DNA of 64,000 nt. Origin: Acidobacteriota bacterium. Lineage in GTDB: Bacteria > Acidobacteriota > Terriglobia > Acidiferrales > UBA7541. The stretch spans positions 1 to 64,000 of the forward strand of contig JABCZR010000002.1 in the NCBI GenBank assembly GCA_013289585.1. The letters are read 5' to 3'. The notes beneath the pieces were generated by a model, which saw only the letters and a list, made by a program, of their open reading frames with translations, ran no database searches and was not told where the DNA came from. Positions 1-64,000 of this stretch are shown here, piece after piece. Each line of letters opens with the position of its first letter. Position 1 is the first letter of the stretch. The position numbers and the translations under genes are program-made.

Positions 1-324
1 TCCAATGCCAAACTTCGTGCAGTGTATCAGCCCTTGTATAACGAGACCCTGTCTTTCGGCAGTGAGTGGGGCACAAAAACCTCGATGCACGTAGAAGTCG
101 CCGGCACATTCCGGCCGTATTGTCGGCAACCCGGAAGTAATGGCGCAATCGGGTCTCTTGGGAATTACTTCCGGATAGCACGTGAGCTGGCCGTGCTCTC
201 TTGCACCGGTGCCTGGATTGAAGGTAGTACGCTGTTAGTGCTAATCTCCGCCCAGCGGAAGGACCGCCCGAGGTCCGGCTACAAAATACAACGTCAGAAC
301 TTGAAGTACGGAGGAAATGAAGCC
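1..324. other. Non-coding stretch before the cupin gene
   Basis: The only open frame across this stretch is an upstream extension of the cupin gene. It has no start context, no signal-peptide logic and no family-like residues, so I treat the stretch as non-coding. It carries the first copy of the 20-bp dispersed repeat and its inverted partner. No convincing promoter hexamers were recognised. Confidence 0.5.
121..174 (+). repeat. Dispersed repeat copy 1 with inverted partner
   Basis: The sequence reads TGTCGGCAACCCGGAAGTAA at 121–140. CCGGAAGTAA (131–140) has an exact reverse complement at 165–174, so the copy can form a 10-bp stem with a 24-nt loop. Three further copies of the 20-mer, all in the same orientation and all between genes, occur near 5167, 7999 and 8933. 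None was found in the rest of the window. Confidence 0.75.
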
Positions 325-873
325 ATGACGAAACAGCGAATTGGTGTGTTGGCTGTGTTCTTGCTGCTGGCAGCTGCGGGAATGGGGCAGACGCCGCCGG
401 CAAAGCAGATGGCCGTTGAAAAAAAGAGTGGGGGCGCGGCTGGCAGCGCGCTGGTGATGCCGGGCTCGGAGCAATGGATGGACATTCCCGCGGCAGCGCT
501 GGTAGGGACGCCGTCGGTGCAGATGGGCGGAACGGTAAAGATTGCGGTGCTACAGGGCGACCCGATGACGGCTGGGCGTTCGTACACGCTTCGTCTTTCC
601 TGCACGGACGGGACAAAGATTGCGCCGCACTGGCATCCGACGACGGAAAATGTGACGGTGATTAAAGGCGCGTTTCTGCTGGGAATGGGCGCAAAGTGGG
701 ATGACGCCACGCTGAAAGAAATCCCCGTGGGAGGCTTCGCGTCCGCGCCTGCGCAAATGCGGCACTATGCCCAGTGCAAGGGGGATGGCGTAGTACAGGT
801 GAATGGAATTGCGCCTTTTGTAGTGAATTTCGTTGGGCCAGATGACCCGGGTCCTGCGAAGAGGATGAATTAG
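325..873 (+). CDS. Secreted cupin-fold protein
   Basis: The 182-residue product starts at an ATG preceded by GGAGG (310–314). The N-terminus has a short basic head and a hydrophobic core ending near residue 20 (AAAGMGQ), which looks like a Sec signal peptide. The C-terminal two thirds match a single cupin barrel. A histidine pair in PHWHPTTENVTVIKG followed by a glutamate forms the HxH(x)3–4E metal-binding half-motif, and a later histidine (MRHYAQC) is the likely fourth ligand. It is probably a periplasmic metal-dependent sugar- or small-molecule-binding or isomerising protein; the substrate cannot be told. It stands alone, and the next gene is on the other strand. Confidence 0.8.
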   Translation: MTKQRIGVLAVFLLLAAAGMGQTPPAKQMAVEKKSGGAAGSALVMPGSEQWMDIPAAALVGTPSVQMGGTVKIAVLQGDPMTAGRSYTLRLSCTDGTKIAPHWHPTTENVTVIKGAFLLGMGAKWDDATLKEIPVGGFASAPAQMRHYAQCKGDGVVQVNGIAPFVVNFVGPDDPGPAKRMN

Positions 874-1006
874 TTCTTCTCTCGGCGAGCCTGCTGAAAC
901 AGCCAGCCCGGTAGGCAATTGGAAAGTTAACTTCTGGTACCCCCTGATCCGCCCGGAACATTGTCACACTCGGGAAGGATGAGCAAGGAGCAGGCCTGAA
1001 TGGGCC

Positions 1007-1942
1007 TTATTGCTTTCCCCCGGAATCGGTTGGGTCAGCATAAATCCGCTGAAGCAGAAGAATCCACGCGCTGTCGGCAAACGGATCGGAAGGCACCTGG
1101 AAATCCACGCCCTGATGGCGGAGGTCCGCCGAGAAAACCGACATAATGCGATCCAGAGTCAGATTGTCAGCGTTTGATGCGCGGTCCCCAATAGCGGCTT
1201 TCCAGAGAATGGAAAAGCGAATGGCATGGCTTGGGTACGTGGCGCGAACATCTTCATTTTCAAGGATTGACCAGTGGCCACGGCCATCCGGCTGAATTTG
1301 CGCGGCGGCTGACATGCGAGGTAGCGCCGCAGCAGGATCTCCGATGGGACCGATGCGGTGGTACATCCGGTCAGTGTCCGCGCAGAGAGCGACATTCCCG
1401 AAGGGCGGCTGCTCGCTCCGCATTGGCCCATTGAGCCCCTCCGGCCAGTAATCGAAACTGCCGCCAGATCCTTCATAAAACCAGGTGAGGGTGCTGGCGC
1501 GAACGACCCGCCATGCCTCGAACAGCCCGGAACTACCCATCACTCTCAGAAACGGCAAAGGATAGTCGACGCGTGTTGCACCGTAGAAGGATGGGTTGTC
1601 GATGTGAGTTGTGCCAGCCGGACTAGGTCCATTAATGTTGACGGCAACGAACTCAGGATAGACGAGTGCGGTACCGAAGGCGGCTCTGGCGGCCTCAAGA
1701 AATGTCTTGTTGTGCAGAATCGCTTCGGCGCCTTCGACGAGGGCTTTGCCGTCCAAGGCCCAGTCTCCGCGGAACCACGGACGAACCGGATGCTCGGCTT
1801 CTTCGCGCGTTTCGTCTTTAACGCCTTCAGGAGCGTAAGCAGCGAGCGCTCGATAGGGAGCATGTCGCTCAAACATGTCGCGGACCTGCTCGGGTTCGTC
1901 GAATGCGGGCTCGATACGAATGGCGTTAGGAATGAGTGTCAT
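1007..1942 (-). CDS. Putative Fe(II)/2-oxoglutarate-type oxygenase
   Basis: The 311-residue soluble protein has no signal peptide. His113 and Asp115 (TTHIDNPSFYG), His195 (RMYHRIGP) and Arg242 (IRFSILWK) are spaced like the HxD…H iron triad and the 2-oxoglutarate-binding arginine of the double-stranded β-helix oxygenases. That is inference from motif spacing, as no named family was recognised. Its ATG overlaps the stop of the upstream MFS carrier by 4 nt (ATGA), so the two are translationally coupled, and the carrier probably imports its substrate or exports its product. The residues 'EAWRVVRASTLTWFYEGSGG' between the proposed ligands are unusual. It could also be a non-catalytic member of the fold. 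Confidence 0.6.
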   Translation of the reverse strand: MTLIPNAIRIEPAFDEPEQVRDMFERHAPYRALAAYAPEGVKDETREEAEHPVRPWFRGDWALDGKALVEGAEAILHNKTFLEAARAAFGTALVYPEFVAVNINGPSPAGTTHIDNPSFYGATRVDYPLPFLRVMGSSGLFEAWRVVRASTLTWFYEGSGGSFDYWPEGLNGPMRSEQPPFGNVALCADTDRMYHRIGPIGDPAAALPRMSAAAQIQPDGRGHWSILENEDVRATYPSHAIRFSILWKAAIGDRASNADNLTLDRIMSVFSADLRHQGVDFQVPSDPFADSAWILLLQRIYADPTDSGGKQ

Positions 1943-3315
1943 GATTCCCCCTGGAATGCTTCAGAACTCGTTTTGAACGCCACACCGCCTGCTCCGGAGG
2001 CGTGCTCAGAAGTGGGCGTGACGCGCCTTGGCAAAAGCAATGACAAGCAAGCGGAGATAAGGAAGGAAATGCCGGCGCAGATGAGGCCGTTGTAAAAGCT
2101 ACCGGTCTTTTGGCGAATCAGACCTACCGTGTAAGGTCCGACAAAACCGCCGAAGTTGGCGACCGATGTCACTAGCGCAATGCCCGCAGCTGCTGAGGAG
2201 CTGGTCAGGAATTCGCCGGGCAACGAGAAAAAGATAGGCAAAAAGCTGTAGGCTCCGACAGCGACGATCGAAAAAAGAACAACAGAGAAGAAGGGCGAGC
2301 GAGGCCCTCCGAGCAGCAGGAAGGCAATTCCGGCTAGAGCGCCCAAGGTTGCCATGTGATACCGGCGCTCCAGCGTGCGGTCCGAGTGCCGGGACACAAG
2401 GATCATGGCCATCAGAGCAACCAGATTGGGGACCATGACCGCGAACCCAATCACCGTGTTGGACTGTCCGCCAAAAATTGACTTCATGACCTGCGGCAGC
2501 CAGAAGCCAAAGGTGTAGGAGGCAAAGCCGTGACAAAAGCCGATACAAGCCAGATGCCAGACTCTGCGGTTCACCAGAGTCCGTGCCACGGAAACGGATT
2601 GCTTCCTTGCACCGAGCTTTAGCAGGTCTTCTCGCTCCAATTGGTCGGCGATCCACGCCTTTTCATTTTCGGTCAAAAAACTCGCCTCTGTCGGTTTGCT
2701 CGGCAACAGGACAGGCACCAGAAACGCGAACGTTGCGGCCGGCAAACCTTCCAGGATGAGCAGCCATCTCCAACTACTGAGGCCGAACCAGTGCGCGTGA
2801 TCCAGAATGAATCCTGAAATTGGGCCACCCAATGCGCTGCCCAAGGGTATGCCTATCAAAATCAAAGCAATCGCCTGCGCCTTTTCTCTTTGCCGGAACC
2901 AGTAGCCCAAGTACAGAACGATGCCCGGAAAGTATCCAGACTCCGCGAGACCAAGCGCAAAGCGGGCGACATAGAGCTGATGGACGGATTGCACAAACCC
3001 CGTTAGGGTGGCAACCGCGCCCCAGGTGATCAGGATGCGGGCGATCCAGACACGCGCGCCAATCTTGTGAAGGATGAGGTTGCTGGGGATCTCGAACAAG
3101 AAGTAACCCCAAAAGAAAATTCCTGCTGCAAATCCGAACTGCTGGCTGGTGATCGCCAGCTCCCGATTCATGGTTAGCGCCGCGAATCCCAGGTTGATTC
3201 TGTCGATGAAGGCAAGCACAAAAAGTACAAACAGGAATGGCAGGAGTTTAATCCTGAGCTTGCGGATCGTCGCCGCCTCGACCGCGGTCGAAACATTGCT
3301 AGGGACTCTTGCCAT
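1939..3315 (-). CDS. MFS transporter, anion:cation symporter (ACS)-like
   Basis: The product has about 458 residues and twelve predicted membrane helices. The N-terminal DRINLGFAALTM segment, the FEIPSNLILHKIGAR loop and the ARFALGLAESGYFPGIVLYL helix are typical of the ACS family, which carries organic anions such as tartrate, galactonate, hexuronates and hydroxyphenylacetate. I start the gene at the ATG preceded by GGAGG five bases upstream (MARVPS), not at the longer open frame 15 codons earlier. It is coupled to the putative oxygenase downstream and diverges from the winged-helix–TPR regulator at 3429, a natural candidate for its control. The substrate is unknown but is probably a small carboxylate. 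Confidence 0.85.
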   Translation of the reverse strand: MARVPSNVSTAVEAATIRKLRIKLLPFLFVLFVLAFIDRINLGFAALTMNRELAITSQQFGFAAGIFFWGYFLFEIPSNLILHKIGARVWIARILITWGAVATLTGFVQSVHQLYVARFALGLAESGYFPGIVLYLGYWFRQREKAQAIALILIGIPLGSALGGPISGFILDHAHWFGLSSWRWLLILEGLPAATFAFLVPVLLPSKPTEASFLTENEKAWIADQLEREDLLKLGARKQSVSVARTLVNRRVWHLACIGFCHGFASYTFGFWLPQVMKSIFGGQSNTVIGFAVMVPNLVALMAMILVSRHSDRTLERRYHMATLGALAGIAFLLLGGPRSPFFSVVLFSIVAVGAYSFLPIFFSLPGEFLTSSSAAAGIALVTSVANFGGFVGPYTVGLIRQKTGSFYNGLICAGISFLISACLSLLLPRRVTPTSEHASGAGGVAFKTSSEAFQGES

Positions 3316-3428
3316 GTGTACCTCCCTATCGTCTTGCAGCTTAACCGCGACAGCAATCATGACAATGGTCTGCGCCTGACCAAAATGTTGACACGCAAAT
3401 CACTGAAAGCAAGAATGTTCGAACCGCC

Positions 3429-5105
3429 ATGACCGTGCGCTTCGGAGAATTCGAGGTCGATCTGGAAGGCCGCCGGCTGTTGAAGAGGGGAATGCCAGTT
3501 GCCCTCCGGGAGCAGTCGTTCCAGGTGCTTGCTGCTCTCATGGAACAACCCGGCGAGATCGTCAGCCGGGGAGAGTTGCGCCGGCGGCTATGGTCGTCTG
3601 ACACGTTTGTGGATTTCGAAGTAGCGCTGAATTCCGCAGTCAGCCGATTGCGTGACGCCCTGGGCGATTCCGCCGAGTCGCCTAGCTTCATCGAAACCAT
3701 TCCGAAGCGCGGCTACCGCTTTGTTGTCCCCATAGCCAAGCGGCCTGCCGTGGCTGTAATGCCATTCGTGAACCAAACGGCGGATGCAAAAGATGAGTAC
3801 TTCAATGATGGGTTGGCCGACGAACTGATCCGCGTGTTGTCGCGTATCGAAGGGTTAAGAGTCACCGCGAGCAGTGTGGTCTTTCGCTTCAAGGGGCAGC
3901 GGTGCGATGCCAGACAAGTCGGCCGGGAGTTAGGCGTCGAAGCGGTCTTGGAGGGATCGGTACAGAGGTCTGGAGACCGCGTTCGCATCACCGTGAATCT
4001 GGTCGGCGTTAAAGATGGATTCAATCTGTGGGCACAGCACTTCGATAGCAACTTGGGAGACCTATTTAGCATTCAGGATGAGGTCTGCGCGTCTATCGCG
4101 GAGGCGCTGCACGTTCGCCTCGCAGTCCAGGTTCGAGAGAAACGCCCAAGCAATATAAAAGCCTACGTGCAGTACCTGAAGGGAGCCCACCTCCTTAAGA
4201 AGCGACGGCCCGACGATGTGCGGCGTGCTTTCGAGTACTTTCAGGAGGCGATCCGACTGGAGCCCGGTTACGCGGAGCCTTATTACGGTGCGGCAATGTT
4301 TTACAACGTGAGCGCAGCGTATGGAGCGTTGCCTCCCCGCATTGCCCTTCCCGAGTCGGAAGACTTGCTGACGAAGGGGTTGGCGCTGGACGAGAATTCA
4401 CCAAGACTCCATAGCACCTTGGGAATGCTACGTGTTTTTCAGTGGCGCTGGGCCGAGGCAGACCAGGCGTATAAGAGAGCGATCAGCCTGGAGCCCACGA
4501 ATGCCTTTCCGCACATGGCGTACCCCATTCTTTGCAGTTTCCTTGGCCGGCATGAAGAAGCCTTGTTGCATGCCGGCAAAGCCGTCGAACTCGAGCCGCT
4601 GGATTTGATGACGAACTTCCGTGTGCTGCAGGCGAACTATTATTCGCGCCGCTATGAAGAGGCTGTCCGCTGCGGCCGCATGGCCATCGAGCTGACGCCA
4701 GACTCTCCGTACACGTATTTTTACTTGGCGATGTCTTTGGCGGCGGTGGGCGTAAAGGACGAAGCTTGGACCATGGCGAACACGGGCAAAAAACTCAACG
4801 GTAGGCTGCCTCTTGGCGAAGGCTATTTTGGCTACCTTGCCGGGGTGCTGGGACACTCAGTCGAGGCTCGAAGCCTAGTCGGGGACTTGGAAGCCCGTCG
4901 CGAAAAGGATTACAGCCCCGCCTTGCCCATTGCGTGGACCTATCTCGGCTTGGGTGAAACAGCCCCAGCCCTCGACTGGTTGGAGACCGCTCTGGCAGAA
5001 CAAGACCCGTTCTTGGGATCGGCAATGGTATTCCCCGCTTACGACGCTATACGCGAGCAAGCAAGATTCAGGCGACTGGCACACCAACTCAAACTTTCCA
5101 CCTAG
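3429..5105 (+). CDS. CadC-type winged-helix regulator with TPR domain
   Basis: Residues 1–95 of this 558-residue protein form an OmpR/CadC-type winged helix: FGEFEVDLEGRRL, LREQSFQVLAALMEQPGEIV, a recognition helix around SAVSRLRDALGD, and the ending KRGYRFV. Residues ~105–230 match the TolB/FlgO-like segment found in adenylate-cyclase-like proteins (VAVMPFVNQT … LGVEAVLEGSVQRSGDRVRI). TPR repeats run from ~240 to the end. There is no transmembrane helix, unlike E. coli CadC. Single-polypeptide regulators of this layout are abundant in Acidobacteriota. Divergence from the MFS/oxygenase pair across a 113-bp gap suggests it controls them; the signal is unknown. No clear Shine-Dalgarno precedes the ATG. 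Confidence 0.85.
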   Translation: MTVRFGEFEVDLEGRRLLKRGMPVALREQSFQVLAALMEQPGEIVSRGELRRRLWSSDTFVDFEVALNSAVSRLRDALGDSAESPSFIETIPKRGYRFVVPIAKRPAVAVMPFVNQTADAKDEYFNDGLADELIRVLSRIEGLRVTASSVVFRFKGQRCDARQVGRELGVEAVLEGSVQRSGDRVRITVNLVGVKDGFNLWAQHFDSNLGDLFSIQDEVCASIAEALHVRLAVQVREKRPSNIKAYVQYLKGAHLLKKRRPDDVRRAFEYFQEAIRLEPGYAEPYYGAAMFYNVSAAYGALPPRIALPESEDLLTKGLALDENSPRLHSTLGMLRVFQWRWAEADQAYKRAISLEPTNAFPHMAYPILCSFLGRHEEALLHAGKAVELEPLDLMTNFRVLQANYYSRRYEEAVRCGRMAIELTPDSPYTYFYLAMSLAAVGVKDEAWTMANTGKKLNGRLPLGEGYFGYLAGVLGHSVEARSLVGDLEARREKDYSPALPIAWTYLGLGETAPALDWLETALAEQDPFLGSAMVFPAYDAIREQARFRRLAHQLKLST

Positions 5106-5478
5106 CGGAGATTTCCGTCTATGAACAATTTGCGCGGATATTTTAGGCCAGAAACTACTCCTGCACTGTCGGCAAGCCGGAAGTAACTACCTGAAGCATC
5201 CGCTTTCACTTTGTGAGACTCGCGCAGGGCAATGGATAAGCTCGCTGCAGATAGGAACGGCCAATAATTTTTAATTCGGTGCGCATCGACCCCCGCGCGA
5301 CAATCCGAATTCGTAAGTTGTAACGATATCGAACTGACTCGCACTATTTCTCGGACGGCACGTCTCGGTTCTCTTGGACGACCCTTGAACTTGTAGAGCG
5401 ACCGGTAGCAGACTTACATTGGGGTCCCTCAAGACCGAATCAACCAAGCCTATTCGCCGAAGGGAAAAGGGAAATCAG
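5106..5478. other. Intergenic stretch with repeat copy 2
   Basis: This gap separates the winged-helix–TPR gene from the SABATH methyltransferase. It holds one copy of the 20-bp dispersed repeat (5167–5186) and an A/G-rich ribosome-binding region just before the next gene. I see no other gene, terminator or convincing promoter. Confidence 0.5.
5167..5186 (+). repeat. Dispersed repeat copy 2
   Basis: TGTCGGCAAGCCGGAAGTAA differs from copy 1 only at position 10. It is preceded by ACTCCTGCAC, which is shared in part with copy 3 (ACTCCTGGAT), so the true repeat extends upstream. No inverted partner was found downstream of this copy. Confidence 0.7.
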
Positions 5479-6561
5479 ATGTCGAATGAGCATGCGCCAT
5501 CGCATGGCGTCATGGAAGGTAAGGGCGCCTACAATAAGTACGCAAAATTGCCTGCAGGCGGCGCCTCTCTGGCGCTGCCGTTCCTAGAAAAGGCGGTTAG
5601 AGACGTAGAACTCGACTCGGGCAACCAACCCGTCGTCATCGCCGATTATGGATCGTCCCAAGGGAAAAACTCGATGATTCCCATGCAAGTCGCCATCCGG
5701 GGCTTGCGACGCCGCATCGGTCCAAATCGCCCAATCTCTGTATTCCACATTGATCAACCAACGAACGATTTCGCCACACTCTTCGGCGTTCTCGATGCTG
5801 ACCCGGACAGATATGTGCTGGATGAGCCCAATGTATTTCCTGCTGCCATTGGCAGATCATTCTATGAGAGCGTGCTGCCGCCTGGCTCAGTTCATCTCGG
5901 ATGGTCCTCGTATGCGGCTGTGTGGCTCAGCCGAGTCCCCGCACTGATTCCTGGCCACTTCATTTCGTTCCGCAGTACAGGCCAGACGCACGCAGAATTC
6001 GAACGCCAAGGAGCCAAGGATTGGGAAGCCTTCCTCAAGTTGCGCGCGCGAGAATTACGCGCTGGAGGGCGCTTGGTCGTCGTGCTGCCGGCTCTCGCGG
6101 ATGACGGGTTGGCGGGCCTCGAAAATATTATGGACCAGGCGAATGAGGTCCTGGAGGAGATGGTGGCCGATCACGCGATCACATCCGAAGAACGCGACCG
6201 AATGGTCCTCAGCGCTTATCCCCGGCGGAAACGGGAACTCCTTGCGCCTTTCGCGCGCGACGGACTTTTCCAGCATCTGACCGTGAAGGAAGTTGAGGTC
6301 GCCGAGCTCCCGGACCAAGCCTGGGCAGACTACGAACGGGACGGAAACAAGGAATCTCTGGCGACGAAACAGGCTCAATTCTTCCGCCCGATCTTTGTGC
6401 CGACGCTAGCGTCGGTCCTCGACCGCGTACGCGCGGGCGACGCCGAGGCACTTGGTACCTTCGGAGACCAACTTGAGCGCCGCCTCAAGCGGCGTCTCGC
6501 GAGTCAACCGACACCGACGCACTCTTTTGTGCAGACCATCGTTCTCACCAAGGATGGCTAG
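5479..6561 (+). CDS. SABATH-type S-adenosylmethionine carboxyl methyltransferase
   Basis: The 360-residue protein carries the marks of the SABATH family (Methyltransf_7), best known from plant salicylate, benzoate, jasmonate and indole-acetate methyltransferases. These are an N-terminal GKGAYNKYA segment, a SAM-binding loop ADYGSSQGKNS (residues 55–65), VFHIDQPTNDF, and the diagnostic LPPGSVHLGWSSYAAVWLSR block. The family methylates carboxyl groups of small acids. The start is the ATG after AGGGAAAAGGGAAA; a TTG 20 codons upstream is possible but lacks a Shine-Dalgarno. An AAHS-like aromatic-acid MFS permease follows 69 bp downstream on the same strand, which supports an aromatic or similar carboxylate as substrate. 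The function is inferred; the family membership is well supported. Confidence 0.82.
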   Translation: MSNEHAPSHGVMEGKGAYNKYAKLPAGGASLALPFLEKAVRDVELDSGNQPVVIADYGSSQGKNSMIPMQVAIRGLRRRIGPNRPISVFHIDQPTNDFATLFGVLDADPDRYVLDEPNVFPAAIGRSFYESVLPPGSVHLGWSSYAAVWLSRVPALIPGHFISFRSTGQTHAEFERQGAKDWEAFLKLRARELRAGGRLVVVLPALADDGLAGLENIMDQANEVLEEMVADHAITSEERDRMVLSAYPRRKRELLAPFARDGLFQHLTVKEVEVAELPDQAWADYERDGNKESLATKQAQFFRPIFVPTLASVLDRVRAGDAEALGTFGDQLERRLKRRLASQPTPTHSFVQTIVLTKDG

Positions 6562-6630
6562 CTCTGGACAGTCGCGAGTTTCCGACTCTGAGATTGGGAA
6601 TTGAATGAGCGTCTGGGCGCTGGAGGCAAC

Positions 6631-7839
6631 ATGGCCGCGGAGGCAGTAACAGCGGTCGCGGTAGCAACCGAGCGCGTACATCTCCGCGTAGCTTGGCTGT
6701 GCGGCGCGGTACTGTTTCTCGAAGGCTATGACATCTCGGCCGTCGGCTATGCACTCCCATCGCTCGTCGATGCGTGGAAAGTTCACCCGCAGGCATTCAC
6801 GCCGGTTCTGACTGCTGGCAATGTCGGCCTGTTGCTCGGTTCGCTGTGCGCGGGACTGTCAGGAGACAGGTTGGGGCGCAAGCCCGTCTTGATCGGCTGT
6901 GCCGTGGTGTTCGGTATCTTCTCTCTGCTTTCGGCATTTGCGGGCTCGGCGTTTCACTTGGCGGAGCTGCGGTTTCTGACCGGCCTGGGACTCGGCGGCG
7001 GCATCCCTCTGGCGGTTGCTCTCGCCGCGGACTTTGCGCCCCCGATGGTCCGGGGGCGGCTGGTAATCATGATGTGTCTAGGTGTCGGCATGGGCTTTGC
7101 CGTAGGGGGATTGCTCGCAAGCCAGCTTGTACGTGTTTTCGGTTGGTCTGCAATCTTCGTGACAGGTGGCGTGCTCCCGCTCGGGCTTGTGCCGGCGCTG
7201 GCGGTGTGGCTGCCGGAGTCACCTGCGCTACGCGAAGCGACGCGCCAGCGTCATTTGGTTGCGGCTTTGTTTCAGGACGGGCTCGCGTCCACTACGGTCC
7301 TGCTCTGGACCATCAATCTCCTCAGTCTGCTCGTCGTTTACTTCATCCTTCAATGGACGCCAGCTATCTTGCACGCCAGCGGCGTGAGTCCCTCCCGGGC
7401 GATTTTGGGCACGACCATGTACGCTCTTGGCACCCTCGCCGGTCCACTGCTCACCGCGCCCATCGTCGACCGCTTCGGGATCGAGCGTGTCCTGACCTGC
7501 GGCTTGGCTTTCGGAGCTCTCTGTGTGCTTTCGATCGGCCTGTTCAATCCCCAGTTCTGGTTGCTGTCGGTCATCATTTTCGGTGCTGGGATTGGTGCCG
7601 GCTGCCAGGCCGGAATCAACTCGCTCTCAGGCCTGGCTTATCCCCCAGCCATCCGCTCGACTGGCACGGGCTGGGCATTGGGTGCGGGGCGTGTAGGTAC
7701 CATCGCAGGGCCGCTTCTGGGTGGCGTGCTGCTGGCATTCGGATTTCGTGCGCGGAATATTTTCGTCGCAGCCGCCATCCCTGCCTTCGTCGCGACGCTG
7801 TTGATGGCGATCCTCGGTCAATTGCGCCGCAGCCGGTGA
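6631..7839 (+). CDS. MFS transporter, aromatic acid:H+ symporter (AAHS)-like
   Basis: The 402-residue carrier has twelve predicted membrane helices. The first-helix motif FLEGYDISAVGYALPSL, the loop GDRLGRKPVLIGC and the TGLGLGGGIPLAVALAADFAP helix fit the AAHS family (PcaK, BenK and relatives), which imports benzoate-type acids with protons. The ATG at 6631 has GGAGG at 6622–6626, so I prefer it to the in-frame TTG at 6601. It follows the SABATH methyltransferase and is probably co-transcribed with it. The pair could import an aromatic acid and methylate it, or export an ester. Confidence 0.85.
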   Translation: MAAEAVTAVAVATERVHLRVAWLCGAVLFLEGYDISAVGYALPSLVDAWKVHPQAFTPVLTAGNVGLLLGSLCAGLSGDRLGRKPVLIGCAVVFGIFSLLSAFAGSAFHLAELRFLTGLGLGGGIPLAVALAADFAPPMVRGRLVIMMCLGVGMGFAVGGLLASQLVRVFGWSAIFVTGGVLPLGLVPALAVWLPESPALREATRQRHLVAALFQDGLASTTVLLWTINLLSLLVVYFILQWTPAILHASGVSPSRAILGTTMYALGTLAGPLLTAPIVDRFGIERVLTCGLAFGALCVLSIGLFNPQFWLLSVIIFGAGIGAGCQAGINSLSGLAYPPAIRSTGTGWALGAGRVGTIAGPLLGGVLLAFGFRARNIFVAAAIPAFVATLLMAILGQLRRSR

Positions 7840-7998
7840 TGCCGGCCGAACATACGAGTCAAGGGGAAGCCGCCTAATCGAAGGAGACGGTCGCGCTAGT
7901 CGTGCAGATTTCTCGGCTAGGCTCCCGAGCGAACTAATGCGAAGCTGAAGGGTAAGACGAGCGAATTCGGGTAGAACAAAGTTGCTCAACTCCTGGAT

Positions 7999-8033
7999 GG
8001 TCGGCAAACCGGAAGTAATTCGCTAACTTCCGG
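7999..8033 (+). repeat. Dispersed repeat copy 3 with inverted partner
   Basis: GGTCGGCAAACCGGAAGTAA (7999–8018) matches the repeat consensus apart from the first base and the variable tenth position. TAACTTCCGG (8024–8033) is the reverse complement of the CCGGAAGTAA half with one mismatch, giving a short hairpin as in copy 1, though with a 5-nt rather than a 24-nt loop. Confidence 0.7.
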
Positions 8034-8105
8034 ATGGCCCGTGATACGGGAGCGATCGCGAACTTGCCAAAAACGATCCCGCCGAGAACCCCTCCCGGCT
8101 TCCCT

Positions 8106-8621
8106 CTACTTCAAGCCAAGCCTTTTTCCCGCCGCCAGCAGTGCGATCGATTCGCGAATGCGCCTCTCGCGCGTTGCCGGTCGTTTAGCCGCATGAATCC
8201 AAACGACGAAATCACGTCGGTAGGTGCGCGCCAGCTCCCGAAAGAACTCCCACGCTTTGGAATTTGCCTTCAGCGCCTTGGCGATGTAGACCGGCAGGTC
8301 GGGGATCACCGGTCGTGGCGCGTAGGTGTTGCTCGTTGGTGCCGCCGCGAGACCGGCCGACGTGAGCAAGCCCGCCGCCTTGAGTTCCACCCATCGTTTC
8401 CGATTGATGTCCGACCACTTGCTCGTGGGCTGTCGCGGCGTGACCTTGAGGGCGTATCGGTCGTCGTCGAGGCGTTTGATAAGACTGTCGATCCATCCGA
8501 AGCAAAGCGCCTCACGAACGGTGTCTTCGTACGGAATCGACTTCACTCCTGTGTGGGCCTTGTGGAAGACGAGCCAGACCCTGGACTCGACGAATGGTGC
8601 TTTGCCAGCCACGCCCGCCAT
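8106..8621 (-). CDS. YdeI/OmdA-family protein, possibly N-terminally shortened
   Basis: The 171-residue product contains the central YdeI-family blocks VWLVFHKAHTG, EALCFGWIDS, the KVTPRQPTSKWSDINRKR segment, and the C-terminal OmdA-like region with FRELARTYRRDFVVWIHAAKRPATRERRI. Family members usually carry about 20 more residues before VWLVF; here the ATG lies only 14 codons upstream. A TTG 24 codons further up adds a sequence that does not look like the family. So the N-terminus may be eroded, or an alternative start is used. The biochemical role is unknown; relatives are linked to antimicrobial-peptide tolerance. It sits among the dispersed repeats. Confidence 0.7.
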   Translation of the reverse strand: MAGVAGKAPFVESRVWLVFHKAHTGVKSIPYEDTVREALCFGWIDSLIKRLDDDRYALKVTPRQPTSKWSDINRKRWVELKAAGLLTSAGLAAAPTSNTYAPRPVIPDLPVYIAKALKANSKAWEFFRELARTYRRDFVVWIHAAKRPATRERRIRESIALLAAGKRLGLK

Positions 8622-8670
8622 TGTCGGCGACTCCGAACTTGCAGCGTCATGAGGTCTGCCGTCATGCTGA

Positions 8671-8823
8671 CTAGCCTTCGCTGCGCCTTTCAATGGACAA
8701 TAGCTCCGCCCGCAACTGAACGTTAAGAACCGGCTGCTTTAGCTCCGGCTGCATGTACGACCTAATCCACCGGTCAAGGGCAGAACGCTCCAGGGCGACG
8801 AGTTCGTCGAGCAAACGATCCAC
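8671..8823 (-). CDS. Small ORF upstream of the YdeI-like gene
   Basis: A 50-codon frame starts at a GTG preceded by GGAGG four bases upstream (8828–8832) and ends in TAG. The product begins with MDRLLDELVALERSALDRW, which resembles the first helix of SnoaL/DUF4440-like (NTF2-fold) proteins, and then diverges. It lies on the same strand as the YdeI-like gene and in a different frame. It may be the surviving start of a decayed gene or a genuine short peptide. The evidence is the ribosome-binding site plus weak family resemblance only. Confidence 0.35.
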   Translation of the reverse strand: MDRLLDELVALERSALDRWIRSYMQPELKQPVLNVQLRAELLSIERRSEG

Positions 8824-8932
8824 GGAACCTCCTCTGTCCTGAGCGGGCATCGCGCAAGACGCAATGAGTCCACAGGAGAGGACTGTTCAGGTATCGCGCC
8901 CAATTATGCCAAAGAGGAAGCTCCGGGAGTAC

Positions 8933-8952
8933 TGTCGGCAACTCGGAACTAA
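8933..8952 (+). repeat. Dispersed repeat copy 4 (degenerate)
   Basis: TGTCGGCAACTCGGAACTAA matches the consensus TGTCGGCAANCCGGAAGTAA at 17 of the 19 defined positions. It has the same orientation as the other three copies. Confidence 0.6.
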
Positions 8953-9030
8953 TCGTCTAAGTCCTGATTAACGCGGTTATCGGTAACTTGCTTTCGCCCG
9001 CTCAACCCTAAAGGTTTGGGAAAAGTTTGT

Positions 9031-9059
9031 TCTTACAGCTCCCGGTCCTGCGCTATAAT
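9031..9059 (+). promoter_or_regulatory. Promoter of the mini transcription unit
   Basis: A perfect TATAAT lies at 9054–9059. The best-placed −35 is TCTTAC at 9031–9036 with a 17-nt spacer, which is weak. The downstream hairpin, ribosome-binding site and terminator make a real promoter likely. Confidence 0.55.
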
Positions 9060-9102
9060 CGCGCCACTCGACATTCTTGTCGACATCGGCGCTCCCGCCG
9101 AG

Positions 9103-9137
9103 AAGGAGGTGATCCTGTGAGGTACGGATTACGTTGA
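9103..9137 (+). other. Perfect Shine-Dalgarno with six-codon ORF
   Basis: AAGGAGGTGATC (9103–9114) is the full complement of the 16S rRNA 3' end. It is followed at ideal spacing by GTG and a six-codon frame (VRYGLR, stop at 9135–9137). A TCGGCG-ctcc-CGCCGA hairpin lies immediately upstream and a terminator immediately downstream. So the whole transcript is about 120 nt. It could be a small RNA with a ribosome-binding decoy, a leader-peptide unit, or the remains of a highly expressed gene such as rpsU with its body deleted. Confidence 0.45.
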
Positions 9138-9144
9138 TGTATTA

Positions 9145-9185
9145 GAAGAGGCGCTTGTGAGTCTACCGGGCGCCTCTCTTCTTTT
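9145..9185 (+). terminator. Rho-independent terminator
   Basis: AGAGGCGC (9147–9154) pairs exactly with GCGCCTCT (9170–9177) across a 15-nt loop and is followed by CTTCTTTT. It closes the mini transcription unit. Confidence 0.8.
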
Positions 9186-9335
9186 GTAGCGTGTAGAGAG
9201 CGCTTAACGCGCGAGCCTTTGTCTCCTCCTCGCTTTTCCAATTTCTGGTTTTTGCTTTCTAATTTATAGTCTTGTACTCCAATTGTTTTACACAATGTCC
9301 TTTACATACCCCCACGCCTGCCTGACGATTGCGCC

Positions 9336-9662
9336 ATGTGGATTCTGAAGGGCACGTTGCTCGGACTGTGGCTGTTCGGATTTGGAACTCTCGCTCGGTT
9401 CTACTTCGCCTTTCTCCGCCACCTCCCGCCCAACTCCTCCGTGGACATAAGAGGCATCACTGGATTAACGACACACAATCCCTTATGGTGGACTGCTCTT
9501 GTGGTCTGCCTGGTTCTCGGCTATGCCATTGCCCGCTCCTGGTCCGGTCCTCCGATTCTGTGGATCGCCTTGCTGGTCACCGGCTTAATCCCCGCAGGAT
9601 TCCTCGCCTTGTTCATCGCCCTGTTAGTGAAACTAAAACACGCCACGCAAGGTCTTTCCTGA
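9336..9662 (+). CDS. Small membrane protein, unknown function
   Basis: The 108-residue product has three hydrophobic segments: residues ~4–28, ~52–66 and ~72–100 (ILWIALLVTGLIPAGFLALF). It ends in a short basic tail. I recognise no family. A strong hairpin terminator lies 70 bp downstream, and no Shine-Dalgarno is evident before the ATG. The helices and terminator argue that it is real. Confidence 0.55.
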   Translation: MWILKGTLLGLWLFGFGTLARFYFAFLRHLPPNSSVDIRGITGLTTHNPLWWTALVVCLVLGYAIARSWSGPPILWIALLVTGLIPAGFLALFIALLVKLKHATQGLS

Positions 9663-9729
9663 TCCTGGAGCGCATCCCGCGCCCTTCCGGCGGGTGGCAG
9701 GCCTATAGTCACGAAGCAACGTTCGGGTG

Positions 9730-9764
9730 CCGCATGCTTCGGTTTTGAAGCGTGCGGGTTTTGA
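9730..9764 (+). terminator. Rho-independent terminator
   Basis: CCGCATGCTTC (9730–9740) and GAAGCGTGCGG (9747–9757) form an 11-bp stem with one G·U pair and a GGTTTT loop, followed by GTTTTGA. It ends the small membrane-protein transcript. Confidence 0.75.
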
Positions 9765-9803
9765 CCCTTCCACCTATCCCGCAGCATCCAAACCCTTTAA
9801 CTA

Positions 9804-9913
9804 TTGACAGAAGGTACCGATATGTTATAATGTTTCATCAGCCTGGCACGATTCTTTCCGTGCCCCGCGAACCATGTGTGCGTTTTGCATCCCGGTTCCT
9901 TTACCGGGAACCG
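9804..9913 (+). promoter_or_regulatory. Consensus promoter and structured leader (module 1)
   Basis: TTGACA (9804–9809) and TATAAT (9826–9831) are both perfect hexamers, with a 16-nt spacer. The transcribed leader holds a GGCACG/CGTGCC hairpin (9845–9864) and a CGGTTCC/GGAACCG hairpin (9893–9913). A near-duplicate of the promoter plus first hairpin occurs at 10365–10423, sharing GCATCCAAACC upstream and GAACCATGTG downstream. Module 1 would produce a ~160-nt leader before the gene at 9999. Confidence 0.75.
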
Positions 9914-9998
9914 CCCGCCAAGGACAACCCCTTTTCGCTAGAAAAGCCACTGTGCCCGGCGTACAATCACTCTTGGAACCTGCCAATAGGGAGACCTC

Positions 9999-10241
9999 AT
10001 GAGTATTCCCATTTATCCTGAGCTTGAATCCAGAATCCGCGCACAAGCGGAGGCCCAGGGACTCACCATCGAGACCTACTTGGAGCGCCTTCTTCGTGCC
10101 GATCAGCAGGGAACGGAAGAACTGGATTCTTTCGCCCTCGAAGCCCTCAACTCCGGTACCCCGCTCGAAGTTGGACCTTTTTACTGGCAAGAAAAGCATC
10201 TCCGCCTTGAGGAGCGCCTGAGGAAGTCCGGCGTACGGTGA
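9999..10241 (+). CDS. Short ribbon-helix-helix-like (antitoxin-type) protein
   Basis: The 80-residue product begins MSIPIYPELESRIRAQAEAQGLTIETYLERLL, the β-strand–helix–helix pattern of MetJ/Arc-type DNA-binding proteins and type II antitoxins. A longer polar tail (about residues 40–80) could be a toxin-binding segment. The ATG follows AGGGAGACCTC. No toxin gene follows; the next open frame is far away and belongs to a transcript with its own copy of the promoter. So it is an orphan regulator or antitoxin. Its promoter matches consensus perfectly, so expression is probably strong. Confidence 0.6.
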   Translation: MSIPIYPELESRIRAQAEAQGLTIETYLERLLRADQQGTEELDSFALEALNSGTPLEVGPFYWQEKHLRLEERLRKSGVR

Positions 10242-10364
10242 GCGCCGCCTCGCCGTCCTTTCCAAGAATTTTACCTTTAACTTCTAGCTGTCGACTATAA
10301 ACCTCCCCTCCGATCCGAGTCCTGTGCCCGTATCACCAGGCATCCAAACCACTTAAAGTAACCT

Positions 10365-10423
10365 TTGACCAACTGTACCAATATGCCATAATAGTAGATG
10401 TATTTGGCACGACCCTCCGTGCC
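10365..10423 (+). promoter_or_regulatory. Promoter and hairpin (module 2)
   Basis: TTGACC (10365–10370) and CATAAT (10387–10392) have the same 16-nt spacing as module 1. A GGCACG-accctc-CGTGCC hairpin lies at 10406–10423. The stem is identical to that of module 1 while the loop differs, which suggests the stem is under selection. Confidence 0.65.
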
Positions 10424-10583
10424 CTGGAACCATGTGCGCCCGCCAGGTAGTCCTTCCAACCTCTCTAAAATCCTCCCACCCCGCTCAGTTACTTTCTCGC
10501 CAACACTCCGCCCCCGTAAGTCCTTTACGCGCAATACTTACGGATCTCCCCGCAAGTGTTGCAAACAAAAGACTTACGCCAAA

Positions 10584-10632
10584 GTTAAATCCTTTAGATT
10601 CAACACTTACAAAGAACCGGGGGTGGGGGTCG
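10584..10632 (+). repeat. Dispersed Acidobacteria-type G-rich repeat, copy A
   Basis: The segment contains TTAAATCCTTTAGATT, then CAACACTTACAAAGAACC, then GGGGGTGGGGG. A related copy lies on the minus strand near 46890–46945 with TAACTCCTTTAGAATG, GCACTTACAAA and a G-run. The shared order of motifs indicates a repeat family. Confidence 0.5.
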
Positions 10633-10955
10633 CCCTTCAGCTTTCAACCTTCCTGCCTTTCAACGTTCAAACGTGTAACTCCTTTTCTGTCACATCCTTA
10701 GCAGCCCCCACCTTGCAACCTCAATCGAATCACATCCTTACAATAACCATGGGGGAGGGGGGGCCGCAACCTTCCAACGGCTTTCTCCCCCGCTGCCGTC
10801 GTCCCCTTGCCTTTTCCCATCCAATGTATTCTATTTGTCCCGAACAGGGCTGGGACAGAGTCGCGAATCGCAGGTCTCAATTCACCATTCCCTGATCTCC
10901 GGACCCCGATCTCTCTTTACGGGTCACTGTTCACGGATCACCGTTCACCGCTTCC

Positions 10956-12644
10956 ATGGCCACCGACCACAACCGCGCCAATCCCCCCGAGCCGCCACCA
11001 CCCGGCTTTCTGGCGGGGACTCTCTCCAGCACCGGCCACAAAGCCATTGGCCTCAACTATCTCTGGCTCGCGCTCTTCAGCGTTTTTCTCGGCTTGGCCA
11101 TGTCGCTGCTCATGCGCATCCACATCGTCTGGCCGAGCATGCGGCTCCCGTTCCTGACCGGCGTCGGCTTCTCGCTCGAACGCTACGCCGCTCTCACCAC
11201 CTTCCACGGCTCGCTCATGGTTTTTCTGGTGCTGACCGCCGCGCCGCAGGCCGGCTTCGGCAACTATTTTCTCCCGCTGCAAATCGGCGCTCGAGAAATG
11301 GCCTTTCCCAAGCTCAACCGGCTCGCCTTCTGGTCCACCGCAGCCTCGCTCATCGGCCTGACTGCTGCCTTCCTGGCCGCGCCCGAAACCGGACTCACCC
11401 TCTGGATCGTCAGCGTCGCGCTTTTCTGCTCCGCCTCACTCTTGAACGGAATCAATTTCAGCGTCACCACCATCGATCTCCGCGCCAGGGGCATGACCCT
11501 GCCGCGGCTTCCGCTCACCGTCTGGGCTTGGTTTATCAACGGAATTCTCAGCACTTTAATTTTCAGCATCCTCCTCGCCGCCTCCGTCTGCCTGCTCTCC
11601 GATCGCCTCGCTGGCACAAACTTTTTTCCGGTATTCAGTTTCCTCAGCAGCCAGCCCGCGAATCTCGCCGCCAATACTTTGCCCGTGCTCTGGCAGCGCC
11701 TCTTCTGGTTTTTCGCCCAAGCCGAAGTCTATATCGCCATGCTCCCGTGCTTCGGACTCGTCACCCATCTCATCTCCACGTTTTCGCGCAAGCCCGTTTG
11801 GATGGAACGACTCGTCGTTCTCGCTTTGTGCGCCGTCGGCCTTTCCGGATTTTGCGTTTGGGGCCAGCACATGTTCGCCAGCGGCATGAATCCCTTTTCA
11901 CCGCTGGTCTTTTCGCTGCTCGCGTCCTCGCTCGGTTTGCCCGCCGCGATTTTGCTGATCTGTTGGCTCGGCACGCTTTGGAACGCCCGCGTTCAGCTCA
12001 ACACTTCGATGCTTTTCGCCATTGGCTTTGTTTCGCTCTTCATGGCCGGTGGACTTTCCGGAATTTTTCTCGCGCGCCGTGATCTTGCTTCCGCCGCCGT
12101 CAGCGATGATTTCATCACCGGACATTTCCATCTGGTCATGGGCGTCGCCGCCACCTTCGCAATTCTCGGCGCGCTGTTTTTCTGGTTTCCAAAACTTTTC
12201 GGCCGCCGCCTCAACGAATCGCTCGGCAAACTTCATTTCTGGCTGACGTTTGCCGGCGCCTATCTCGTTTTTATGCCCATGCACTGGCTGGGCCTTCTCA
12301 CGCACGCCAACATTTATTCCGGCAGCCGCCTCGCCGCAATCGCCGGACTCGTCGCTCCGGTTCGCGCGTTCATCACCGTTGCTGCAATCCTCATGGTTTT
12401 CGCGCAAGGAATTTTTCTCGTCAATTTTCTGTGGAGTCTTTTGCGCGGAGAAAAAGTGGAAGAGAATAATCCCTGGCGCGCCACTACGCTCGAATGGAGC
12501 GTCTCCTCGCCGCCGCCCGCCGATGATTTTGGCCCCGCCGACCCGGTGGTGTATCGTGGGGCTTACGAGTTCAGCGTTCCCGGCGTCGCCGAAGATTTTG
12601 TTCCGCAGCACCTCGCGCCGGACCAGGTAGTGAAAGCGCGTTAG
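10956..12644 (+). CDS. Heme-copper oxidase subunit I homologue lacking CuB ligands
   Basis: The 562-residue polytopic protein aligns along its length with cytochrome c oxidase subunit I: SSTGHKAIGLNYL near the start, TTFHGSLMVF, LFWFFAQAEVYIAMLPCFGL, WGQHMFASGMN, DDFITGHFHLVMGV. Heme ligands are kept: His84, His390 and His392. CuB ligands are largely lost. The GHPEVY motif is AQAEVY (Gln255; Tyr259 kept), and WxHHM is WGQHM (Gln304; His305 kept). The K-channel lysine region and the RRxxDYP heme-propionate motif are also absent. It therefore probably binds two hemes but should not reduce oxygen by the usual route. A subunit III gene follows; no CuA subunit II is nearby. Confidence 0.85.
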   Translation: MATDHNRANPPEPPPPGFLAGTLSSTGHKAIGLNYLWLALFSVFLGLAMSLLMRIHIVWPSMRLPFLTGVGFSLERYAALTTFHGSLMVFLVLTAAPQAGFGNYFLPLQIGAREMAFPKLNRLAFWSTAASLIGLTAAFLAAPETGLTLWIVSVALFCSASLLNGINFSVTTIDLRARGMTLPRLPLTVWAWFINGILSTLIFSILLAASVCLLSDRLAGTNFFPVFSFLSSQPANLAANTLPVLWQRLFWFFAQAEVYIAMLPCFGLVTHLISTFSRKPVWMERLVVLALCAVGLSGFCVWGQHMFASGMNPFSPLVFSLLASSLGLPAAILLICWLGTLWNARVQLNTSMLFAIGFVSLFMAGGLSGIFLARRDLASAAVSDDFITGHFHLVMGVAATFAILGALFFWFPKLFGRRLNESLGKLHFWLTFAGAYLVFMPMHWLGLLTHANIYSGSRLAAIAGLVAPVRAFITVAAILMVFAQGIFLVNFLWSLLRGEKVEENNPWRATTLEWSVSSPPPADDFGPADPVVYRGAYEFSVPGVAEDFVPQHLAPDQVVKAR

Positions 12645-12646
12645 CG

Positions 12647-12711
12647 AATAAATAGAAAAATAGAAAAACAAAAAATAGAAAACAGAAAATAGAAAATAGA
12701 AAATAGAAAGA
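12647..12711 (+). repeat. AT-rich heptanucleotide tandem repeat
   Basis: The 72-bp gap between the two oxidase-like genes is almost entirely imperfect tandem copies of ATAGAAA, about seven units, the last three exact. It replaces a normal ribosome-binding region; AGAAAG just before the ATG at 12717 is the only Shine-Dalgarno-like element. Confidence 0.8.
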
Positions 12712-12716
12712 TCGAC

Positions 12717-13385
12717 ATGCCGGGCACAACTGCAGAAATCGAAATCGTCATCGAAGATATTGGCGGGGGTACCGGCGGCGGAGAACCGCCCGCGGGCGGT
12801 GACGGTGGAGGCGGAGACGACGATCGCCGCCGCCAAAAAAAATCTCCATCGCCGAGACGCTACTCGACGGCCATTACGCTCGGGCTCGTTTCCATACTCA
12901 TGTTTTTCATGGCGCTCACCAGCGCTTTCATTGTTCTCAGGCGCAGCAGCGAATTGTGGGTGGATTTTCATCTCCCGCCGATTCTGTGGCTGAACACGGG
13001 GATTCTGCTGGCGAGCAGTTTCACGCTGGAAGCGGCGCGGCGGAAGCTGGCTGATTCGAACGCGGCGGACTTTCGAAAGCTCTGGCTGCTCACCACCGCG
13101 TTGGGGCTTTTATTTGTTGCGGGACAACTGGTTGCCTGGCGCCAGCTTGTGGCCCAAGGCGTGTTCATTGCCAGCAATCAGGCCAGCAGCTTCTTTTACA
13201 TTTTCACGGGCGCGCACGCGATCCATCTTCTTGGCGGCGTCGGCGCGCTTCTTTACGTTTCGATTCGAAAGCTGGATGCGGCCAGAATTTCGCTTTCGAC
13301 CGCCGCGGAAATTACTTCCTACTACTGGCATTTCATGGACGGCCTGTGGGTTTTTCTTCTGGCGCTTCTCTACCTGGGGAAATGA
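12717..13385 (+). CDS. Cytochrome c oxidase subunit III-like protein
   Basis: The 222-residue protein starts with ~45 cytoplasmic residues rich in Gly, Asp and Arg. Five membrane helices follow, with subunit III signatures (SSFFYIFTGAHAIHLLGG and YYWHFMDGLWVFLLALLYL). In canonical oxidases subunit III has no redox centre and stabilises subunit I. Pairing with a subunit I homologue that lacks CuB ligands suggests the two still assemble. The acidic-then-basic N-terminal extension is not part of the usual core. It is separated from subunit I by the ATAGAAA tandem repeat. Confidence 0.85.
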   Translation: MPGTTAEIEIVIEDIGGGTGGGEPPAGGDGGGGDDDRRRQKKSPSPRRYSTAITLGLVSILMFFMALTSAFIVLRRSSELWVDFHLPPILWLNTGILLASSFTLEAARRKLADSNAADFRKLWLLTTALGLLFVAGQLVAWRQLVAQGVFIASNQASSFFYIFTGAHAIHLLGGVGALLYVSIRKLDAARISLSTAAEITSYYWHFMDGLWVFLLALLYLGK

Positions 13386-13407
13386 TTCGAACCGGCGGGC
13401 GGTAAAT

Positions 13408-14547
13408 TCAGCACTTCATAAATTCGGCGATGCATTCGACCACGCGCGCGATCTGTTCCTTGCACAATTCCGGATACATCGGCAGGGATAACACTTCTTG
13501 CGCGGCGCGCTCGGCATGCGGGAAATCGCCCGGCTTGTAGCCGAGCGAAGCGTAGAGCGGCTGCAGGTGCAATGGATAAGGATAGTAGACGGTGCTGCCG
13601 ATTTTTCGCTCGTTCAAGAATTGGTGAAGCGCATCACGACGCTCGATTCGAATGGTGTACTGGTGGAAGACGTGTTCGAATCCCTCTGGCACGGCGGGCG
13701 GCATAACGCCGGGAATTTGATTTAGCAGGCGGGTGTACTCGGCGGCGTTGGTTTGGCGGGCGCGCTGCCAATTCGAAAGATGGCGAAGCTTGACGCGCAG
13801 GATGGCGGCCTGGATTTCGTCGAGGCGGCTGTTCCAGCCGGGCTCGGTGCTGAGATATTTTCCGGACTGGCCGTGGTTTCGCAGCGTTCGAATGCGGGCG
13901 GCGAGTTCGGCGGAATTTGTGGTTACGAGGCCAGCGTCGCCGCAGGCGCCCAGATTTTTTGTTGGGTAAAAGCTGAAGCAGGCCGCGTCGCCAAGCGCAC
14001 CCGTTCGAACGCCCTTATAAGATGCGCCGATGGCCTGTGCGTTGTCCTCAACGACCGGCAGGCCGCGCGCTTTTGCGAAAGCCAGGATCGGGTCCATGTC
14101 CGCGGGGAGCCCATAGAGATGGACAACCACGATCGCGCGGGTACCCGGCGTGACGCGGCGTTCGAATTCGGCGGGATCGACGTTGTAGGTTTCCGGCCGG
14201 ATATCGGCGAAAACGGGTTTTGCTCCGAGCGCGCTTACGGCGCTGCCGGTAGCCACAAAGGTAAACGCAGGCAAGAGCACTTCGTCGCCGGCTTGCACCC
14301 CGCAGGCGCGCAAGGCCAGGATCAAGGCGTCGGTGCCGGAAGCAACGCCGATGCCGTGAGCCACGCCACAAAGGCTGGCGATTTCCTTTTCGAACGCGGC
14401 GCCTTCCCGTCCGAGGACGAACTGCTGAGAGGCGAGGACTTTCTCGACGGCCGCGCGGATTTCGCCACCGATGGCGGTGTATTGCGCGGCGAGATCGAGT
14501 TGGGGGACGGGGTCAGGCGAGGAAGAAATTTGAGGTTGTGGCGTCAT
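13408..14547 (-). CDS. DegT/DnrJ/EryC1/StrS-family aminotransferase
   Basis: The 379-residue fold-type I PLP enzyme begins with [16 protein letters not shown], then [41 protein letters not shown] and the PLP lysine in [13 protein letters not shown]. The C-terminal HVFHQYTIR and [11 protein letters not shown] blocks are typical. The family transaminates keto sugars on nucleotide carriers for surface polysaccharides or antibiotics. No sugar genes are adjacent, so the sugar is unknown. It converges on the oxidase-like gene with a 22-bp gap and diverges from the next aminotransferase. Confidence 0.88.
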
Positions 14548-14620
14548 GGTCTTGTGACGGGTTCAGTATACGTCAATTGGTTTTGGGTTCGCGTGGGGGG
14601 TTGCAGTGCGGGTTGAAGAC

Positions 14621-14645
14621 GGCGCACCGATGCTGCGCCCCTACA
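14621..14645. repeat. Palindromic intergenic repeat (REP-like)
   Basis: GGCGCA (14621–14626) and TGCGCC (14634–14639) form a short hairpin, followed by CCTACA. Such GGCGCA…TGCGCCCCTAC palindromes look like repetitive extragenic elements. It lies between two divergent aminotransferase genes. Confidence 0.45.
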
Positions 14646-14670
14646 AGATCACAGGCGAGTGGCGTTGAAG

Positions 14671-14698
14671 TGCGACCCTGCAGGCGTTCCCATATAAT
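14671..14698 (+). promoter_or_regulatory. Promoter of class I aminotransferase
   Basis: A perfect TATAAT lies at 14693–14698. The likely −35 is TGCGAC at 14671–14676 with a 16-nt spacer. Transcription would start about 9 nt before the ATG at 14714, giving a nearly leaderless mRNA, which fits the lack of a Shine-Dalgarno. Confidence 0.5.
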
Positions 14699-14713
14699 GA
14701 TGCGACTGCACAC

Positions 14714-15874
14714 ATGTTTGCAAAACGGACTAATTGGGATTTGACGCCGAACCGGCTCGGCGAAGCACTGGCTTCGCATCGAGCTGCGGGGAAGCCGTTG
14801 CTGGACTTGACGGTTTCGAATCCCACGGAATGCGGCTTCGCCTATAAGGATGCGGAAATCCTGCGAGCGCTGAGCAATCCAGGGGCGCTTTCATATGAGC
14901 CAAATCCAAGAGGCATGGAGTCAGCGCGCTGCGCCGTTTCGGCCTATTACGCGGAACGCGGCGAAAGCGTAGCGATTGAAGACATTTTTCTTACCACGAG
15001 CACGAGCGAAGCGTATTCGTACGTGTTTCGAATGCTGTGCGATCCCGGCGACGAGGTACTGATTCCTTCGCCGAGTTATCCGTTGTTCGATTTTCTGGCG
15101 GAGATCCAGGACGTCAAGCTGGTGCGCTATCCATTGCTGTACGACCATGGGTGGCAGATGGATTTTCACGCCCTGGAGCAAGCGATCACGCCCCGGACGC
15201 GCGGAGTGATCGTGGTGCACCCGAATAATCCGACCGGACATTTCACGAAAGCTTCGGAGATGGCCAAGCTGAATGCGATCTGTTCGGCGGGGGATATGGC
15301 GGTCATAGCCGATGAAGTGTTTCTCGATTTCGGGCTGGAGGGGAATCGCGTTGCGAGCTTTTCCGCGAATTCCGCGTCACTCGCTTTCAGGTTGAGCGGA
15401 CTCTCCAAGATTTCCGGGCTGCCGCAAATGAAGGCTGCCTGGCTGACTGTCAGCGGGTCTCGCGAAAAAAAGAGGGAAGCGCTCGCGCGGCTCGAAGTCG
15501 TCGCGGACACCTATCTCTCCGCGAATGCGCCTGTACAACTGGCGATGCCAGTCTTTCTCGATCAACGGCGGACATTTCAGGAGCAACTGCTGGCGCGGGT
15601 TCGGCAGAATCTTTCCGAGCTGGATCGACAGCTCTCACAGCAGATATCCTGCAGCCGACTGGCGGTTGAGGGCGGCTGGTACGCAGTGCTGCGCGTCCCG
15701 GCGACTCGTTCCGACGAGGATCTGGCCCTTGAACTCCTGAAGTCAAGCGGCGTCAGTATTCATCCCGGTCATTTCTATGATTTTTCGTCCGAAGGATTCC
15801 TGATTTTGAGTCTCATTACGCCGGCGGAAATCTTCGCGCGAGGAGTCGCTGGGACGCTCAAGCTGATCGGATGA
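14714..15874 (+). CDS. Class I/II PLP-dependent aminotransferase
   Basis: The 386-residue enzyme has LDLTVSNPTECGF, an IPSPSYPLFDFLAEIQ substrate segment, VVHPNNPTGHF (the family NNPTG), IADEVFLDF, and the PLP lysine in SGLSKISGLPQMKAAW. The layout is that of AspC/AlaA-like amino-acid aminotransferases. The exact amino donor is not predictable. It has its own TATAAT promoter and no co-directional partner upstream. Confidence 0.88.
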   Translation: MFAKRTNWDLTPNRLGEALASHRAAGKPLLDLTVSNPTECGFAYKDAEILRALSNPGALSYEPNPRGMESARCAVSAYYAERGESVAIEDIFLTTSTSEAYSYVFRMLCDPGDEVLIPSPSYPLFDFLAEIQDVKLVRYPLLYDHGWQMDFHALEQAITPRTRGVIVVHPNNPTGHFTKASEMAKLNAICSAGDMAVIADEVFLDFGLEGNRVASFSANSASLAFRLSGLSKISGLPQMKAAWLTVSGSREKKREALARLEVVADTYLSANAPVQLAMPVFLDQRRTFQEQLLARVRQNLSELDRQLSQQISCSRLAVEGGWYAVLRVPATRSDEDLALELLKSSGVSIHPGHFYDFSSEGFLILSLITPAEIFARGVAGTLKLIG

Positions 15875-16165
15875 TCAGGCGAGATCCGCGGTGGCAGCCC
15901 GGGCGAGAACAAGCATAAGGGAATGTTTGGGACTTCATAATCTAGTAGATGATGGGGAGATGACCTACAGTTTATGGAAGATTTAGATAAAATTGAGATG
16001 CACGCAGTCCTAGTACCGCGAGTCAAACAAAGAAGTTAGACGGTTTTCACGTAAAATCAACATAAAGCATAGATTGGAAAGCACCTTGCATCTCTTCTCG
16101 CCGGACCTGTGGTGGTCCATCGGGATTTCAAACTCTTGAGATCGATGTTGACGGGGGAAATGAAT

Positions 16166-19100
16166 ATGAAACGTTTCTTGCGGGGTAGCGCTCTACTGCC
16201 TCTGTGTCTGTCGGTGGTCGCGATTGCAGTGCTGTTGTTCAGCCCGCTGGGAGTAACAACGGCGAAGGCGGACAACCTGTATGCAAAGATTCAAGGAACG
16301 GTGACGGACCCAACAGGTGCGGTGCTGTCTGGCGTGAAGCTGACCGCCACGAACGTCGGCACCAACATCGCGTATTCGGCGGAGAGTAAAGGCGACGGCG
16401 GGTACGTATTCCTGAACCTGCCTATCGGGACTTACCGAGTGACGGCCACAAACTCCGGCTTCCGCACGTTCACGGCGACGGGAATTACGCTGGTACTCGA
16501 TCAAATCTTCGCGCTGAACATCAAGATGGAACTGGGCCAGGTTTCAGAGCAGGTTCTCGTCGAAGCCTCGAACGTCCAGGTGGAAACGAGCAACACGCAG
16601 CTCGGCACAGTCATCAATGGGGACGCGATTGTGGACATGCCCTTGAATGGCCGGAACTGGACCCAACTGCAACTGTTGGAGCCCGGAGTCATGTCTTCTT
16701 CCGACCGGTTCGGAACCTATTCGACGAATGGCGCGCAGACCCAGCAGAATAGCTTCCTGATTAACGGACAGGATTCGAACGACCTGCCGCTAAACACGCC
16801 GCTGATTATCCCCAGCCCAGACGCTATTGCGGAATTCAACATGGTGACGAACACCATCAACCCGGAATACGGACGGAACTCTGGCGCGATCATGAACGCG
16901 GTAATCAAGTCTGGAACGAACAGCTTTCACGGTAGCGGGTTTGAGTTTTACCGTGATACCTCGCTCAATACCAAGGATTTCTTCACACACGCTGCCGCAG
17001 TCTTCCATCAGAACCAATACGGCGGGACCATCGGCGGTCCGATCTGGAAGAACAAGGCCTTCTTCTTCTTCTCTTATCAGGGACAGAAGTTCCGGCAGTC
17101 CCAGGCGAACTCCAACCAAACCGTTTTCTCGCAAGCCCAACGAGGCGGCGATTTCAGCGATAACGATTTTAACGGAACGCCGGGGCCGGTGCCGACATTG
17201 GTTGGCGGGGTGCTTACCTGTCCGACGAGTAATCCGACCTGCGCACCGAGCAATCCACACGTTTCACCAACCGCGATGTGGGGAGACGCCAGTTCACCGT
17301 GTCCTTTTGTTACGACTGCCTCACCGATGTGCGCAGCGGGCACCCCTTTCGGGACCACGTACAACAACACCGGAGGCGTGGTTACCAAGGGGCTGTTCAG
17401 CACAGGCGTAATTCCTTCGCAGGATTTGAACAGCATCAACGTCAATCTAATGAATCAGTTCGTGCCTTTGCCGAATATCACGGGTAATCAGTATGCCTTC
17501 ACAGCCGTTACGGCAGGCTCGCAAAACCAGTACCTCTGGCAGGTCGACTACACGCTCAGCGCGAAGGATACGCTTCGCTCTTACGGGTTCATTCAGACGA
17601 ATCCCACGCAGGACACGTTGCCTTTTACGGGTGCCACGCTACCGGGCTTCCCGGAGTTGGCCCAAAGGCACGCGAAGCAATTCACCGCGTCGTGGAACCA
17701 CGTATTCAATCCAAACGTCCTGAACGAATTGCGGTTCGGCTACACACGGTTCAATTTCGTGGCGGTCGAACCCGTGACGCCAACACTGCCTTCCTCTGCG
17801 GGATTCCAGATCACGCCGCAAAATCCCGCAGGCGCGGGCCTTCCAGTGGAAGTCGTCACTGGCTTGTTCACGATTGGATTCAGCCAGAACGGGCCGCAAC
17901 CGCGCATCGACCAGACCTACCAACTCGATGATAACTTGAGCTATGTCATCGGGAGGCACACTCTGAAGTTCGGGTTTGACGGTCGGCGCTACCTGGTAAG
18001 CAACCCGTTCTCCTTTCTCAATTCCGGCAATTACAGCTTCGGCGGTTCTGGCACGTTTTCCACGGGGGATCCTGGAGCCGATTTCCTTCTAGGCTTCCCA
18101 GACAGCTACACCCAAAGCAGCGGAGGCTTCATCGACGCTTCGGCGAAGGGAATTTACTCCTATGCTCAGGATTCGTGGAAGGTCACGTCGAACTTCACGA
18201 TGAACTACGGGATTGGCTGGCAAATCAATACGCCGCTCACGGACCACTTCAACGGCGGCAGAGCCATCAACTGCTTCAGACCCGGTCAGCAATCGTTCGT
18301 CTTCCCAACAGCACCGGCAGGCCTGGTATTCCCGGGAGACAATGGTTGCAGTTCCTCGGGTTACTATACGGGCTTCAAGAATTTTGGACCGCGTCTCGGA
18401 CTGGCCTGGTCGCCAACTGGCAGTGGAATGCTGGGTCATTTGACCGGCGGTCCGGGGAAGTTCTCGATTCGGGCCGGTGCCGGCGTTTATTTTAACCAGG
18501 TGGAAGAAGAGCTAACCCTGCAGAACCTGACGGCACCGCCGTTCTCGCTGACCGACGGTGGAATTGGAGACGTGGGTGGCATTCCGAGCTTGGCCGCCCC
18601 ATTCACTTCTGTGAACCCAGCAACGGTTAATTTTACGAACTATAACGGCATTCTTGCTCCGCCAAATGGGGGTACGACACCCTGCAACGGACCCAATCAG
18701 CCGGTGTGTCAGACTTCGCCGGGAACCGTTCCTTCTGCCACGATCAACAACAAGTACCCATTCTTCCCGCCAGCGGCAGGGAGCAATGTGGGCTTTGGGT
18801 TCTTCGAGCCGTTTTCTTTGAACGTGCTTGACCCGAGATTCGCGGTGCCCTACGCCATCAACTACAACCTAACAGTCCAGCGTGAACTCCCCGCGCAGAT
18901 GATCTTGTCGGTGGGATACGTTGGATCGCAAGCTCGTCACCTGGAGCGGGCGTTTGAACTGAATCCTGGGCTCAATCCTACGGCTTGCGCGGCTGACCCC
19001 AATTGCGTCGCTAATCGAAACATCCAGGGATTCGTCGCGCCGCAGAACTTCAAGTATAACCCGACGGTCTTCGGTTCCGTGGGTCAACAGGCGACAGACG

Positions 19101-19873
19101 GCGACTCGAACTACAACTCGCTGCAGGTCAGCTTGAACAAGCGCGTATCGCACGGGCTGTCGTTCCTGCTCGCCTACACGTATGCGCATGCACGCGACGA
19201 CGGGTCCAACTTCGAAAACACCTCGTTCGGAACGCGGGGAACGAATCCATTCCTTAACTCGCTGAACTGGGGCGATTCGGCGTTTGACGCTCGCCAGCGG
19301 TTCGTGGCCAGCTACCAGTACGAAATCCCGGTTCCGCATCAGTGGAACAATGGAATCTGGAAGCGAGTCCTGGGAGGCTGGCGAGTGGCGGGGAATACCA
19401 CTTTCCAAGGGGGGTTCCCCATCAACTTGTCTGACTCCAACCTGACTTCCCTAACTTGCTGGGGATTCAGTTTCTACGGGTGCCCGGACAATCCCAACCA
19501 GGTGGCTCCAATCGTGAAGTTCGATGCTCGGCAAGTCCAGACATTGGACAATTGCGCAGGCACGCCACACACAGGGAACTACTACTTCGCACCGGCTTCG
19601 TTCTGCCATGCGCCGTTCGGTACGTTCGGCAACACCGGAAGAGACTCCTTCCACGGGCCCGGGCTGAACTTCACCAACCTCGCGCTGATGAAGGACATTC
19701 AGGTGAAGGAACAGATGAAGATCGAGTTGAGGCTGGAAACGTTCAACACCTTCAACCACGTCAACTTCAACCTGCCGAGTTCGAACGTCAACTCCAGCCA
19801 GCTTGGCCGGATCACCAGCGACAGCAACATTGGCCCGCGCATCGTGCAGTTGGCCGGGAAGTTCTACTTCTAA
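16166..19873 (+). CDS. Oar-like TonB-dependent outer-membrane receptor
   Basis: The 1235-residue protein has a signal peptide (MKRFLRGSALLPLCLSVVAIAV, cleaved near AKADN). A carboxypeptidase-regulatory-like β-sandwich follows at ~35–115 (IQGTVTDPTGAVLSGVKLTATN … FLNLPIGTYRVTATNSGF). The plug is at ~125–240 and includes PLNGRNWTQLQLLEPGV and INGQDSNDLPLNTPL. A long β-barrel ends in an aromatic KFYF terminus. These very large receptors are a hallmark of Acidobacteriota and are thought to import polymers or siderophores; the ligand is unknown. I place the start at the ATG 8 nt after GGGGG rather than at the ATG 6 nt upstream. It has its own terminator. Confidence 0.9.
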   Translation: MKRFLRGSALLPLCLSVVAIAVLLFSPLGVTTAKADNLYAKIQGTVTDPTGAVLSGVKLTATNVGTNIAYSAESKGDGGYVFLNLPIGTYRVTATNSGFRTFTATGITLVLDQIFALNIKMELGQVSEQVLVEASNVQVETSNTQLGTVINGDAIVDMPLNGRNWTQLQLLEPGVMSSSDRFGTYSTNGAQTQQNSFLINGQDSNDLPLNTPLIIPSPDAIAEFNMVTNTINPEYGRNSGAIMNAVIKSGTNSFHGSGFEFYRDTSLNTKDFFTHAAAVFHQNQYGGTIGGPIWKNKAFFFFSYQGQKFRQSQANSNQTVFSQAQRGGDFSDNDFNGTPGPVPTLVGGVLTCPTSNPTCAPSNPHVSPTAMWGDASSPCPFVTTASPMCAAGTPFGTTYNNTGGVVTKGLFSTGVIPSQDLNSINVNLMNQFVPLPNITGNQYAFTAVTAGSQNQYLWQVDYTLSAKDTLRSYGFIQTNPTQDTLPFTGATLPGFPELAQRHAKQFTASWNHVFNPNVLNELRFGYTRFNFVAVEPVTPTLPSSAGFQITPQNPAGAGLPVEVVTGLFTIGFSQNGPQPRIDQTYQLDDNLSYVIGRHTLKFGFDGRRYLVSNPFSFLNSGNYSFGGSGTFSTGDPGADFLLGFPDSYTQSSGGFIDASAKGIYSYAQDSWKVTSNFTMNYGIGWQINTPLTDHFNGGRAINCFRPGQQSFVFPTAPAGLVFPGDNGCSSSGYYTGFKNFGPRLGLAWSPTGSGMLGHLTGGPGKFSIRAGAGVYFNQVEEELTLQNLTAPPFSLTDGGIGDVGGIPSLAAPFTSVNPATVNFTNYNGILAPPNGGTTPCNGPNQPVCQTSPGTVPSATINNKYPFFPPAAGSNVGFGFFEPFSLNVLDPRFAVPYAINYNLTVQRELPAQMILSVGYVGSQARHLERAFELNPGLNPTACAADPNCVANRNIQGFVAPQNFKYNPTVFGSVGQQATDGDSNYNSLQVSLNKRVSHGLSFLLAYTYAHARDDGSNFENTSFGTRGTNPFLNSLNWGDSAFDARQRFVASYQYEIPVPHQWNNGIWKRVLGGWRVAGNTTFQGGFPINLSDSNLTSLTCWGFSFYGCPDNPNQVAPIVKFDARQVQTLDNCAGTPHTGNYYFAPASFCHAPFGTFGNTGRDSFHGPGLNFTNLALMKDIQVKEQMKIELRLETFNTFNHVNFNLPSSNVNSSQLGRITSDSNIGPRIVQLAGKFYF

Positions 19874-20181
19874 CCTTTAACCAGCTCTTAGGGAGAGAGG
19901 GCGTCTTTTACGAGACGCCCTTTTTCTTTTGGTGGGGAGGAAGAGAAAAGGGAAGGCAATCGATTGCACTTGGGCAACGTTATGCGAGTGCTCATGTATT
20001 GACGGAAGGCCCGGCGCTTTTTTGTTCCGGCGGCCGCGATTTCTACGGGATATGGGGATTGACGGCGAAGATGAGTTGCGACAGACTTGAATGTATCCGC
20101 ACGGGGTGGTTCCCGCGTCTCACGGGTAGTCCGGGTTGTCCATCCGCTCGTTAATCAAGGACTCAGGCTTGGGGAGGATAG
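19874..20181. other. Intergenic stretch between receptor and TPR gene
   Basis: After the terminator at 19899 the sequence up to the ribosome-binding site GGGGAGG (20171–20177) contains no gene. Presumably the TPR gene's own promoter lies here; no hexamers near consensus were found. Confidence 0.45.
19899..19930 (+). terminator. Rho-independent terminator of the receptor gene
   Basis: GGGCGTCT (19899–19906) pairs exactly with AGACGCCC (19913–19920) around a six-base loop, followed directly by TTTTTCTTTT. Confidence 0.92.
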
Positions 20182-22140
20182 ATGTACGGGTTGTGCCCAG
20201 TCATTCGCCGGATTGCTCGCTTATCTCCTCTCTTGCTTCTCATTACCGCTAGTGGGTACGCACAGTCCGCGGCCGGTGCGGCCCAGGCTTCCGCGCCAGC
20301 GAAGCCGGAAACCGAACAGGCGAACAAGCCGGACCTGTCAGTGATGGTGCGCACGTCCAATGGAACGCCCGTTGAGGCGCTTGCGGTCATTACTCTGTAC
20401 GACTCCTCAGGCCAAACCATAACTTCCAAGACGACTTCCGAATCGAGAGCGACGTTTCCCGCCCTGAATAACGGCTCCTACATCGTTGACGTAGATGCTC
20501 CGGGATACGGGAAGGCCAGAGTCGAAGCGAAAATCACGGCAGAAGAAGGCGATCAGCTGCTCATCGTAAAGGTCAGGCCGGATACGGGGAGTGAAGTCAC
20601 TTCCGTGGTGACCAGCAATGTGGTGTTGCCGCCGAAGCCGCAGAAAGAAGTGACCAGGGGACTCGAGTTGCTGCGGGCGGGCAAATTTGAGGAAGCCATC
20701 AAACACCTGGAAACCGCTCAACACATGGCGCCGAAAGAGGCGGAGATCCCTTCGCTGCTGGGGATGGCGTACGAAAAGAAGGGCGATATCACTACCGCGC
20801 GCAAATACTGGGACCAAGCCATTCAACTTGATCCAAAGCAATTGGCTTCGCTAGTCGCCTACGGGGACTCGCTGGTACGTCAGAAGGACCTGGCAGGGGC
20901 GCGGAAATACCTGGAGAAGGCCGTTGAGGCAGGGCCGAACTCGTGGCGAGCGCACGCGCTGCTGGCTGCGGTCTTGCTGCAACAGAACGCGTATGTGGAA
21001 GCGGTGCGGAACGCGGAGCGCGCCGTAGAACTGGGCAAAGCGGAAGCCAATTCGGCGCGGCTGACGCTGGGCCAGGCGCTGGCGTTCCAGCATCAGAATC
21101 AGCAGGCCATCACGGCGCTTGAGGCCTATATAGCGGGCAGGCCTTCACAGACGATGATTGATGCGGCGCAGAACATGATTACGAGGTTGAAGAATCCGAG
21201 CACCTCCTCCGCCGACGGAGGAACTGCCGTCGTGGATCTTTCTGTAACGAATTCCGCGAATGGACAGGCTGATGGCGGCGGGGATGCGCCGCTGAGCGCC
21301 GCGGTTTTGCACTGGCTGCCAGCGGACGTTGATACGGCGGTGCCGCCGGTTGAGCCGGGGGTCAGCTGTTCACTGGAAGACGTTTTGAAAAAGACTTCGG
21401 CGCGCGTGCAGGAATTGCCGGAAGTGGTGGACCGGTACACGGCCACGGAAAAATTGCATCACGAAGATGTGAACAATGCGGGAAATGCCGAGGCCGTTGC
21501 GGATTTGTCCTTCAACTACCTGGCATCCGTGCGGGACATCAAGAGCCAGAAGTACGGCGAAGCGCTGGACGTGCAGGAATACCGTAACGGAAGCACGGGA
21601 ACGGAAATGTTTCCGAACCATCATGCAAGCGTGGGACTGCCGTCGATCGTGCTGATTTTTCACCCGCTGCTGATCGGCGATTTTGATATGAAGTGCGAAG
21701 GCTTGAGCCGGGCGCACGGGAACTTTGCGTGGCAGATTTACTTTCGTCAGAAAGATGACAAGGAAAGCCGGATTCGACGGTATCGTATCGCCGGGACCAG
21801 CTATCCCATTGCGCTGAAGGGCCGCGCGTGGATTGACGCCAATACGTATCAGATCGTGCGACTGGAGACGGACCTGCGCGAGCCGCGTCCAGAGCTGAAG
21901 CTGAATGCCGAGCACTTGACGATGGAATATGGACCGGTGATGTTCAAGAGCAGAAATGAACAGCTATGGCTGCCCACTAGCGCGGAATATTACGCAATCC
22001 GCAAAGGCAAAGGTTTTCACCAGCGGCATAGTTTCACGGATTACATCCTCTTCTCGATTGACGATAAGCAGAAGATCGGCGATGTACCCAAACAGAAGAC
22101 GGCGGCAGTGACTCCGGACGACAAAAAGACTTCAAACTAA
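20182..22140 (+). CDS. Secreted TPR protein with carboxypeptidase-regulatory-like domain
   Basis: The 652-residue protein starts at an ATG after GGGGAGG. A signal peptide ends around residue 27 (ITASGYAQS). Residues ~50–125 look like a carboxypeptidase-regulatory β-sandwich (VRTSNGTPVEALAVITLYDSSGQ). TPR repeats run from ~150 to 340 (GLELLRAGKFEEAIKHLETA, ARKYWDQAIQLDP). The C-terminal third (~400–650) is a β-rich domain of unknown type ending in DYILFSIDDKQKIG, reminiscent of outer-membrane lipoprotein-sorting-like folds. It probably acts in the periplasm. It follows the giant receptor after a terminator and is on its own transcript. Confidence 0.75.
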   Translation: MYGLCPVIRRIARLSPLLLLITASGYAQSAAGAAQASAPAKPETEQANKPDLSVMVRTSNGTPVEALAVITLYDSSGQTITSKTTSESRATFPALNNGSYIVDVDAPGYGKARVEAKITAEEGDQLLIVKVRPDTGSEVTSVVTSNVVLPPKPQKEVTRGLELLRAGKFEEAIKHLETAQHMAPKEAEIPSLLGMAYEKKGDITTARKYWDQAIQLDPKQLASLVAYGDSLVRQKDLAGARKYLEKAVEAGPNSWRAHALLAAVLLQQNAYVEAVRNAERAVELGKAEANSARLTLGQALAFQHQNQQAITALEAYIAGRPSQTMIDAAQNMITRLKNPSTSSADGGTAVVDLSVTNSANGQADGGGDAPLSAAVLHWLPADVDTAVPPVEPGVSCSLEDVLKKTSARVQELPEVVDRYTATEKLHHEDVNNAGNAEAVADLSFNYLASVRDIKSQKYGEALDVQEYRNGSTGTEMFPNHHASVGLPSIVLIFHPLLIGDFDMKCEGLSRAHGNFAWQIYFRQKDDKESRIRRYRIAGTSYPIALKGRAWIDANTYQIVRLETDLREPRPELKLNAEHLTMEYGPVMFKSRNEQLWLPTSAEYYAIRKGKGFHQRHSFTDYILFSIDDKQKIGDVPKQKTAAVTPDDKKTSN

Positions 22141-22202
22141 AAGGGAAATTAAAAAGGAAGATCGCGGCGATGATTCGCTGGCGGAGGAGTGTGTTCGAAC
22201 GG

Positions 22203-22460
22203 CTAGCGCAGGCGGCCGGGGGGATCGGCGGGAGAGGGCATAGAGGCGGATTTGCCGCTGCCGGGGGAGTTGGCGGTGAGGTGGACGGGCGAGGGCTGGG
22301 GAATGCCTGCGCCGACGTTCAGGTCAACGTGATCTTTGGCGCAAGCAGGGCAGTAGCCTTTGCCGGTGTCTTCATCGCGGAGGCTGGCCAGTTCGTAGCA
22401 GCCACAGATGCAATCGCAGTAGCCAGTTTCGGAAGCGGTCTTGATAGGGATAAGCGCCAT
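22203..22460 (-). CDS. Small cysteine-rich protein
   Basis: The frame runs on the minus strand from an ATG. The product starts MALIPIKTASETGYCDCICGCYEL and then GKGYCPACAKDHV, giving two cysteine knuckles (CDCICGC and CPAC) suited to a zinc site. The second half is Pro/Ser-rich and probably disordered. It lies downstream of the HD-GYP response regulator. No Shine-Dalgarno is visible. The antisense Ala/Gly-rich frame is less credible. No function is assigned. Confidence 0.45.
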   Translation of the reverse strand: MALIPIKTASETGYCDCICGCYELASLRDEDTGKGYCPACAKDHVDLNVGAGIPQPSPVHLTANSPGSGKSASMPSPADPPGRLR

Positions 22461-22539
22461 AACAGGCAAATATTACGTTTTCGGCTTGCTCTATGCAAGC
22501 GCGGGTTGCAGCGGGATTCAGGGATGGGCGTCTTTACAG

Positions 22540-23619
22540 TTACAGGTTTTTCAGATGCGCCAAGCGGAAGGGCGAGCCGAGATTCTCGCGCAGCTCGAGC
22601 CAATGCTGCTCCGGGATGGACATAAAAACTTCAACAACCTTGGGATCGAACTGGCTGCCCGAACAGCGCTTGATTTCCTCGCGGGCGTGGGACATCGGCA
22701 ACGCGCGGCGATAGGGGCGGTCACTGATCATGGCGTCGAGAGAATCGGCGATCGTGAATATGCGGGCTCCGAGGGGGATCTGATCGCCCTTCAGGCCGCG
22801 TGGATAGCCGGAGCCGTCGTAGAACTCCTGGTGAGCCAGAACGATCTCTGCGGCGTCGCGAAGAAATGGGATGCGCGTCAGCATGTCGTACCCGATTTGG
22901 CAGTGTTCGCGCATCTTCTTTTTTTCCGCGTCGTCCAGGGGACCCGGTTTGCGGAGAATGCTGTCCGGGATAGCCATCTTGCCGATATCGTGGAGAAAAG
23001 CGGCGCGCGCGAGAATCGCCAAATAGGGGGCCGGCACGGGCATTTCCCTGGCAATGGAGATGCAGAACGCTGTGACGCGCTGGCAATGGCCTTCGGTCTC
23101 GGCGTCCTTCAAGTCCAAGGCGCTGCCAAGGGCTTCCAAGGTGTCGTCGTAGGACCGTTCGAGCTGCTCGATGGCGCTGGTGAGCTGGGCGGTACGTTCT
23201 TCTACAAGCTGCTCGAGGTTGCTCTGGTAGCTGCGGTTTTCAATGATCAGGCGGCGATGCTGAAGGGCACGGCCGACGCCGAGAAAGAGCTGATCTTTCT
23301 CGAAGGGCTTGAGGATGTAGTCATACGCGCCGCGGCGGATGGCTTCCAAAGCGGTGGAGATGTCATGGATGGCGGTGACCATGATCACCGGGACTTCGGG
23401 GTCATACTGCCGCATCCATTCGAGGAACTTGATGCCGTCCATCTCCGGCATGATCATGTCGCTCAAGACCAGATCGGGGGTCAGCTTCTTCACCTGATCC
23501 TGGGCGACGCGGCCATTCTGCACGGCGGTGCAGCGATAGCCTTTCGACTCCAGCATGGTCGAAACGACCTCTCGAATCGCTTCCTCGTCATCGACGACAA
23601 GTATGTTTTCAATCTCCAC
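22540..23619 (-). CDS. Response regulator with HD-GYP phosphodiesterase domain
   Basis: The 359-residue protein starts at a GTG with GGGAG nine bases upstream (MEIENILVVDDEEAIREVV); the longer open frame adds 26 residues unlike a receiver. The receiver spans ~1–120 with the phospho-acceptor Asp in LVLSDMIMPEMDG and a KPF lysine. A coiled linker spans ~130–165. The HD-GYP domain follows with FLHDIGKMAIPDSIL, HCQIGYDML, HQEFYDGSGYPRGLKG and DSLDAMISDRPYR. Such enzymes hydrolyse cyclic di-GMP. It diverges from the large hybrid kinase at 23807, a likely cognate partner. Confidence 0.9.
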   Translation of the reverse strand: MEIENILVVDDEEAIREVVSTMLESKGYRCTAVQNGRVAQDQVKKLTPDLVLSDMIMPEMDGIKFLEWMRQYDPEVPVIMVTAIHDISTALEAIRRGAYDYILKPFEKDQLFLGVGRALQHRRLIIENRSYQSNLEQLVEERTAQLTSAIEQLERSYDDTLEALGSALDLKDAETEGHCQRVTAFCISIAREMPVPAPYLAILARAAFLHDIGKMAIPDSILRKPGPLDDAEKKKMREHCQIGYDMLTRIPFLRDAAEIVLAHQEFYDGSGYPRGLKGDQIPLGARIFTIADSLDAMISDRPYRRALPMSHAREEIKRCSGSQFDPKVVEVFMSIPEQHWLELRENLGSPFRLAHLKNL

Positions 23620-23806
23620 GTGGATTAGCTCCCAGTAGGCATTATATGTGACGGCACAGGGGAATGTGGGTGGGCTTGCCCAGTCAGAAAATAGCATGTT
23701 AGCGTCATGAAAGGGTTACCACTCAAGAGTTCACGCCGTCCAGATCGAACTTTTCGGGAGCAGCAACACCGCAAATGACGGCAGTTCCGGCCGGGAGGCA
23801 CGCAAC

Positions 23807-26800
23807 GTGTTGGAGAATCAGGGCCTGCTCGGCATCGCGTTCTTCGAAGCCACCGCCTTCATTATCATACTGGTTCTGTTTTTTCTTTTCCGGCGCGATC
23901 ATCATGCGGGTTATTTCCGCTTTTGGCTGGTTGGATGGTGTTGCCTCACGTTTTCCGCGTTGTGCGAAGTCGCGTTCCTGATTCGTCAGTTCCCGGGACT
24001 GCACCAGACGCTATTGGCGGCGCAGGCCGCTGCTCTACTGCTCTTCCTCATTTCGGTTATGCAGTGCGCCACGGGGGTGGAGCGACGTATCTGGTCGGTT
24101 CTGCCTCTGATTGGCTTGATCCTGGCGGGAATTTACTATGTCGAGCGCGGCGGTCCCCAGCAGTTCGCGTCGCTCCATTGGGAAACCTCGATTCTAGAAA
24201 GCGCCATCTGCCTGTTTGCGGGCTGGTTGATGTTGCGGCCGGCGATGGCGCGCCGCGGACATGGCGCCCAGCTCCTTGCGGCGATCTTCATCCTCAGCGG
24301 GCTGCACGGTCTGGACCGCCCGGCTTGGCCAGAGAACCCACTGTTCCACCTGCGGGTAGCTTTTGACCACCTGCTGGCGGTGGCACTGGGAATTTCGATG
24401 GTCGTAGTGGTGCTGGAGGGCGCTCGCAGCCGCACGGAAGAATTGAATGACAAGATGCACCGCCTGACGCTGCTGACGGCCGCCAGCACGCAAACACTCT
24501 CCGTGAAGGAAGTGATCGATCAGGTGTTGGCAAACCTTGTGGAGAGCCTGGGAGCGACGCACGGCATCGTCCGGCTGGTGGAAGGGGCAGGTAAAACGGC
24601 GATGCTGGTGGCGAGGGCCTCTGTAGGGTTTGAAAAGCCTTATTTGCTGCGGCACGCGAAACTGTCGGTAACGGAACCTTGGGCTCAGCAGGTCTTGAAG
24701 GGGGAGTGCCAGTTTCTGCAGGCTGAAGAAGAGCAGGATCCGATCGCGCGGCAAAGAATGGCAGATGCCGACTTGAGATCGCTGGTGACACTGTCGCTGC
24801 CGGGCAAAGACGGGCCGCTCGGGGTGATTGCGGTTGGTTCCGCTCGTGGAGTCCAGTTCCAATCGGACGAAATCTCCTACCTTGTGAACATAGCTAATCT
24901 GCTGGGCATGACATTGCAGAATGTTCGTTTATTCGAGCAAGTGAATACGGTTCAGCAACAATGGGAGTATACGTTCGACTCCATCGGGGATCCCATACTT
25001 GTCCACGACGATAAAGGACGAATCCTGCGCAGCAATCACAGGCTCAGCCATCTGCTCGGCCGCGAAGGCGGAGGGCTGCTTGTGGGGCGGAGCGTGACGG
25101 AACTTCTCTCCGCGAAAAACTCAGCCTACAAGATTTGCCCTTACTGCGAGGGAGTCGCAGGGGAAGGTGATGAACCCGATCCGTGGCTGCAGGGCTACTT
25201 CCTGTCCTCTAATTCGAAATTTGCCGATCCCTCAGGCCATCAGCTTGGAACAGTACACGTCCTGAAAGACATTACCGACCGCAAGCGCGCGGAGGAAAAA
25301 TATCGCACGCTTGTCTCCAGCGTGCAGGAAGGGGTCTTTATTTCCACGCCGCAGGGGCGTTTTCTCGATTTCAATGATGCCTTGCTGCGCATGACGGGGT
25401 ACGACAGCCGCGATGAATTGATGGCCATCGACATCCCCAGCGCGTTTTATGGCAACCAGTCCGACCGCGAAAGGCTGAAGAAACTTCTCGAACAACACGG
25501 GGCGGTGGCCGATTTCGAATTCGAGATGAAACGTAAGGACGGGGAAATGCGCACGATGCTGGAGTCCTCCATCGCCATCCGCGATGCAGCCGGCAACGTC
25601 ACCGCCTATCAAGGATTTTTGCTGGATATCACCGAACGAAAACAAGCGGAGTACGAAATCCGGCGGCGCAATCGCGAGCTGATGGTGTTGAACTCGATTG
25701 CGCAGACGCTGACGGAATCGCTTGACCTGAGCGATTCGCTGCATCGCACGCTGCGCCAGATGTCCGAGCTATTCAGCCTGGACACAACATCCCTTTACCT
25801 GTTCGATCAGGACGGCACGCAACTGCGGCGAATCGCCGCCGTGGGCCACCGTTCGGAATACTCGCGGCATTTTCCGCCGGTTTCCGTCAAGCCGGAACTG
25901 ATGCAGCACATCAAGGCCGTCCACGCGACATTCCTATCTGTGCAGGGTTTGCCGTTGCCACCGATTTTCCGGGAGGCACAACAGAAGGAAGAGATCGTTG
26001 TGGCCTATATTGTCATCCTGTGGTCGAAAGACCGCGTCATCGGCGGTCTTGTCGTCGGCAGCCGGACGCCGCGCGAATTTTCTCCAGCGGACGTGAACCT
26101 GTTGATTGCAGTCGGCAGCCAGATCTCCAGCGCCATCGAGCGGTCGATTCTCTACGAAGAGACTCGCCAGGCTTACGAAAATCTGCGCCGCACGCAGGAG
26201 CAACTGCTCCATAGCGAAAAGCTGGCCGCAGTCGGGCAGCTCATCTCGGGCGTGGCGCACGAATTGAATAACCCGCTGACAGCGATCCTGGGCTACAGCC
26301 AATTGCTGACCTCCAACGGACAGATGGGACAGCAGGGCATCGAGTACGCCGAAAAACTCTACAAGCAAGCACAGCGGACGCACCGCATCGTGCAGAATCT
26401 CCTGAGCTTTGCGCGTCAACACAAGCCCGAGCGAATCGCCGCGAAAATCAACCAGGTCCTTGAAGATACGCTGGCGCTTCGCGATTACGACCTGCGCATG
26501 AGCAATATCCGGGTTCATCTGGACCTCGCTGCCGACCTGCCGGTAACGGCGGCGGATCCTTACCAACTGCAGCAAGTTTTTCTGAACCTGGTGAACAACG
26601 CGGTGGACGCAATTCTGGAGCACTCGAAGGACGGCGACCTCTGGGTACGCACAGGGACCAACGGTGATCGACTATTCATCGAGTTCACAGATAGCGGGCC
26701 GGGTGTGCAGGACGCATCCCGAGTCTTTGACCCCTTCTACACGACGAAACCGGTGGGCAAAGGAACCGGGTTGGGATTGAGCATCTGCTATGGAATCATC

Positions 26801-27328
26801 ACAGAGCACGGCGGCACGATTCGCGTGCGGAATATCCCGACGCGAGGTGCGGCATTTACGATTGAGTTGCCGTTCCAATCTGTGGTGGCATTGCCGTCCC
26901 ATGCGCCGGGGCGAACGACGGCTGCGGGAAAAGATGGGCGGATTCTTCTGGTGGATCAGGACGATTCCGTCCTAGAGGCAGTCGGAACAATCTTGCGCGG
27001 GCGGGATCATCGGGTCCAAACGGCGAGAGATGCGCGGGAAGCCCGTGCGATGCTGGAGAAACACGAGTTCGACATGGTGGTTGCGGATCTCCAGGTATCG
27101 GATGGAGCGAATGGAGACAGCCTGAGTGAATGGCTCGCGAAGCATAAGCCCGCGCTTACCGGCCGCGTAATCTGGATGTATGCGGTCGCACCATCGAGAA
27201 GCGCAGGAGAAAAAAGCGCCGAGAAGGGGCGTCAAATTCTGCAGAAACCATTCAAAGCCAGCGAACTGCTTGCGGCGGTGGATGAACTGCTGCTAAGCAA
27301 CGTCGCCGCCGCGCCTATCGAGCGATGA
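23807..27328 (+). CDS. Hybrid sensor histidine kinase with 7TM, GAF and PAS domains
   Basis: The 1173-residue protein starts at a GTG with GGGAGG nine bases upstream. About seven membrane helices occupy residues 1–210. A GAF domain (~230–385), two PAS domains (~390–490 and ~495–615, each ending DITDRK or DITERK), and a second GAF (~625–785) follow. The HisKA box has His818 (GVAHELNNPLTAILGYSQLL). The ATPase has NLVNNAVDAI, DSGPGV and GTGLGLSI. A C-terminal receiver has Asp1094 (MVVADLQV). It senses an unknown cue, possibly at the membrane, and may pass phosphate to the divergent HD-GYP regulator. Its last 36 bp overlap the convergent gene at 27293. Confidence 0.92.
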   Translation: MLENQGLLGIAFFEATAFIIILVLFFLFRRDHHAGYFRFWLVGWCCLTFSALCEVAFLIRQFPGLHQTLLAAQAAALLLFLISVMQCATGVERRIWSVLPLIGLILAGIYYVERGGPQQFASLHWETSILESAICLFAGWLMLRPAMARRGHGAQLLAAIFILSGLHGLDRPAWPENPLFHLRVAFDHLLAVALGISMVVVVLEGARSRTEELNDKMHRLTLLTAASTQTLSVKEVIDQVLANLVESLGATHGIVRLVEGAGKTAMLVARASVGFEKPYLLRHAKLSVTEPWAQQVLKGECQFLQAEEEQDPIARQRMADADLRSLVTLSLPGKDGPLGVIAVGSARGVQFQSDEISYLVNIANLLGMTLQNVRLFEQVNTVQQQWEYTFDSIGDPILVHDDKGRILRSNHRLSHLLGREGGGLLVGRSVTELLSAKNSAYKICPYCEGVAGEGDEPDPWLQGYFLSSNSKFADPSGHQLGTVHVLKDITDRKRAEEKYRTLVSSVQEGVFISTPQGRFLDFNDALLRMTGYDSRDELMAIDIPSAFYGNQSDRERLKKLLEQHGAVADFEFEMKRKDGEMRTMLESSIAIRDAAGNVTAYQGFLLDITERKQAEYEIRRRNRELMVLNSIAQTLTESLDLSDSLHRTLRQMSELFSLDTTSLYLFDQDGTQLRRIAAVGHRSEYSRHFPPVSVKPELMQHIKAVHATFLSVQGLPLPPIFREAQQKEEIVVAYIVILWSKDRVIGGLVVGSRTPREFSPADVNLLIAVGSQISSAIERSILYEETRQAYENLRRTQEQLLHSEKLAAVGQLISGVAHELNNPLTAILGYSQLLTSNGQMGQQGIEYAEKLYKQAQRTHRIVQNLLSFARQHKPERIAAKINQVLEDTLALRDYDLRMSNIRVHLDLAADLPVTAADPYQLQQVFLNLVNNAVDAILEHSKDGDLWVRTGTNGDRLFIEFTDSGPGVQDASRVFDPFYTTKPVGKGTGLGLSICYGIITEHGGTIRVRNIPTRGAAFTIELPFQSVVALPSHAPGRTTAAGKDGRILLVDQDDSVLEAVGTILRGRDHRVQTARDAREARAMLEKHEFDMVVADLQVSDGANGDSLSEWLAKHKPALTGRVIWMYAVAPSRSAGEKSAEKGRQILQKPFKASELLAAVDELLLSNVAAAPIER

Positions 27329-27871
27329 GGCCAATTCCGCGGCAAGCGCGGCGCGTTCTCCCAGCTCCTTCATCGCTGTTTCCATACGAACGCTCAGACC
27401 ACTCACAAGGTCGCTCAGGCGGCTGAGGCGCGGAATCGGAGCGAGTCCCAGGTGCAGTTGCATGCGAATGATCCGGTAGCGCAAATTAAATTTGACGATC
27501 AGACGAAGCCTTTCAAATTCATGCAGCGCCGCGACCTCCGGTGAAAGCACCGAAATGATGGTTGCTGTATGCAACAAACGATCGAAATCCTCTCGCACCG
27601 CAGATAGAAAGGCCAAGGCGACTTGCCGGCGCTCCCGCCGCACTCGCCGCACCAGGGAACTCTGGGCTCTTTCAAATAGGAACTCGAAATCCGAGTCAGC
27701 GAAGGCTTGCTGGATTTGAGGCAAGTGCGCGACACTTCCGGGCCCGCGCTCTTCCAGAATCCCCGCATCGGGCAGAGCGCCGCCTCGCCGGTGTGGCTTT
27801 CGCATGGACCATAGAAAGAGGAACAGGAGGAGGCCGGCGATTGCGAAGAATACGTAGAGAAATAGACTCAC
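27293..27871 (-). CDS. Single-span membrane protein, unknown function
   Basis: The 192-residue product has one N-terminal helix (MSLFLYVFFAIAGLLLFLFLW). A cytoplasmic, Arg-rich and mostly helical region follows (FERAQSSLVRRVRRERRQVALAFLSAVREDFDRLL). It starts at GTG overlapping the stop of the upstream gene (GTGA), so the two are translationally coupled. Its 3' end overlaps the kinase gene by 36 bp on the opposite strand. No known family was recognised. Confidence 0.65.
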   Translation of the reverse strand: MSLFLYVFFAIAGLLLFLFLWSMRKPHRRGGALPDAGILEERGPGSVAHLPQIQQAFADSDFEFLFERAQSSLVRRVRRERRQVALAFLSAVREDFDRLLHTATIISVLSPEVAALHEFERLRLIVKFNLRYRIIRMQLHLGLAPIPRLSRLSDLVSGLSVRMETAMKELGERAALAAELASSLDRRGGDVA

Positions 27872-28656
27872 GGTCTTCTCGCCTCCGCGGACCAGAACTG
27901 GTTCAGATGTTCATTGAGAGCTTTAAGGCGAAAGTTGATCTCGGGAGCAAACTCAGCATAAAGGTTACTCGGGAGCATTTGCGGCTGAAAAACGGTCTCC
28001 GGTTGTGGCTGACGAAGGGCCCAAATCCAAAGCAAAAGGCAGGGAATGAAGACGACGGTGCCGGCAAGATTCCAGAGAACGTCATAGTCATATAACCTGC
28101 GCTCTAGGATAGTGTCGTTGAGGAAGGAAAAGCAGGAGAAGAGGAAAAAGCCGATGGCAAGCAAGCGCTCCGCCGGGGCCATTTCGATTTCGTAGTAGCG
28201 CACAAAGAGAAAGAGAATGCCGATCGTGAGGGCAATGGCCAATTCGAACACGCGGTCGGCGTTCAAGATGGCCAATTGCCAGTGAGGCCTTCCGACAGCC
28301 CAGGAATAGAGCAGAACAAGGCCAGCCGCTGCGAGCAGCATCCGCCAAGCCAGCGCCCAAATGCCTCGATACCTCTGCAGCACGCGACGGCAAATCTCCC
28401 CGACGGCCAGAGCGCGGACGTCCACCACCAATCCCTGAGTGCTCCACGCGATATTGACGGACATTTGGGAACTGAATCCCCAGATTCTGTAGCAAAAGAA
28501 GAGAACAGGGCTTTGCAGCAGCGTCGGAAGAATGTAAGCAAAAAGACAAGGATAGACTCGATAGTTTTTGCGGTAGATGAGAAGAAGGAAGAGGGCTAGC
28601 TTGAGGAAAAGTATGATTCCCCAAAGCACTCTCTCGAAGGTAGCGATCTCAGCCAT
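27868..28656 (-). CDS. Polytopic membrane protein, unknown function
   Basis: About 262 residues with seven or so predicted membrane helices (VLWGIILFLKLALFLLLIY, LFAYILPTLLQSPVLFFCY, ALAWRMLLAAAGLVLLYSW, FELAIALTIGILFLFVRYY). A soluble C-terminal tail of ~50 residues follows. The start is uncertain: ATG at 28656 has AGGA 11 nt upstream, and ATG at 28668 is the alternative. It is translationally coupled to the single-span protein downstream. The 7TM arrangement resembles the sensory N-terminus of the nearby kinase, but no family was recognised. Confidence 0.65.
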   Translation of the reverse strand: MAEIATFERVLWGIILFLKLALFLLLIYRKNYRVYPCLFAYILPTLLQSPVLFFCYRIWGFSSQMSVNIAWSTQGLVVDVRALAVGEICRRVLQRYRGIWALAWRMLLAAAGLVLLYSWAVGRPHWQLAILNADRVFELAIALTIGILFLFVRYYEIEMAPAERLLAIGFFLFSCFSFLNDTILERRLYDYDVLWNLAGTVVFIPCLLLWIWALRQPQPETVFQPQMLPSNLYAEFAPEINFRLKALNEHLNQFWSAEARRP

Positions 28657-28777
28657 CTCCGGGCGCATCCTAACACGTGCATTACTGCCCGGTAAATAGT
28701 TCATCTGTGCCCGAAGACGGCAAGGCCGAGGTGGAACAAACAGTTGAATGCCGGTGCCCCGAAAGATTAGAAAAATC

Positions 28778-28963
28778 TCAGGAAGCCAGGCCCGGCGGCA
28801 TTGGTTTCGGGGGGATCGGTGGCGGCAACGGGTCGCCATCGGCGCGAAGCGTGTGGTTGATGACCGGACTTTCATCGGCGAAATGGTTGACGGAGTGGAC
28901 AACGGGAAGTAGGATCAAAGCTGCAAAAACAAAAAGTACCAGACCTGCTGCATTTTTTTTCAA
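28778..28963 (-). CDS. Small exported or anchored proline-rich peptide
   Basis: A 61-codon frame starts at TTG preceded by GGAGG nine bases upstream. The ATG eight bases downstream is out of frame. The product MKKNAAGLVLFVFAALILLPVV is a signal peptide or anchor. A short tail ending in PLPPPIPPKPMPPG follows. The size and the Pro-rich tail fit an envelope microprotein. No homologue is known to me. Confidence 0.5.
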   Translation of the reverse strand: MKKNAAGLVLFVFAALILLPVVHSVNHFADESPVINHTLRADGDPLPPPIPPKPMPPGLAS

Positions 28964-28995
28964 GGGCGTGGCCCTCCTCGGCAGCAGGATGAGGA

Positions 28996-29505
28996 GTGGC
29001 GACTAAGACGGCGGTTTTGGGTTCAAAACGTTCTGTCTACGGAACACAGGACTGCATGAGAACGCTGACGCAGCTCCAGCAAAATCGCAGAATTGTTCAG
29101 GATTTCACGCTGACGACATTGGCGGGGATCCCCGGGCACTTTGCGCGCCTGGCCTATATGGCTTCCTTGCGGGACCTTTCCAGCGGCAGATACGAGCACG
29201 CCGGGCTGGCGACGCTGTACCCAGACGAGGGCTTGCAACAGGCCTTACAGTTGTGTCACGAACAAATCTTCGAGGGGGTTCTGGAAATGCCGCTTGCCGG
29301 CCAGTTAGAGGATTTGCGCGTTTGCCTGACGGCCATGGAGGGCGGTTTGAAAGCGGCGGTCACGCACTGGTCGGGCCTCGAATCCTACCGCGTACTAATG
29401 CCGGAACGGTCGCCGGAATATCTTAAAGATCTTTTCTGTTCGAATCTGCGTGCTCTGCTGGAGATTCTCCGGGAGGAATACTCCCCGGCCCGTTTAAGCG
29501 CGTGA
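28996..29505 (+). CDS. Conserved hypothetical protein (helical, soluble)
   Basis: About 169 residues, helical, without membrane segments. The segment VQDFTLTTLAGIPGHFARLAYMASLRDLSSGRYEHAGLA resembles a family I have seen repeatedly in Acidobacteriota, with no assigned function. The start may be the GTG at 28996 or the ATG at 29056 (MRTLTQ); neither has a strong ribosome-binding site. Its last 83 bp overlap the convergent XRE gene. Confidence 0.6.
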   Translation: MATKTAVLGSKRSVYGTQDCMRTLTQLQQNRRIVQDFTLTTLAGIPGHFARLAYMASLRDLSSGRYEHAGLATLYPDEGLQQALQLCHEQIFEGVLEMPLAGQLEDLRVCLTAMEGGLKAAVTHWSGLESYRVLMPERSPEYLKDLFCSNLRALLEILREEYSPARLSA

Positions 29506-30223
29506 CCATTCCGGTTACGCGTCCTACGACTTCTGCTTCCTCCGGCATGCGCCACGCTTCCGGCAAACAATGGGAAAGAGGGTGAGGGTGCATCACCAGC
29601 CGCGAACCGTCCTGATAAAACCATCCGCAGCGGTAACCATTGCGAATTTCCACAAAGTACATGGGCCGGTCGTGCTCCGTCGTCCAGTTGCCATCATCGA
29701 TCTTCCGGATCGAGGCGTCCACCAGGACGATACTCCCTGGGCGCAGCAAGGGCACCATGCGCCGGTCCGACATGCCAATATACCCATACACATGGTGGCC
29801 GCTACCGTGCGTGAGCACGCCCTCAAAGTGCCCCCACCTTTCGACCATTCGCGATAAGAACTCCGTGCGCCGTGGATAGAACCCGGGGTCGAATCTCATG
29901 GGAATCCGGAGAGAGGTTGGAGGCGCCAGAAGATGGGTTTGCGGGGACTGCACGGCGCCGCCGTCATGGAAGCACTCTTCGAGGGGAACGTCATTCCAGC
30001 GCAGGATGTCCTGAGGACTCAAATGATAGATGGCTGCGAGCGAATATAGTTTGTGGAGACCTGGGACAACTCCCCTGTTTTCAATCTCTGCCAGACGGCT
30101 GATGTGCAGAATGAATTCCGAGCGCCCCCGGCGCGCCGCCAGCTCATAGCTAGCCCGTTCTACCTCTCGATAGGTTAGCCCAAGTCGTTCGCGGGCCTGC
30201 CGCAGACGAAGACCGGGATGCAT
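29423..30223 (-). CDS. XRE-family regulator with S24-like C-terminal domain
   Basis: The 266-residue protein has an N-terminal helix-turn-helix of XRE type (LRLRQARERLGLTYREVERAS … FILHISRLAEIENRGVVPGLHKLYSLAAIY). The C-terminal part resembles the LexA/CI S24 fold (YIGMSDRRMVPLLRPGSIVLVD). A serine is present near the usual nucleophile, but the position expected to hold the catalytic lysine reads as arginine-rich (EIRNGYRCGWFY). So autocleavage is doubtful and the domain may act only in dimerisation or ligand binding. It diverges from the OmpA-like gene at 30461, which it may control. Confidence 0.75.
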   Translation of the reverse strand: MHPGLRLRQARERLGLTYREVERASYELAARRGRSEFILHISRLAEIENRGVVPGLHKLYSLAAIYHLSPQDILRWNDVPLEECFHDGGAVQSPQTHLLAPPTSLRIPMRFDPGFYPRRTEFLSRMVERWGHFEGVLTHGSGHHVYGYIGMSDRRMVPLLRPGSIVLVDASIRKIDDGNWTTEHDRPMYFVEIRNGYRCGWFYQDGSRLVMHPHPLSHCLPEAWRMPEEAEVVGRVTGMVTRLNGPGSIPPGESPAEHADSNRKDL

Positions 30224-30460
30224 GTAACCCTCAGATTTGAAGTGGACGCCCCGCCAGCAGAGTATAGCAGAATTACCATCTTGTTAAGGATTCGGAACGG
30301 GCAAACCGAATTGGAGGGCGAAATGGCTCTGGGAATCCCACAGTGAACCAGAAAGGGACATTCGATTGACCAAGTTTTTCTCACTGAATGTCCACAAACG
30401 CACAGTATTACGCATCCCGAACTCTGATACTTGGGGCTCGCAGTTTTTCGAAGGAGACTC

Positions 30461-32074
30461 ATGTTCAAGACTTCAAAGTTCACCCTGGCAATCGTAATGA
30501 CGCTTGGGGCATCGGTGATAGCCCAGGCCCAGACGCAAGTGCCGGCGGATTCGGGTAACCCGACGCCGACGTTTCGAATGAATGTGGTAAGCCGAACGAC
30601 GCGGGCGGTCAGCTATAGACACCGTAGCGGCGCGACCAAGATCAACTTTGAAGGCACCGATCTGATGCCTGGGGCGGCTGGCGAGGCCAAAGTCGAGAGC
30701 AAGCGCGGGGCCCTGGAGATCGAGGTGGAATTTTCCGGACTGGACAGGCCGACCAGCTTTGGGAATGAGTATTTGACATATGTGTTGTGGGCGATTTCGC
30801 CGGAAGGCCGGCCGGTGAACATCGGCGAAGTATTGGTGGGCGATAACCACCGCAGCAAGCTGGATGTGACCACGGACCTGCAGGCCTTCGCGATGATCGT
30901 AACGGCGGAGCCTTACTATGCCGTGCGACGTCCGAGCAACGTGGTGGTCCTTGAGAACGCGGTTCGCTCGGATACCGCGGGCTCAACGGAAGCGGTGAAT
31001 GCCAAGTATGAATTGATCGATCGCGGCGGATACATTCCGACGGGCTATAAGCTCGACCCCGTGGTCTTGAACGCGAAATTGCCACTGGAATTTTTTGAAG
31101 CGCGCAATGCGGTGCGGATAGCACAATCCGCCGGTGCGGAAAGATACGCCGCCAGCAGCTACCAAAAGGCCGTCCGCCAGATGAACGAAGCGGATGGGCT
31201 CGCGACCGAGAAGCATGAAAACAAGAAGTCGCTGATCTCCTTGTCCCGCGAGGTCGTGCAAACTGCGGAAGATGCGCGCGAAATCGCCATGAAGCACATC
31301 GAGGAAGAACGAGTCGAAGCGGAACGCCGGGCGGGATCGCACCGTGAATTGGCCGCGAAGGATCGTGCAAACAACGCCGAAGCCGCAACCGCGGACGCCG
31401 TTCGCGAGCGGAATGAGGCGGACCGCCAGAATCTCGACGCGCAGGCGGCCGCTCAACACGCCGCCGGCGCACAGGCGGATGCCGAGCGAGACCGCAACGA
31501 CGCGCAGAGAAAGCAACAGGCCGCCGAAGCGGATTCCGACCGCAATCGAGCCGCGGCCATCTCTTCCGACGCGCAGCTTCAACAAGCCGTGCGAGATCGC
31601 GAAGAGCTTCGCGCGCGCCTGCTGCAGCAATTTAACCTGATCCTGGAAACGCGTGATACAGCGCGCGGGCTGGTCGTGAATATGTCGGACGTATTGTTTG
31701 ATTCCGGCAAATACTCGCTGCGGCCGCTGGCCCGTGAGAAGTTGGCCAAGATCTCGGGTATCGTGCTTGCCTACCCGTCACTCAAGCTGGCGGTCGAAGG
31801 CAACACGGACAGTGTCGGCACCGAATCCTATAATCAGGAACTCTCGGAGCAGCGCGCAGAAGGTGTGCGCACTTATCTGACGCAGCAAGGCGTGCCGGAA
31901 TCTTCGACAAGCGCGACTGGCTTTGGCAAGACACGGCCAATCGCGTCAAACGATACCTCCGAAGGGCGTCAGCAAAACCGGCGCGTGGAATTGATCGTGT
32001 CAGGCGAAGTGATCGGGACGAAGATCGTTTCGCTCAGCCTGCAGCCGGTAGCAGCAGCAACATCTCCGCAGTAG
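30461..32074 (+). CDS. OmpA-family envelope protein with long coiled coil
   Basis: The 537-residue protein starts at ATG after AAGGAG. A signal peptide ends near residue 24 (VIAQAQ). Residues ~25–220 are β-rich with unknown fold. A charged Ala/Glu/Arg coiled coil spans ~225–405 (repeated DRxNAE/ADAxRxRN patterns). The C-terminal OmpA domain (~410–525) binds peptidoglycan (DVLFDSGKYSLRP, VEGNTDSVGTESYNQELSEQRAEGVRTYL, RRVEL). It should link the outer membrane to the cell wall. It has its own terminator. Confidence 0.88.
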   Translation: MFKTSKFTLAIVMTLGASVIAQAQTQVPADSGNPTPTFRMNVVSRTTRAVSYRHRSGATKINFEGTDLMPGAAGEAKVESKRGALEIEVEFSGLDRPTSFGNEYLTYVLWAISPEGRPVNIGEVLVGDNHRSKLDVTTDLQAFAMIVTAEPYYAVRRPSNVVVLENAVRSDTAGSTEAVNAKYELIDRGGYIPTGYKLDPVVLNAKLPLEFFEARNAVRIAQSAGAERYAASSYQKAVRQMNEADGLATEKHENKKSLISLSREVVQTAEDAREIAMKHIEEERVEAERRAGSHRELAAKDRANNAEAATADAVRERNEADRQNLDAQAAAQHAAGAQADAERDRNDAQRKQQAAEADSDRNRAAAISSDAQLQQAVRDREELRARLLQQFNLILETRDTARGLVVNMSDVLFDSGKYSLRPLAREKLAKISGIVLAYPSLKLAVEGNTDSVGTESYNQELSEQRAEGVRTYLTQQGVPESSTSATGFGKTRPIASNDTSEGRQQNRRVELIVSGEVIGTKIVSLSLQPVAAATSPQ

Positions 32075-32086
32075 TCCTACCCAAAC

Positions 32087-32119
32087 AAAAGAGCCGGCCC
32101 CCCGAGCCGGTTCTTTTTT
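32087..32119 (+). terminator. Rho-independent terminator of the OmpA-like gene
   Basis: AAAAGAGCCGGC (32087–32098) pairs with GCCGGTTCTTTT (32106–32117) with one G·U pair and a C-rich seven-base loop, running into TTTT. Confidence 0.85.
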
Positions 32120-32227
32120 ATTGGTACTGCGCTTCCCCTGGTGCTGACTAGAGCAGATGCCAGCACATTCGAAATAAATGGGAATTATGCCTCGTTTCGA
32201 AGCACGAGGTGATTTTGCGTCAGACCG

Positions 32228-32737
32228 CTAGTTGAACAATGTGGGCAAGTCCGGGCTGATTGGTTGGACAGGTGAACTCTCGGGGACGCGGCTGGAGCCC
32301 TGGCCGCTCGATTCATTGTGACGCTGAATGGCAATCGCCGCCAGACAGATGGCCCGCTCAATCAGTGGAGATTCGCTCGCGGATGGGCGGCGAAGAGGGC
32401 AACAGTACATATCCAGAGAGCCAAGGAGTTCGCCACTCTCGGCAACGATACCGGTAGAACAGAATACATACAGGCCAAAAAGTGCAGCGTCATCGGAAAT
32501 GGCGGCGATTTCGCTGGCATCGTCTTGCGGGAGGGAAATGTTAGAAACTACATTGCCAATCTGGCAATCGAGAGCGGCGCATATTCCATTCAGCAATTCC
32601 GGAAGGGGAGCCCGAGCAGAAATGGATTGAAGAAGCTGCTGCTCCCTGCTCAACAAATATTGGAATTCGTCATCGGAATTGCGATGCGGCAGCTGTCCTT
32701 CCAAGTTCCAACACGAACTATAGCGATCTTCATTCAT
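32228..32737 (-). CDS. GAF-domain protein (single domain)
   Basis: The 169-residue protein starts at MNEDRYSS, with GGAGGG five bases upstream. The centre reads LLQSISARAPLPELLNGICAALDCQ and ends LGSLDMYCCPLRRPSASESPLIERAICLAAIAIQRHN. That matches the start and end of the GAF domains found in front of Acidobacteria PAS/kinase proteins (LG.f.mYyr.pR.P). No output domain is present, so it may act through protein contacts. It lies 135 bp upstream of a small secreted-protein gene in the same direction relative to neither; no operon is evident. Confidence 0.6.
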   Translation of the reverse strand: MNEDRYSSCWNLEGQLPHRNSDDEFQYLLSREQQLLQSISARAPLPELLNGICAALDCQIGNVVSNISLPQDDASEIAAISDDAALFGLYVFCSTGIVAESGELLGSLDMYCCPLRRPSASESPLIERAICLAAIAIQRHNESSGQGSSRVPESSPVQPISPDLPTLFN

Positions 32738-32871
32738 GAGAGCCCTCCATTTCGGGATGTGTTCCCATTTCCGGGTCATGTGAGGACGGCCTTATAGCGG
32801 GAGCGGCCAGGTCGCCGCGCTCCCTCGGCTGATGTATGCACATCCTGGTTCGGCTGGATTCGAATTGCGGG

Positions 32872-33198
32872 CTAGCTTCCGTTATGCCCGTTGTCTGGAT
32901 GACTGTGGCGCCAATTCCAATAAGCGCTCTGCTGTTTCTGGCTCTCTTCGCCGAAGGGACGATAGTCCCGATGCTTCTCTCCGAGATACTGGCGATAGGT
33001 GCGGTCTTCGTTCGCATCCCAGTCGTGGTAGTCCTTGTGGTTGCGGTCGTAGACTTTGTGGTTCTCATTATCGTTTTGGTGATGGTTTTCTTGCTGTCCA
33101 TTGTTTTGTGGCCTGGTGGCCGCGATGATTGCCGTTGGGGCCGCAAGGGCTGCAGTGAGAAAAAGTGAGCTGAAAAGGTATCGATAGGTACGATGCAT
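32872..33198 (-). CDS. Small secreted charged protein
   Basis: The 108-residue product starts at ATG with AGGAGG eight bases upstream. A clear signal peptide (MHRTYRYLFSSLFLTAALAAP…) is followed by an Asn/His-rich linker. A compact motif then reads VYDRNHKDYHDWDANEDRTYRQYL and EKHRDYRPFGE … YWNWRHSHPD. This DYHxWDxxEDRxYRxYLxEKHRDYR pattern recurs in Acidobacteriota exported proteins. The function is unknown; the many His/Asp/Tyr could bind metal. Confidence 0.65.
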   Translation of the reverse strand: MHRTYRYLFSSLFLTAALAAPTAIIAATRPQNNGQQENHHQNDNENHKVYDRNHKDYHDWDANEDRTYRQYLGEKHRDYRPFGEESQKQQSAYWNWRHSHPDNGHNGS

Positions 33199-33361
33199 TT
33201 TGTGTTCCTCCTGCCTCGAGATTTCCAGTTCGGAAACCCAGGCTATCAAGGAGTATGCATTCAAGGCGGCACCAGAGATGTTCGTTACCGCACACCGACG
33301 TCATCCGACGCGTTCCCAGTAGGCGGGGGCAAATTCACTGGAACAAACCAACCAGGAGCGC

Positions 33362-34714
33362 CTAAGAAGCGCGCCCCGCTCGCGCAGCCCGCGGCCGCTT
33401 GCTTTTCATCTCATAGAGGACCTTATCCGCTGCGTAAAGCAGCGTTCCGATGGTTTCAGCATCCTTTGGAAAACTGGCAACTCCAACGCTTACGGAAAGC
33501 GCCGGCTTTTCGGCATCTTGCTCCAGAAGCTCGCAAATTCGCCTCGCCACCATCGTGGCCGCGCCGAGCCCTGTCTCCGGCAAGACCAGGGCGAACTCGT
33601 CCCCGCCATGCCGCGCAGCGGTATCAATGGACCGGCTGCAATCGGAGAGAATCTGCGCCAGCCTGCAAAGCGCGCGGTCTCCGGTCAGATGCCCGAATCG
33701 ATCGTTGATCTCTTTCAATCCATCAAGGTCCAGCAAGACCAGAGAGAATTCCCGCTCGGTGCGATTCGAACGGCTGATCTCGGAATGCAGCACTTCGAAA
33801 AGCCGGCGATGATTGGCCAGCCCGGTTAACGAATCGCTGAGTGCCTGCTGGCGCAGGTGCTCCTCGAGCATCCGTTGTTCCGTAATATCAACAACAATGA
33901 ATTCATGCCCGGTAAGATCCGCCCGGTCGTCATAGATACCGCGGCCGCTGACCCTGGCTTTGAGCTTTGTGCCGTTTTTCCGCTGCCACTCGATCTCGAT
34001 AGGATCGATTTGTGCCGTGGTGCGGACTTGTCGCGCCGGGGGCGAGGTACTAGCGAAGGTAGTGAAAATCTCCGCCGGCGGTTTGACTGCCAGTAGCTCC
34101 GCTTTGCTCTCGTAGCCCAGCATGTTTAGCAAAGCCTGATTGACGTCGAGAAACTTTCCTTCCGCGTTGCACCGGCATATTCCATAGGCGGGATTATCCA
34201 CCAGCGCGCGATACAACGATTGCGAATGCCGCAAGGCCATCCGTGCCTCTTGCAATTCCGTGCGCAGCTCCTTTTCGTTCAGGGCACGGCGAACGGCCAT
34301 TGGCAATTGGGCTACGCGCTCCTCTTCAACGTAATCGAAGGCGCCATGGGCGGTTAATTCCGTGATGGACACTTTTCCGGGAGCAGAAGTTACGAACAAA
34401 AGAGGGGTCTCCTGCGCGGTCTGCCGCAGGAGCTGCAAAGCCTGCGGTCCTTTCCAGCCGGAGCTGGGGTATTCTGCGACCAATACGTCGTAGGAGCCGG
34501 AGCGGATCTGTTCGGTGCCCTGTTCGAGGGTCAAAACGGTGTCGGCGCTCACGGCAAACTGGGCCTTTTTGAGCTCTTGCAGGCAGCTGTCAACCGCGTC
34601 GGCATCGCGGTGGATGAATAGCACGCGGAGAGGACGGCGCCGGTGAAAAACCTTGTTCTCGAAGCGAGAATTCCGCTCGCCAAACAGGTATTCGTTCTTT
34701 CTCAAGCTTGCCAT
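33362..34714 (-). CDS. Diguanylate cyclase with pseudo-receiver and PAS
   Basis: About 450 residues. Residues ~28–145 form a receiver-like domain (LRVLFIHRDADAV…). The phospho-acceptor position reads Glu (VLVAEYPSSG), so it should not be phosphorylated. PAS spans ~160–285 (GICRCNAEGKFLDVNQALLNMLGY). GGDEF spans ~290–440 (LTGLANHRRLFEVL, LLDLDGLKEINDRFGH, ARHGGDEFALVLPET), with the active-site RxGGDEF intact. It makes cyclic di-GMP, the opposite of the HD-GYP protein at 22540. The start at MASLRK is chosen for domain logic; a longer TTG-initiated form exists and no Shine-Dalgarno decides it. Confidence 0.85.
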   Translation of the reverse strand: MASLRKNEYLFGERNSRFENKVFHRRRPLRVLFIHRDADAVDSCLQELKKAQFAVSADTVLTLEQGTEQIRSGSYDVLVAEYPSSGWKGPQALQLLRQTAQETPLLFVTSAPGKVSITELTAHGAFDYVEEERVAQLPMAVRRALNEKELRTELQEARMALRHSQSLYRALVDNPAYGICRCNAEGKFLDVNQALLNMLGYESKAELLAVKPPAEIFTTFASTSPPARQVRTTAQIDPIEIEWQRKNGTKLKARVSGRGIYDDRADLTGHEFIVVDITEQRMLEEHLRQQALSDSLTGLANHRRLFEVLHSEISRSNRTEREFSLVLLDLDGLKEINDRFGHLTGDRALCRLAQILSDCSRSIDTAARHGGDEFALVLPETGLGAATMVARRICELLEQDAEKPALSVSVGVASFPKDAETIGTLLYAADKVLYEMKSKRPRAARAGRAS

Positions 34715-34975
34715 GGGCCCACACATGGGCCACCAAGCCCTCCACAGCGTGCGGAGGTTACCCGAGAGGCCCCATTCCTCCTCATCGTAGACGGGCAAGG
34801 AAGGGCAGTCTGTACAATTTTGAACATGTTCTAAAACTGAAACCTGGCCCCGTGAAACATTCGGTTTTTCAGGGCTGCTTCCATTCCTCCATCTTCGGCG
34901 TCAAAGCCTGTATATCGTGGGGCGACATAGTACTGAGGAGTCCAGATCCTGGCGGTTTCTTGCCTGGAGGCATGC

Positions 34976-35479
34976 ATGAACCGAAACAGATTGGCTAAAC
35001 TTCTGGTGCTTGCACTGTGCATTGCTTTGCCAGCGTGGGCTGGCACGCATTCCGCCGCTGTCTTCAAGAAGCTGCAATCGCTCTCCGGAGACTGGGAAGG
35101 GAAAGACGACCACGGCATGCTCGTGAAAACCAGCTTTAAGGTTCTCGCCTCCGGGACGGCTGTCATGGAGACACTCTCCCCTTCGGGGATGGAGGAGATG
35201 GTTACCCTTTACAGCATGGACGGAGATGGAATCGCACTAGTCCATTACTGCCCCACGAACAATCAGCCGCGCATGCGCGTGGTTCCCGATTCCGACGATA
35301 TGAAGGAGCTCAGCTTCGACTTTCAGGGCGCGGGCAATCTGAAAACACCCGCCGCCGGCCACCAGCATCATCTGGTCATCCTCTTCGTCGATGCCGATCA
35401 CATCACTGAGACCTGGACGTGGCGCCAGGATGGCAAAGAAACTCCCATGGTTTTCCACCTCACCCGAAAAACCGGCTAA
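34976..35479 (+). CDS. Secreted β-rich protein, DUF1579-like
   Basis: The 167-residue product starts at ATG with GGAGG five bases upstream. A signal peptide ends near ALPAWAG. The body reads LQSLSGDWEGKDDHGMLVKTSFKVLASGTAVMETL and HQHHLVILFVDADHITETWTWRQDGKE. That is the lipocalin-like pattern of DUF1579/SnoaL-adjacent secreted proteins common in Acidobacteriota. It probably binds a small hydrophobic ligand; this is inference. Confidence 0.65.
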   Translation: MNRNRLAKLLVLALCIALPAWAGTHSAAVFKKLQSLSGDWEGKDDHGMLVKTSFKVLASGTAVMETLSPSGMEEMVTLYSMDGDGIALVHYCPTNNQPRMRVVPDSDDMKELSFDFQGAGNLKTPAAGHQHHLVILFVDADHITETWTWRQDGKETPMVFHLTRKTG

Positions 35480-35673
35480 ACCATCAAGACCGGCCGACGG
35501 TTCCGAGCCAGAAAAAATCTGCGTTGCCTTCCCGCAGTTCCTTTGCGCCTGAGGCATTCTTTGCGCTCCGTGATTTCGACTTGGCCTTGTCGGACAAGCT
35601 GGGAAGTGAGCAATGGCCCCGCACCGCTAGCCGTCCGGCGGCCAAATCAGGATTCTGCTATCCTGAAAATGAC

Positions 35674-37125
35674 ATGACCTCGTTGCTAAAGCGCAACTTT
35701 TCGGGACTTGCATCCCTGTTCCTGCTGGTCGGGTGTCTCCTCGCCGGCGCCAATACACAAGCTCAGGAAGCCGCGGTTGCGCCGCGACCCGGGGATTCCA
35801 GAAGCACATCCAACGCTGACTTCGTTGCCGCAGCCGATGAAGTCCTCGGACAAATGAGCGAAATAACTGGATTAAAACTCCGCACGCCGCTGAAGAAATC
35901 ATTGCGGTCGCGCGAGGAAATCCGCGCTTACATCATCAAGCAGATGGACGAAGACAAGAATGCCGCCGAACGCTACGCGGGAGCTCGCGGCGCCGAAGCC
36001 TTCGGCCTGCTGCCTAAGGGATTCGACTTCGATACTTTCATGGTGAATGTGCTCACCGAACAGGTCGAAGGGCTGTACGATCCCAAAGCACGCGAGTTCT
36101 ATATCGCGGACTGGAGTCCGCTAGAAGACCAGCGCATGGTGATGGCCCACGAGTTGACGCACGCGCTGCAGGACCAGTATTTCGATATCGACGCCTGGGA
36201 GAAAGCGGCCAGGCCGAATGACGACGCCGAATTGGCGCGCGATGCCGTGATTGAAGGAAGTGCTACCGCCGCGATGGTCGATTACCTGATGCGCGACACC
36301 GGGAAATCGATCAAGGATCTCCCGGAATTCGACCCCTCGATGTTGCTCGGAGACCTTGGCAGCACGCCGACTCTGCAAAAGGCGCCGCCTTTCATCAAGG
36401 ATGCGCTGATCTTTCCCTATCTGAGCGGAATGGCCTTTTCGGCCGCGATTTTGAAGAACACCGGCTGGTCCGGACTTCCGGGCGTGTTTGCGAAGCCGCC
36501 GGTTTCCACGCAACAGATCATGCACCCGGCCCTTTATCGTTCGGGACGAATTCCAAAGACCGTCACGCTCCCGCGCATCGAGAAGCTGCTTGGCGGCAAC
36601 TGGTCAAAGCTCGATGAGAACGTGATGGGAGAATTTGGGTGGAAGGAAGTTCTGAAGCAATTTCTCGACGCCGACCGCGCTAAAACCATGGCCGCGGCCT
36701 GGGCGGGTGACTGGTATTCGGTCTACGAAGAGAAGCAGAGCAAACGGCTGGTCTTAGTGACGCGCTTGCAGCTCGACAGCGAGGAACATGCCGAGCGATT
36801 CTTTGGCCAATACTCGGAAGCGTTGGAGAAAAAATATTCGGAGCGCACAAACCTGCTGCGCCGCTCCAGCTTCTTTTCATTTGATAGCCCGGAGGGAAGC
36901 GTATTCCTGAATTGTTTCGGAACAGAATGTGTGACCCTGGAAGGCACGACGCGCAAGGTATTCGATGGTTTGATCAAAGAGCTGAACTGGCCGATGGCGC
37001 CTCAGCCGACAGAGCGACTCGGCTCTTCCATTCCAGAGAAGACTGCCAGGGATATTGGATTTTCCGAAGACCGCGTGACCGCAAGCCTGGCTGGCTTGCG
37101 GTCACAATTCTCGGCGGCACGATAG
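35674..37125 (+). CDS. Secreted zinc metallopeptidase (HExxH)
   Basis: The 483-residue protein starts at MTSLLKRN with a signal peptide ending near ANTQAQ. HExxH is His159–Glu160–His163 (VMAHELTHALQDQ), and Glu194 (VIEGSATAAM) is the likely third zinc ligand. That makes it a gluzincin-type enzyme. The flanking GLYDPKAREFYIAD and LIFPYLSGMAFSAAIL blocks are typical of predicted Zn-dependent proteases of Acidobacteriota. It probably works in the periplasm. The last codons lie within a perfect 13-bp inverted repeat, and it converges on the PP2C gene with four bases between stops. Confidence 0.82.
   Translation: MTSLLKRNFSGLASLFLLVGCLLAGANTQAQEAAVAPRPGDSRSTSNADFVAAADEVLGQMSEITGLKLRTPLKKSLRSREEIRAYIIKQMDEDKNAAERYAGARGAEAFGLLPKGFDFDTFMVNVLTEQVEGLYDPKAREFYIADWSPLEDQRMVMAHELTHALQDQYFDIDAWEKAARPNDDAELARDAVIEGSATAAMVDYLMRDTGKSIKDLPEFDPSMLLGDLGSTPTLQKAPPFIKDALIFPYLSGMAFSAAILKNTGWSGLPGVFAKPPVSTQQIMHPALYRSGRIPKTVTLPRIEKLLGGNWSKLDENVMGEFGWKEVLKQFLDADRAKTMAAAWAGDWYSVYEEKQSKRLVLVTRLQLDSEEHAERFFGQYSEALEKKYSERTNLLRRSSFFSFDSPEGSVFLNCFGTECVTLEGTTRKVFDGLIKELNWPMAPQPTERLGSSIPEKTARDIGFSEDRVTASLAGLRSQFSAAR
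37075..37105. terminator. 13-bp inverted repeat between convergent genes
   Basis: GTGACCGCAAGCC (37075–37087) and GGCTTGCGGTCAC (37093–37105) are exact reverse complements around a five-base loop. They are embedded in the final codons of the peptidase, which converges on the PP2C gene. No strong T-run follows on either strand, although the plus strand continues into AATTC…GAATTTTAATT. It may be a bidirectional terminator of weak type or an mRNA 3' stabiliser. Confidence 0.5.
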
Positions 37126-37129
37126 AATT

Positions 37130-38152
37130 TTAATTCGCCCGGCGCACAGCGAGAAGCGTCAAATCGTCCGTTTGTTTCGACCCCTCCCCAAAGCTGAGCA
37201 TGTCTTCGAGACACTTGGAGATTAGGCCATCAGGCTCGATACCGGTGTGCCGCGCCGCGAAAGCGCGGATTCGCTGGAGGCCGTATTCCTGGCCTGCGGA
37301 ATTCCGCGATTCCGTCAAGCCGTCGGTATAGAGAAAAAGTGTGTCGCCCTGAGCCAGAGTAAGCCGGTGGACAGGGAAGCGCGTGCTGCAGAACATTCCC
37401 AGGGGCACACCCGTGGAATCCTTCGGTGTCGCTCCGTCACTGTGGATGTGAAGCACGGGAAGATGGCCCGCGCTGACAAACTCCACGGAACCGTCACACG
37501 CGGCGCGCCCGATGACGAGCGTTGCGTATTGACCGGCAAGGGTACTTTCGCAGAAAATGCGGTTGGCGTCTTCCACCATGCGATCGAGTGGGAGGGCGGC
37601 CTCGGCGAGGCTGCGGATCGTCGCATGAAGATGGCTCATGAGCATGGATGCGGCGACGCCTTTGCCGGAGACGTCCCCAAGCATAAAAAGCAGTCCCGCT
37701 TCTGTTTCGAGAAGGTCGCAGTAATCGCCACTTACCATTCCCGCGGGTTGATAATGATAGCGAACGTTCCAGCCTGCCGGGGCGAGGCTGATTTTGGGCA
37801 AGAGTGCACGCTGGATGCGCGCGGCCAGGGATAGATCGCTCTCCAACGCGCGTTGCTCAGCGTTCGAGAGATGGTCAAGGCAGAAGCGCACCAGGGGATC
37901 AACGAGCAGGCGCTCCGCTTCGATGCTTTCGTGGCACTCCTCACAGATTCCAAATGTTCCCTGATCGATTTGACTGAGCGCCGTGTCCACAGCTGCCAGG
38001 AGTTGCGAAAGCGAGGCGTCTGCGGCGGGCGAATGCAAGGCTGCATGAAGGCGCTTGCGGCGCTGTTCCAGTTCGGAGCGAAGATAGGTCTGTTCGGCAG
38101 TGATCATAGAACCTCCTGCCATAGGTTGCTGTTTCGCGGCTGAACTTTCCAT
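37130..38152 (-). CDS. PP2C-type (SpoIIE-like) phosphatase with DksA-like zinc finger
   Basis: The 340-residue protein starts at ATG with GGAGG seven bases upstream. Residues ~20–100 are a helical hairpin ending in a DksA/TraR-like finger: CEEC plus CLDHL (GICEECHESIEAERLLVDPLVRFCLDHL spans the site, Cys-x2-Cys … Cys-x2-His). The PP2C domain follows (ARIQRALLP, MVSGDYCDLL, LGDVSGKGVAASMLMSHL, FVSAGHLPVLHI, LFLYTDGLTESRN, DDLTLLAVRR). Metal-binding aspartates are intact. SpoIIE-like phosphatases usually act on anti-sigma-factor antagonists. The finger could allow it to bind RNA polymerase or another partner. Confidence 0.82.
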   Translation of the reverse strand: MESSAAKQQPMAGGSMITAEQTYLRSELEQRRKRLHAALHSPAADASLSQLLAAVDTALSQIDQGTFGICEECHESIEAERLLVDPLVRFCLDHLSNAEQRALESDLSLAARIQRALLPKISLAPAGWNVRYHYQPAGMVSGDYCDLLETEAGLLFMLGDVSGKGVAASMLMSHLHATIRSLAEAALPLDRMVEDANRIFCESTLAGQYATLVIGRAACDGSVEFVSAGHLPVLHIHSDGATPKDSTGVPLGMFCSTRFPVHRLTLAQGDTLFLYTDGLTESRNSAGQEYGLQRIRAFAARHTGIEPDGLISKCLEDMLSFGEGSKQTDDLTLLAVRRAN

Positions 38153-38190
38153 CCGATTTCCTCCTTTGAACGAGGAACACAGGAAGTGCT

Positions 38191-39549
38191 CTAGCGCTGA
38201 CGGTATAGGCTCTCTGCTTCCAATTCCCCGGCCAATCGTGAAATAGCGAGCGCTTCTGGCACGTCAGTACCGATTTTCATTCGATGCCGCAAACGTGCGA
38301 GACGATGCAGGAATTTTTGCTCCTGGCGGGCGGAACGGGCTGCGAGATACGGATCGCGGGAGGTGCCATTTTGGCGCCTGAGTTTCGAAACAGCGAGCAG
38401 AGCGAACTCCGCCGCGCGGTTCAGGTCTTCGGCGTGGCGCTCGTAATGGATCGCCAATTGTTCGCAGGCATAAACGCCATCCTGCGGGTCGGTGACGAGT
38501 TCCTGCCAGATCTCGGCGGCTCGGGCGTGCTCGCCGCGGCGTTTTGCCATAAGGGCCAGATCACGACGCGCCTTGGGGCGAAATTCGGCAGGCAGCCCGG
38601 AGTTGAGCGCCTGCGCGCACGCGGAATGCGCGCGCTCGGGTTCTCCGCGACGCTGGAGAAACCTCGATAGGCCGAAGAGGTCCAGGCTTTCCATTTCATT
38701 GGTAGCGCTGGGCGTTTCCGAAAGCAGGCCATTGATCTTGCAGAAGAGCGCGGCGAGTCCGCGCAAATCCATCTGGTTGTGGCGAACGATGCCGGCGATG
38801 GGTTCCACTGGCCCGCCGCGGAGATAATCGAAGTAGTACTGCGGGATCAGCGCGGATGCTACGTCATCGTTGCGGTGCCAGCCGAGGCGGGGGGCGTCGA
38901 GAACTTGGCGTTCCAACTCCACGAGCCGCACCGAGCCGAGACGGAACTTCCACAGCGCACGGGCGGGATGTAGCAGGTCGAGATGAGAGGAGAGTGTCGG
39001 CGCGGCAATGGAGCGCGTCATGGTGAAGCGGCTCTCGAGCAGCGGCCAGTCAAAGGACTTGCCATTGAAGGTTACCAGCACGGGACGCGCGGCGATGCGC
39101 GCGGAGAGTTCGTAAAGCAGGGAATATTCCTCCGTGAAATCGCGCATGACGAGTTGTTCGATTTGTAATCCGCCAGCATCCCACCACGCCAGACCTATCA
39201 GGAACGCGTAAGTGCCCGTGCCTCCTGCCAGGCCCGTTGTTTCGGTATCCAGGAAGAGCCATTTCGTAGGATCGGCCAGGGCTGCGCGCGCCCGTCGCGA
39301 AAGCAATTCATCGCGTGTGCGCGAAAGTAATCCCAGTGAGACGGGATGAGGATCCACAAATTCCGGAGTGGAGAACCAGTTTCGAACGGCGAGGTGCTCA
39401 CCAAACTGATTCCTCGCAACCCCTGCGCCGAGGACTCGGCCGAGAGCATCCTCTTCGCCTGGGGCGCGCAGCGAGGCAGGCCGCGCGGGCGCAGGGCGCG
39501 CTGGCTTTAGCGCTGCGAGTCGCGCGAATTTGTCGGCAGTTGCGGACAT
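38191..39549 (-). CDS. mrfB: MrfB/YprB-like DEDD exonuclease with TPR tail
   Basis: The 452-residue protein has a RNase-H-like exonuclease core: FLDTETTGLAGGTGTYAFLIG (Asp/Glu), TFNGKSFDWPLLESRF, HLDLLHPARALW, HNQMDLRGLAAL. The C-terminal ~150 residues are TPR-like helices (SRFLQRRGEPERAHSACAQAL…). In Bacillus subtilis MrfB (YprB) works with the MrfA helicase in repair of mitomycin adducts. Here its ATG directly abuts the stop of the helicase gene, with no intergenic base, giving the same pair. The catalytic acids needed for nuclease activity are visible. Confidence 0.85.
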   Translation of the reverse strand: MSATADKFARLAALKPARPAPARPASLRAPGEEDALGRVLGAGVARNQFGEHLAVRNWFSTPEFVDPHPVSLGLLSRTRDELLSRRARAALADPTKWLFLDTETTGLAGGTGTYAFLIGLAWWDAGGLQIEQLVMRDFTEEYSLLYELSARIAARPVLVTFNGKSFDWPLLESRFTMTRSIAAPTLSSHLDLLHPARALWKFRLGSVRLVELERQVLDAPRLGWHRNDDVASALIPQYYFDYLRGGPVEPIAGIVRHNQMDLRGLAALFCKINGLLSETPSATNEMESLDLFGLSRFLQRRGEPERAHSACAQALNSGLPAEFRPKARRDLALMAKRRGEHARAAEIWQELVTDPQDGVYACEQLAIHYERHAEDLNRAAEFALLAVSKLRRQNGTSRDPYLAARSARQEQKFLHRLARLRHRMKIGTDVPEALAISRLAGELEAESLYRQR

Positions 39550-41991
39550 CTACGCACACAACCTGTCGAGAATGGCGAGCGCGGCCTCTTTTGCGCGGGG
39601 AGCGAGATCGCCGGCGGGGCCGACGCAGGAGGGGCAGCCCTGCTCGCAAGTGCAGGCGGAAATGAGTTCGCGCGTTTTTTGCATCAGGAGAGCGTGCGTT
39701 CGAAAGAGAGGTTCGGAGAAGCCGATGCCGCCGGGGTAGGCGTCGAAGAGGTAGAGATTTGGTTCGAAGAATTCTTTGGCGTTGGCGGAGACGGCGTCTT
39801 GCATGCGCGTTGGACTGAAATCAGAGCTTGAGGACGGATCGAGTGAGGAGCGGACAGACAGGAATGTCTGTCCTACGGATGCGTCCGGGGGGCGCTCGCC
39901 GATGGCGGTGCCTAGATCGCGGCGGTCGCACATCAGGAGCAGGGTGGCGACGGATTCGAGGGCGTGGAGCAGGCCGAACATGCCGCTTTGTCGCTCGCTC
40001 ACGCTGAACGGGAGCGAATCGAGGAGCGGGCGCTCGAGGGTAATCCAGTAAGAGGTGGTGTGCATTTCGTTTTCGGGGAGTTCGAGTTTGCCGTCGCCGA
40101 TATTTTCGTTGGTGAAAAATTTTATTTTTTTGAAGCCGACGACCTGGGAACGCACGAGGACATCGCCGTGAGAGAAAGATATCGCAGAGGAAAACTCCGA
40201 TTCCGCGCCGCGAGAAGTGGCAGCGATCTCAAGGACGCGGACCTGGGTGTAGCGGACGGCGTCGGTGTAGTAGTCGGCGTCGACTTGCTTGACGTAGGCT
40301 TTGCGTTCCTTGAAGTCGAGATGCTCGACGTGATACTGGCGGCCGCCGTGGAGGTAGATGGCCTTTTCGTGGACAAAGACAAGTGCGCTGGGAAAATCAA
40401 TTTCGGCGATGACGTTGGGTTCGCCGCTTAGGTCAATGATGATGAAATTATCGCTGGTGATGGAGCGCAAGCTGATGGTGTCGGCGGGGTAAGCTTCGTG
40501 GGTCCAGTGATAATTATCGCCGGCGAGATGCAGAAATCCGGCTTCGGCGAGCCTGGCGCAGAGATCGGGCAGGTCAACATCGCCGAATTTATCGCTGGGG
40601 GAGATGGGCAATTCGAATGCAGCGCATTTCAGATGGTTGATGAGGATTTCGAGATTGTCCGGCTGGATGAATGCGTGCTCCGGCGTATTGCCAAAAAAAT
40701 AATCGGGATGGCGGACGATAAATTGATCGAGTGGTGAGGAGGAAGCCACCAACACGGCGCAGGAGCTTCCGCTGCGGCGTCCGGCGCGTCCGGCGCGCTG
40801 CCATGTGGCGGCGATGGTGCCGGGGTAGCCGGCCATGACCACGGTGTCGAGCGAGCCGACATCGATGCCAAGCTCGAGGGCGCTGGTGGAAACCACGCCG
40901 CGAATTTTTCCATCGCGGAGGCCGCGTTCGATTTCGCGGCGCTCGTTGGGCAAATAGCCGCCGCGGTAGCCACGAATCGTCTGGGGTTTGCCTGGCAGAT
41001 TTGGATTGGCTTGCTGTAAGTAGGTGAGGAGAATTTCCGTGTGCAAACGCGAGTTGGCGAAAACCATGGTTTGTAAATCGTGTTTCAGGAATTCCTGCGC
41101 GACACGGGAAGATTCGTTGATGTAACTGCGGCGAATGCCGAGAGCTCGATTTACGACGGGCGGATTGTAGAAAACAAAAGTTTTTTCGGCGGCGGGCGCC
41201 CCATTCGAATTGAGAACTTCCACTTCGGATTCCAGAAGGCGCGTGGCGAGATCTCCGGGATTTGCAATGGTTGCCGAGCAGCAGATGAACTGGGGATCGC
41301 GGCCGTAAAAGTGCGCGATGCGGCGAAGCCGCCGCAATACATTGCACAAGTGGCTGCCAAAGACGCCGCGGTAGGTGTGCAGTTCGTCGATCACTATGTA
41401 GCGAAGGTTCTCGAAGAGGCGTGTCCAGCGCGTGTGGTGCGGCAGGATTCCGGTGTGCAGCATGTCCGGGTTGGTGAGGACGACGTGGCCTTTTTCGCGG
41501 ATGGCTTTGCGGGCGTCGGCGGGAGTGTCGCCGTCGTAGGTGAAGACGCCGAAGCGATCGTCGAGGCGCTGGTTCAGGTCGTGGAGTTCGGCGAGCTGGT
41601 CCTGCGCGAGAGCCTTGGTAGGGAAGAGGTAGAGCGCGCGAGTGTCGGAATTTTCCAGGACATCGTTTAAGACGGGCAAGTTGTAGCAGAGCGTTTTTCC
41701 GGAAGCGGTAGGCGTGACGATGACGACGTTCTTGCCGGTGTGGACCGCCTCCACTGCCGCGGCTTGATGGGTGTACAGGCGGCGAATGCCTTTTGCAATG
41801 TAGGCTGAGACGAGCTCAGGATTTATCCAGGCCGGGAAGTCTGCCCATTGGGCTTCGCGGGCCGGAATATGATGCACGGCGGTGAGGACCTCACCATTGA
41901 CGTCGCGGGAGGCGAATGCATCGAGGACTCGGTGGACGCGTGTAACCGATGTGGGGATGGCGGCGTGGCGGACGGCTAGCGCGTCGGGCAT
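39550..41991 (-). CDS. mrfA: MrfA/YprA-like DEAD/DEAH-box helicase
   Basis: The 813-residue SF2 helicase has TPTASGKTLCYNLPVL (Walker A), the box II DELHTYRG, SATIANP, ALELGIDVGSLDTVVMAGYPG and QRAGRAGRRSG. A C-terminal DUF1998-type module ends in a cysteine cluster (CTCEQGCPSC) for zinc. These are the marks of MrfA, a repair helicase paired with the MrfB exonuclease that follows. A palindromic repeat lies in frame in the variable region before the zinc module and adds a GQTFLSVRSS segment. It sits in a loop-like region, so function is probably retained. Confidence 0.9.
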   Translation of the reverse strand: MPDALAVRHAAIPTSVTRVHRVLDAFASRDVNGEVLTAVHHIPAREAQWADFPAWINPELVSAYIAKGIRRLYTHQAAAVEAVHTGKNVVIVTPTASGKTLCYNLPVLNDVLENSDTRALYLFPTKALAQDQLAELHDLNQRLDDRFGVFTYDGDTPADARKAIREKGHVVLTNPDMLHTGILPHHTRWTRLFENLRYIVIDELHTYRGVFGSHLCNVLRRLRRIAHFYGRDPQFICCSATIANPGDLATRLLESEVEVLNSNGAPAAEKTFVFYNPPVVNRALGIRRSYINESSRVAQEFLKHDLQTMVFANSRLHTEILLTYLQQANPNLPGKPQTIRGYRGGYLPNERREIERGLRDGKIRGVVSTSALELGIDVGSLDTVVMAGYPGTIAATWQRAGRAGRRSGSSCAVLVASSSPLDQFIVRHPDYFFGNTPEHAFIQPDNLEILINHLKCAAFELPISPSDKFGDVDLPDLCARLAEAGFLHLAGDNYHWTHEAYPADTISLRSITSDNFIIIDLSGEPNVIAEIDFPSALVFVHEKAIYLHGGRQYHVEHLDFKERKAYVKQVDADYYTDAVRYTQVRVLEIAATSRGAESEFSSAISFSHGDVLVRSQVVGFKKIKFFTNENIGDGKLELPENEMHTTSYWITLERPLLDSLPFSVSERQSGMFGLLHALESVATLLLMCDRRDLGTAIGERPPDASVGQTFLSVRSSLDPSSSSDFSPTRMQDAVSANAKEFFEPNLYLFDAYPGGIGFSEPLFRTHALLMQKTRELISACTCEQGCPSCVGPAGDLAPRAKEAALAILDRLCA
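39852..39873. repeat. Palindromic repeat inserted in mrfA coding sequence
   Basis: GGACAGACA (39852–39860) and TGTCTGTCC (39865–39873) are exact reverse complements around GGAA, followed by TACGG. Read on the gene strand this gives GQTFLSVRSS. Short palindromes that encode this peptide string recur, to my knowledge, in many unrelated proteins of Acidobacteriota and Planctomycetota, which suggests a mobile REP-like element tolerated inside genes. Confidence 0.65.
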
Positions 41992-42145
41992 GACAGGCCC
42001 CTTTCAGTGATTCGCCTTTTATTCGCTCACGGTAGCATGGGGCGTTTTGCGGTGCAAGAAGGAAAACGAGAGGCGGTGAGTGGAGGACAGGCGAGAACAC
42101 AGATCTCGCAGAAGTCTTGTGCGCACAGTTGGGTTCTGAACCGGG

Positions 42146-42174
42146 TTGCACGGAATAAGGGTTTCACGTATTAT
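42146..42174 (+). promoter_or_regulatory. Promoter of the vapBC-like genes
   Basis: TTGCAC (42146–42151) and TATTAT (42169–42174) have a 17-nt spacer. The ATG of the antitoxin is at 42181, seven bases after the −10, which is where transcription should begin. No Shine-Dalgarno is possible, so the message is probably leaderless. Confidence 0.6.
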
Positions 42175-42180
42175 GGGTAC

Positions 42181-42420
42181 ATGAATATTACGCTTTCCCT
42201 GCCCGACGACCTGGTGAAACGAGTGCGCAAAATTGCCGTGGATCGTGACACCACCTTGACGGGCCTCGTTCGAGAATACCTGAACGAAGTTGCGCGACAG
42301 GAAGCCGCGGCGGGCCGTAAACGTCGGGAGAGGGAAGCGTTGGAGCGCACCTTCGAACAGTTCCAATATAAAGTCGGAGAGAAAACCTGGAAGCGCGAAG
42401 ACCTTTATGAGCGCTCTTGA
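42181..42420 (+). CDS. VapB-like ribbon-helix-helix antitoxin
   Basis: The 79-residue protein begins MNITLSLPDDLVKRVRKIAVDRDTTLTGLVREYLNEV, the β-helix-helix of the MetJ/Arc fold that binds operator DNA. The charged tail (residues ~45–79) should wrap the toxin. The last 14 bp overlap the start of the PIN toxin gene, as in many toxin–antitoxin operons. Autorepression at the promoter immediately upstream is likely. The mRNA seems leaderless. Confidence 0.82.
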   Translation: MNITLSLPDDLVKRVRKIAVDRDTTLTGLVREYLNEVARQEAAAGRKRREREALERTFEQFQYKVGEKTWKREDLYERS

Positions 42421-42823
42421 ATTCCTGGACACGAATGTCCTGGTTTACGCTTACGATCCCAGCGAGCGACGAAAACAACAGATTGCACAGAGCCTGGTTC
42501 GCAAGGCGGTGGCGGGTGAGATCGCGGCCTCGAGCCAGGTGATTGCCGAATTCGCGGCGACGCTTCTTCACAAGCTCACCCCACCGGCCAGCCCAGAAAG
42601 TTTGATTGCTCTGCTCGATGCGCTCGGACCAATCAAGCTCGTCCCGCTTGATGGGGATGTTGTCCTCCGTGCGGTGCAGGCACGCGCTCAGTACGGATTA
42701 CATTTTTACGATGGAATGATTGTTGCCGCGGCCGAGCGCGGTGGCTGCCAAAAAATCTGGTCCGAAGATTTCAATGCGGGGCCGAATTATTTCGGCATTC
42801 CCGTGGAGAATCCCTTTTCCTGA
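42407..42823 (+). CDS. VapC-like PIN-domain toxin (ribonuclease)
   Basis: The 138-residue PIN domain keeps the acidic residues of the active site: Asp8 (FLDTNVLVYAYD), Glu48 (VIAEFAATL), Asp102 (YDGMIVAAAE) and the SED segment at 119–121. VapC toxins cleave tRNA or rRNA. It starts inside the end of the antitoxin gene, overlapping by 14 bp. Confidence 0.86.
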   Translation: MSALEFLDTNVLVYAYDPSERRKQQIAQSLVRKAVAGEIAASSQVIAEFAATLLHKLTPPASPESLIALLDALGPIKLVPLDGDVVLRAVQARAQYGLHFYDGMIVAAAERGGCQKIWSEDFNAGPNYFGIPVENPFS

Positions 42824-42906
42824 GCCGTGCAACGGATGCCCCGCCAATCTGAGTGCTAGAAATGCCTCTGCGTGCTCTCTTTACCAGCGGCAGCCAGACG
42901 CCAGCG

Positions 42907-44106
42907 CTACTGCGAGGCGCGCAGGCGGAGGATGAGGAGGGCGCCGGAGAAGAAGAGGATGGCGGAGGAGGTGAAGGCGATTTGCGCATTGAAGGCGCTC
43001 CAGAGAAAGCCGACGAGGAGGCTGGAGACGAAGTCGCCGACGGCGTTCACGGCGGCGAGGGTGCCGAAGGCCATGCCGTGCTGTTCCTTGGGGACCAGTT
43101 CGGCGGAAAGGGAGTCTTCGAGGGCTTCTTCGGTGCCGACATACAGACCGGCCAGGACGAAGATCACGGCGAGCAGCCACAAGGAACTCGTTCCGGTGCA
43201 AAGAAGGAGTGCGGTGACTCCAGCGAGGGCGTAGCCAGCGGCGAGGACGGCTTTGCGGCTGGGGACGTGATCACTGAGCCAGCCGCTCAGGTAGGCCGAG
43301 CCGGCGTAGAAGACGTTGTGGAGCGTGTAGAGGCCGACGGCGAGGCTTGCGGCGCGGGCTAGCCCGTGGCTGGGTGTGAGTACGCGAGCGGCGTAAAGAA
43401 TCAGCAGAGAATGGGAGAAATCGCCGGCGCCGAAGACGCCAACGCCTATGAGCAAGCGGCGGAAGGGGACTGGCAGGGCTTTCAAACCAAGGAGGAAGGA
43501 TCTTTGTGGGCGGGCGGCGATGGGGCGTTCGCGAACCAGCAGCCAGAATGCTGCTACAGCGATGAGGCCGGGCACGAGAGTCCAGAGAAAGACTTTTTGG
43601 TAAGAATGGCCGGTGGCTTCCAGCAGCCAGAGGGCGGTGAGGGGGCCAGCGATGGCGCCTACCGTGTCCATCAAGCGCTCGAAACCGAAGGCGCGGCCGT
43701 AGGCGCCTGGGGGCACGTCGGCGGCGAGGAGCGCCTTTTTTGCGGGTGAGCGGACGCCACGGCCCAGCCAGGCGGCGACGCGGGCGAGCAGGACGTAGTA
43801 GGCGTGCGTGGCGAAGGCGAAGGATGCGGTCGCAAAGGCCGTAAACGCGTAGCCGAAAACGGCGAGCGGCTTGCGGTGTTTCAAGCGATCGGTGTAGTGA
43901 CCGGCGGCAAGCTTTGTGAAGCTGGAAAGACCATCGGCGATGCCTTCGATGGCGCCGAGCCAGGCTGGACCTGCGCCAATGGCGGCGAGGAATGCGGGGA
44001 GCACCGCCGTGGCGGTTTCGTGGCTCCAGTCGCTGAAGAGGCTGGTCAGGCCTACGCCGAGAACGGTGCGGTTGAGCCAGGATTTTTTTTCTGCGGCTTC
44101 GGCCAT
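42907..44106 (-). CDS. MFS transporter, unknown substrate
   Basis: The 399-residue carrier has twelve membrane helices. It begins GVGLTSLFSDWSHETATAVLPAFL and contains YTDRLKHRKPLAVFGYAF and AAWLGRGVRSPAKKALLA. This SLFSDxSHE group includes exporters annotated for metals or drugs; the substrate cannot be told here. It is alone, between the toxin gene and a radical SAM gene. No Shine-Dalgarno is seen. Confidence 0.8.
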   Translation of the reverse strand: MAEAAEKKSWLNRTVLGVGLTSLFSDWSHETATAVLPAFLAAIGAGPAWLGAIEGIADGLSSFTKLAAGHYTDRLKHRKPLAVFGYAFTAFATASFAFATHAYYVLLARVAAWLGRGVRSPAKKALLAADVPPGAYGRAFGFERLMDTVGAIAGPLTALWLLEATGHSYQKVFLWTLVPGLIAVAAFWLLVRERPIAARPQRSFLLGLKALPVPFRRLLIGVGVFGAGDFSHSLLILYAARVLTPSHGLARAASLAVGLYTLHNVFYAGSAYLSGWLSDHVPSRKAVLAAGYALAGVTALLLCTGTSSLWLLAVIFVLAGLYVGTEEALEDSLSAELVPKEQHGMAFGTLAAVNAVGDFVSSLLVGFLWSAFNAQIAFTSSAILFFSGALLILRLRASQ

Positions 44107-44211
44107 GGGAGAGCAGTTTACAGTCGAATGTTCCCAGTTAAAAGTTTATGGCTTTTCTTGGATAGCGGATTAGCGCGACGCTCAAATTGAAGTACGGGAG
44201 CGATTGCAAAA

Positions 44212-44236
44212 GCGGTAGCTGAGTTACCGCACTCCA
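44212..44236. repeat. REP-like palindrome, copy 1
   Basis: AAAGCGGTAGCTGAG and TTACCGCACTCCAAAA form a GCGGTA/TACCGC hairpin (44212–44217 and 44225–44230) followed by ACTCCAAA. The element at 47082–47106 has the same layout and the same CCGCACTCCAAA ending. Confidence 0.55.
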
Positions 44237-44258
44237 AAAGTGTCAATCGGCCACTTTT

Positions 44259-45659
44259 TCAAGAATCCTGCAAAGAATTCGCGGTGGAATTCTCGATGAG
44301 GCCGGTGCGCACAAGCCGGCCTGCTGCTCCGAGTGTTTGTGGCGGAGCCATGCATGGTTCGCGCCGGGGCAAGTAGGGCAAGCGCTGTGGAGCGGCCCAG
44401 CGTGCGCGCACCGGCCCCATCAGGACGCTGGAGAAGTCGCGCTGCAGGCGGCGCATGGCGAGAAACTTTTTCGAGGTGCGCACCAGCCAGTCGCTGCCGT
44501 AGCAGCCGCGAAAGCCCTGTTCGAGGAGCGATTCCAGGACCCCTGGGGCGCAGTGTGGATGGTTCCACACCAGGTGCTTGGTATCGAACTTCGACCAGTC
44601 GCTCTCAAAAACTCCAAAGCGCGAGTCCAATTCGCTCCACATCTCGGTCCGCGGATGCGGAGTAACGATGGTGATTTGCGTGACGTCGAGCTTGAGCGAA
44701 GCGAGCGTTCGCAGATCTTCGGCGATGGATTCCGGCGTTTCCGAAGGCAGGCCGATAATGTAATACCCGTGGGCGTAAAGGCCCGTGCGGTTCAACCGTT
44801 CCGCCAGCTCGAACGTCGCCTGGACTTTTTCGTTCTTGTGCATCTGCTTCAGCAATTCCTGATGAAAGCTCTCGATGCCGAAGAGCGCGCCCTCCATTCC
44901 GCATTTCTGCCACTCTGCAAAATTTCGCAGGAACAGATCCACACGGGATTGCACCATCCAACGCACGCCATGGCGCGCGAGCAATTCGATCACGGCTTCC
45001 GAGTGCGAAGGCAGGTTGCCGAAATTCTCGTCGAGGATAAGCACAAACCGGATGCCGTGCTGCACGTAGAAGTGCAGGACGCGATCCAGGGACTCCAGCG
45101 TGATGGGTTTCGGCTGCGGGGCGAAAGCAGTGGTCTGGCAGAAGGTGCAGCGAAAGCTGCATCCCCGCGAGGTGAAGAGCACGCCAAAGGGAATCGACCA
45201 GCCGCCCGGCAAGCGGAACTCCGTTACCAGGGGCGGGTGTTGAATCTCATCCAGGGGCACACCCACAAGTTCCGCGACGGCTTCTTCGCTGTAGCTGGTA
45301 AAAACGTGATCGAAGTGCTGGTGAATGGAGGGAGTCAGAGCGCCGTAGTTACCAGCCCAGAGTTTCGGCACGCCCGCTTCGCGCGCCTCTTTTGCCATCT
45401 GCAGAATGTCATTGGTCTCTTCGAGATAAAAAGAGAAGCCGACGGCGTCCCATCCTTTCTTGAGGTGCTCCCGATACTCTGCTTGGGAGGGGTATTCCAG
45501 GATGGAGATGCCAGGGATATTCTGGCGCAGAAAACGCAGGCCGAACGAGATGCGCCGCGGCATGCCGAAGCGCCAGCGAAAATCGCGAGGCGCATTCTCG
45601 CGAAAGTAGTCGTATAAGCCCGAATCCCGGCAGCGGGTGGTAAGCAGAATCCGCGTCAT
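44259..45659 (-). CDS. B12-type radical SAM protein
   Basis: The 466-residue protein has an N-terminal B12-binding-like half (~1–150; FGLRFLRQNIPGISILEYPS, AVGFSFYLEETNDILQMA). A radical SAM core follows with the 4Fe–4S motif CSFRCTFC (CxxxCxxC, around residue 170), LILDENFGNLP, and GIESFHQELLKQMHK, and a C-terminal extension of about 130 residues. The B12 part lacks the DxHxxG signature that binds cobalamin base-off, so cobalamin dependence is uncertain. The family modifies lipids, RNA or natural products; no partner gene fixes the substrate. The ATG has AGGAGAGG just upstream. Confidence 0.82.
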   Translation of the reverse strand: MTRILLTTRCRDSGLYDYFRENAPRDFRWRFGMPRRISFGLRFLRQNIPGISILEYPSQAEYREHLKKGWDAVGFSFYLEETNDILQMAKEAREAGVPKLWAGNYGALTPSIHQHFDHVFTSYSEEAVAELVGVPLDEIQHPPLVTEFRLPGGWSIPFGVLFTSRGCSFRCTFCQTTAFAPQPKPITLESLDRVLHFYVQHGIRFVLILDENFGNLPSHSEAVIELLARHGVRWMVQSRVDLFLRNFAEWQKCGMEGALFGIESFHQELLKQMHKNEKVQATFELAERLNRTGLYAHGYYIIGLPSETPESIAEDLRTLASLKLDVTQITIVTPHPRTEMWSELDSRFGVFESDWSKFDTKHLVWNHPHCAPGVLESLLEQGFRGCYGSDWLVRTSKKFLAMRRLQRDFSSVLMGPVRARWAAPQRLPYLPRREPCMAPPQTLGAAGRLVRTGLIENSTANSLQDS

Positions 45660-45830
45660 GATCCTCTCCTATGCAGAGTTTGTTCAGAGCGCCGGACCTG
45701 GAATTTCCCAAACTCTATCACAACCAACGAGATTCATAGCAGATGGAACCAAAACGGCAAGGGGACCTGGTTACGAGGGTCCTGGGCGCTGAAATCACAC
45801 GGAGTCCACTAGAGATGGCTAACATCCCAG

Positions 45831-46178
45831 TTATTTCTTTGCGGCGCGGTAGAGGATGACGCGGACTTTTTCGAGGGTGATGAGGCCGCCTTCGACCATT
45901 TCGTCCAGGCGGGAGAGGATTTTTTCGATGCGCTCCTGGGATTCGATGACCTCGAGGATGATGGGGAGATCCTGAGAGAGGCGCAGAAGCTTGTCCGTGT
46001 GATAGACGCTGGAGCCGCCGTAGCCGCCGACGCCGCGGAGCACGGTTGCGCCGGAGAAACCGTCTTTGCGGAGCATCTCGACGATGGCTTCGTGAAGCGG
46101 TCTGCCGTGCCATTTATCGGATTCACCCATGTGGATGCGCATCAGGGTGCGCTCGCCTTCGAATTTTTCGTGGGTCAT
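45831..46178 (-). CDS. DUF190-family protein of the fluoride unit
   Basis: The 115-residue protein has RTLMRIHMGESDKWHGRPLHEAIVEMLRKDGFSGATVLRGVGGYG, the typical DUF190 core with PII-like fold, then LPIILEVIESQERIEKIL and LITLEKVRVILY. The family is regularly adjacent to crcB; its molecular role is not established. It is 65 bp downstream of crcB and probably shares the fluoride riboswitch. Confidence 0.88.
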   Translation of the reverse strand: MTHEKFEGERTLMRIHMGESDKWHGRPLHEAIVEMLRKDGFSGATVLRGVGGYGGSSVYHTDKLLRLSQDLPIILEVIESQERIEKILSRLDEMVEGGLITLEKVRVILYRAAKK

Positions 46179-46243
46179 GTGTGGCTCCGGGTTGGTGACT
46201 CGTGACTGGTGATTTACAAAAACCTAGCCCGACAATCACATGC

Positions 46244-46615
46244 TTAGAACTTGTTGGCAATGCGAATTCCGACGATCGTCAAGAGCAGACCGGCGAGGAC
46301 GCTGGCGCCTACGTAGGCGGTGGCCCAGGCCCATTCGCCTTCTTCGAGCATCTTAGCGGTTTCCCAGCCGAAGCTGGAGAAGGTGGTGTATCCGCCGAAA
46401 AAACCGACGCCGATGGCTACCCGCCAGTCGGGCGAAATGACCATGCGGCTGAGAGTGAATTGTCCGATAAGGCCGAGGAGGAAGCAGCCGGTCAAATTAA
46501 CGAGCAGCGTGCCGTACGGGAAGGTGCTCCCGGCACGCGTTTGTACAACACCTTGAAGACCGTAGCGCGCCAGAGTGCCGGCGGCACCGAAAATGGCGAT
46601 CAACGCAAGCCGCAA
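46244..46615 (-). CDS. crcB: CrcB/Fluc fluoride channel
   Basis: The 123-residue protein has four helices with LARYGLQGVVQTR, GTLLVNLTGCFLLGLIGQF (the family Asn in helix 2), and the FGGYTTFSSFGWETAKML block that lines the ion path. Fluc channels are dual-topology dimers that expel fluoride. I set the start at TTG 46615, with GGAG five bases upstream; this gives the family's normal length, while the longer GTG form at 46648 does not. A fluoride riboswitch with a terminator lies just upstream. Confidence 0.93.
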   Translation of the reverse strand: MRLALIAIFGAAGTLARYGLQGVVQTRAGSTFPYGTLLVNLTGCFLLGLIGQFTLSRMVISPDWRVAIGVGFFGGYTTFSSFGWETAKMLEEGEWAWATAYVGASVLAGLLLTIVGIRIANKF

Positions 46616-46674
46616 TGTCGCTCCAATCCATGGCCCAGCAGGGCACACCAGAGAATAACCTGCGGCCGGTTCAA

Positions 46675-46709
46675 CAAAAAACTCCTGGAGCCGGCAGGCT
46701 GCCAGGAGT
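46675..46709 (-). terminator. Riboswitch-controlled terminator before crcB
   Basis: On the minus strand ACTCCTGG (46709–46702) pairs with CCAGGAGT (46688–46681), with an additional AGCC/GGCT inner stem, then TTTTTTG. The first arm overlaps the ACTCC that is needed in the aptamer pseudoknot. So ligand-bound aptamer should block this terminator. Confidence 0.9.
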
Positions 46710-46762
46710 CATCAGCCCAAGTGGACTTCACAGGGGCGGTTATGGCGAACTCCATCGCCATT
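46702..46762 (-). promoter_or_regulatory. Fluoride riboswitch aptamer (crcB motif)
   Basis: The minus strand reads GGCGATGGAGTTCGCC, then ATAACCGCCCC, then GGGCTGATGACTCC, the conserved order of the fluoride aptamer: GGNGATGGNNTTCGCC hairpin, AACCGCC, and TGATGACTCC that pairs back with GGAG in the first loop. The adjacent terminator and the crcB gene downstream confirm it. It should be an ON switch: fluoride stabilises the pseudoknot, withholds ACTCC and permits read-through. Confidence 0.95.
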
Positions 46763-46889
46763 CGAGATTTCGACTAAGTTTAACAAATTCCGGAGCGCGA
46801 AAATGCAAAATCCAGGAAAGGGCCGCAGGTGGTAAGCAGAGAGGCAAGAATCAAGGCGGAGCTAGAAATGGAAAGCTATGTCCAAGGCA

Positions 46890-46953
46890 TCCCCCCTTTT
46901 TTTGTAAGTGCGCATTCTAAAGGAGTTAGCGTCCTTGTAAGTGGTTTAGAATG
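46890..46953 (-). repeat. Dispersed Acidobacteria-type G-rich repeat, copy B
   Basis: On the minus strand the order is CACTTACAAGGACGC, TAACTCCTTTAGAATG, GCACTTACAAA, a run of A, then GGGGGG. The same motif order appears at 10584–10632. CATTCTAAA and TTTAGAATG flank the ACTTACAAGG segment as an exact inverted repeat. Confidence 0.5.
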
Positions 46954-47081
46954 TGTCGTTACGGGCAATCTTGTGGGTGTTCATTATAAATGACTTATAA
47001 GTTAACATAACTAGAGGCTCCTATCTGGTTGCGCGTGAAAGAGCTTGAGATTCGGATGCGTTAGGTCTGGCCGGAGGAAAA

Positions 47082-47106
47082 GCGGCGGCAAGCCGCCGCA
47101 CTCCAA
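47082..47106. repeat. REP-like palindrome, copy 2
   Basis: GCGGCGGC (47082–47089) and GCCGCCGC (47092–47099) pair exactly around AA, followed by ACTCCAAA. It has the same AAAGCGG…CCGCACTCCAAA frame as copy 1 at 44212 with a different stem sequence. Confidence 0.65.
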
Positions 47107-47174
47107 ATGGAGTTATCTACAAGTGAAATTGTAACTAACATACAGAGCGTGTCAAGGGATAGTTTGGCTGTTTG

Positions 47175-47882
47175 CTAGTTGGTTGTTTTCCCGCATTGCT
47201 GGAAGGCCAATTCAATGGCTTGGCCCATCGCTGCTAAGGGGGATTGGACCGTCATTCCGTGGCCGACGGCTAGGCGCGTGGGGTTGAGGTTGCAAAGTTT
47301 TCTTGCGCTTTCGGCAGCGGACTCGCGATTCCACGAGAACAGAGCAGGGAATGGAAAGAAGAGTTTGAAAACACCAGCAGCGACGACACCCATCTGCGTT
47401 GTGAACGCATCTCCGGCGATCAGTGAACCATCTCTGACGTCCAGATAGGCCATGTGCCCTGGCGTGTGACCGGGAGAGAAGATCGCTTGGAGGGAGCCAA
47501 CGCGATCGCCATCCAGGAGAAGTCGAGTGGGGCGAGACCTCGCGCCGGGAAAACCAATCAGCTTCTTCCCGGATTCTCCGACATCCAAAGAGAAATCGCG
47601 AGCGAGGAGGCGAGATTCTCGCTGACTAATGCTGAGGTCGATATTTGGAACATCCCGGACGATGGCCTCCAGAGCCCCGATATGGTCTATATGAGCGTGC
47701 GTCAGGACGATGCGTTTGATAGACGCATCGAGACGTCGAGCAGCTTGCAGAATGCCTGGGGCTGTGCCTGCGATGCCGGTGTCGACGAGAGTGAAGCCAT
47801 CGTCTTCACGGACCAAGAAGCAATTGACCATGCCGAAGCGAGTCAGGCGGAACAGGTTTTTGGTTTCTTGCTTTAGTTTCAC
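47175..47882 (-). CDS. MBL-fold metallo-hydrolase
   Basis: The 235-residue protein has the metallo-β-lactamase ligands THAHIDHIGAL (HxHxDH), FSPGHTPGHMAYL, LIAGDAF and a late AVGHG histidine, giving a two-metal site. FGMVNCFLVREDDGFTLVDTG is the usual β-strand entry. The group includes glyoxalase II-like and quorum-quenching hydrolases; the substrate is unknown. It begins 17 bp after the stop of the TonB receptor on the same strand and is probably the third gene of that operon. The GTG start has no clear Shine-Dalgarno. Confidence 0.85.
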   Translation of the reverse strand: MKLKQETKNLFRLTRFGMVNCFLVREDDGFTLVDTGIAGTAPGILQAARRLDASIKRIVLTHAHIDHIGALEAIVRDVPNIDLSISQRESRLLARDFSLDVGESGKKLIGFPGARSRPTRLLLDGDRVGSLQAIFSPGHTPGHMAYLDVRDGSLIAGDAFTTQMGVVAAGVFKLFFPFPALFSWNRESAAESARKLCNLNPTRLAVGHGMTVQSPLAAMGQAIELAFQQCGKTTN

Positions 47883-47899
47883 TCGAGTACCCGAGAAAC

Positions 47900-50131
47900 T
47901 TAGTAATGGAAACGATAGCGCACCTGGGCGTAAATCTGGCGGGGATCGATGTAGTGGGTTCCGCCAAAGGTGAAACTGTTATCCAGGAGAACGCGGCTGT
48001 TGGTTACATTGGTTGCGGTCAGAGAGACGGAAAAGCGCTCCCCGAAACTCTTGCTGAGGGTCAGGTCAAACGTCGTATGGCCTGGCAAATGCGAGGGCGG
48101 CGGAGAGCCGTTGGAGAAACCCGATCCATAGTAGACATCGGTGGAGGCGTAACTCCGCCATGGCAGGTTCACGATTCCACCCACATGCAGAGTGTTTCGC
48201 TGATCGTGGTCGAGCGGTCCAAAGCCATTGCCAAACGAAAAGTCGGTGAGGCCGCCGTTGATATCCCCGAAACCAAGAGCCAGCTGATTCGAATAGGTCA
48301 CGTAGACCTGAGCGCGATTCCAGATTCGAGGGGAGCGCAGGGTCAGTTCCCAGCCACTGATACGCGCGCCCTGGATGGTGATGGGGAAGAAAATGTCCGA
48401 GTTATTGAAATTGTTGTGATCAAAGAAATTCGTTGCGCGAGTTAAGAAATTGTCGGCATCAAAGGCCCAGCCCTTGATAGGAATGGTGACGCCAAATTGA
48501 TGCTCTTCATCGCGCTCGCCATGAAGCGGGATGAAGCCCAGCTGCTGTACGTCAGTGATGAAAGACAGAAGCGGACCGGAAATGGTGACGAGCGGCGGGG
48601 CCTGGTAGAAATCGCCGTAGAAAGCGCGGAAGACCCAGTTGATTTTGGGAACGCGGACCGCAACGCTATACCGGGGACTCGTCGCGTTCTCGACGACTCC
48701 TCCCGAAAAATGCGTTTGGCGCACTCCCGCGCTCAAGGTCAACCAGGAGGTGGCGCGGAATTGCTCCTCGGCGTAGGCAGCAATCAAGCCACCTGTCGAG
48801 TTAACCGGAGTCGGCTCCAGCGGCGGGTTGCTGCCGTCGTTATAGACGAGAGCAAAGAGCTCGTCATTTTGCTGAGCAAAGCCGAAGAGCCCTGCGCGAA
48901 AATTGCTGCGGTCCTTAACCCAGGTCACGGTGGCCTGGCCGCCTTCATAGTAGGAGGAACGTTTTTGAGTTGCCGAAGAGGGGATGTCGTTGGGGCTGCT
49001 TTCATAGTTGGCGCTGTTGTAGTGGTAGAAAGGCGAGACCGTCAGCAAAAGTCCAGGGCTAAAGGTGTGAACCCAAGAAAATGTGGCGATCGTATCGCTC
49101 TCCTGATTGGCGTCCTTTAGATATTGGGGAGGAGTCGTGACCGGGAAGTTGGGGTCATTAGGGTCGAAGGGCACCTGATAATAATCGCGGCGGATTTGTC
49201 CGACGAAGCGCAATTGATCCTGCGAACCCAGATTGTAGATCAAAGAGCCGAACCCGCCGTAGCCGTTTGCGGCATCGTGGATGACGTTTGGGGTCGGGGT
49301 CTGCAAGCCGAGGTTGGTGCGATTGCCGTTGGCGCTCAGGTAGTAAGCAAATTTGTTGGTGTGGCCGCCGAAATTGATCTGATCGTCGGTCTGGTAGAAA
49401 TTTCCCGCGCTCAGAAGCAGTTCGCCTTCGTTGTTGCGTTCGAATCCGGTGCGCGGCGCGACGTTGAACACGCCGTAAGTGCGATCGCCATAGTCGGCTG
49501 TGTAGCTGCCGCGCTGGGTCTCCAACACGTCGATGTCCTTGGGGTCGATTTGCGGGCCGAGGTTGCTGGCGATATTGGTGTTGGGAATTGGCACGCCATC
49601 AATCAACCAGCTGACTTGGTGGCCCCCGCGGACGTGGAGTTGATCGTGCGTGACATAGGAGCTCGGCACATAGTCCGTGATCATGGCAACACTGTTGGTC
49701 CGCGACGCGCCGGGCGTTTCCTGGATTTCCAAGCGAGTGACGATGGTTGTGGGCGTGGCGGATTCCGTCTGGGCGGGAGGGGCGGACACCAGGATCGATT
49801 GATTCTGCGTAGCGATCTGCAATTCGAAATGCAGGACGGGGGCCGACCCGGAAAGTACGGTGACGCTTTGCTCGACAGTCGCGAATCCCTGATGCGAGAC
49901 CGTGACGATGTACTCGGCGAGCGGCACGGCATCGAAATGGAATTCGCCGTTGGCATCCGTTTTCGCGGTTTGCGTATATTCCGAGGACTTCGCTTTAAGG
50001 ACCACTTCAATGTCTGCAACCGGCCGGTGCTGCGGGTCGTGAACGATACCGCGGACAGTTCCGAAGACCGTGGCAAGCGCGTGGCCGCCGAGTAACAGCA
50101 AAACCAACAACAAAGACGAAACTTTGCGCAT
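47900..50131 (-). CDS. TonB-dependent receptor, probably metal-linked
   Basis: The 743-residue receptor has a signal peptide (MRKVSSLLLVLLLLGGHALA). A carboxypeptidase-regulatory domain spans ~22–105 (VRGIVHDPQHRPVADIEVVLKAKS … FATVEQSV). A plug domain includes LHVRGGHQVSWLIDGVPIPNTN and DIDVLETQRGSYTADYGDRTYGV, then a 22-strand-like barrel ends YAQVRYRFHY. It is smaller than the Oar-like receptor at 16166 and closer to classical receptors. It lies 91 bp after a Cys/His/Met-rich exported protein, which suggests a metal or metal-complex ligand. The ATG is preceded by AGGAG 11 nt upstream. Confidence 0.88.
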   Translation of the reverse strand: MRKVSSLLLVLLLLGGHALATVFGTVRGIVHDPQHRPVADIEVVLKAKSSEYTQTAKTDANGEFHFDAVPLAEYIVTVSHQGFATVEQSVTVLSGSAPVLHFELQIATQNQSILVSAPPAQTESATPTTIVTRLEIQETPGASRTNSVAMITDYVPSSYVTHDQLHVRGGHQVSWLIDGVPIPNTNIASNLGPQIDPKDIDVLETQRGSYTADYGDRTYGVFNVAPRTGFERNNEGELLLSAGNFYQTDDQINFGGHTNKFAYYLSANGNRTNLGLQTPTPNVIHDAANGYGGFGSLIYNLGSQDQLRFVGQIRRDYYQVPFDPNDPNFPVTTPPQYLKDANQESDTIATFSWVHTFSPGLLLTVSPFYHYNSANYESSPNDIPSSATQKRSSYYEGGQATVTWVKDRSNFRAGLFGFAQQNDELFALVYNDGSNPPLEPTPVNSTGGLIAAYAEEQFRATSWLTLSAGVRQTHFSGGVVENATSPRYSVAVRVPKINWVFRAFYGDFYQAPPLVTISGPLLSFITDVQQLGFIPLHGERDEEHQFGVTIPIKGWAFDADNFLTRATNFFDHNNFNNSDIFFPITIQGARISGWELTLRSPRIWNRAQVYVTYSNQLALGFGDINGGLTDFSFGNGFGPLDHDQRNTLHVGGIVNLPWRSYASTDVYYGSGFSNGSPPPSHLPGHTTFDLTLSKSFGERFSVSLTATNVTNSRVLLDNSFTFGGTHYIDPRQIYAQVRYRFHY

Positions 50132-50222
50132 GGAAAACTTTTCTCCTGGTAAGAATAGTTCGCGTGCAGCATTGAGGCTGCAGCTTGGGTGAATCAGCTA
50201 AGTCGAGAAGCGATGGCGGTAT

Positions 50223-50642
50223 TTAAGCGACCGCAGAAGCAAGACGAGGAGGAGGAGAGAGGGGTTCGATCGAACGCGAGAAATCCAAAGTGGTCGCAAA
50301 TTGCACGAGCGAGGTGATGGCGGCCGATTCGCGGGCCACTATGACTGGGGGCAGCACAAAGGCGATAGAAGCAACTGCCGAGCGATCGGAATCATGACAG
50401 CAGGACATAGAGCACGCCATCATGCCGGCCATTTCATGTCCGCAATCCATGTGATTCGAAGGTGGTGCGGCCGGAGATTTATGGTGGTTATGCTCCGGGA
50501 TTGGGCATTGATCTGAGGTGCAACACGCGGATTGATAGGAGGACCACGCCGCGCCGGCGAGCGGCGCATACAGCAGGACGACGACGAGCAAACAGATGCT
50601 CGCGGAAAATGAGCGGCGGCGACGTTGGCGTGCAGTTTGCAT
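50223..50642 (-). CDS. Exported Cys/His/Met-rich protein, likely metal-binding
   Basis: The 139-residue protein has an N-terminal helix (SFSASICLLVVVLLYAPLAG). A dense metal-ligand region then reads SACCTSDQC, HNHHKS, MDCGHEMAGMMACSMSCCHD, giving seven cysteines, several His and many Met within ~60 residues. A hydrophobic segment (SIAFVLPPVIVA) follows. It could hold copper or another soft metal for the TonB receptor encoded next. No enzyme motif is present. I know no family name for it. The start codon has no clear Shine-Dalgarno. Confidence 0.65.
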   Translation of the reverse strand: MQTARQRRRRSFSASICLLVVVLLYAPLAGAAWSSYQSACCTSDQCPIPEHNHHKSPAAPPSNHMDCGHEMAGMMACSMSCCHDSDRSAVASIAFVLPPVIVARESAAITSLVQFATTLDFSRSIEPLSPPPRLASAVA

Positions 50643-50658
50643 GAGTTACGCGAGCCGG

Positions 50659-50696
50659 ATCCTAACGTAGGATACTATGGCGCGAAACGCCATAGT
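50659..50696. promoter_or_regulatory. Two adjacent palindromes upstream of the metal-linked operon
   Basis: ATCCTA-acg-TAGGAT (50659–50673) is an exact 6-bp inverted repeat and ACTATGGCG-cgaaa-CGCCATAGT (50674–50696) an exact 9-bp one, back to back, 17 bp upstream of the ATG at 50642. The first has the size and symmetry of a repressor operator; the second could be an operator or an mRNA hairpin. Confidence 0.55.
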
Positions 50697-50853
50697 TTGC
50701 AAGCCGAAAAGATAAGTCCTCGGGGACTGGCGCCTTCCATACCAAATCGTTCCCATACTCGCGAAAGGCGCCGGAGTTTTCAGAGTGGCCATGGCGAACT
50801 TTTGCGGCAGAAGCCATCTTGACTTAGAATGGGGCGCGTCGCAGACTGAATTC

Positions 50854-51294
50854 ATGTCCCACATTTATATCAAGCTGGATTTTGGCACGGATGAAGAGAA
50901 GGCGCAGCTCGCGCGCCATAAGCTCGACGGCTGGAAGCAAGCGTTTCGATTGGACAAAAGACTGCAATACAAACTCGACCGGCCCGAGAGCGCTGCTGGG
51001 GAAGCGCCTCCGAAGGCTGAGGCGGCCGACAAACCGGCACCTGCCGCTAAGACTAAAGGCAAAACAAAACGTAAATCGCACGTGGCGGGGACAGAAGAGT
51101 CTGCAGCAACGCCTAACGGTAAGGTGAGTTTGCTGGTGCGGCTGTACTTCAGCTCGCACGAAAAGCTCTCCGAGCAGCGCTGGGTCGCACGAATTCCCTC
51201 GGAGGAACCGTTCAAGAGCGCGTCTCCGAAAGTGATTTTGCAAAGCGATCCGGAATTCGAAAAAGCGGATCAACAGTTCGAAGCCCTCGATTAA
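50854..51294 (+). CDS. Hypothetical charged protein
   Basis: The 146-residue product begins MSHIYIKLDFGTDEEKAQLARHKLDGWKQAFRL. An Ala/Lys/Pro linker (residues ~55–85) follows, then a β-like segment (SLLVRLYFSSHEKLSEQRWVARIP). There is no signal or membrane segment and no family I recognise. The start is chosen at the first ATG that gives a regular fold; no Shine-Dalgarno is visible. It diverges from the metal-linked operon. Confidence 0.55.
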   Translation: MSHIYIKLDFGTDEEKAQLARHKLDGWKQAFRLDKRLQYKLDRPESAAGEAPPKAEAADKPAPAAKTKGKTKRKSHVAGTEESAATPNGKVSLLVRLYFSSHEKLSEQRWVARIPSEEPFKSASPKVILQSDPEFEKADQQFEALD

Positions 51295-51468
51295 GGGCAG
51301 CCGGTGGAGAGAATTGGGTTACTGCTCCGTCGCGATAGGCCAATTTGGATGGTTTTTGGCCAACCCCTGGCGGACGGGAAATTTCAAATAGACCAGACGA
51401 ACGCGAAAATCCGCTATAATTAAATTCCGCAGAGGCAAATTCCGAACTTCAACTCGAGGGCAGAACGA

Positions 51469-53625
51469 ATGGCGTTACAAACGCGCGTCAGACTTGCAAA
51501 GCTTGACGCCCCCAAGGTTCACGGCCTCGATTACGAAACGCTGATTCGCCTTTACCGCACGATGTACCTTTCGCGTCGGCTGGATGACCGCGAAATCCAG
51601 CTCAAGCGGCAGAACAAAATCTACTTTCAAATCTCCAGCGCCGGACATGAAGCGATTACTGCCGTAATGGGGCTCTTCCTCCGCCCGGGCGTGGACTGGT
51701 TCTATCCGTATTACCGGGATCGCGCGCTTTGCCTAATGCTGGGCGTCACTCCGCTGGAGACGTTGCTCGCGGCGGTAGGAGCAAAGGATGACCTCAGCTC
51801 CGGCGGCCGGCAGATGCCTTCACATTGGGGCCATCCCAAGTGGAATATCGTCAGCAAGTCTTCCTGCACTGGAACCCAATTTGTGCAAGCCGTGGGCGCG
51901 GCCGAGGCAACGCTTTATTACCAAGGGCGGCCCAAGGCCCTGTCGCAAGCCAAGAAAGCGCCGCTGGGAAAATACGTCAACCACGAGCGCGATGAAATCG
52001 TGTACGTCTCCGGCGGCGACGGCTCAACGAGTGAGGGCGAGTTCTGGGAATCACTCAACGTCGCGTGCGGCAAGAAGCTGCCGCTGCTGTATCTCATCGA
52101 AGACAACGGCTACGCCATCTCCGTGCCTGTTGAAGTGCAAACCGCCGGGGGGAGTATTTCGAAACTGGTGCGCAGCTTTCCGAATTTGCATGTCGCGGAG
52201 TGCGACGGCACGGATCCGTTCGAAAGCTATTCCGTGTGTAAGGATGCAGTGGAGTATTGCCGCGAGCGGCGCGGGCCGGCGCTGATCCATGCGCACGTGA
52301 CGCGGCCGTATTCTCACTCGCTTTCCGACGACGAAAAACTTTACAAATCGCCTGAGGAGCGAGAAGAAGAGGCACGGCGCGATCCGCTTTCGAAGCTGGC
52401 GCTGGTCCTGGTTCGCGAAGGCGTGCTGGACCAGAAGCAGATTGAAACCCTCGAAGCAGAGATCGACATCGAGGTCCGCGAGGCCGCCGACCGGGCGCTT
52501 GAAGCCGAAGAGCCTTCCGTCGAGTCCATTCCGATGCATGTTTATTCCGCGGAGATTGATCCGGCGTCCTCCGCGTTCGAAACGCAACCCCATTTTCACG
52601 GCGCGCCGAAAACGATGGTGGAAATGGTAGCGGCCACGCTTGCCGACGAGATGGCGCGCGACGAACGCATCACGGTATTCGGCGAAGACGTGGCCGATGC
52701 CAGCCGGGAAAGCAGCCTCAAGGAAGTGAAAGGGAAGGGCGGGGTCTTCAAAGCGACGGCGGGGCTGCAACGGAAGTATGGAAGCGATCGGGTATTCAAT
52801 TCGCCGCTGGCGGAAGCCGGCATCGTTGGGAGAGCGATCGGGATGGCCACGCGCGGGTTGAAGCCAGTGGCTGAGATACAGTTTTTCGATTATATCTGGC
52901 CGGCGATGATGCAGATTCGCGACGAGCTGTGCGTGATGCGCTGGCGTTCGAACGGAGCGTTCAAAGCGCCGGTGGTGCTTCGTGTGCCCATCGGCGGCTA
53001 CCTGACCGGTGGCGGCGTATATCACAGCCAGAGCGGCGAATCGATCTTCACGCATTGCCCGGGCCTTCGCGTGGTGATGCCGTCGACAGCCCTCGACGTT
53101 GCGGGACTTTTGCGAACGGCGATCCGCTGCGATGATCCGGTGATGTTTCTGGAGCACAAGCACCTTTACCGGCAGCCGTACAACCGCTCTGAAAATCCGG
53201 GGCCGGACTTTACGATTCCATTCGGTAAGGCACGCGTGGTGAAAGAGGGCACGGACCTGAGCATCGTCACGTATGGCGCCTTGGTTCATCGGGCCGAGGT
53301 GGCCGCGGCCCAACTTGAACGCGAGGGAATTTCGGTGGAGATTATCGATCTACGTTCGCTCTCGCCGTACGACTGGGAAGCGATTGCCACCACGGTTCGA
53401 AAGACGCATCGCGTGATCGTGGCCTACGAGGACATGTTGAGTTGGGGTTATGGCGCGGAACTTGCGGCTCGCATCGCGGACGAATTGTTCGAGGAACTGG
53501 ACGCTCCGGTGAAGCGCGTGGCGGCCATGGATACGTTTTGCGCGTACCAGCCGAAGCTCGAGGACGTAATCCTGCCGCAGACCAGCCATATCACCTCCGC
53601 TGTGAAACAGCTTCTGGAGTATTGA
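51469..53625 (+). CDS. Fused E1 α–β of branched-chain 2-oxoacid dehydrogenase
   Basis: The 718-residue protein joins both E1 subunits in one chain. The α half (~1–370) has [33 protein letters not shown], and the ThDP motif [16 protein letters not shown] with [10 protein letters not shown]. The β half (~385–718) has [36 protein letters not shown] and [23 protein letters not shown]. It decarboxylates 2-oxo acids from valine, leucine and isoleucine and reductively acylates E2. E2 and E3 genes are not in the window. A TATAAT at 51415–51420 lies ~50 bp upstream and may be its promoter. Confidence 0.92.
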
Positions 53626-53726
53626 GTCCATTGGGTTTAGACTGCCGAATCGCGAAACTTTTTTCGGGGTTTGCTCGTATTCCTAAGTAGAGGAGCATGA
53701 TTCATCTGCTCCGTGGGGGTGGTCCA

Positions 53727-54059
53727 ATGAATTGCCCAAACTGCCAAAAGGATATCGCGGCGGGTTCGAAGTTCTGCTACAACTGCGGCGCGAAGCAGCC
53801 GGAAACAGCGGCTCCCGGCGTCCCTCCTCGCTACGGAACAGAGAAGAGACTGGTACGCTCGACAAATGACAGAAAAATAGCAGGTGTCTGCGCCGGCGTA
53901 GCAGACTATTTCGATCTGGATCCAACGATCGTCCGGGTGGTGTGGCTGGTGGCAACCCTGATTCCCGGACCGAATATTCTTGCTTACATTATCCTGTGGA
54001 TCGCCGTGCCTGAGGGGCTGACAGGAGTGACGTCGACGTCAGCGCCAGCGAGGTACTAA
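53727..54059 (+). CDS. PspC-domain protein with zinc ribbon
   Basis: The 110-residue protein has an N-terminal zinc ribbon (MNCPNCQKDIAAGSKFCYNCGAK: CxxC…CxxC) and a PspC domain (RLVRSTNDRKIAGVCAGVADYFDLDPTIVRVVWLVATL … YIILWIAVPE) with one membrane helix. PspC proteins sense membrane stress. I start at MNCPNC, with GGGGGTGG just upstream. Confidence 0.88.
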   Translation: MNCPNCQKDIAAGSKFCYNCGAKQPETAAPGVPPRYGTEKRLVRSTNDRKIAGVCAGVADYFDLDPTIVRVVWLVATLIPGPNILAYIILWIAVPEGLTGVTSTSAPARY

Positions 54060-54085
54060 GTTCCTTTTCTCGACGGCGGGAGCGG

Positions 54086-54523
54086 TCATTTTTTCGGCTT
54101 CGGCGGACTTGATCTGCCACTCTTAGCGCTTTCAAAAAGCGGGTAATCCAGCGAGATTGTTCCTGCTCCCACGGTGGCGAGCGCGAGGCATGCTGTCAAC
54201 AGCGCCATGGGGAATTCGTAATTGTGAACCGCTAGATAGCCTGCGCTGCTGTGCACTTTCCAGATGGCCACGCCCATTTCGATGGCCAGCAACAGGGCCG
54301 TGCCTCGCGTGAAAAGGCCCAGCACCAACAGCATGCCTCCGAAAACTTCCAATACCCCTGAAATGTAAACAAAATATCCCGGCAGTCCGTGCTGGACGAA
54401 AAAGCCCTCCATACCGCCGCCCTGGTGCGCCAGCTTAGGATAGCCGTGCGAGAAAAAAATGAGCCCCAGAGCCAGGCGAAGGACCAGCAGGCCCAGCGGC
54501 TGGAGGGAATTGGGAGACTTCAT
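54086..54523 (-). CDS. DoxX-family membrane protein
   Basis: The 145-residue protein has four helices with PLGLLVLRLALGLIFFSHGYPKLAHQGGG, VYISGVLEVFGGMLLVLGLFTRGTALLLAIEM and the C-terminal helix. That is the DoxX/SURF4-like fold. Family members often work with thiosulfate or redox stress systems, though the role is generally unclear. The ATG has GGAGG six bases upstream. Confidence 0.85.
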   Translation of the reverse strand: MKSPNSLQPLGLLVLRLALGLIFFSHGYPKLAHQGGGMEGFFVQHGLPGYFVYISGVLEVFGGMLLVLGLFTRGTALLLAIEMGVAIWKVHSSAGYLAVHNYEFPMALLTACLALATVGAGTISLDYPLFESAKSGRSSPPKPKK

Positions 54524-54703
54524 GAAAATCCTCCGCGGTTGTCCAAAAATTGTTTCTGATTGCTGCGGCATTCTAGCAGAAAAGCAAACAGCTCACTGCC
54601 GCACCCGGCGGCGCCAAACTTTCAGGTACAATCTTTAGAGAACCTCGAAAGACAAACGGGAAATGATGACGACGGTTGAGACGGTTGGTGTGGCTCGCGG
54701 CAC

Positions 54704-55771
54704 ATGAAAAGAAAGCTCCTCATTGCAGTGCCGCTGCTTGGCCTCGTAGTACTGCTGGCTTGGATCTTTCGGCCCAAGCACGAAACGCGGGGCGAAGCCT
54801 TTATCAGCGAACGGAGCGTCACACTGTGGGGCCGGGTTGCGCAGGTACGCGAGCCGCTTGCAACCCTGCATTATGGCGATCGCGTTTCCATTATTGCCCG
54901 CCGCAATGACAACGTAGAAGTCCGGACGGATGCCGGTGCTGTCGGATGGGTCGACGCCCGCTTCCTGATGGACCCCGCGCTGTGGCAGCGCAGCATCAAG
55001 CTCCTGACCCAGGTGCGCACGATGCCGGTGCAGGCACGGGGGCGCACTAAGGTCTCCACGAATCTACGCGTTGAACCCGGCCGCACCGCGTCCCGCCTCT
55101 ACCAGTTTGGACGCGGTGTTCCTGTTGAAATCGTTGGCCGCTCCACGGCCGAGTGGGTGCAGGGCACGGACGAGAAGGATTCGTCCAGCGATGTGGAGGA
55201 AACAAAGAGGGAAGATTGGTTCCTTGTTCGCGGATTGGCCACCCGGCCGCCGGGTGAAAACGCGGCGCGCGCAGCTGAATCCAATGCAACGACGCAACCT
55301 GGCGATCAAACCGTGCCCATCGCAGGTTGGGTGATCGCACGATTCGTCGAACTAGACCTTCCTGATCCGGTTCGCGAAGGAGCCGCTTCCGCCAACCTGC
55401 GCCCGATCGCATGGTTCGAGCTCAACCGCGTCGGGGTTCCCCCTGATGACAAGCCACAATATCTTCTTGCCGCGGCGCGCGGGCCGGAAGGTCAGGCGTG
55501 CGACTTCGCTGCGCTTCGCGTGTACACCTGGTATGCGAAGAAAGATCGCTATGAGACCGCGTACATTGAAAATAATCTTTGCGGCCAGATGCCGGTGCGC
55601 GTCGGCAAAGGGCCGAAGGGCGAGCCGGAATTTCGATTCCGCGTGCTGGATGGCAATAAAGAAGAACGCGTCTATCGTTTGAACCAGACGGTTGTTCGCC
55701 GGGTTCGCGAGGAAGGCGAGTCCGGCGTCAAGCGTGGTTCGGCGAAACCAATTAAACCAGCGACCAGGTAG
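54704..55771 (+). CDS. Membrane-anchored protein with two SH3-like domains
   Basis: The 355-residue protein has an N-terminal helix (KLLIAVPLLGLVVLLAWIF). Two bacterial SH3-like modules follow at ~30–95 (LATLHYGDRVSIIARRNDNVEVRTDAGAVGWVDARFL) and ~115–225 (NLRVEPGRTASRLYQFGRGVPVEIVGRS … GWVIARFVEL). A C-terminal β-rich region is of unknown type. SH3b modules usually bind peptidoglycan peptides. It is probably periplasmic. No partner gene is adjacent. Confidence 0.72.
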   Translation: MKRKLLIAVPLLGLVVLLAWIFRPKHETRGEAFISERSVTLWGRVAQVREPLATLHYGDRVSIIARRNDNVEVRTDAGAVGWVDARFLMDPALWQRSIKLLTQVRTMPVQARGRTKVSTNLRVEPGRTASRLYQFGRGVPVEIVGRSTAEWVQGTDEKDSSSDVEETKREDWFLVRGLATRPPGENAARAAESNATTQPGDQTVPIAGWVIARFVELDLPDPVREGAASANLRPIAWFELNRVGVPPDDKPQYLLAAARGPEGQACDFAALRVYTWYAKKDRYETAYIENNLCGQMPVRVGKGPKGEPEFRFRVLDGNKEERVYRLNQTVVRRVREEGESGVKRGSAKPIKPATR

Positions 55772-55881
55772 TTTGATGGCTCAAGCGATGGATTAGCGAA
55801 CACCAGGGTGACGTGGATTTCTGAGCATCGCAATTTCCCTCGCAGACATTCCAGCAAGGGGCCAAGGCGGAGAATCGAACG

Positions 55882-56859
55882 ATGACGCTGCACATCAGCG
55901 AAGCCGAAGTGCGGGAAGTGTTGACCATGCCGCTGGCAGTGGAGGCTGTCGAAGAGATTTCGCGCAAACAGGCCACCGGAGAAGTGGTGGTGCATCCGCG
56001 GCGGCGATTCGAATTGCCTGGCGGAGGATTTTTTCATTACATGGCCGCAGCGGACTACGCACAGGGCTTCGTGGCCATGAAGCAGTACACCTATGTTCGG
56101 GGCAAGCTTCGCTTTCTGGTTCCTCTCTACGAGATGACCACCGGAGAATTGCTCGCCTTGATCGAAGCCGATTATATGGGTCAATTGCGCACCGGCGCAG
56201 CTTCCGGAGTCGCGACGAAATTTCTGGCGCGCAAAGACGCGCGAGTCGCGGCAATCATCGGCACAGGCGGCCAGGCGCGGACGCAGCTCGAAGCGGTTGC
56301 CGCCGTCCGCAAGCTGGAAACGATTCGCGCCTATGGACGCGACGCCGCCAAGCGCGAGAAATTCAGCTCCGAAATGTCGGAAAGGCTTGGCATTCCCGTG
56401 CGCCCATGTTTTTCCGCGGGAGAAGCGGTTCGCGGCGCGGATATCGTGTCCACGGCAACAACCGCTTCGCAGCCGGTCGTGAGCGGGGCGGATCTGGCGC
56501 CGGGCGCCCATATCAACGCAATTGGCGCGAATCATGCGCATAAGCGCGAGCTCGACGATGAGGCGGTAGCCAGCGCAGACGTGATCGTGGTCGATTCTAT
56601 CGAGCAGTCCCGGCAGGAAGCAGGAGACCTGATCATCGCGTTTCATGGAGACGAGATTTGCTGGACCGGGGTGAAAAAGCTCTCCGAAGTTGTCGCGGGG
56701 AAAGTGACCGGGCGGACCAGCGACACGGAAGTAACACTTTTCAAATCCAACGGAATCGCGTCGTGGGATCTGGCCGTGGCGATGAAAGTTTTTGCGCTGG
56801 CGAAAGAGAAAAAGCTTGGAAGAGAACTGCCGCTATGGGCGGACGCACCTAAAGGTTGA
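55882..56859 (+). CDS. Ornithine cyclodeaminase/μ-crystallin-family protein
   Basis: The 325-residue protein has MTMPLAVEAVEEISRKQATGE-type N-terminus, MKQYTYV, LALIEADYMGQLRTGAASGVATKFLARKDA (substrate Arg), and a Rossmann NAD-binding loop VAAIIGTGGQARTQLEAVAAV. HINAIGANHAHKRELDD and KSNGIASWDLAVA close the site. Family members deaminate ornithine or reduce imino acids such as alanine dehydrogenase Ala-type and pyrroline carboxylate. The exact substrate is unknown. Confidence 0.87.
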   Translation: MTLHISEAEVREVLTMPLAVEAVEEISRKQATGEVVVHPRRRFELPGGGFFHYMAAADYAQGFVAMKQYTYVRGKLRFLVPLYEMTTGELLALIEADYMGQLRTGAASGVATKFLARKDARVAAIIGTGGQARTQLEAVAAVRKLETIRAYGRDAAKREKFSSEMSERLGIPVRPCFSAGEAVRGADIVSTATTASQPVVSGADLAPGAHINAIGANHAHKRELDDEAVASADVIVVDSIEQSRQEAGDLIIAFHGDEICWTGVKKLSEVVAGKVTGRTSDTEVTLFKSNGIASWDLAVAMKVFALAKEKKLGRELPLWADAPKG

Positions 56860-56868
56860 AGGCAAACT

Positions 56869-57108
56869 CTAAGTTCTTTTTTCGCTAAACTTGCGGCGCA
56901 AGGCTTCGTGCAGCCGGGTTTGCACATCAGGGGGAAGCGCGACCGGTTCGGAATCGCAGAAGATATCCACTGTCAGTTTCGTCTGATTGACTACCAAATT
57001 GCACTCTTGGCAATCCACGAGATGCTGTTCGAGTTGCCGCTTCGCCGCCAGCTCGAGTTCACCGTCGAGATAGTTCGAGAGCTCGCTGATAACGCTTTTG
57101 CAGTTCAA
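56869..57108 (-). CDS. Zinc-finger anti-sigma factor (zf-HC2)
   Basis: The 79-residue protein has the ASD/zf-HC2 pattern: Cys3 (MNCKSVISEL), LSNYLDGELE and the HxxxCxxC finger LEQHLVDCQECN. It lacks a membrane helix, so it is a soluble, probably redox- or metal-responsive anti-sigma factor. Its ATG overlaps the sigma gene's stop by 4 nt, giving stoichiometric coupling. Confidence 0.9.
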   Translation of the reverse strand: MNCKSVISELSNYLDGELELAAKRQLEQHLVDCQECNLVVNQTKLTVDIFCDSEPVALPPDVQTRLHEALRRKFSEKRT

Positions 57109-57776
57109 TTGGTTCCACCCTGCCGAAAATAACGATCCAGTCTTTGCCGGAGTTTGAGCCTCGCGCGCAAGAGCCTCGATTTTACCGCCGGTACAGAAAT
57201 GCCGAGAGTCCTGGCGGTCTCCTCGGTGGAAAGTTCTTCCACGTCGCGCAAAACGAAAACAACCCGAAAATCGGGTTCCAGCTTGTCGATGACGTCGGAC
57301 AAGATTTCATGCATTTCGGTTTGCGCAAACCGCTGCTCCGGGCTTGGACCCCAGTCTTCGAGCTCCCGCGGCATCAGGTCGTCATCGCCTTCAATCGGCT
57401 CATCCAGGGAGAACTGGTTGGGTCGGCGCTTGCGCAGGCGCATCAGCGCTTCATTCGCGGCGATGCGCACCAGCCAAGTATAGAAACGCGAATCTTCCTG
57501 AAAATCCTTCAAGTGCGCGTAGGATTTGAGGAAAGCATCCTGCATGGCGTCTTCCGCATCTTCGCGATTGCGGGTGATGTTCATCGTCAGGCGAAAGATC
57601 TTTTTCTCGTAGCGGCTTACAAGCTCTTCAAACGCAGCCGTTTCGCCCCGCTTGGCTGCAGCCACAAGCAGGTGTTCATCCTCCCGTGCAACGGTGGAAG
57701 GCAAGCGATGAGGGTTCGGTGCGTTCAACGGATGAGATGGGCCCAGGAAGGGCCACTGCCTCGCTTTCGCAGCCAT
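57105..57776 (-). CDS. ECF RNA-polymerase sigma factor (RpoE-like)
   Basis: The 223-residue sigma factor has region 2 (LLVAAAKRGETAAFEELVSRYEKKIFRLTMNITRNREDAEDAMQDAFLKSY … TWLVRIAANEALMRLRKR) and region 4 (LEPDFRVVFVLRDVEELSTEETARTLGISVPAVKSRLLRARLKLRQRL). It starts at MAAKARQW. The downstream zf-HC2 anti-sigma gene overlaps by 4 nt. The target promoters are not identifiable from the window. Confidence 0.93.
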   Translation of the reverse strand: MAAKARQWPFLGPSHPLNAPNPHRLPSTVAREDEHLLVAAAKRGETAAFEELVSRYEKKIFRLTMNITRNREDAEDAMQDAFLKSYAHLKDFQEDSRFYTWLVRIAANEALMRLRKRRPNQFSLDEPIEGDDDLMPRELEDWGPSPEQRFAQTEMHEILSDVIDKLEPDFRVVFVLRDVEELSTEETARTLGISVPAVKSRLLRARLKLRQRLDRYFRQGGTN

Positions 57777-58113
57777 AAAGGTACCACAGAGCACCGCTAC
57801 ACCTCAGATGTCCCCCTGTTTGGATGACGGCGCTGACTGTCAGATTCAGAAAAATGAATTAAGTTACAGACCTGGGCTGCAGGGTCTTGACAACGGTTTT
57901 CTGGCCACCTAAAGTCTCGAACCGAAGGCCATCCCGCGCCGGCTCCCACCGGAAGGCTTGCCTTCGTAAGTCTTTGCGGGATAATGAGTTCGTCGGATTG
58001 CCGGCCGTACTACCGGCGAAGACACCAGAAAAATCCTCGCGGCCGATGTCGAAAACGCGCGGCCCGCACCAAGGGAAAGCAGCGCAAACGGAAAGGCGTA
58101 GTAAGCTGGCGTA
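57777..58113. other. Non-coding gap upstream of mug
   Basis: This 337-bp gap between the divergent sigma and mug genes holds several short open frames. All are Arg/Ser-rich with no start context, so I treat none as a gene. GCCGG…CCGGC around 58000 is a small hairpin. A TTGACA lies near 57889, but no matching −10 was found. Confidence 0.45.
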
Positions 58114-58644
58114 ATGCGAACTCTTCCAGATCATCTCCGCAAAGGCATGAAGCTGGTGATCGTCGGTTGCAATCCGAGCGAGTCTTCGGTGCGCGTGGGT
58201 CATTATTATGCAGGACGCGCGAACCAGTTCTGGCCTATGCTTTATGAGGGCGGAGTGGTGCCGGAGCCATTCGATTATCACGACGACAAGCGCGTCATCG
58301 AATTCGGAATCGGACTGACCGATTTGGTGAAGCGCCCCACCAAAGGCATCGAAGAGCTCAAGCGGGAGGACTATGCGGAAGGGCGCATTGTACTTTCACA
58401 GAAGCTCGAAGAATTTGCTCCGCACGTGGTGGCCTTCAACGGCAAGCTTACCTACGAGCAGTTTTCCCAGCGCAAATGTAAATACGGAATGCAGAAGGAA
58501 CTGCTCTATGGCGCGCGTGTCTATGTTCTGCCTTCCACCAGCGGTTCAAACGCCCAGGGCAAGAGCGAGAAGCTGCGGCATTTTCGAAAGCTCGCACAAC
58601 TCGTCACACGGATCGAGAAAGATCGGGAAGTTAAGAGCCGCTAG
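58114..58644 (+). CDS. mug: Mismatch-specific uracil/thymine DNA glycosylase
   Basis: The 176-residue protein has the Mug/TDG pattern: LVIVGCNPSESSVRVGHYYAGRANQFWPML, the middle FGIGLTDLVKRPTKGIEELK, VVAFNGKLTYEQFSQRKCKYG and VLPSTSGSN (the minor-groove loop). Mug removes uracil or ethenocytosine mispaired with guanine. The catalytic Asn of E. coli Mug (GINPG) corresponds to GCNPS here. It begins a co-directional run with fatty-acid genes, but no functional link is apparent. Confidence 0.9.
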   Translation: MRTLPDHLRKGMKLVIVGCNPSESSVRVGHYYAGRANQFWPMLYEGGVVPEPFDYHDDKRVIEFGIGLTDLVKRPTKGIEELKREDYAEGRIVLSQKLEEFAPHVVAFNGKLTYEQFSQRKCKYGMQKELLYGARVYVLPSTSGSNAQGKSEKLRHFRKLAQLVTRIEKDREVKSR

Positions 58645-58653
58645 GACTGAGGA

Positions 58654-59472
58654 ATGATGAGTAACGCCGCACAATCCGCGCAAGAAGAACCTGTAATTCT
58701 GGAACGGAAGCACGAAGGCATCGCCACACTGGTGATGAACCGCCCCGACCGGTTGAATGCGTTAAACAATGAGCTTGGCATTGCCCTCAATGAGGCCCTC
58801 GGGCGTCTAGCGGCGGATAGCGCCGTTCGCGTGGTGGTGATTACCGGAGCGGGCCGCGCTTTTTGCGCGGGAGGGGATCTTGCGGCGCTGGGCAAGGGCC
58901 GCCAGACCGGCACAATGAAGGACCTGGAACCGCTGTTGCGCGCAGGAATGCAATTGGTTCTGAACATGCGCACGATGCCGCAGCCGGTAATTGCCGCGGT
59001 AAACGGCGCAGCGGCGGGCGCGGGTATGAACATTGCGCTGGCTGCGGACATTCGCATCGCCACGGAAGAAGCGACGTTTGGACAGAATTTTGCAAAAGTC
59101 GGCCTATTTCCAGATTTCGGCGGGACTCATTTTCTGCCGCAACTCATAGGCCCTTCGAGAGCGGCCGAACTTTTTTACACCGGGGACATGATTGACGCGA
59201 AAACCGCGTTGGCTCTTGGCATCGTGAATCACGTCGTCCCTGCGGTGCGGCTTGAAGCGGAAGTGAAGACGCTGGCGGAGAAAATCGCGCGCGGACCTTC
59301 GCTCCCGATCCGCGCGGTGAAAAAGGCGCTGTTTGGCAGTGAGGGGAAGGAGCTCTCGCGAGCCCTCGAGAAAGAGGTCCAGGAACAGATTCGCTGCTAT
59401 CTCTCCGAAGATTGCAACGAGGGGATTCGAGCGTTTTTCGAGCGGCGCGCTCCGAAATTTGAGGGGAAATAG
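58654..59472 (+). CDS. Enoyl-CoA hydratase/isomerase family protein
   Basis: The 272-residue crotonase-fold protein has LVMNRPDRLNALNNELGIALNEAL, GAGRAFCAGGDLAAL (oxyanion hole), VIAAVNGAAAGAGMNIALAADIRIATEEATFGQNFAKVGLFPDFGGTHFLPQLIG and ALALGIVNHVV. The FGGT region without the usual two-glutamate pattern at GLxPDxGGT suggests an isomerase-like or PaaG-type member. It begins the cluster of CoA enzymes 9 bp after mug. Confidence 0.88.
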   Translation: MMSNAAQSAQEEPVILERKHEGIATLVMNRPDRLNALNNELGIALNEALGRLAADSAVRVVVITGAGRAFCAGGDLAALGKGRQTGTMKDLEPLLRAGMQLVLNMRTMPQPVIAAVNGAAAGAGMNIALAADIRIATEEATFGQNFAKVGLFPDFGGTHFLPQLIGPSRAAELFYTGDMIDAKTALALGIVNHVVPAVRLEAEVKTLAEKIARGPSLPIRAVKKALFGSEGKELSRALEKEVQEQIRCYLSEDCNEGIRAFFERRAPKFEGK

Positions 59473-59499
59473 ATTCTTTCAACAAGCGCTCCAACCATT

Positions 59500-60270
59500 G
59501 TGACCGACCCGCAAGAAACCGTTCAACTTCTGCTTGATGATCGCACGGCGTGGGTTACGCTTGCCCGCCCGCCGCTTAATATTCTGGACATTCCGATGAT
59601 GGAAGCGCTGGATGCTGTCCTGGTGCGCGCGCTTCCCAAATGCAATTTCATTGTAATTCAGGGGGCAGGCCCCAAAGCTTTTTCCGCTGGAGCGGAGATT
59701 GCCGACCACGCTCCTGAGCGCGTCGAGAAAATGCTGTCCGCATTTCACGCGGTGTTTCGCCGCCTTGCGGAAGCCAGCTGCGTGAAAATTGCCGCAGTGC
59801 ACGGATATTGCCTAGGCGGGGGAATGGAGCTCGCCAGCTTCTGCGATTTTGTGCTGGCCACTGAGTCCGCGCAGTTTGGACAACCGGAAATTAAGCTAGG
59901 TTGCTTCCCACCTATCGCAATGGTGACACTGCCGAAGCTTATTGGCATGCGCGCGGCCACATATCTCCTTCTGACGGGCCAGCAAATCGGTGCCGGCGAG
60001 GCGCACCGTCTCGGCCTGATCACGCGTGTCGTTGCCGATCACGAGCTTCGCGCCGCGTTGGAAGGTCTCCTTGAGGAATTAGGCGCGCTGAGCCCGGCGG
60101 TTCTCCAATTGGCGCGCAAAACTCTTTGGCATCTGCACGCTGCTGACTTTGCGAGGCAACTCCAGGAAGTAGAACGCGTATACTTATCCGGGCTGATGAA
60201 GACCCACGACGCGCAAGAGGGCATCCGCGCATTTCTGGAAAAACGCCAACCAATCTGGAAGGGAAAATAG
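59500..60270 (+). CDS. Enoyl-CoA hydratase family, dienoyl-CoA hydratase-like
   Basis: The 256-residue protein begins MTDPQETVQLLLDDRTAWVTLARPPLNILDIPMMEALDA; the LARPPLNILDI string is typical of cyclohexa-1,5-dienecarbonyl-CoA hydratases. KAFSAGAEIADHAPERV and HGYCLGGGMELASFCDFVLATESAQFGQPEIKLGCFPP complete the crotonase signature. Aromatic-CoA degradation is a possible role; other genes of that route are not seen here. The GTG start is 27 bp after the first hydratase. Confidence 0.85.
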   Translation: MTDPQETVQLLLDDRTAWVTLARPPLNILDIPMMEALDAVLVRALPKCNFIVIQGAGPKAFSAGAEIADHAPERVEKMLSAFHAVFRRLAEASCVKIAAVHGYCLGGGMELASFCDFVLATESAQFGQPEIKLGCFPPIAMVTLPKLIGMRAATYLLLTGQQIGAGEAHRLGLITRVVADHELRAALEGLLEELGALSPAVLQLARKTLWHLHAADFARQLQEVERVYLSGLMKTHDAQEGIRAFLEKRQPIWKGK

Positions 60271-60594
60271 ATGGATGAATTGGAGATAACGCCGGCGGCG
60301 GTAAAAGCTCGGCTGGACCGCGGCGAAAAGCTGGTTCTTATTGATGTGCGCGAACCCTGGGAACATCAGCTCTGCAGTATCGAAGGCGCAAAACTCGTTC
60401 CGTTGGGTTCGCTGGCGGCCAACTTGCAGATGCTTCCGGATGTGGACGAACTGATTTGCTATTGCCACCATGGCATGCGCAGTCTGGACGCGGCGGCGTG
60501 GCTGCGGTTTCAGGGAATTGAGAAGGCGAAATCCTTGGCTGGCGGAATCGAGCGCTGGTCCGTGGAGATCGATCCAAAAGTTCCGCGCTACTAG
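60271..60594 (+). CDS. Rhodanese-like sulfurtransferase
   Basis: The 107-residue single rhodanese domain has LVLIDVREPWEHQLCSIEGAKLVPLGSL and the active-site loop CYCHHGMRSLDAAAWL with Cys in the expected place. Rhodaneses carry sulfur as a persulfide. It starts immediately after the stop of the second hydratase (zero spacing). The next gene is the predicted selenoprotein, so the pair may act in thiol or selenium chemistry; this is inference. Confidence 0.87.
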   Translation: MDELEITPAAVKARLDRGEKLVLIDVREPWEHQLCSIEGAKLVPLGSLAANLQMLPDVDELICYCHHGMRSLDAAAWLRFQGIEKAKSLAGGIERWSVEIDPKVPRY

Positions 60595-60651
60595 GGCATT
60601 GTTTTTCGCGGGCGCTCAGGGCTTGAGAGTTTGCGTATACGGGGAGATTGC

Positions 60652-61005
60652 TTGCCAAAGGTGAAAATAAAGTTTCTCCAGAAGCCGACGTGAACCACGT
60701 GCCGCAAAGCAAGAGGTCTCTTGCTGGAACTCGGCGCCGATCTTGAATCGCGCGATTTGGACAAAGAGCGGCTTTCCGAAGCCGAACTCGATGAGCTGAT
60801 GGGAAGCCGCGATTATAAAGAATTTCTGAATGCGCGAAATGAGCTCTATCGCGCGCGAAACATGAAAGAGCATCCACCTACGCGCGCGGAAGCGATCAAG
60901 CTGATGGCCAAGAATCCGAATCTCATCCGCAGGCCTGTGGTGCTGCGCGGATCGGAAATGGTGTTGGGTTTTGATGAGGAAGCCTTCAAGAAACTGGTGA
61001 AGTGA
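60652..61005 (+). CDS. ArsC/Spx-like predicted selenoprotein (UxxC)
   Basis: The downstream part (SRDLDKERLSEAELDELMG, YKEFLNARNELYRARNMKE, LIRRPVVLRGSEMVLGFDEE) is an ArsC/Spx-family thioredoxin fold. Read upstream in the same frame it continues through TGA: MPKVKIKFLQKPT-U-TTCRKARGLLL. The family motif is KPTCxxCRKA, so TGA replaces the first Cys (residue 14) while the second (Cys17) is kept. A start at TTG 60652 has GGGGAG five bases upstream and gives 117 residues, the normal length. A hairpin with GGTC loop follows the TGA at the distance of a bacterial SECIS. I read it as a selenoprotein. The alternative is a nonsense mutation with a shorter product from TTG 60721. Confidence 0.8.
60691..60693 (+). 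other. In-frame UGA, predicted selenocysteine codon
   Basis: TGA sits between ACG and ACC where homologues have a cysteine codon. It is the only stop between the TTG start and the end of the gene. Confidence 0.78.
60699..60737 (+). promoter_or_regulatory. Predicted bacterial SECIS element
   Basis: The upper stem is GCAAGA (60709–60714) / TCTTGC (60719–60724), exact, with apical GGTC (60715–60718). The loop context AGGTCT equals that of the E. coli fdhF SECIS. The lower stem is GTGCCG (60699–60704) / CGGCGC (60732–60737) with one G·U pair. GGTC begins 21 nt after the UGA, within the range at which SelB–Sec-tRNA insertion works. Confidence 0.78.
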
Positions 61006-61030
61006 TGATTCTCCGATGGGAGATCAAAGG

Positions 61031-61939
61031 ATGAATGTAAAGACCATCGCGGTGATTGGCGCCGGAACCATGGGGCGAGGAATCGCCTACGCGGCTGCGT
61101 TTGGCGGCTACGCAACCGTCCTCGAGGATATTTCCCGGCCCAGGCTGGAGCAGGCGGTCAGCTGGATCCGGAAAGCCTTCGAGGAAGGCGTTGCGCGCGG
61201 GAAGGTGGAGACCGCGGTAAGCGACAAAGCACTCGCCTTGATTTCCACCGCCAGCAACGTCGAGGATGCCATCCGCGAGGCAGATCTCATCATCGAAGCC
61301 GTCCCGGAAGAATTGGAAATGAAGCTCGAACTGTTCACCATCTTCGACAAATTTGCCAAGACGGGAGCGATATTCGCGAGCAATACTTCTTCTCTTTCGA
61401 TCACGGATTTCACGGACGTCACCGTTTCACGCGATCGCTGCGTGGGCATGCATTTCTTCAACCCCGTTCCGAAAATGAAGCTCATCGAACTCGTCCGGAC
61501 GCCGCATACATCTGATGAAACGGTCGCCACTTGCCAAGAAGTCGCGAGGCGCATGGGCAAAGAAGTAGTGCTGGTCAACGAAGCGCCCGGTTTCATCACT
61601 ACGCGGATCAACGCGCTCATCGGCAACGAAGCTTTCCATATGCTCGAAGCAGGCATCGCCTCGGCAAGAGACATCGACAAAGCGCTGAAGCTTGGACTGA
61701 ACCATCCCATGGGGCCTTTCGAGCTTGTTGATCTCGTCGGCCTCGATGTCCGCCTCAATATTCTGGATTATCTGCATCGCACGCTCGGTGAAAAATACCG
61801 GCCCAATTCCTTGTTGCGCCGATACGTTCAGGAAGGCCGCTTAGGCCGAAAGACCGGCCGCGGCGTTTACAATTACCCTGAAGAAAATGCGGCAGAAGAG
61901 AAAGCGTGGCCATACGAGGCAGGAAAGAACGCACGATGA
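61031..61939 (+). CDS. 3-hydroxyacyl-CoA (3-hydroxybutyryl-CoA) dehydrogenase
   Basis: The 302-residue enzyme starts at MNVKTIAVIGAGTMGRGIAYAAAFGG, the Rossmann NAD loop. FASNTSSLSITDFTDVTVSRDRCVGMHFFNPVPKMKLIELVRTPHTSDET carries the catalytic His of the HFFNP motif. GFITTRINALIGNEAFHMLEAGIAS … NHPMGPFELVDLVGLDVRLNIL completes it. It oxidises (S)-3-hydroxyacyl-CoA. I choose the ATG at 61031 with GGGAG upstream over the ATG at 61016. Its stop overlaps the macrodomain gene's ATG (ATGA). Confidence 0.92.
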   Translation: MNVKTIAVIGAGTMGRGIAYAAAFGGYATVLEDISRPRLEQAVSWIRKAFEEGVARGKVETAVSDKALALISTASNVEDAIREADLIIEAVPEELEMKLELFTIFDKFAKTGAIFASNTSSLSITDFTDVTVSRDRCVGMHFFNPVPKMKLIELVRTPHTSDETVATCQEVARRMGKEVVLVNEAPGFITTRINALIGNEAFHMLEAGIASARDIDKALKLGLNHPMGPFELVDLVGLDVRLNILDYLHRTLGEKYRPNSLLRRYVQEGRLGRKTGRGVYNYPEENAAEEKAWPYEAGKNAR

Positions 61940-62493
61940 AATCACTGGCGGAAAGAATCGTGATTCAGCAAGGTGATCTGACCGAAATGGACACCGACGC
62001 CATCGTCAACGCCGCGAACAATGACCTGGTACTCGGCGCGGGAGTTGCCGGCGCCATCCGCCGCAAAGGCGGAGACACAATTCAGCGCGAATGCGATGCC
62101 ATCGGCAGCATTCCGGTAGGCTATGCGGCCATCACCACCGGCGGAAAACTGAAAGCGCGCTTCGTGATTCACGCCGCCAGCATGCAGTTGGGCGGGAAAA
62201 CCAGTGCGGACACGCTGCGGCGTTCCACGGCTCACGCTCTAAGAATTGCCGACGAGCGCGGCCTGAAATCCATTGCGTTTCCTGCGGTAGGCGCCGGCAT
62301 CGCCGGATTTCCATTGAAAGAGTGCGCAGAGATTATGCTGCGAGAAGCCGCACGCCACCTGAAAGGTGAAACCTCGCTCGAAACGATCTATTTCGTGCTG
62401 TTCGACGAAGTCGCGGAAGGAATATTCACGCGGATGTGGAAGCAGATTCAGGTCGAACCCACGTCCGACGCCGCGGGAGCCAAAGGCGCGTGA
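61936..62493 (+). CDS. Macrodomain protein (ADP-ribose binding/deacetylase)
   Basis: The 185-residue macrodomain has MDTDAIVNAANNDLVLGAGVAGAIRRKGG and IAFPAVGAGIAGFPLKECAEIML, the two ADP-ribose loops. Relatives remove ADP-ribose or deacetylate O-acetyl-ADP-ribose. It overlaps both neighbours by 4 nt, so it is translationally coupled to the hydroxyacyl-CoA dehydrogenase and the MidA-like methyltransferase. The reason for the linkage is unknown. Confidence 0.88.
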   Translation: MKSLAERIVIQQGDLTEMDTDAIVNAANNDLVLGAGVAGAIRRKGGDTIQRECDAIGSIPVGYAAITTGGKLKARFVIHAASMQLGGKTSADTLRRSTAHALRIADERGLKSIAFPAVGAGIAGFPLKECAEIMLREAARHLKGETSLETIYFVLFDEVAEGIFTRMWKQIQVEPTSDAAGAKGA

Positions 62494-63608
62494 CGCCGCT
62501 CGCCGAATTACTTGCCGACCGTATCCGCCGCTATGGCCCCATCACATTCGCCGACTTCATGCGCGAATGCTTGTATCACCCGGTTCACGGCTATTACAGC
62601 ATGACGGAATCCACGCGTTTCGCCGATTACTACACAAGCGTGGATGTTCATCCCATCTTTGGACGGCTGCTCGCGCGGCAGTTCAGTGAAATGTGGGAAT
62701 GCCTCGACCGTCCCCCGGAATTCACTCTTGTCGAAGCAGGTGCAGGCGTAGGGCGACTTGCGGCACATATTCTCGATTTCAGTGAATCGAAATTTCCTCC
62801 ATTTTATGGTGCGCTGCGATACGTTGCGGTGGAGCGCTCGGCGGCGCGGCGCGAACAGGCATCAGTCCGCGCAAAGCGCCACGCCGATGCGGGCCACTTC
62901 GAAGCCTCCATTGAAATTCCGCCGCGCATCCCGATGGGCTGCCTTTTCTCCAACGAACTGGCTGATGCGCTGGCTGTCCACCGCGTGGTAATGAAGGATG
63001 GCGCGCTGAGAGAAATCTTCGTCGGTATAAGCGATGGCAGATTTGTGGATAACGTCGCTGGACTTTCAACTTGCGCCATCACCGAATATTTCGCGGCGCA
63101 GGGGGTCTCTCTTCAAGAAGGCCAGCAAGCCGAGGCAGGACTCGAGGCCTGCGACTGGATTACGGAAGTCGGCCGCCGCATCGAACGCGGCTACGTTCTG
63201 ACCATCGACTACGGCCACCGTGCCGCGGAGCTGTTCGACGATCATCATATGCGCGGTACTTTGCTGGCCTATCGCGACCATCGCGCGACGGAAAATTATT
63301 ACGATTCACCCGGTGAGCAGGACCTGACCGCGCATGTCAATTTCAGTGCCCTCGAAACATGGGGAAAACGTGCGGGCCTGGAGACCGCAGGTCTCGTTTC
63401 GCAAACCGCTTTCCTGCTCGCGCTCGGCCGTGGCAATGAATTCGCTGATCTCTACGGTGAGGGTCAGACAGAAGTGGAACGCGCCCGCGCCCGGTTGCAG
63501 CTCAAGACGTTAATTTATCCCGAAGGAATGGGCGAGCGATTCCAGGTTTTGATTCAGCAAAAGGGTACAGCCACTTCGCAGCTCACGGGTCTGGCGGGAA
63601 TCTCGTAG
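62490..63608 (+). CDS. MidA/NDUFAF7-like SAM-dependent methyltransferase
   Basis: The 372-residue protein has FADFMRECLYHPVHGYYS, DYYTSVDVHPIFGRLLARQF, VEAGAGVGRLAAHIL (SAM loop), FSNELADALAVHRV, YVLTIDYGHRA and HVNFSALETWGKRAGL. This is the COG1565 (MidA) family, whose eukaryotic member methylates an arginine of complex I subunit NDUFS2. The bacterial substrate is unproven. Its GTG overlaps the macrodomain stop (GTGA). Confidence 0.88.
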   Translation: MTPLAELLADRIRRYGPITFADFMRECLYHPVHGYYSMTESTRFADYYTSVDVHPIFGRLLARQFSEMWECLDRPPEFTLVEAGAGVGRLAAHILDFSESKFPPFYGALRYVAVERSAARREQASVRAKRHADAGHFEASIEIPPRIPMGCLFSNELADALAVHRVVMKDGALREIFVGISDGRFVDNVAGLSTCAITEYFAAQGVSLQEGQQAEAGLEACDWITEVGRRIERGYVLTIDYGHRAAELFDDHHMRGTLLAYRDHRATENYYDSPGEQDLTAHVNFSALETWGKRAGLETAGLVSQTAFLLALGRGNEFADLYGEGQTEVERARARLQLKTLIYPEGMGERFQVLIQQKGTATSQLTGLAGIS

Positions 63609-63637
63609 CCCGCTGTTCCACGGCAGCTGCCGCTCGC

Positions 63638-64000
63638 TTACCTGCCAACGTAAGGATTCGGCTTTTTCAGCACCGGCCGTTCGCCGGAAGCCGGCACCGG
63701 CACAGTCGATGCTGGTTTGGGCTTCGGCTCTGTCGCCGCGGGCGTTGCAATCAGGACCCCGCCTTCCGTATACGGTTTTTTCAGATAAGCTTCCGCGATC
63801 TGTTGCGCGTTGCCGGTATCATCGTTCGTTTGCTTGGCCTTGCTATATTCGTTGACGGCGCGTTCACGCTGCCCCAGCAGATCAAAAATCATTCCGAGAT
63901 AGATGCGGCTCCAGACTTCCGTCCATTTCTCCGACGGTTCAGGCACGGTCTGCAGGGCTTCGCGGAACGCGTTCGCCCCCGCTTGATAATTCTTCTGATA
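63638..64000 (-). CDS. TPR-containing protein, 5' end outside the window
   Basis: The frame is open to the window edge (…YQKNYQAGANAFREALQTVPEPSEKWTEVW…), so only the last ~120 residues are seen. AGANAFREALQTVP and YLGMIFDLLGQRERAVNEYSKAKQ are TPR-like helices. The end is a Pro/Lys-rich tail (EPKPKPASTVPVPASGERPVLKKPNPYVGR). It is probably a periplasmic or membrane scaffold; no more can be said. Confidence 0.7.
   Translation of the reverse strand, partial: YQKNYQAGANAFREALQTVPEPSEKWTEVWSRIYLGMIFDLLGQRERAVNEYSKAKQTNDDTGNAQQIAEAYLKKPYTEGGVLIATPAATEPKPKPASTVPVPASGERPVLKKPNPYVGR

Follow-up and report, generated by a model that had tools for sequence, protein, structure and literature searches.

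A UGA codon within the active-site motif of an ArsC/Spx-like gene

The window (the whole 64,000-nt stretch of Acidobacteriota DNA analyzed here) carries, near its end, a short gene between a rhodanese gene and a 3-hydroxyacyl-CoA dehydrogenase gene. Its reading frame passes through a TGA that we interpret as a selenocysteine (Sec) codon. The features of the locus are listed in order of position.

59500–60270, plus strand: enoyl-CoA hydratase/isomerase gene, upstream neighbor (Pfam ECH_1)
60271–60594, plus strand: single-domain rhodanese gene, directly upstream (Pfam Rhodanese, 58.1 bits)
60641–60646, plus strand: GGGGAG, ribosome-binding-site-like, 5 nt ahead of the TTG start (from the sequence)
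60652–61005, plus strand: predicted Sec-containing ArsC/Spx-like gene, 117 residues, TTG start, TGA stop at 61003–61005 (translation; Pfam ArsC, 65.5 bits)
60691–60693, plus strand: in-frame TGA, putative Sec codon, residue 14, forming UxxC with Cys17 (TGA, TGC, or TGT in 142 of 142 aligned rows; Sec machinery in the same genome)
60699–60737, plus strand: predicted lower stem, 60699–60704 with 60732–60737 (minimum free energy fold only)
60708–60725, plus strand: predicted SECIS upper stem, 7 bp, apical loop GGTC at 60715–60718 (fold, stem counts in the family, covariation)
61016–61939, plus strand: 3-hydroxyacyl-CoA dehydrogenase gene, downstream neighbor (Pfam 3HCDH_N/3HCDH)

Read through, positions 60652–61005 give a protein that begins LPKVKIKFLQKPTUTTCRKARGLLL, with TGA as codon 14 inside KPT-U-TTC-RKA. 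The match of this protein to Pfam ArsC (PF03960) is well above the cut-off of 24 bits, and both the KPT ahead of the TGA and the residues behind it are conserved among homologs. A first-pass annotation of this DNA had proposed an in-frame TGA in an ArsC/Spx-like gene, started by TTG 60652 with GGGGAG five bases upstream; the first proposal is confirmed, and the second is supported. Among the 22 closest rows listed (two of them near-copies of other rows), 20 have a start codon (TTG, ATG, or GTG) at the position of TTG 60652, and purine-rich stretches like GGGGAG are visible by eye in other close rows. Automatic annotation could easily shorten or overlook such a gene.

Fold, family, and known relatives

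An AlphaFold model of the protein (mean pLDDT 92.0, pTM 0.79, 6 sequences) was compared with known structures using Foldseek. The nearest folds were Spx, ArsC-related proteins, and YffB, with the Spx structures 3gfk, 1z3e, and 3l78 at a query TM of 0.71–0.83. The fold, together with the PF03960 score, places the protein in the ArsC family. Across 37 rows of the family, C17 is nearly invariant and Pro95 is invariant, and the latter appears to occupy the cis-proline place of the thioredoxin fold.

The protein also has the [CU]xxCRKAR motif of Spx. Its fold and its best NCBIfam match, TIGR01617 (Spx/MgsR; best E-value in the family 6.8e-24 among 37 members), would agree with a Spx-type regulator that binds RNA polymerase and uses UxxC as a redox switch. 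We consider such a role improbable, since the window protein scores 69.5 bits, under the TIGR01617 cut-off of 75.05, the position of the Spx loop glycine (presumably Gly52 of Bacillus Spx) falls in an alignment gap, and the Spx C-terminal tail is absent. A bolder version, slightly less probable again, is a selenium-based transcription switch: a Spx/MgsR-like partner of RNA polymerase with Sec as its sensor, in which the Sec codon and hairpin of one genus (g5, below) were perhaps regained. Were it true, selenium status and oxidants would set the expression of the nearby fatty-acid genes.

The Pfam match and the ArsC-like fold might equally suggest a true selenocysteine arsenate reductase, which we regard as very unlikely. 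At the positions of the catalytic arginines of E. coli R773 ArsC, which we take to be 60, 94, and 107 (R60 also appears in PDB titles), the window protein has Asn60, Arg94, and Phe107, as read via the alignments of the window with locus L198 and of L198 with R773 ArsC. Its score against TIGR00014 is 36.4 bits, compared with a cut-off of 106.05. Because two of the three catalytic arginines are absent, the name "arsenate reductase" is unsuitable for this protein.

Sec-containing ArsC-like proteins are already cataloged, and the one described here is a new member of that kind, found across Acidobacteriota. One of the names under which they are filed, cd03032, we take to denote the ArsC_Spx class. 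In the available portions of the sources, "ArsC-like" selenoproteins were listed from two deltaproteobacteria in 2006 (PMC1794560), an "Arsenate reductase 1" (UxxS) and an "Arsenate reductase 2" (UxxC; cd03032) followed in 2008 (PMC2398784), and both the UxxS and UxxC kinds appear in reviews (PMC9312934, PMC13188914). The first-pass annotation had described such proteins as predicted from metagenomes and little studied; the latter is a fair description, but published accounts of the kind date back to 2006–2008. As for the phylum, the available portions of two reports give counts without names: four selenoproteins of three families in Acidobacteria (PMC1794560) and, in 2025, three known selenoprotein genes for the acidobacterium Occallatibacter riparius (PMC12013277). 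PMC5029168 makes no mention of ArsC, arsenate reductase, or "Acidobacteri," and a partial literature search found no report of this ArsC-like Sec family in Acidobacteriota.

Besides Spx, three known groups come close. Like Arsenate reductase 2 of the Global Ocean Sampling data, as described in the available portion of the report, the window protein is of the ArsC family and has UxxC, with Sec for the first Cys; the likeness is one of description, and Arsenate reductase 2 came from ocean samples (PMC2398784). NF041106 (ArsC_rel_Se_1), described as ArsC-like with UxxC in the available portion of PMC13188914, is matched at E ≤ 0.001 by all 37 members scanned, but the window reaches only 34.4 bits against a cut-off of 85, and the best of the 37 (E = 1.1e-11, an estimated ∼46 bits) is still under it. 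With the UxxS arsenate reductase selenoprotein (TIGR00014), as presented in the available portions of PMC13188914 and PMC9312934, the window protein shares the ArsC fold and a putative Sec nucleophile, but it differs in having UxxC and in lacking the arginine triad.

We also came across other ArsC-like genes. Locus L198 (G071, same class; 2501–2848, minus strand) encodes a UxxS-type arsenate reductase with UGA for the catalytic Cys (HNPQUGKSR), which scores 118.9 bits against TIGR00014 (cut-off 106.05) and keeps all three arginine positions. L194 (G047) and L195 (G078) encode a second UxxC ArsC-like protein (KPTUSTCRE) with the hairpin GGTCAAGA-GGA-TCTTGACC; their TIGR00014 scores of 91.1 and 95.6 bits, respectively, are under the same cut-off, and the three ArsC arginine positions are present in L194.

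Selenocysteine and cysteine codons alternate at one position

The window protein matched 138 of the 399 genomes of its class, and the loci were re-aligned. Within the near family (at least 70 bits), the Sec codon is TGA in 87 genomes and TGC or TGT in 44; six remote genomes, counted apart from these, comprise three with TGA and three with Cys. The alternation of TGC and TGA at codon 14, proposed in the first-pass annotation as something to look for among homologs, is seen at exactly that codon. The UGA is in frame at a position where homologs have Cys, which is one mark of a bacterial selenoprotein gene.

No stop other than TGA occurs at the Sec codon in the 142 aligned rows, a set that includes L053 and L054 (near-copies of G064 and G199, kept outside the genome and hairpin counts). 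Two partial loci (G086x and G332x) are without the Sec position, and G350 gave no match on re-search. UAG in G081 and UAA in G280 were considered as replacements of the Sec codon and rejected: Both genomes align with TGC at the Sec position, so the single TAG and single TAA are located elsewhere.

Beyond the class, a phylum-wide search with a profile of 37 rows gave matches in 39 of 396 genomes at E ≤ 1e-22, with a TGA within the match in 23 and none in 16 (one of the 16 begins past the Sec codon). Eight loci outside the class were fetched, and the motif was located in six, all with TGA at the Sec position and with a hairpin. Scans of contigs and plasmids yielded, respectively, two close and three remote relatives and 23 records, the latter all below 60% identity (31%–36% for the ten listed).

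The best tree requires at least 16 changes between U and C, four of which are forced by well-supported (starred) branches. This was a quick tree of 138 rows with the Sec and hairpin residues masked, and with few columns many of its forks are uncertain. Members of the family occur across one bacterial phylum, and several exchanges of selenocysteine and cysteine have taken place among them.

A predicted SECIS hairpin accompanies the TGA

The segment GCAAGA-GGTC-TCTTGC at 60709–60724 pairs with itself, and an additional A-U pair (60708/60725) extends the stem; its AGGTCT tip is, as we take it, similar to that of the E. coli fdhF hairpin. The predicted fold has a lower stem below the hairpin; of 200 shuffled versions of the 55 nt, 10 reach an equally good fold. 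A hairpin 21 nt after the UGA had been claimed at the outset. There is indeed one there, but the 21 nt run from the UGA to the loop; the stem starts 15 nt after the UGA, or 14 nt with the A-U pair included. The published bSECIS model specifies a loop of 3–9 nt, a stem of 4–16 bp, a G in loop positions 1–2, a distance of 16–37 nt from the UGA, and an energy ≤ −7.5 (PMC13188914). The window hairpin falls within all of these ranges (4-nt loop GGTC, 7 bp, 21 nt, −8.5 kcal/mol for the surrounding 30 nt).

Stems of at least 6 bp are present at the SECIS position in 85 of 91 TGA rows versus three of 49 Cys rows (both totals include the six remote genomes), the other six TGA rows being without a 6-bp stem. 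Compared with synonymous recodings, the stem was significant (p ≤ 0.05) in 93% of 89 distinct TGA rows and in 8% of 48 distinct Cys rows. Taken by itself, the window had p = 0.012 for the stem and p = 0.285 for the folding energy, so that its hairpin is not unusually stable. The weight of the hairpin evidence rests on the family and not on the window, for which folding energy alone discriminates poorly.

The stem is found in more than one register relative to the UGA: Registers 51, 52, and 53 have at least five of six pairs in 50, 27, and nine rows, respectively, and five rows fall in none. Most pairs of the window's register are invariant within the class or vary to G-U only. Outside the class, five rows use this register (L215–L219), of which two carry the window's form and three carry GCAAAA-GGTC-UUUUGC. 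In those three, a G-to-A change at +22 (Arg to Lys) is matched by a C-to-U change at +29 that is silent in a Leu codon. In register 52 (27 distinct rows), the pair +20/+32 is C-G, U-G, U-A, or G-C, the U-A and G-C rows belonging to members of the near family. The hairpin accompanies the TGA, shows compensatory changes, and agrees with the published model, which bears out the early suggestion that it fits a bacterial SECIS.

Two genera are of interest for how the hairpin may come and go. Genus g65 has four Cys rows (L051, L052, L111, and L112) that keep a remnant hairpin and two TGA rows in which it is intact; G168, G176, and G192 have an A-C mismatch at +22/+29 (G168 also has one more change outside), and G184 is fully paired. 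Sec was probably lost recently in these Cys rows. Genus g5 has three TGA and 15 Cys genomes, and its TGA genes (L117, L135, and L152) pair the hairpin in register 54, one of the three with a mismatch. AU tests rejected neither a single Cys clade (17 rows, g5 and two of other genera; p = 0.342) nor a single TGA clade (three rows; p = 0.354). The Sec codon and the new-register hairpin of g5 may have been regained from a Cys ancestor.

These patterns leave little room for the TGA being a true stop, in a pseudogene or in a gene whose only start in use lies farther downstream, for example at TTG 60721. A mechanical ORF from that TTG exists, and automatic annotation might pick it, but 87 genomes retain TGA at this codon and conserve the frame on either side of it, solely TGA or Cys codons stand there in the 142 rows, the hairpin accompanies the TGA, and the truncated product would be without the entire UxxC motif; we give this explanation almost no credence.

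Selenocysteine decoding machinery

The genome from which the window comes (G000; 4.73 Mb, 97.2% complete) has a tRNA-Sec (65.6 bits, Rfam cut-off 47), which ARAGORN calls tRNA-SeC with anticodon TCA (UCA). It also has selA (572 bits), selB (363 bits, with SelB winged-helix domains), and selD (353 bits), all above their cut-offs. The expectation that this organism decodes Sec, for which the first-pass annotation had suggested searching for just these genes, was confirmed.

Across the class, 269 of 399 genomes gave a tRNA-Sec match; among those with the family, it was above the cut-off in 73 of 87 TGA genomes and 31 of 44 Cys genomes. The search for selA was limited to the 27 of these genomes that lacked a tRNA-Sec match, and it was positive in 14 of 14 TGA genomes and four of 13 Cys genomes. 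A Sec marker (tRNA-Sec or selA) is present in 87 of 87 TGA genomes versus 35 of 44 Cys genomes (Fisher p = 3e-5, uncorrected for kinship). In genus g21, seven genomes have the family; the three with TGA have tRNA-Sec or selA, and the four with Cys gave neither. Many Cys genomes retain the Sec machinery, presumably for other selenoproteins.

tRNA-Sec was unconfirmed in 14 of the 87 TGA genomes, among them the near-complete G051 (97%), G093 (98%), and G376 (96%), but every one of the 14 carries selA. Gaps in the assemblies or an unusual tRNA may account for these cases. A covariance search with laxer filters gave ∼50-bit matches in six of the 27 genomes lacking a tRNA-Sec match. The candidates in G182, G312, G336, and G309 were rejected, as ARAGORN called them tRNA-Ser or tRNA-Leu; the match in G300 (a Cys genome) was called tRNA-Sec, and the one in G172, which starts at a contig end, gave nothing by ARAGORN. 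A degenerate tRNA-Sec pattern recovered the controls G126 and G110, missed G300, and in several genomes matched the reversed reading equally often; ARAGORN, run on 18 of its 25 loci, called tRNA-Sec in G110 only. On contig C13 of G126 (L225, L238), two identical tRNA-Sec-like pattern matches lie 3.6 kb apart, and the genome scan also counts two.

The 14 genomes would be in line with decoding of the UGA as Cys or another residue by a SECIS-dependent variant tRNA (a selC*-type tRNA-Cys), and such tRNAs are described in other phyla in the available portion of PMC7609411. This possibility deserves as little credence as a true stop: Alongside a tRNA-Sec with anticodon TCA, the genome of the window carries selA and selD, which a variant tRNA would make needless, and tRNA-Sec is above the cut-off in 73 of 87 TGA genomes. 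Judging from the sequences, the ArsC/Spx-type protein very probably uses a UGA-encoded selenocysteine in its active site.

The family offers a natural series of Sec/Cys exchanges, with genera that hold both forms, Cys genomes where the searches turned up no tRNA-Sec and no selA, and four hairpin registers. Close TGA/Cys pairs provide a way to ask what a redox protein of the UxxC type gains from Sec and by what steps a SECIS disappears or shifts.

Gene neighborhood and proposed function

Within the same taxonomic family, 46 of 71 loci have a same-strand rhodanese gene no more than 1.5 kb upstream, as do 23 of 69 other loci. Of 71 loci with rhodanese adjacency, 21 are Cys rows, and because these share it, the adjacency is uninformative on Sec itself. 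Beta-oxidation genes are close by at many loci: 3-hydroxyacyl-CoA dehydrogenase, on the same strand, at 37 of 142 and enoyl-CoA hydratase/isomerase at 55 of 142, both within the available flanks.

We are confident in proposing that the gene encodes a 117-residue thioredoxin-fold selenoprotein of the ArsC/Spx type, made by SelB- and hairpin-dependent Sec insertion, that its UxxC would reduce a disulfide or persulfide, and that the rhodanese may supply or share the substrate. Translation would start at TTG 60652, and SelB carrying Sec-tRNA-Sec would bind the hairpin at 60708–60725, so that Sec is inserted at UGA 60691. In the resulting UxxC center, the selenolate of Sec14 would attack and the thiol of Cys17 would resolve; the center would reduce a disulfide, persulfide, or similar oxidized-sulfur substrate and be re-reduced by a cellular thiol system, with the neighboring rhodanese possibly supplying or sharing the sulfur substrate. 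The analysis establishes by computation the frame, the family, the Sec machinery, the alternation of Sec and Cys, and the conservation of the SECIS, whereas Sec insertion, the UxxC chemistry, the substrate, and the link to the rhodanese are inferences. The protein is best read as a selenol/thiol oxidoreductase acting on disulfides or persulfides, the substrate being our guess.

Elsewhere in the window, a fluoride riboswitch (RF01734, 53.7 bits) lies at 46696–46768 on the minus strand.
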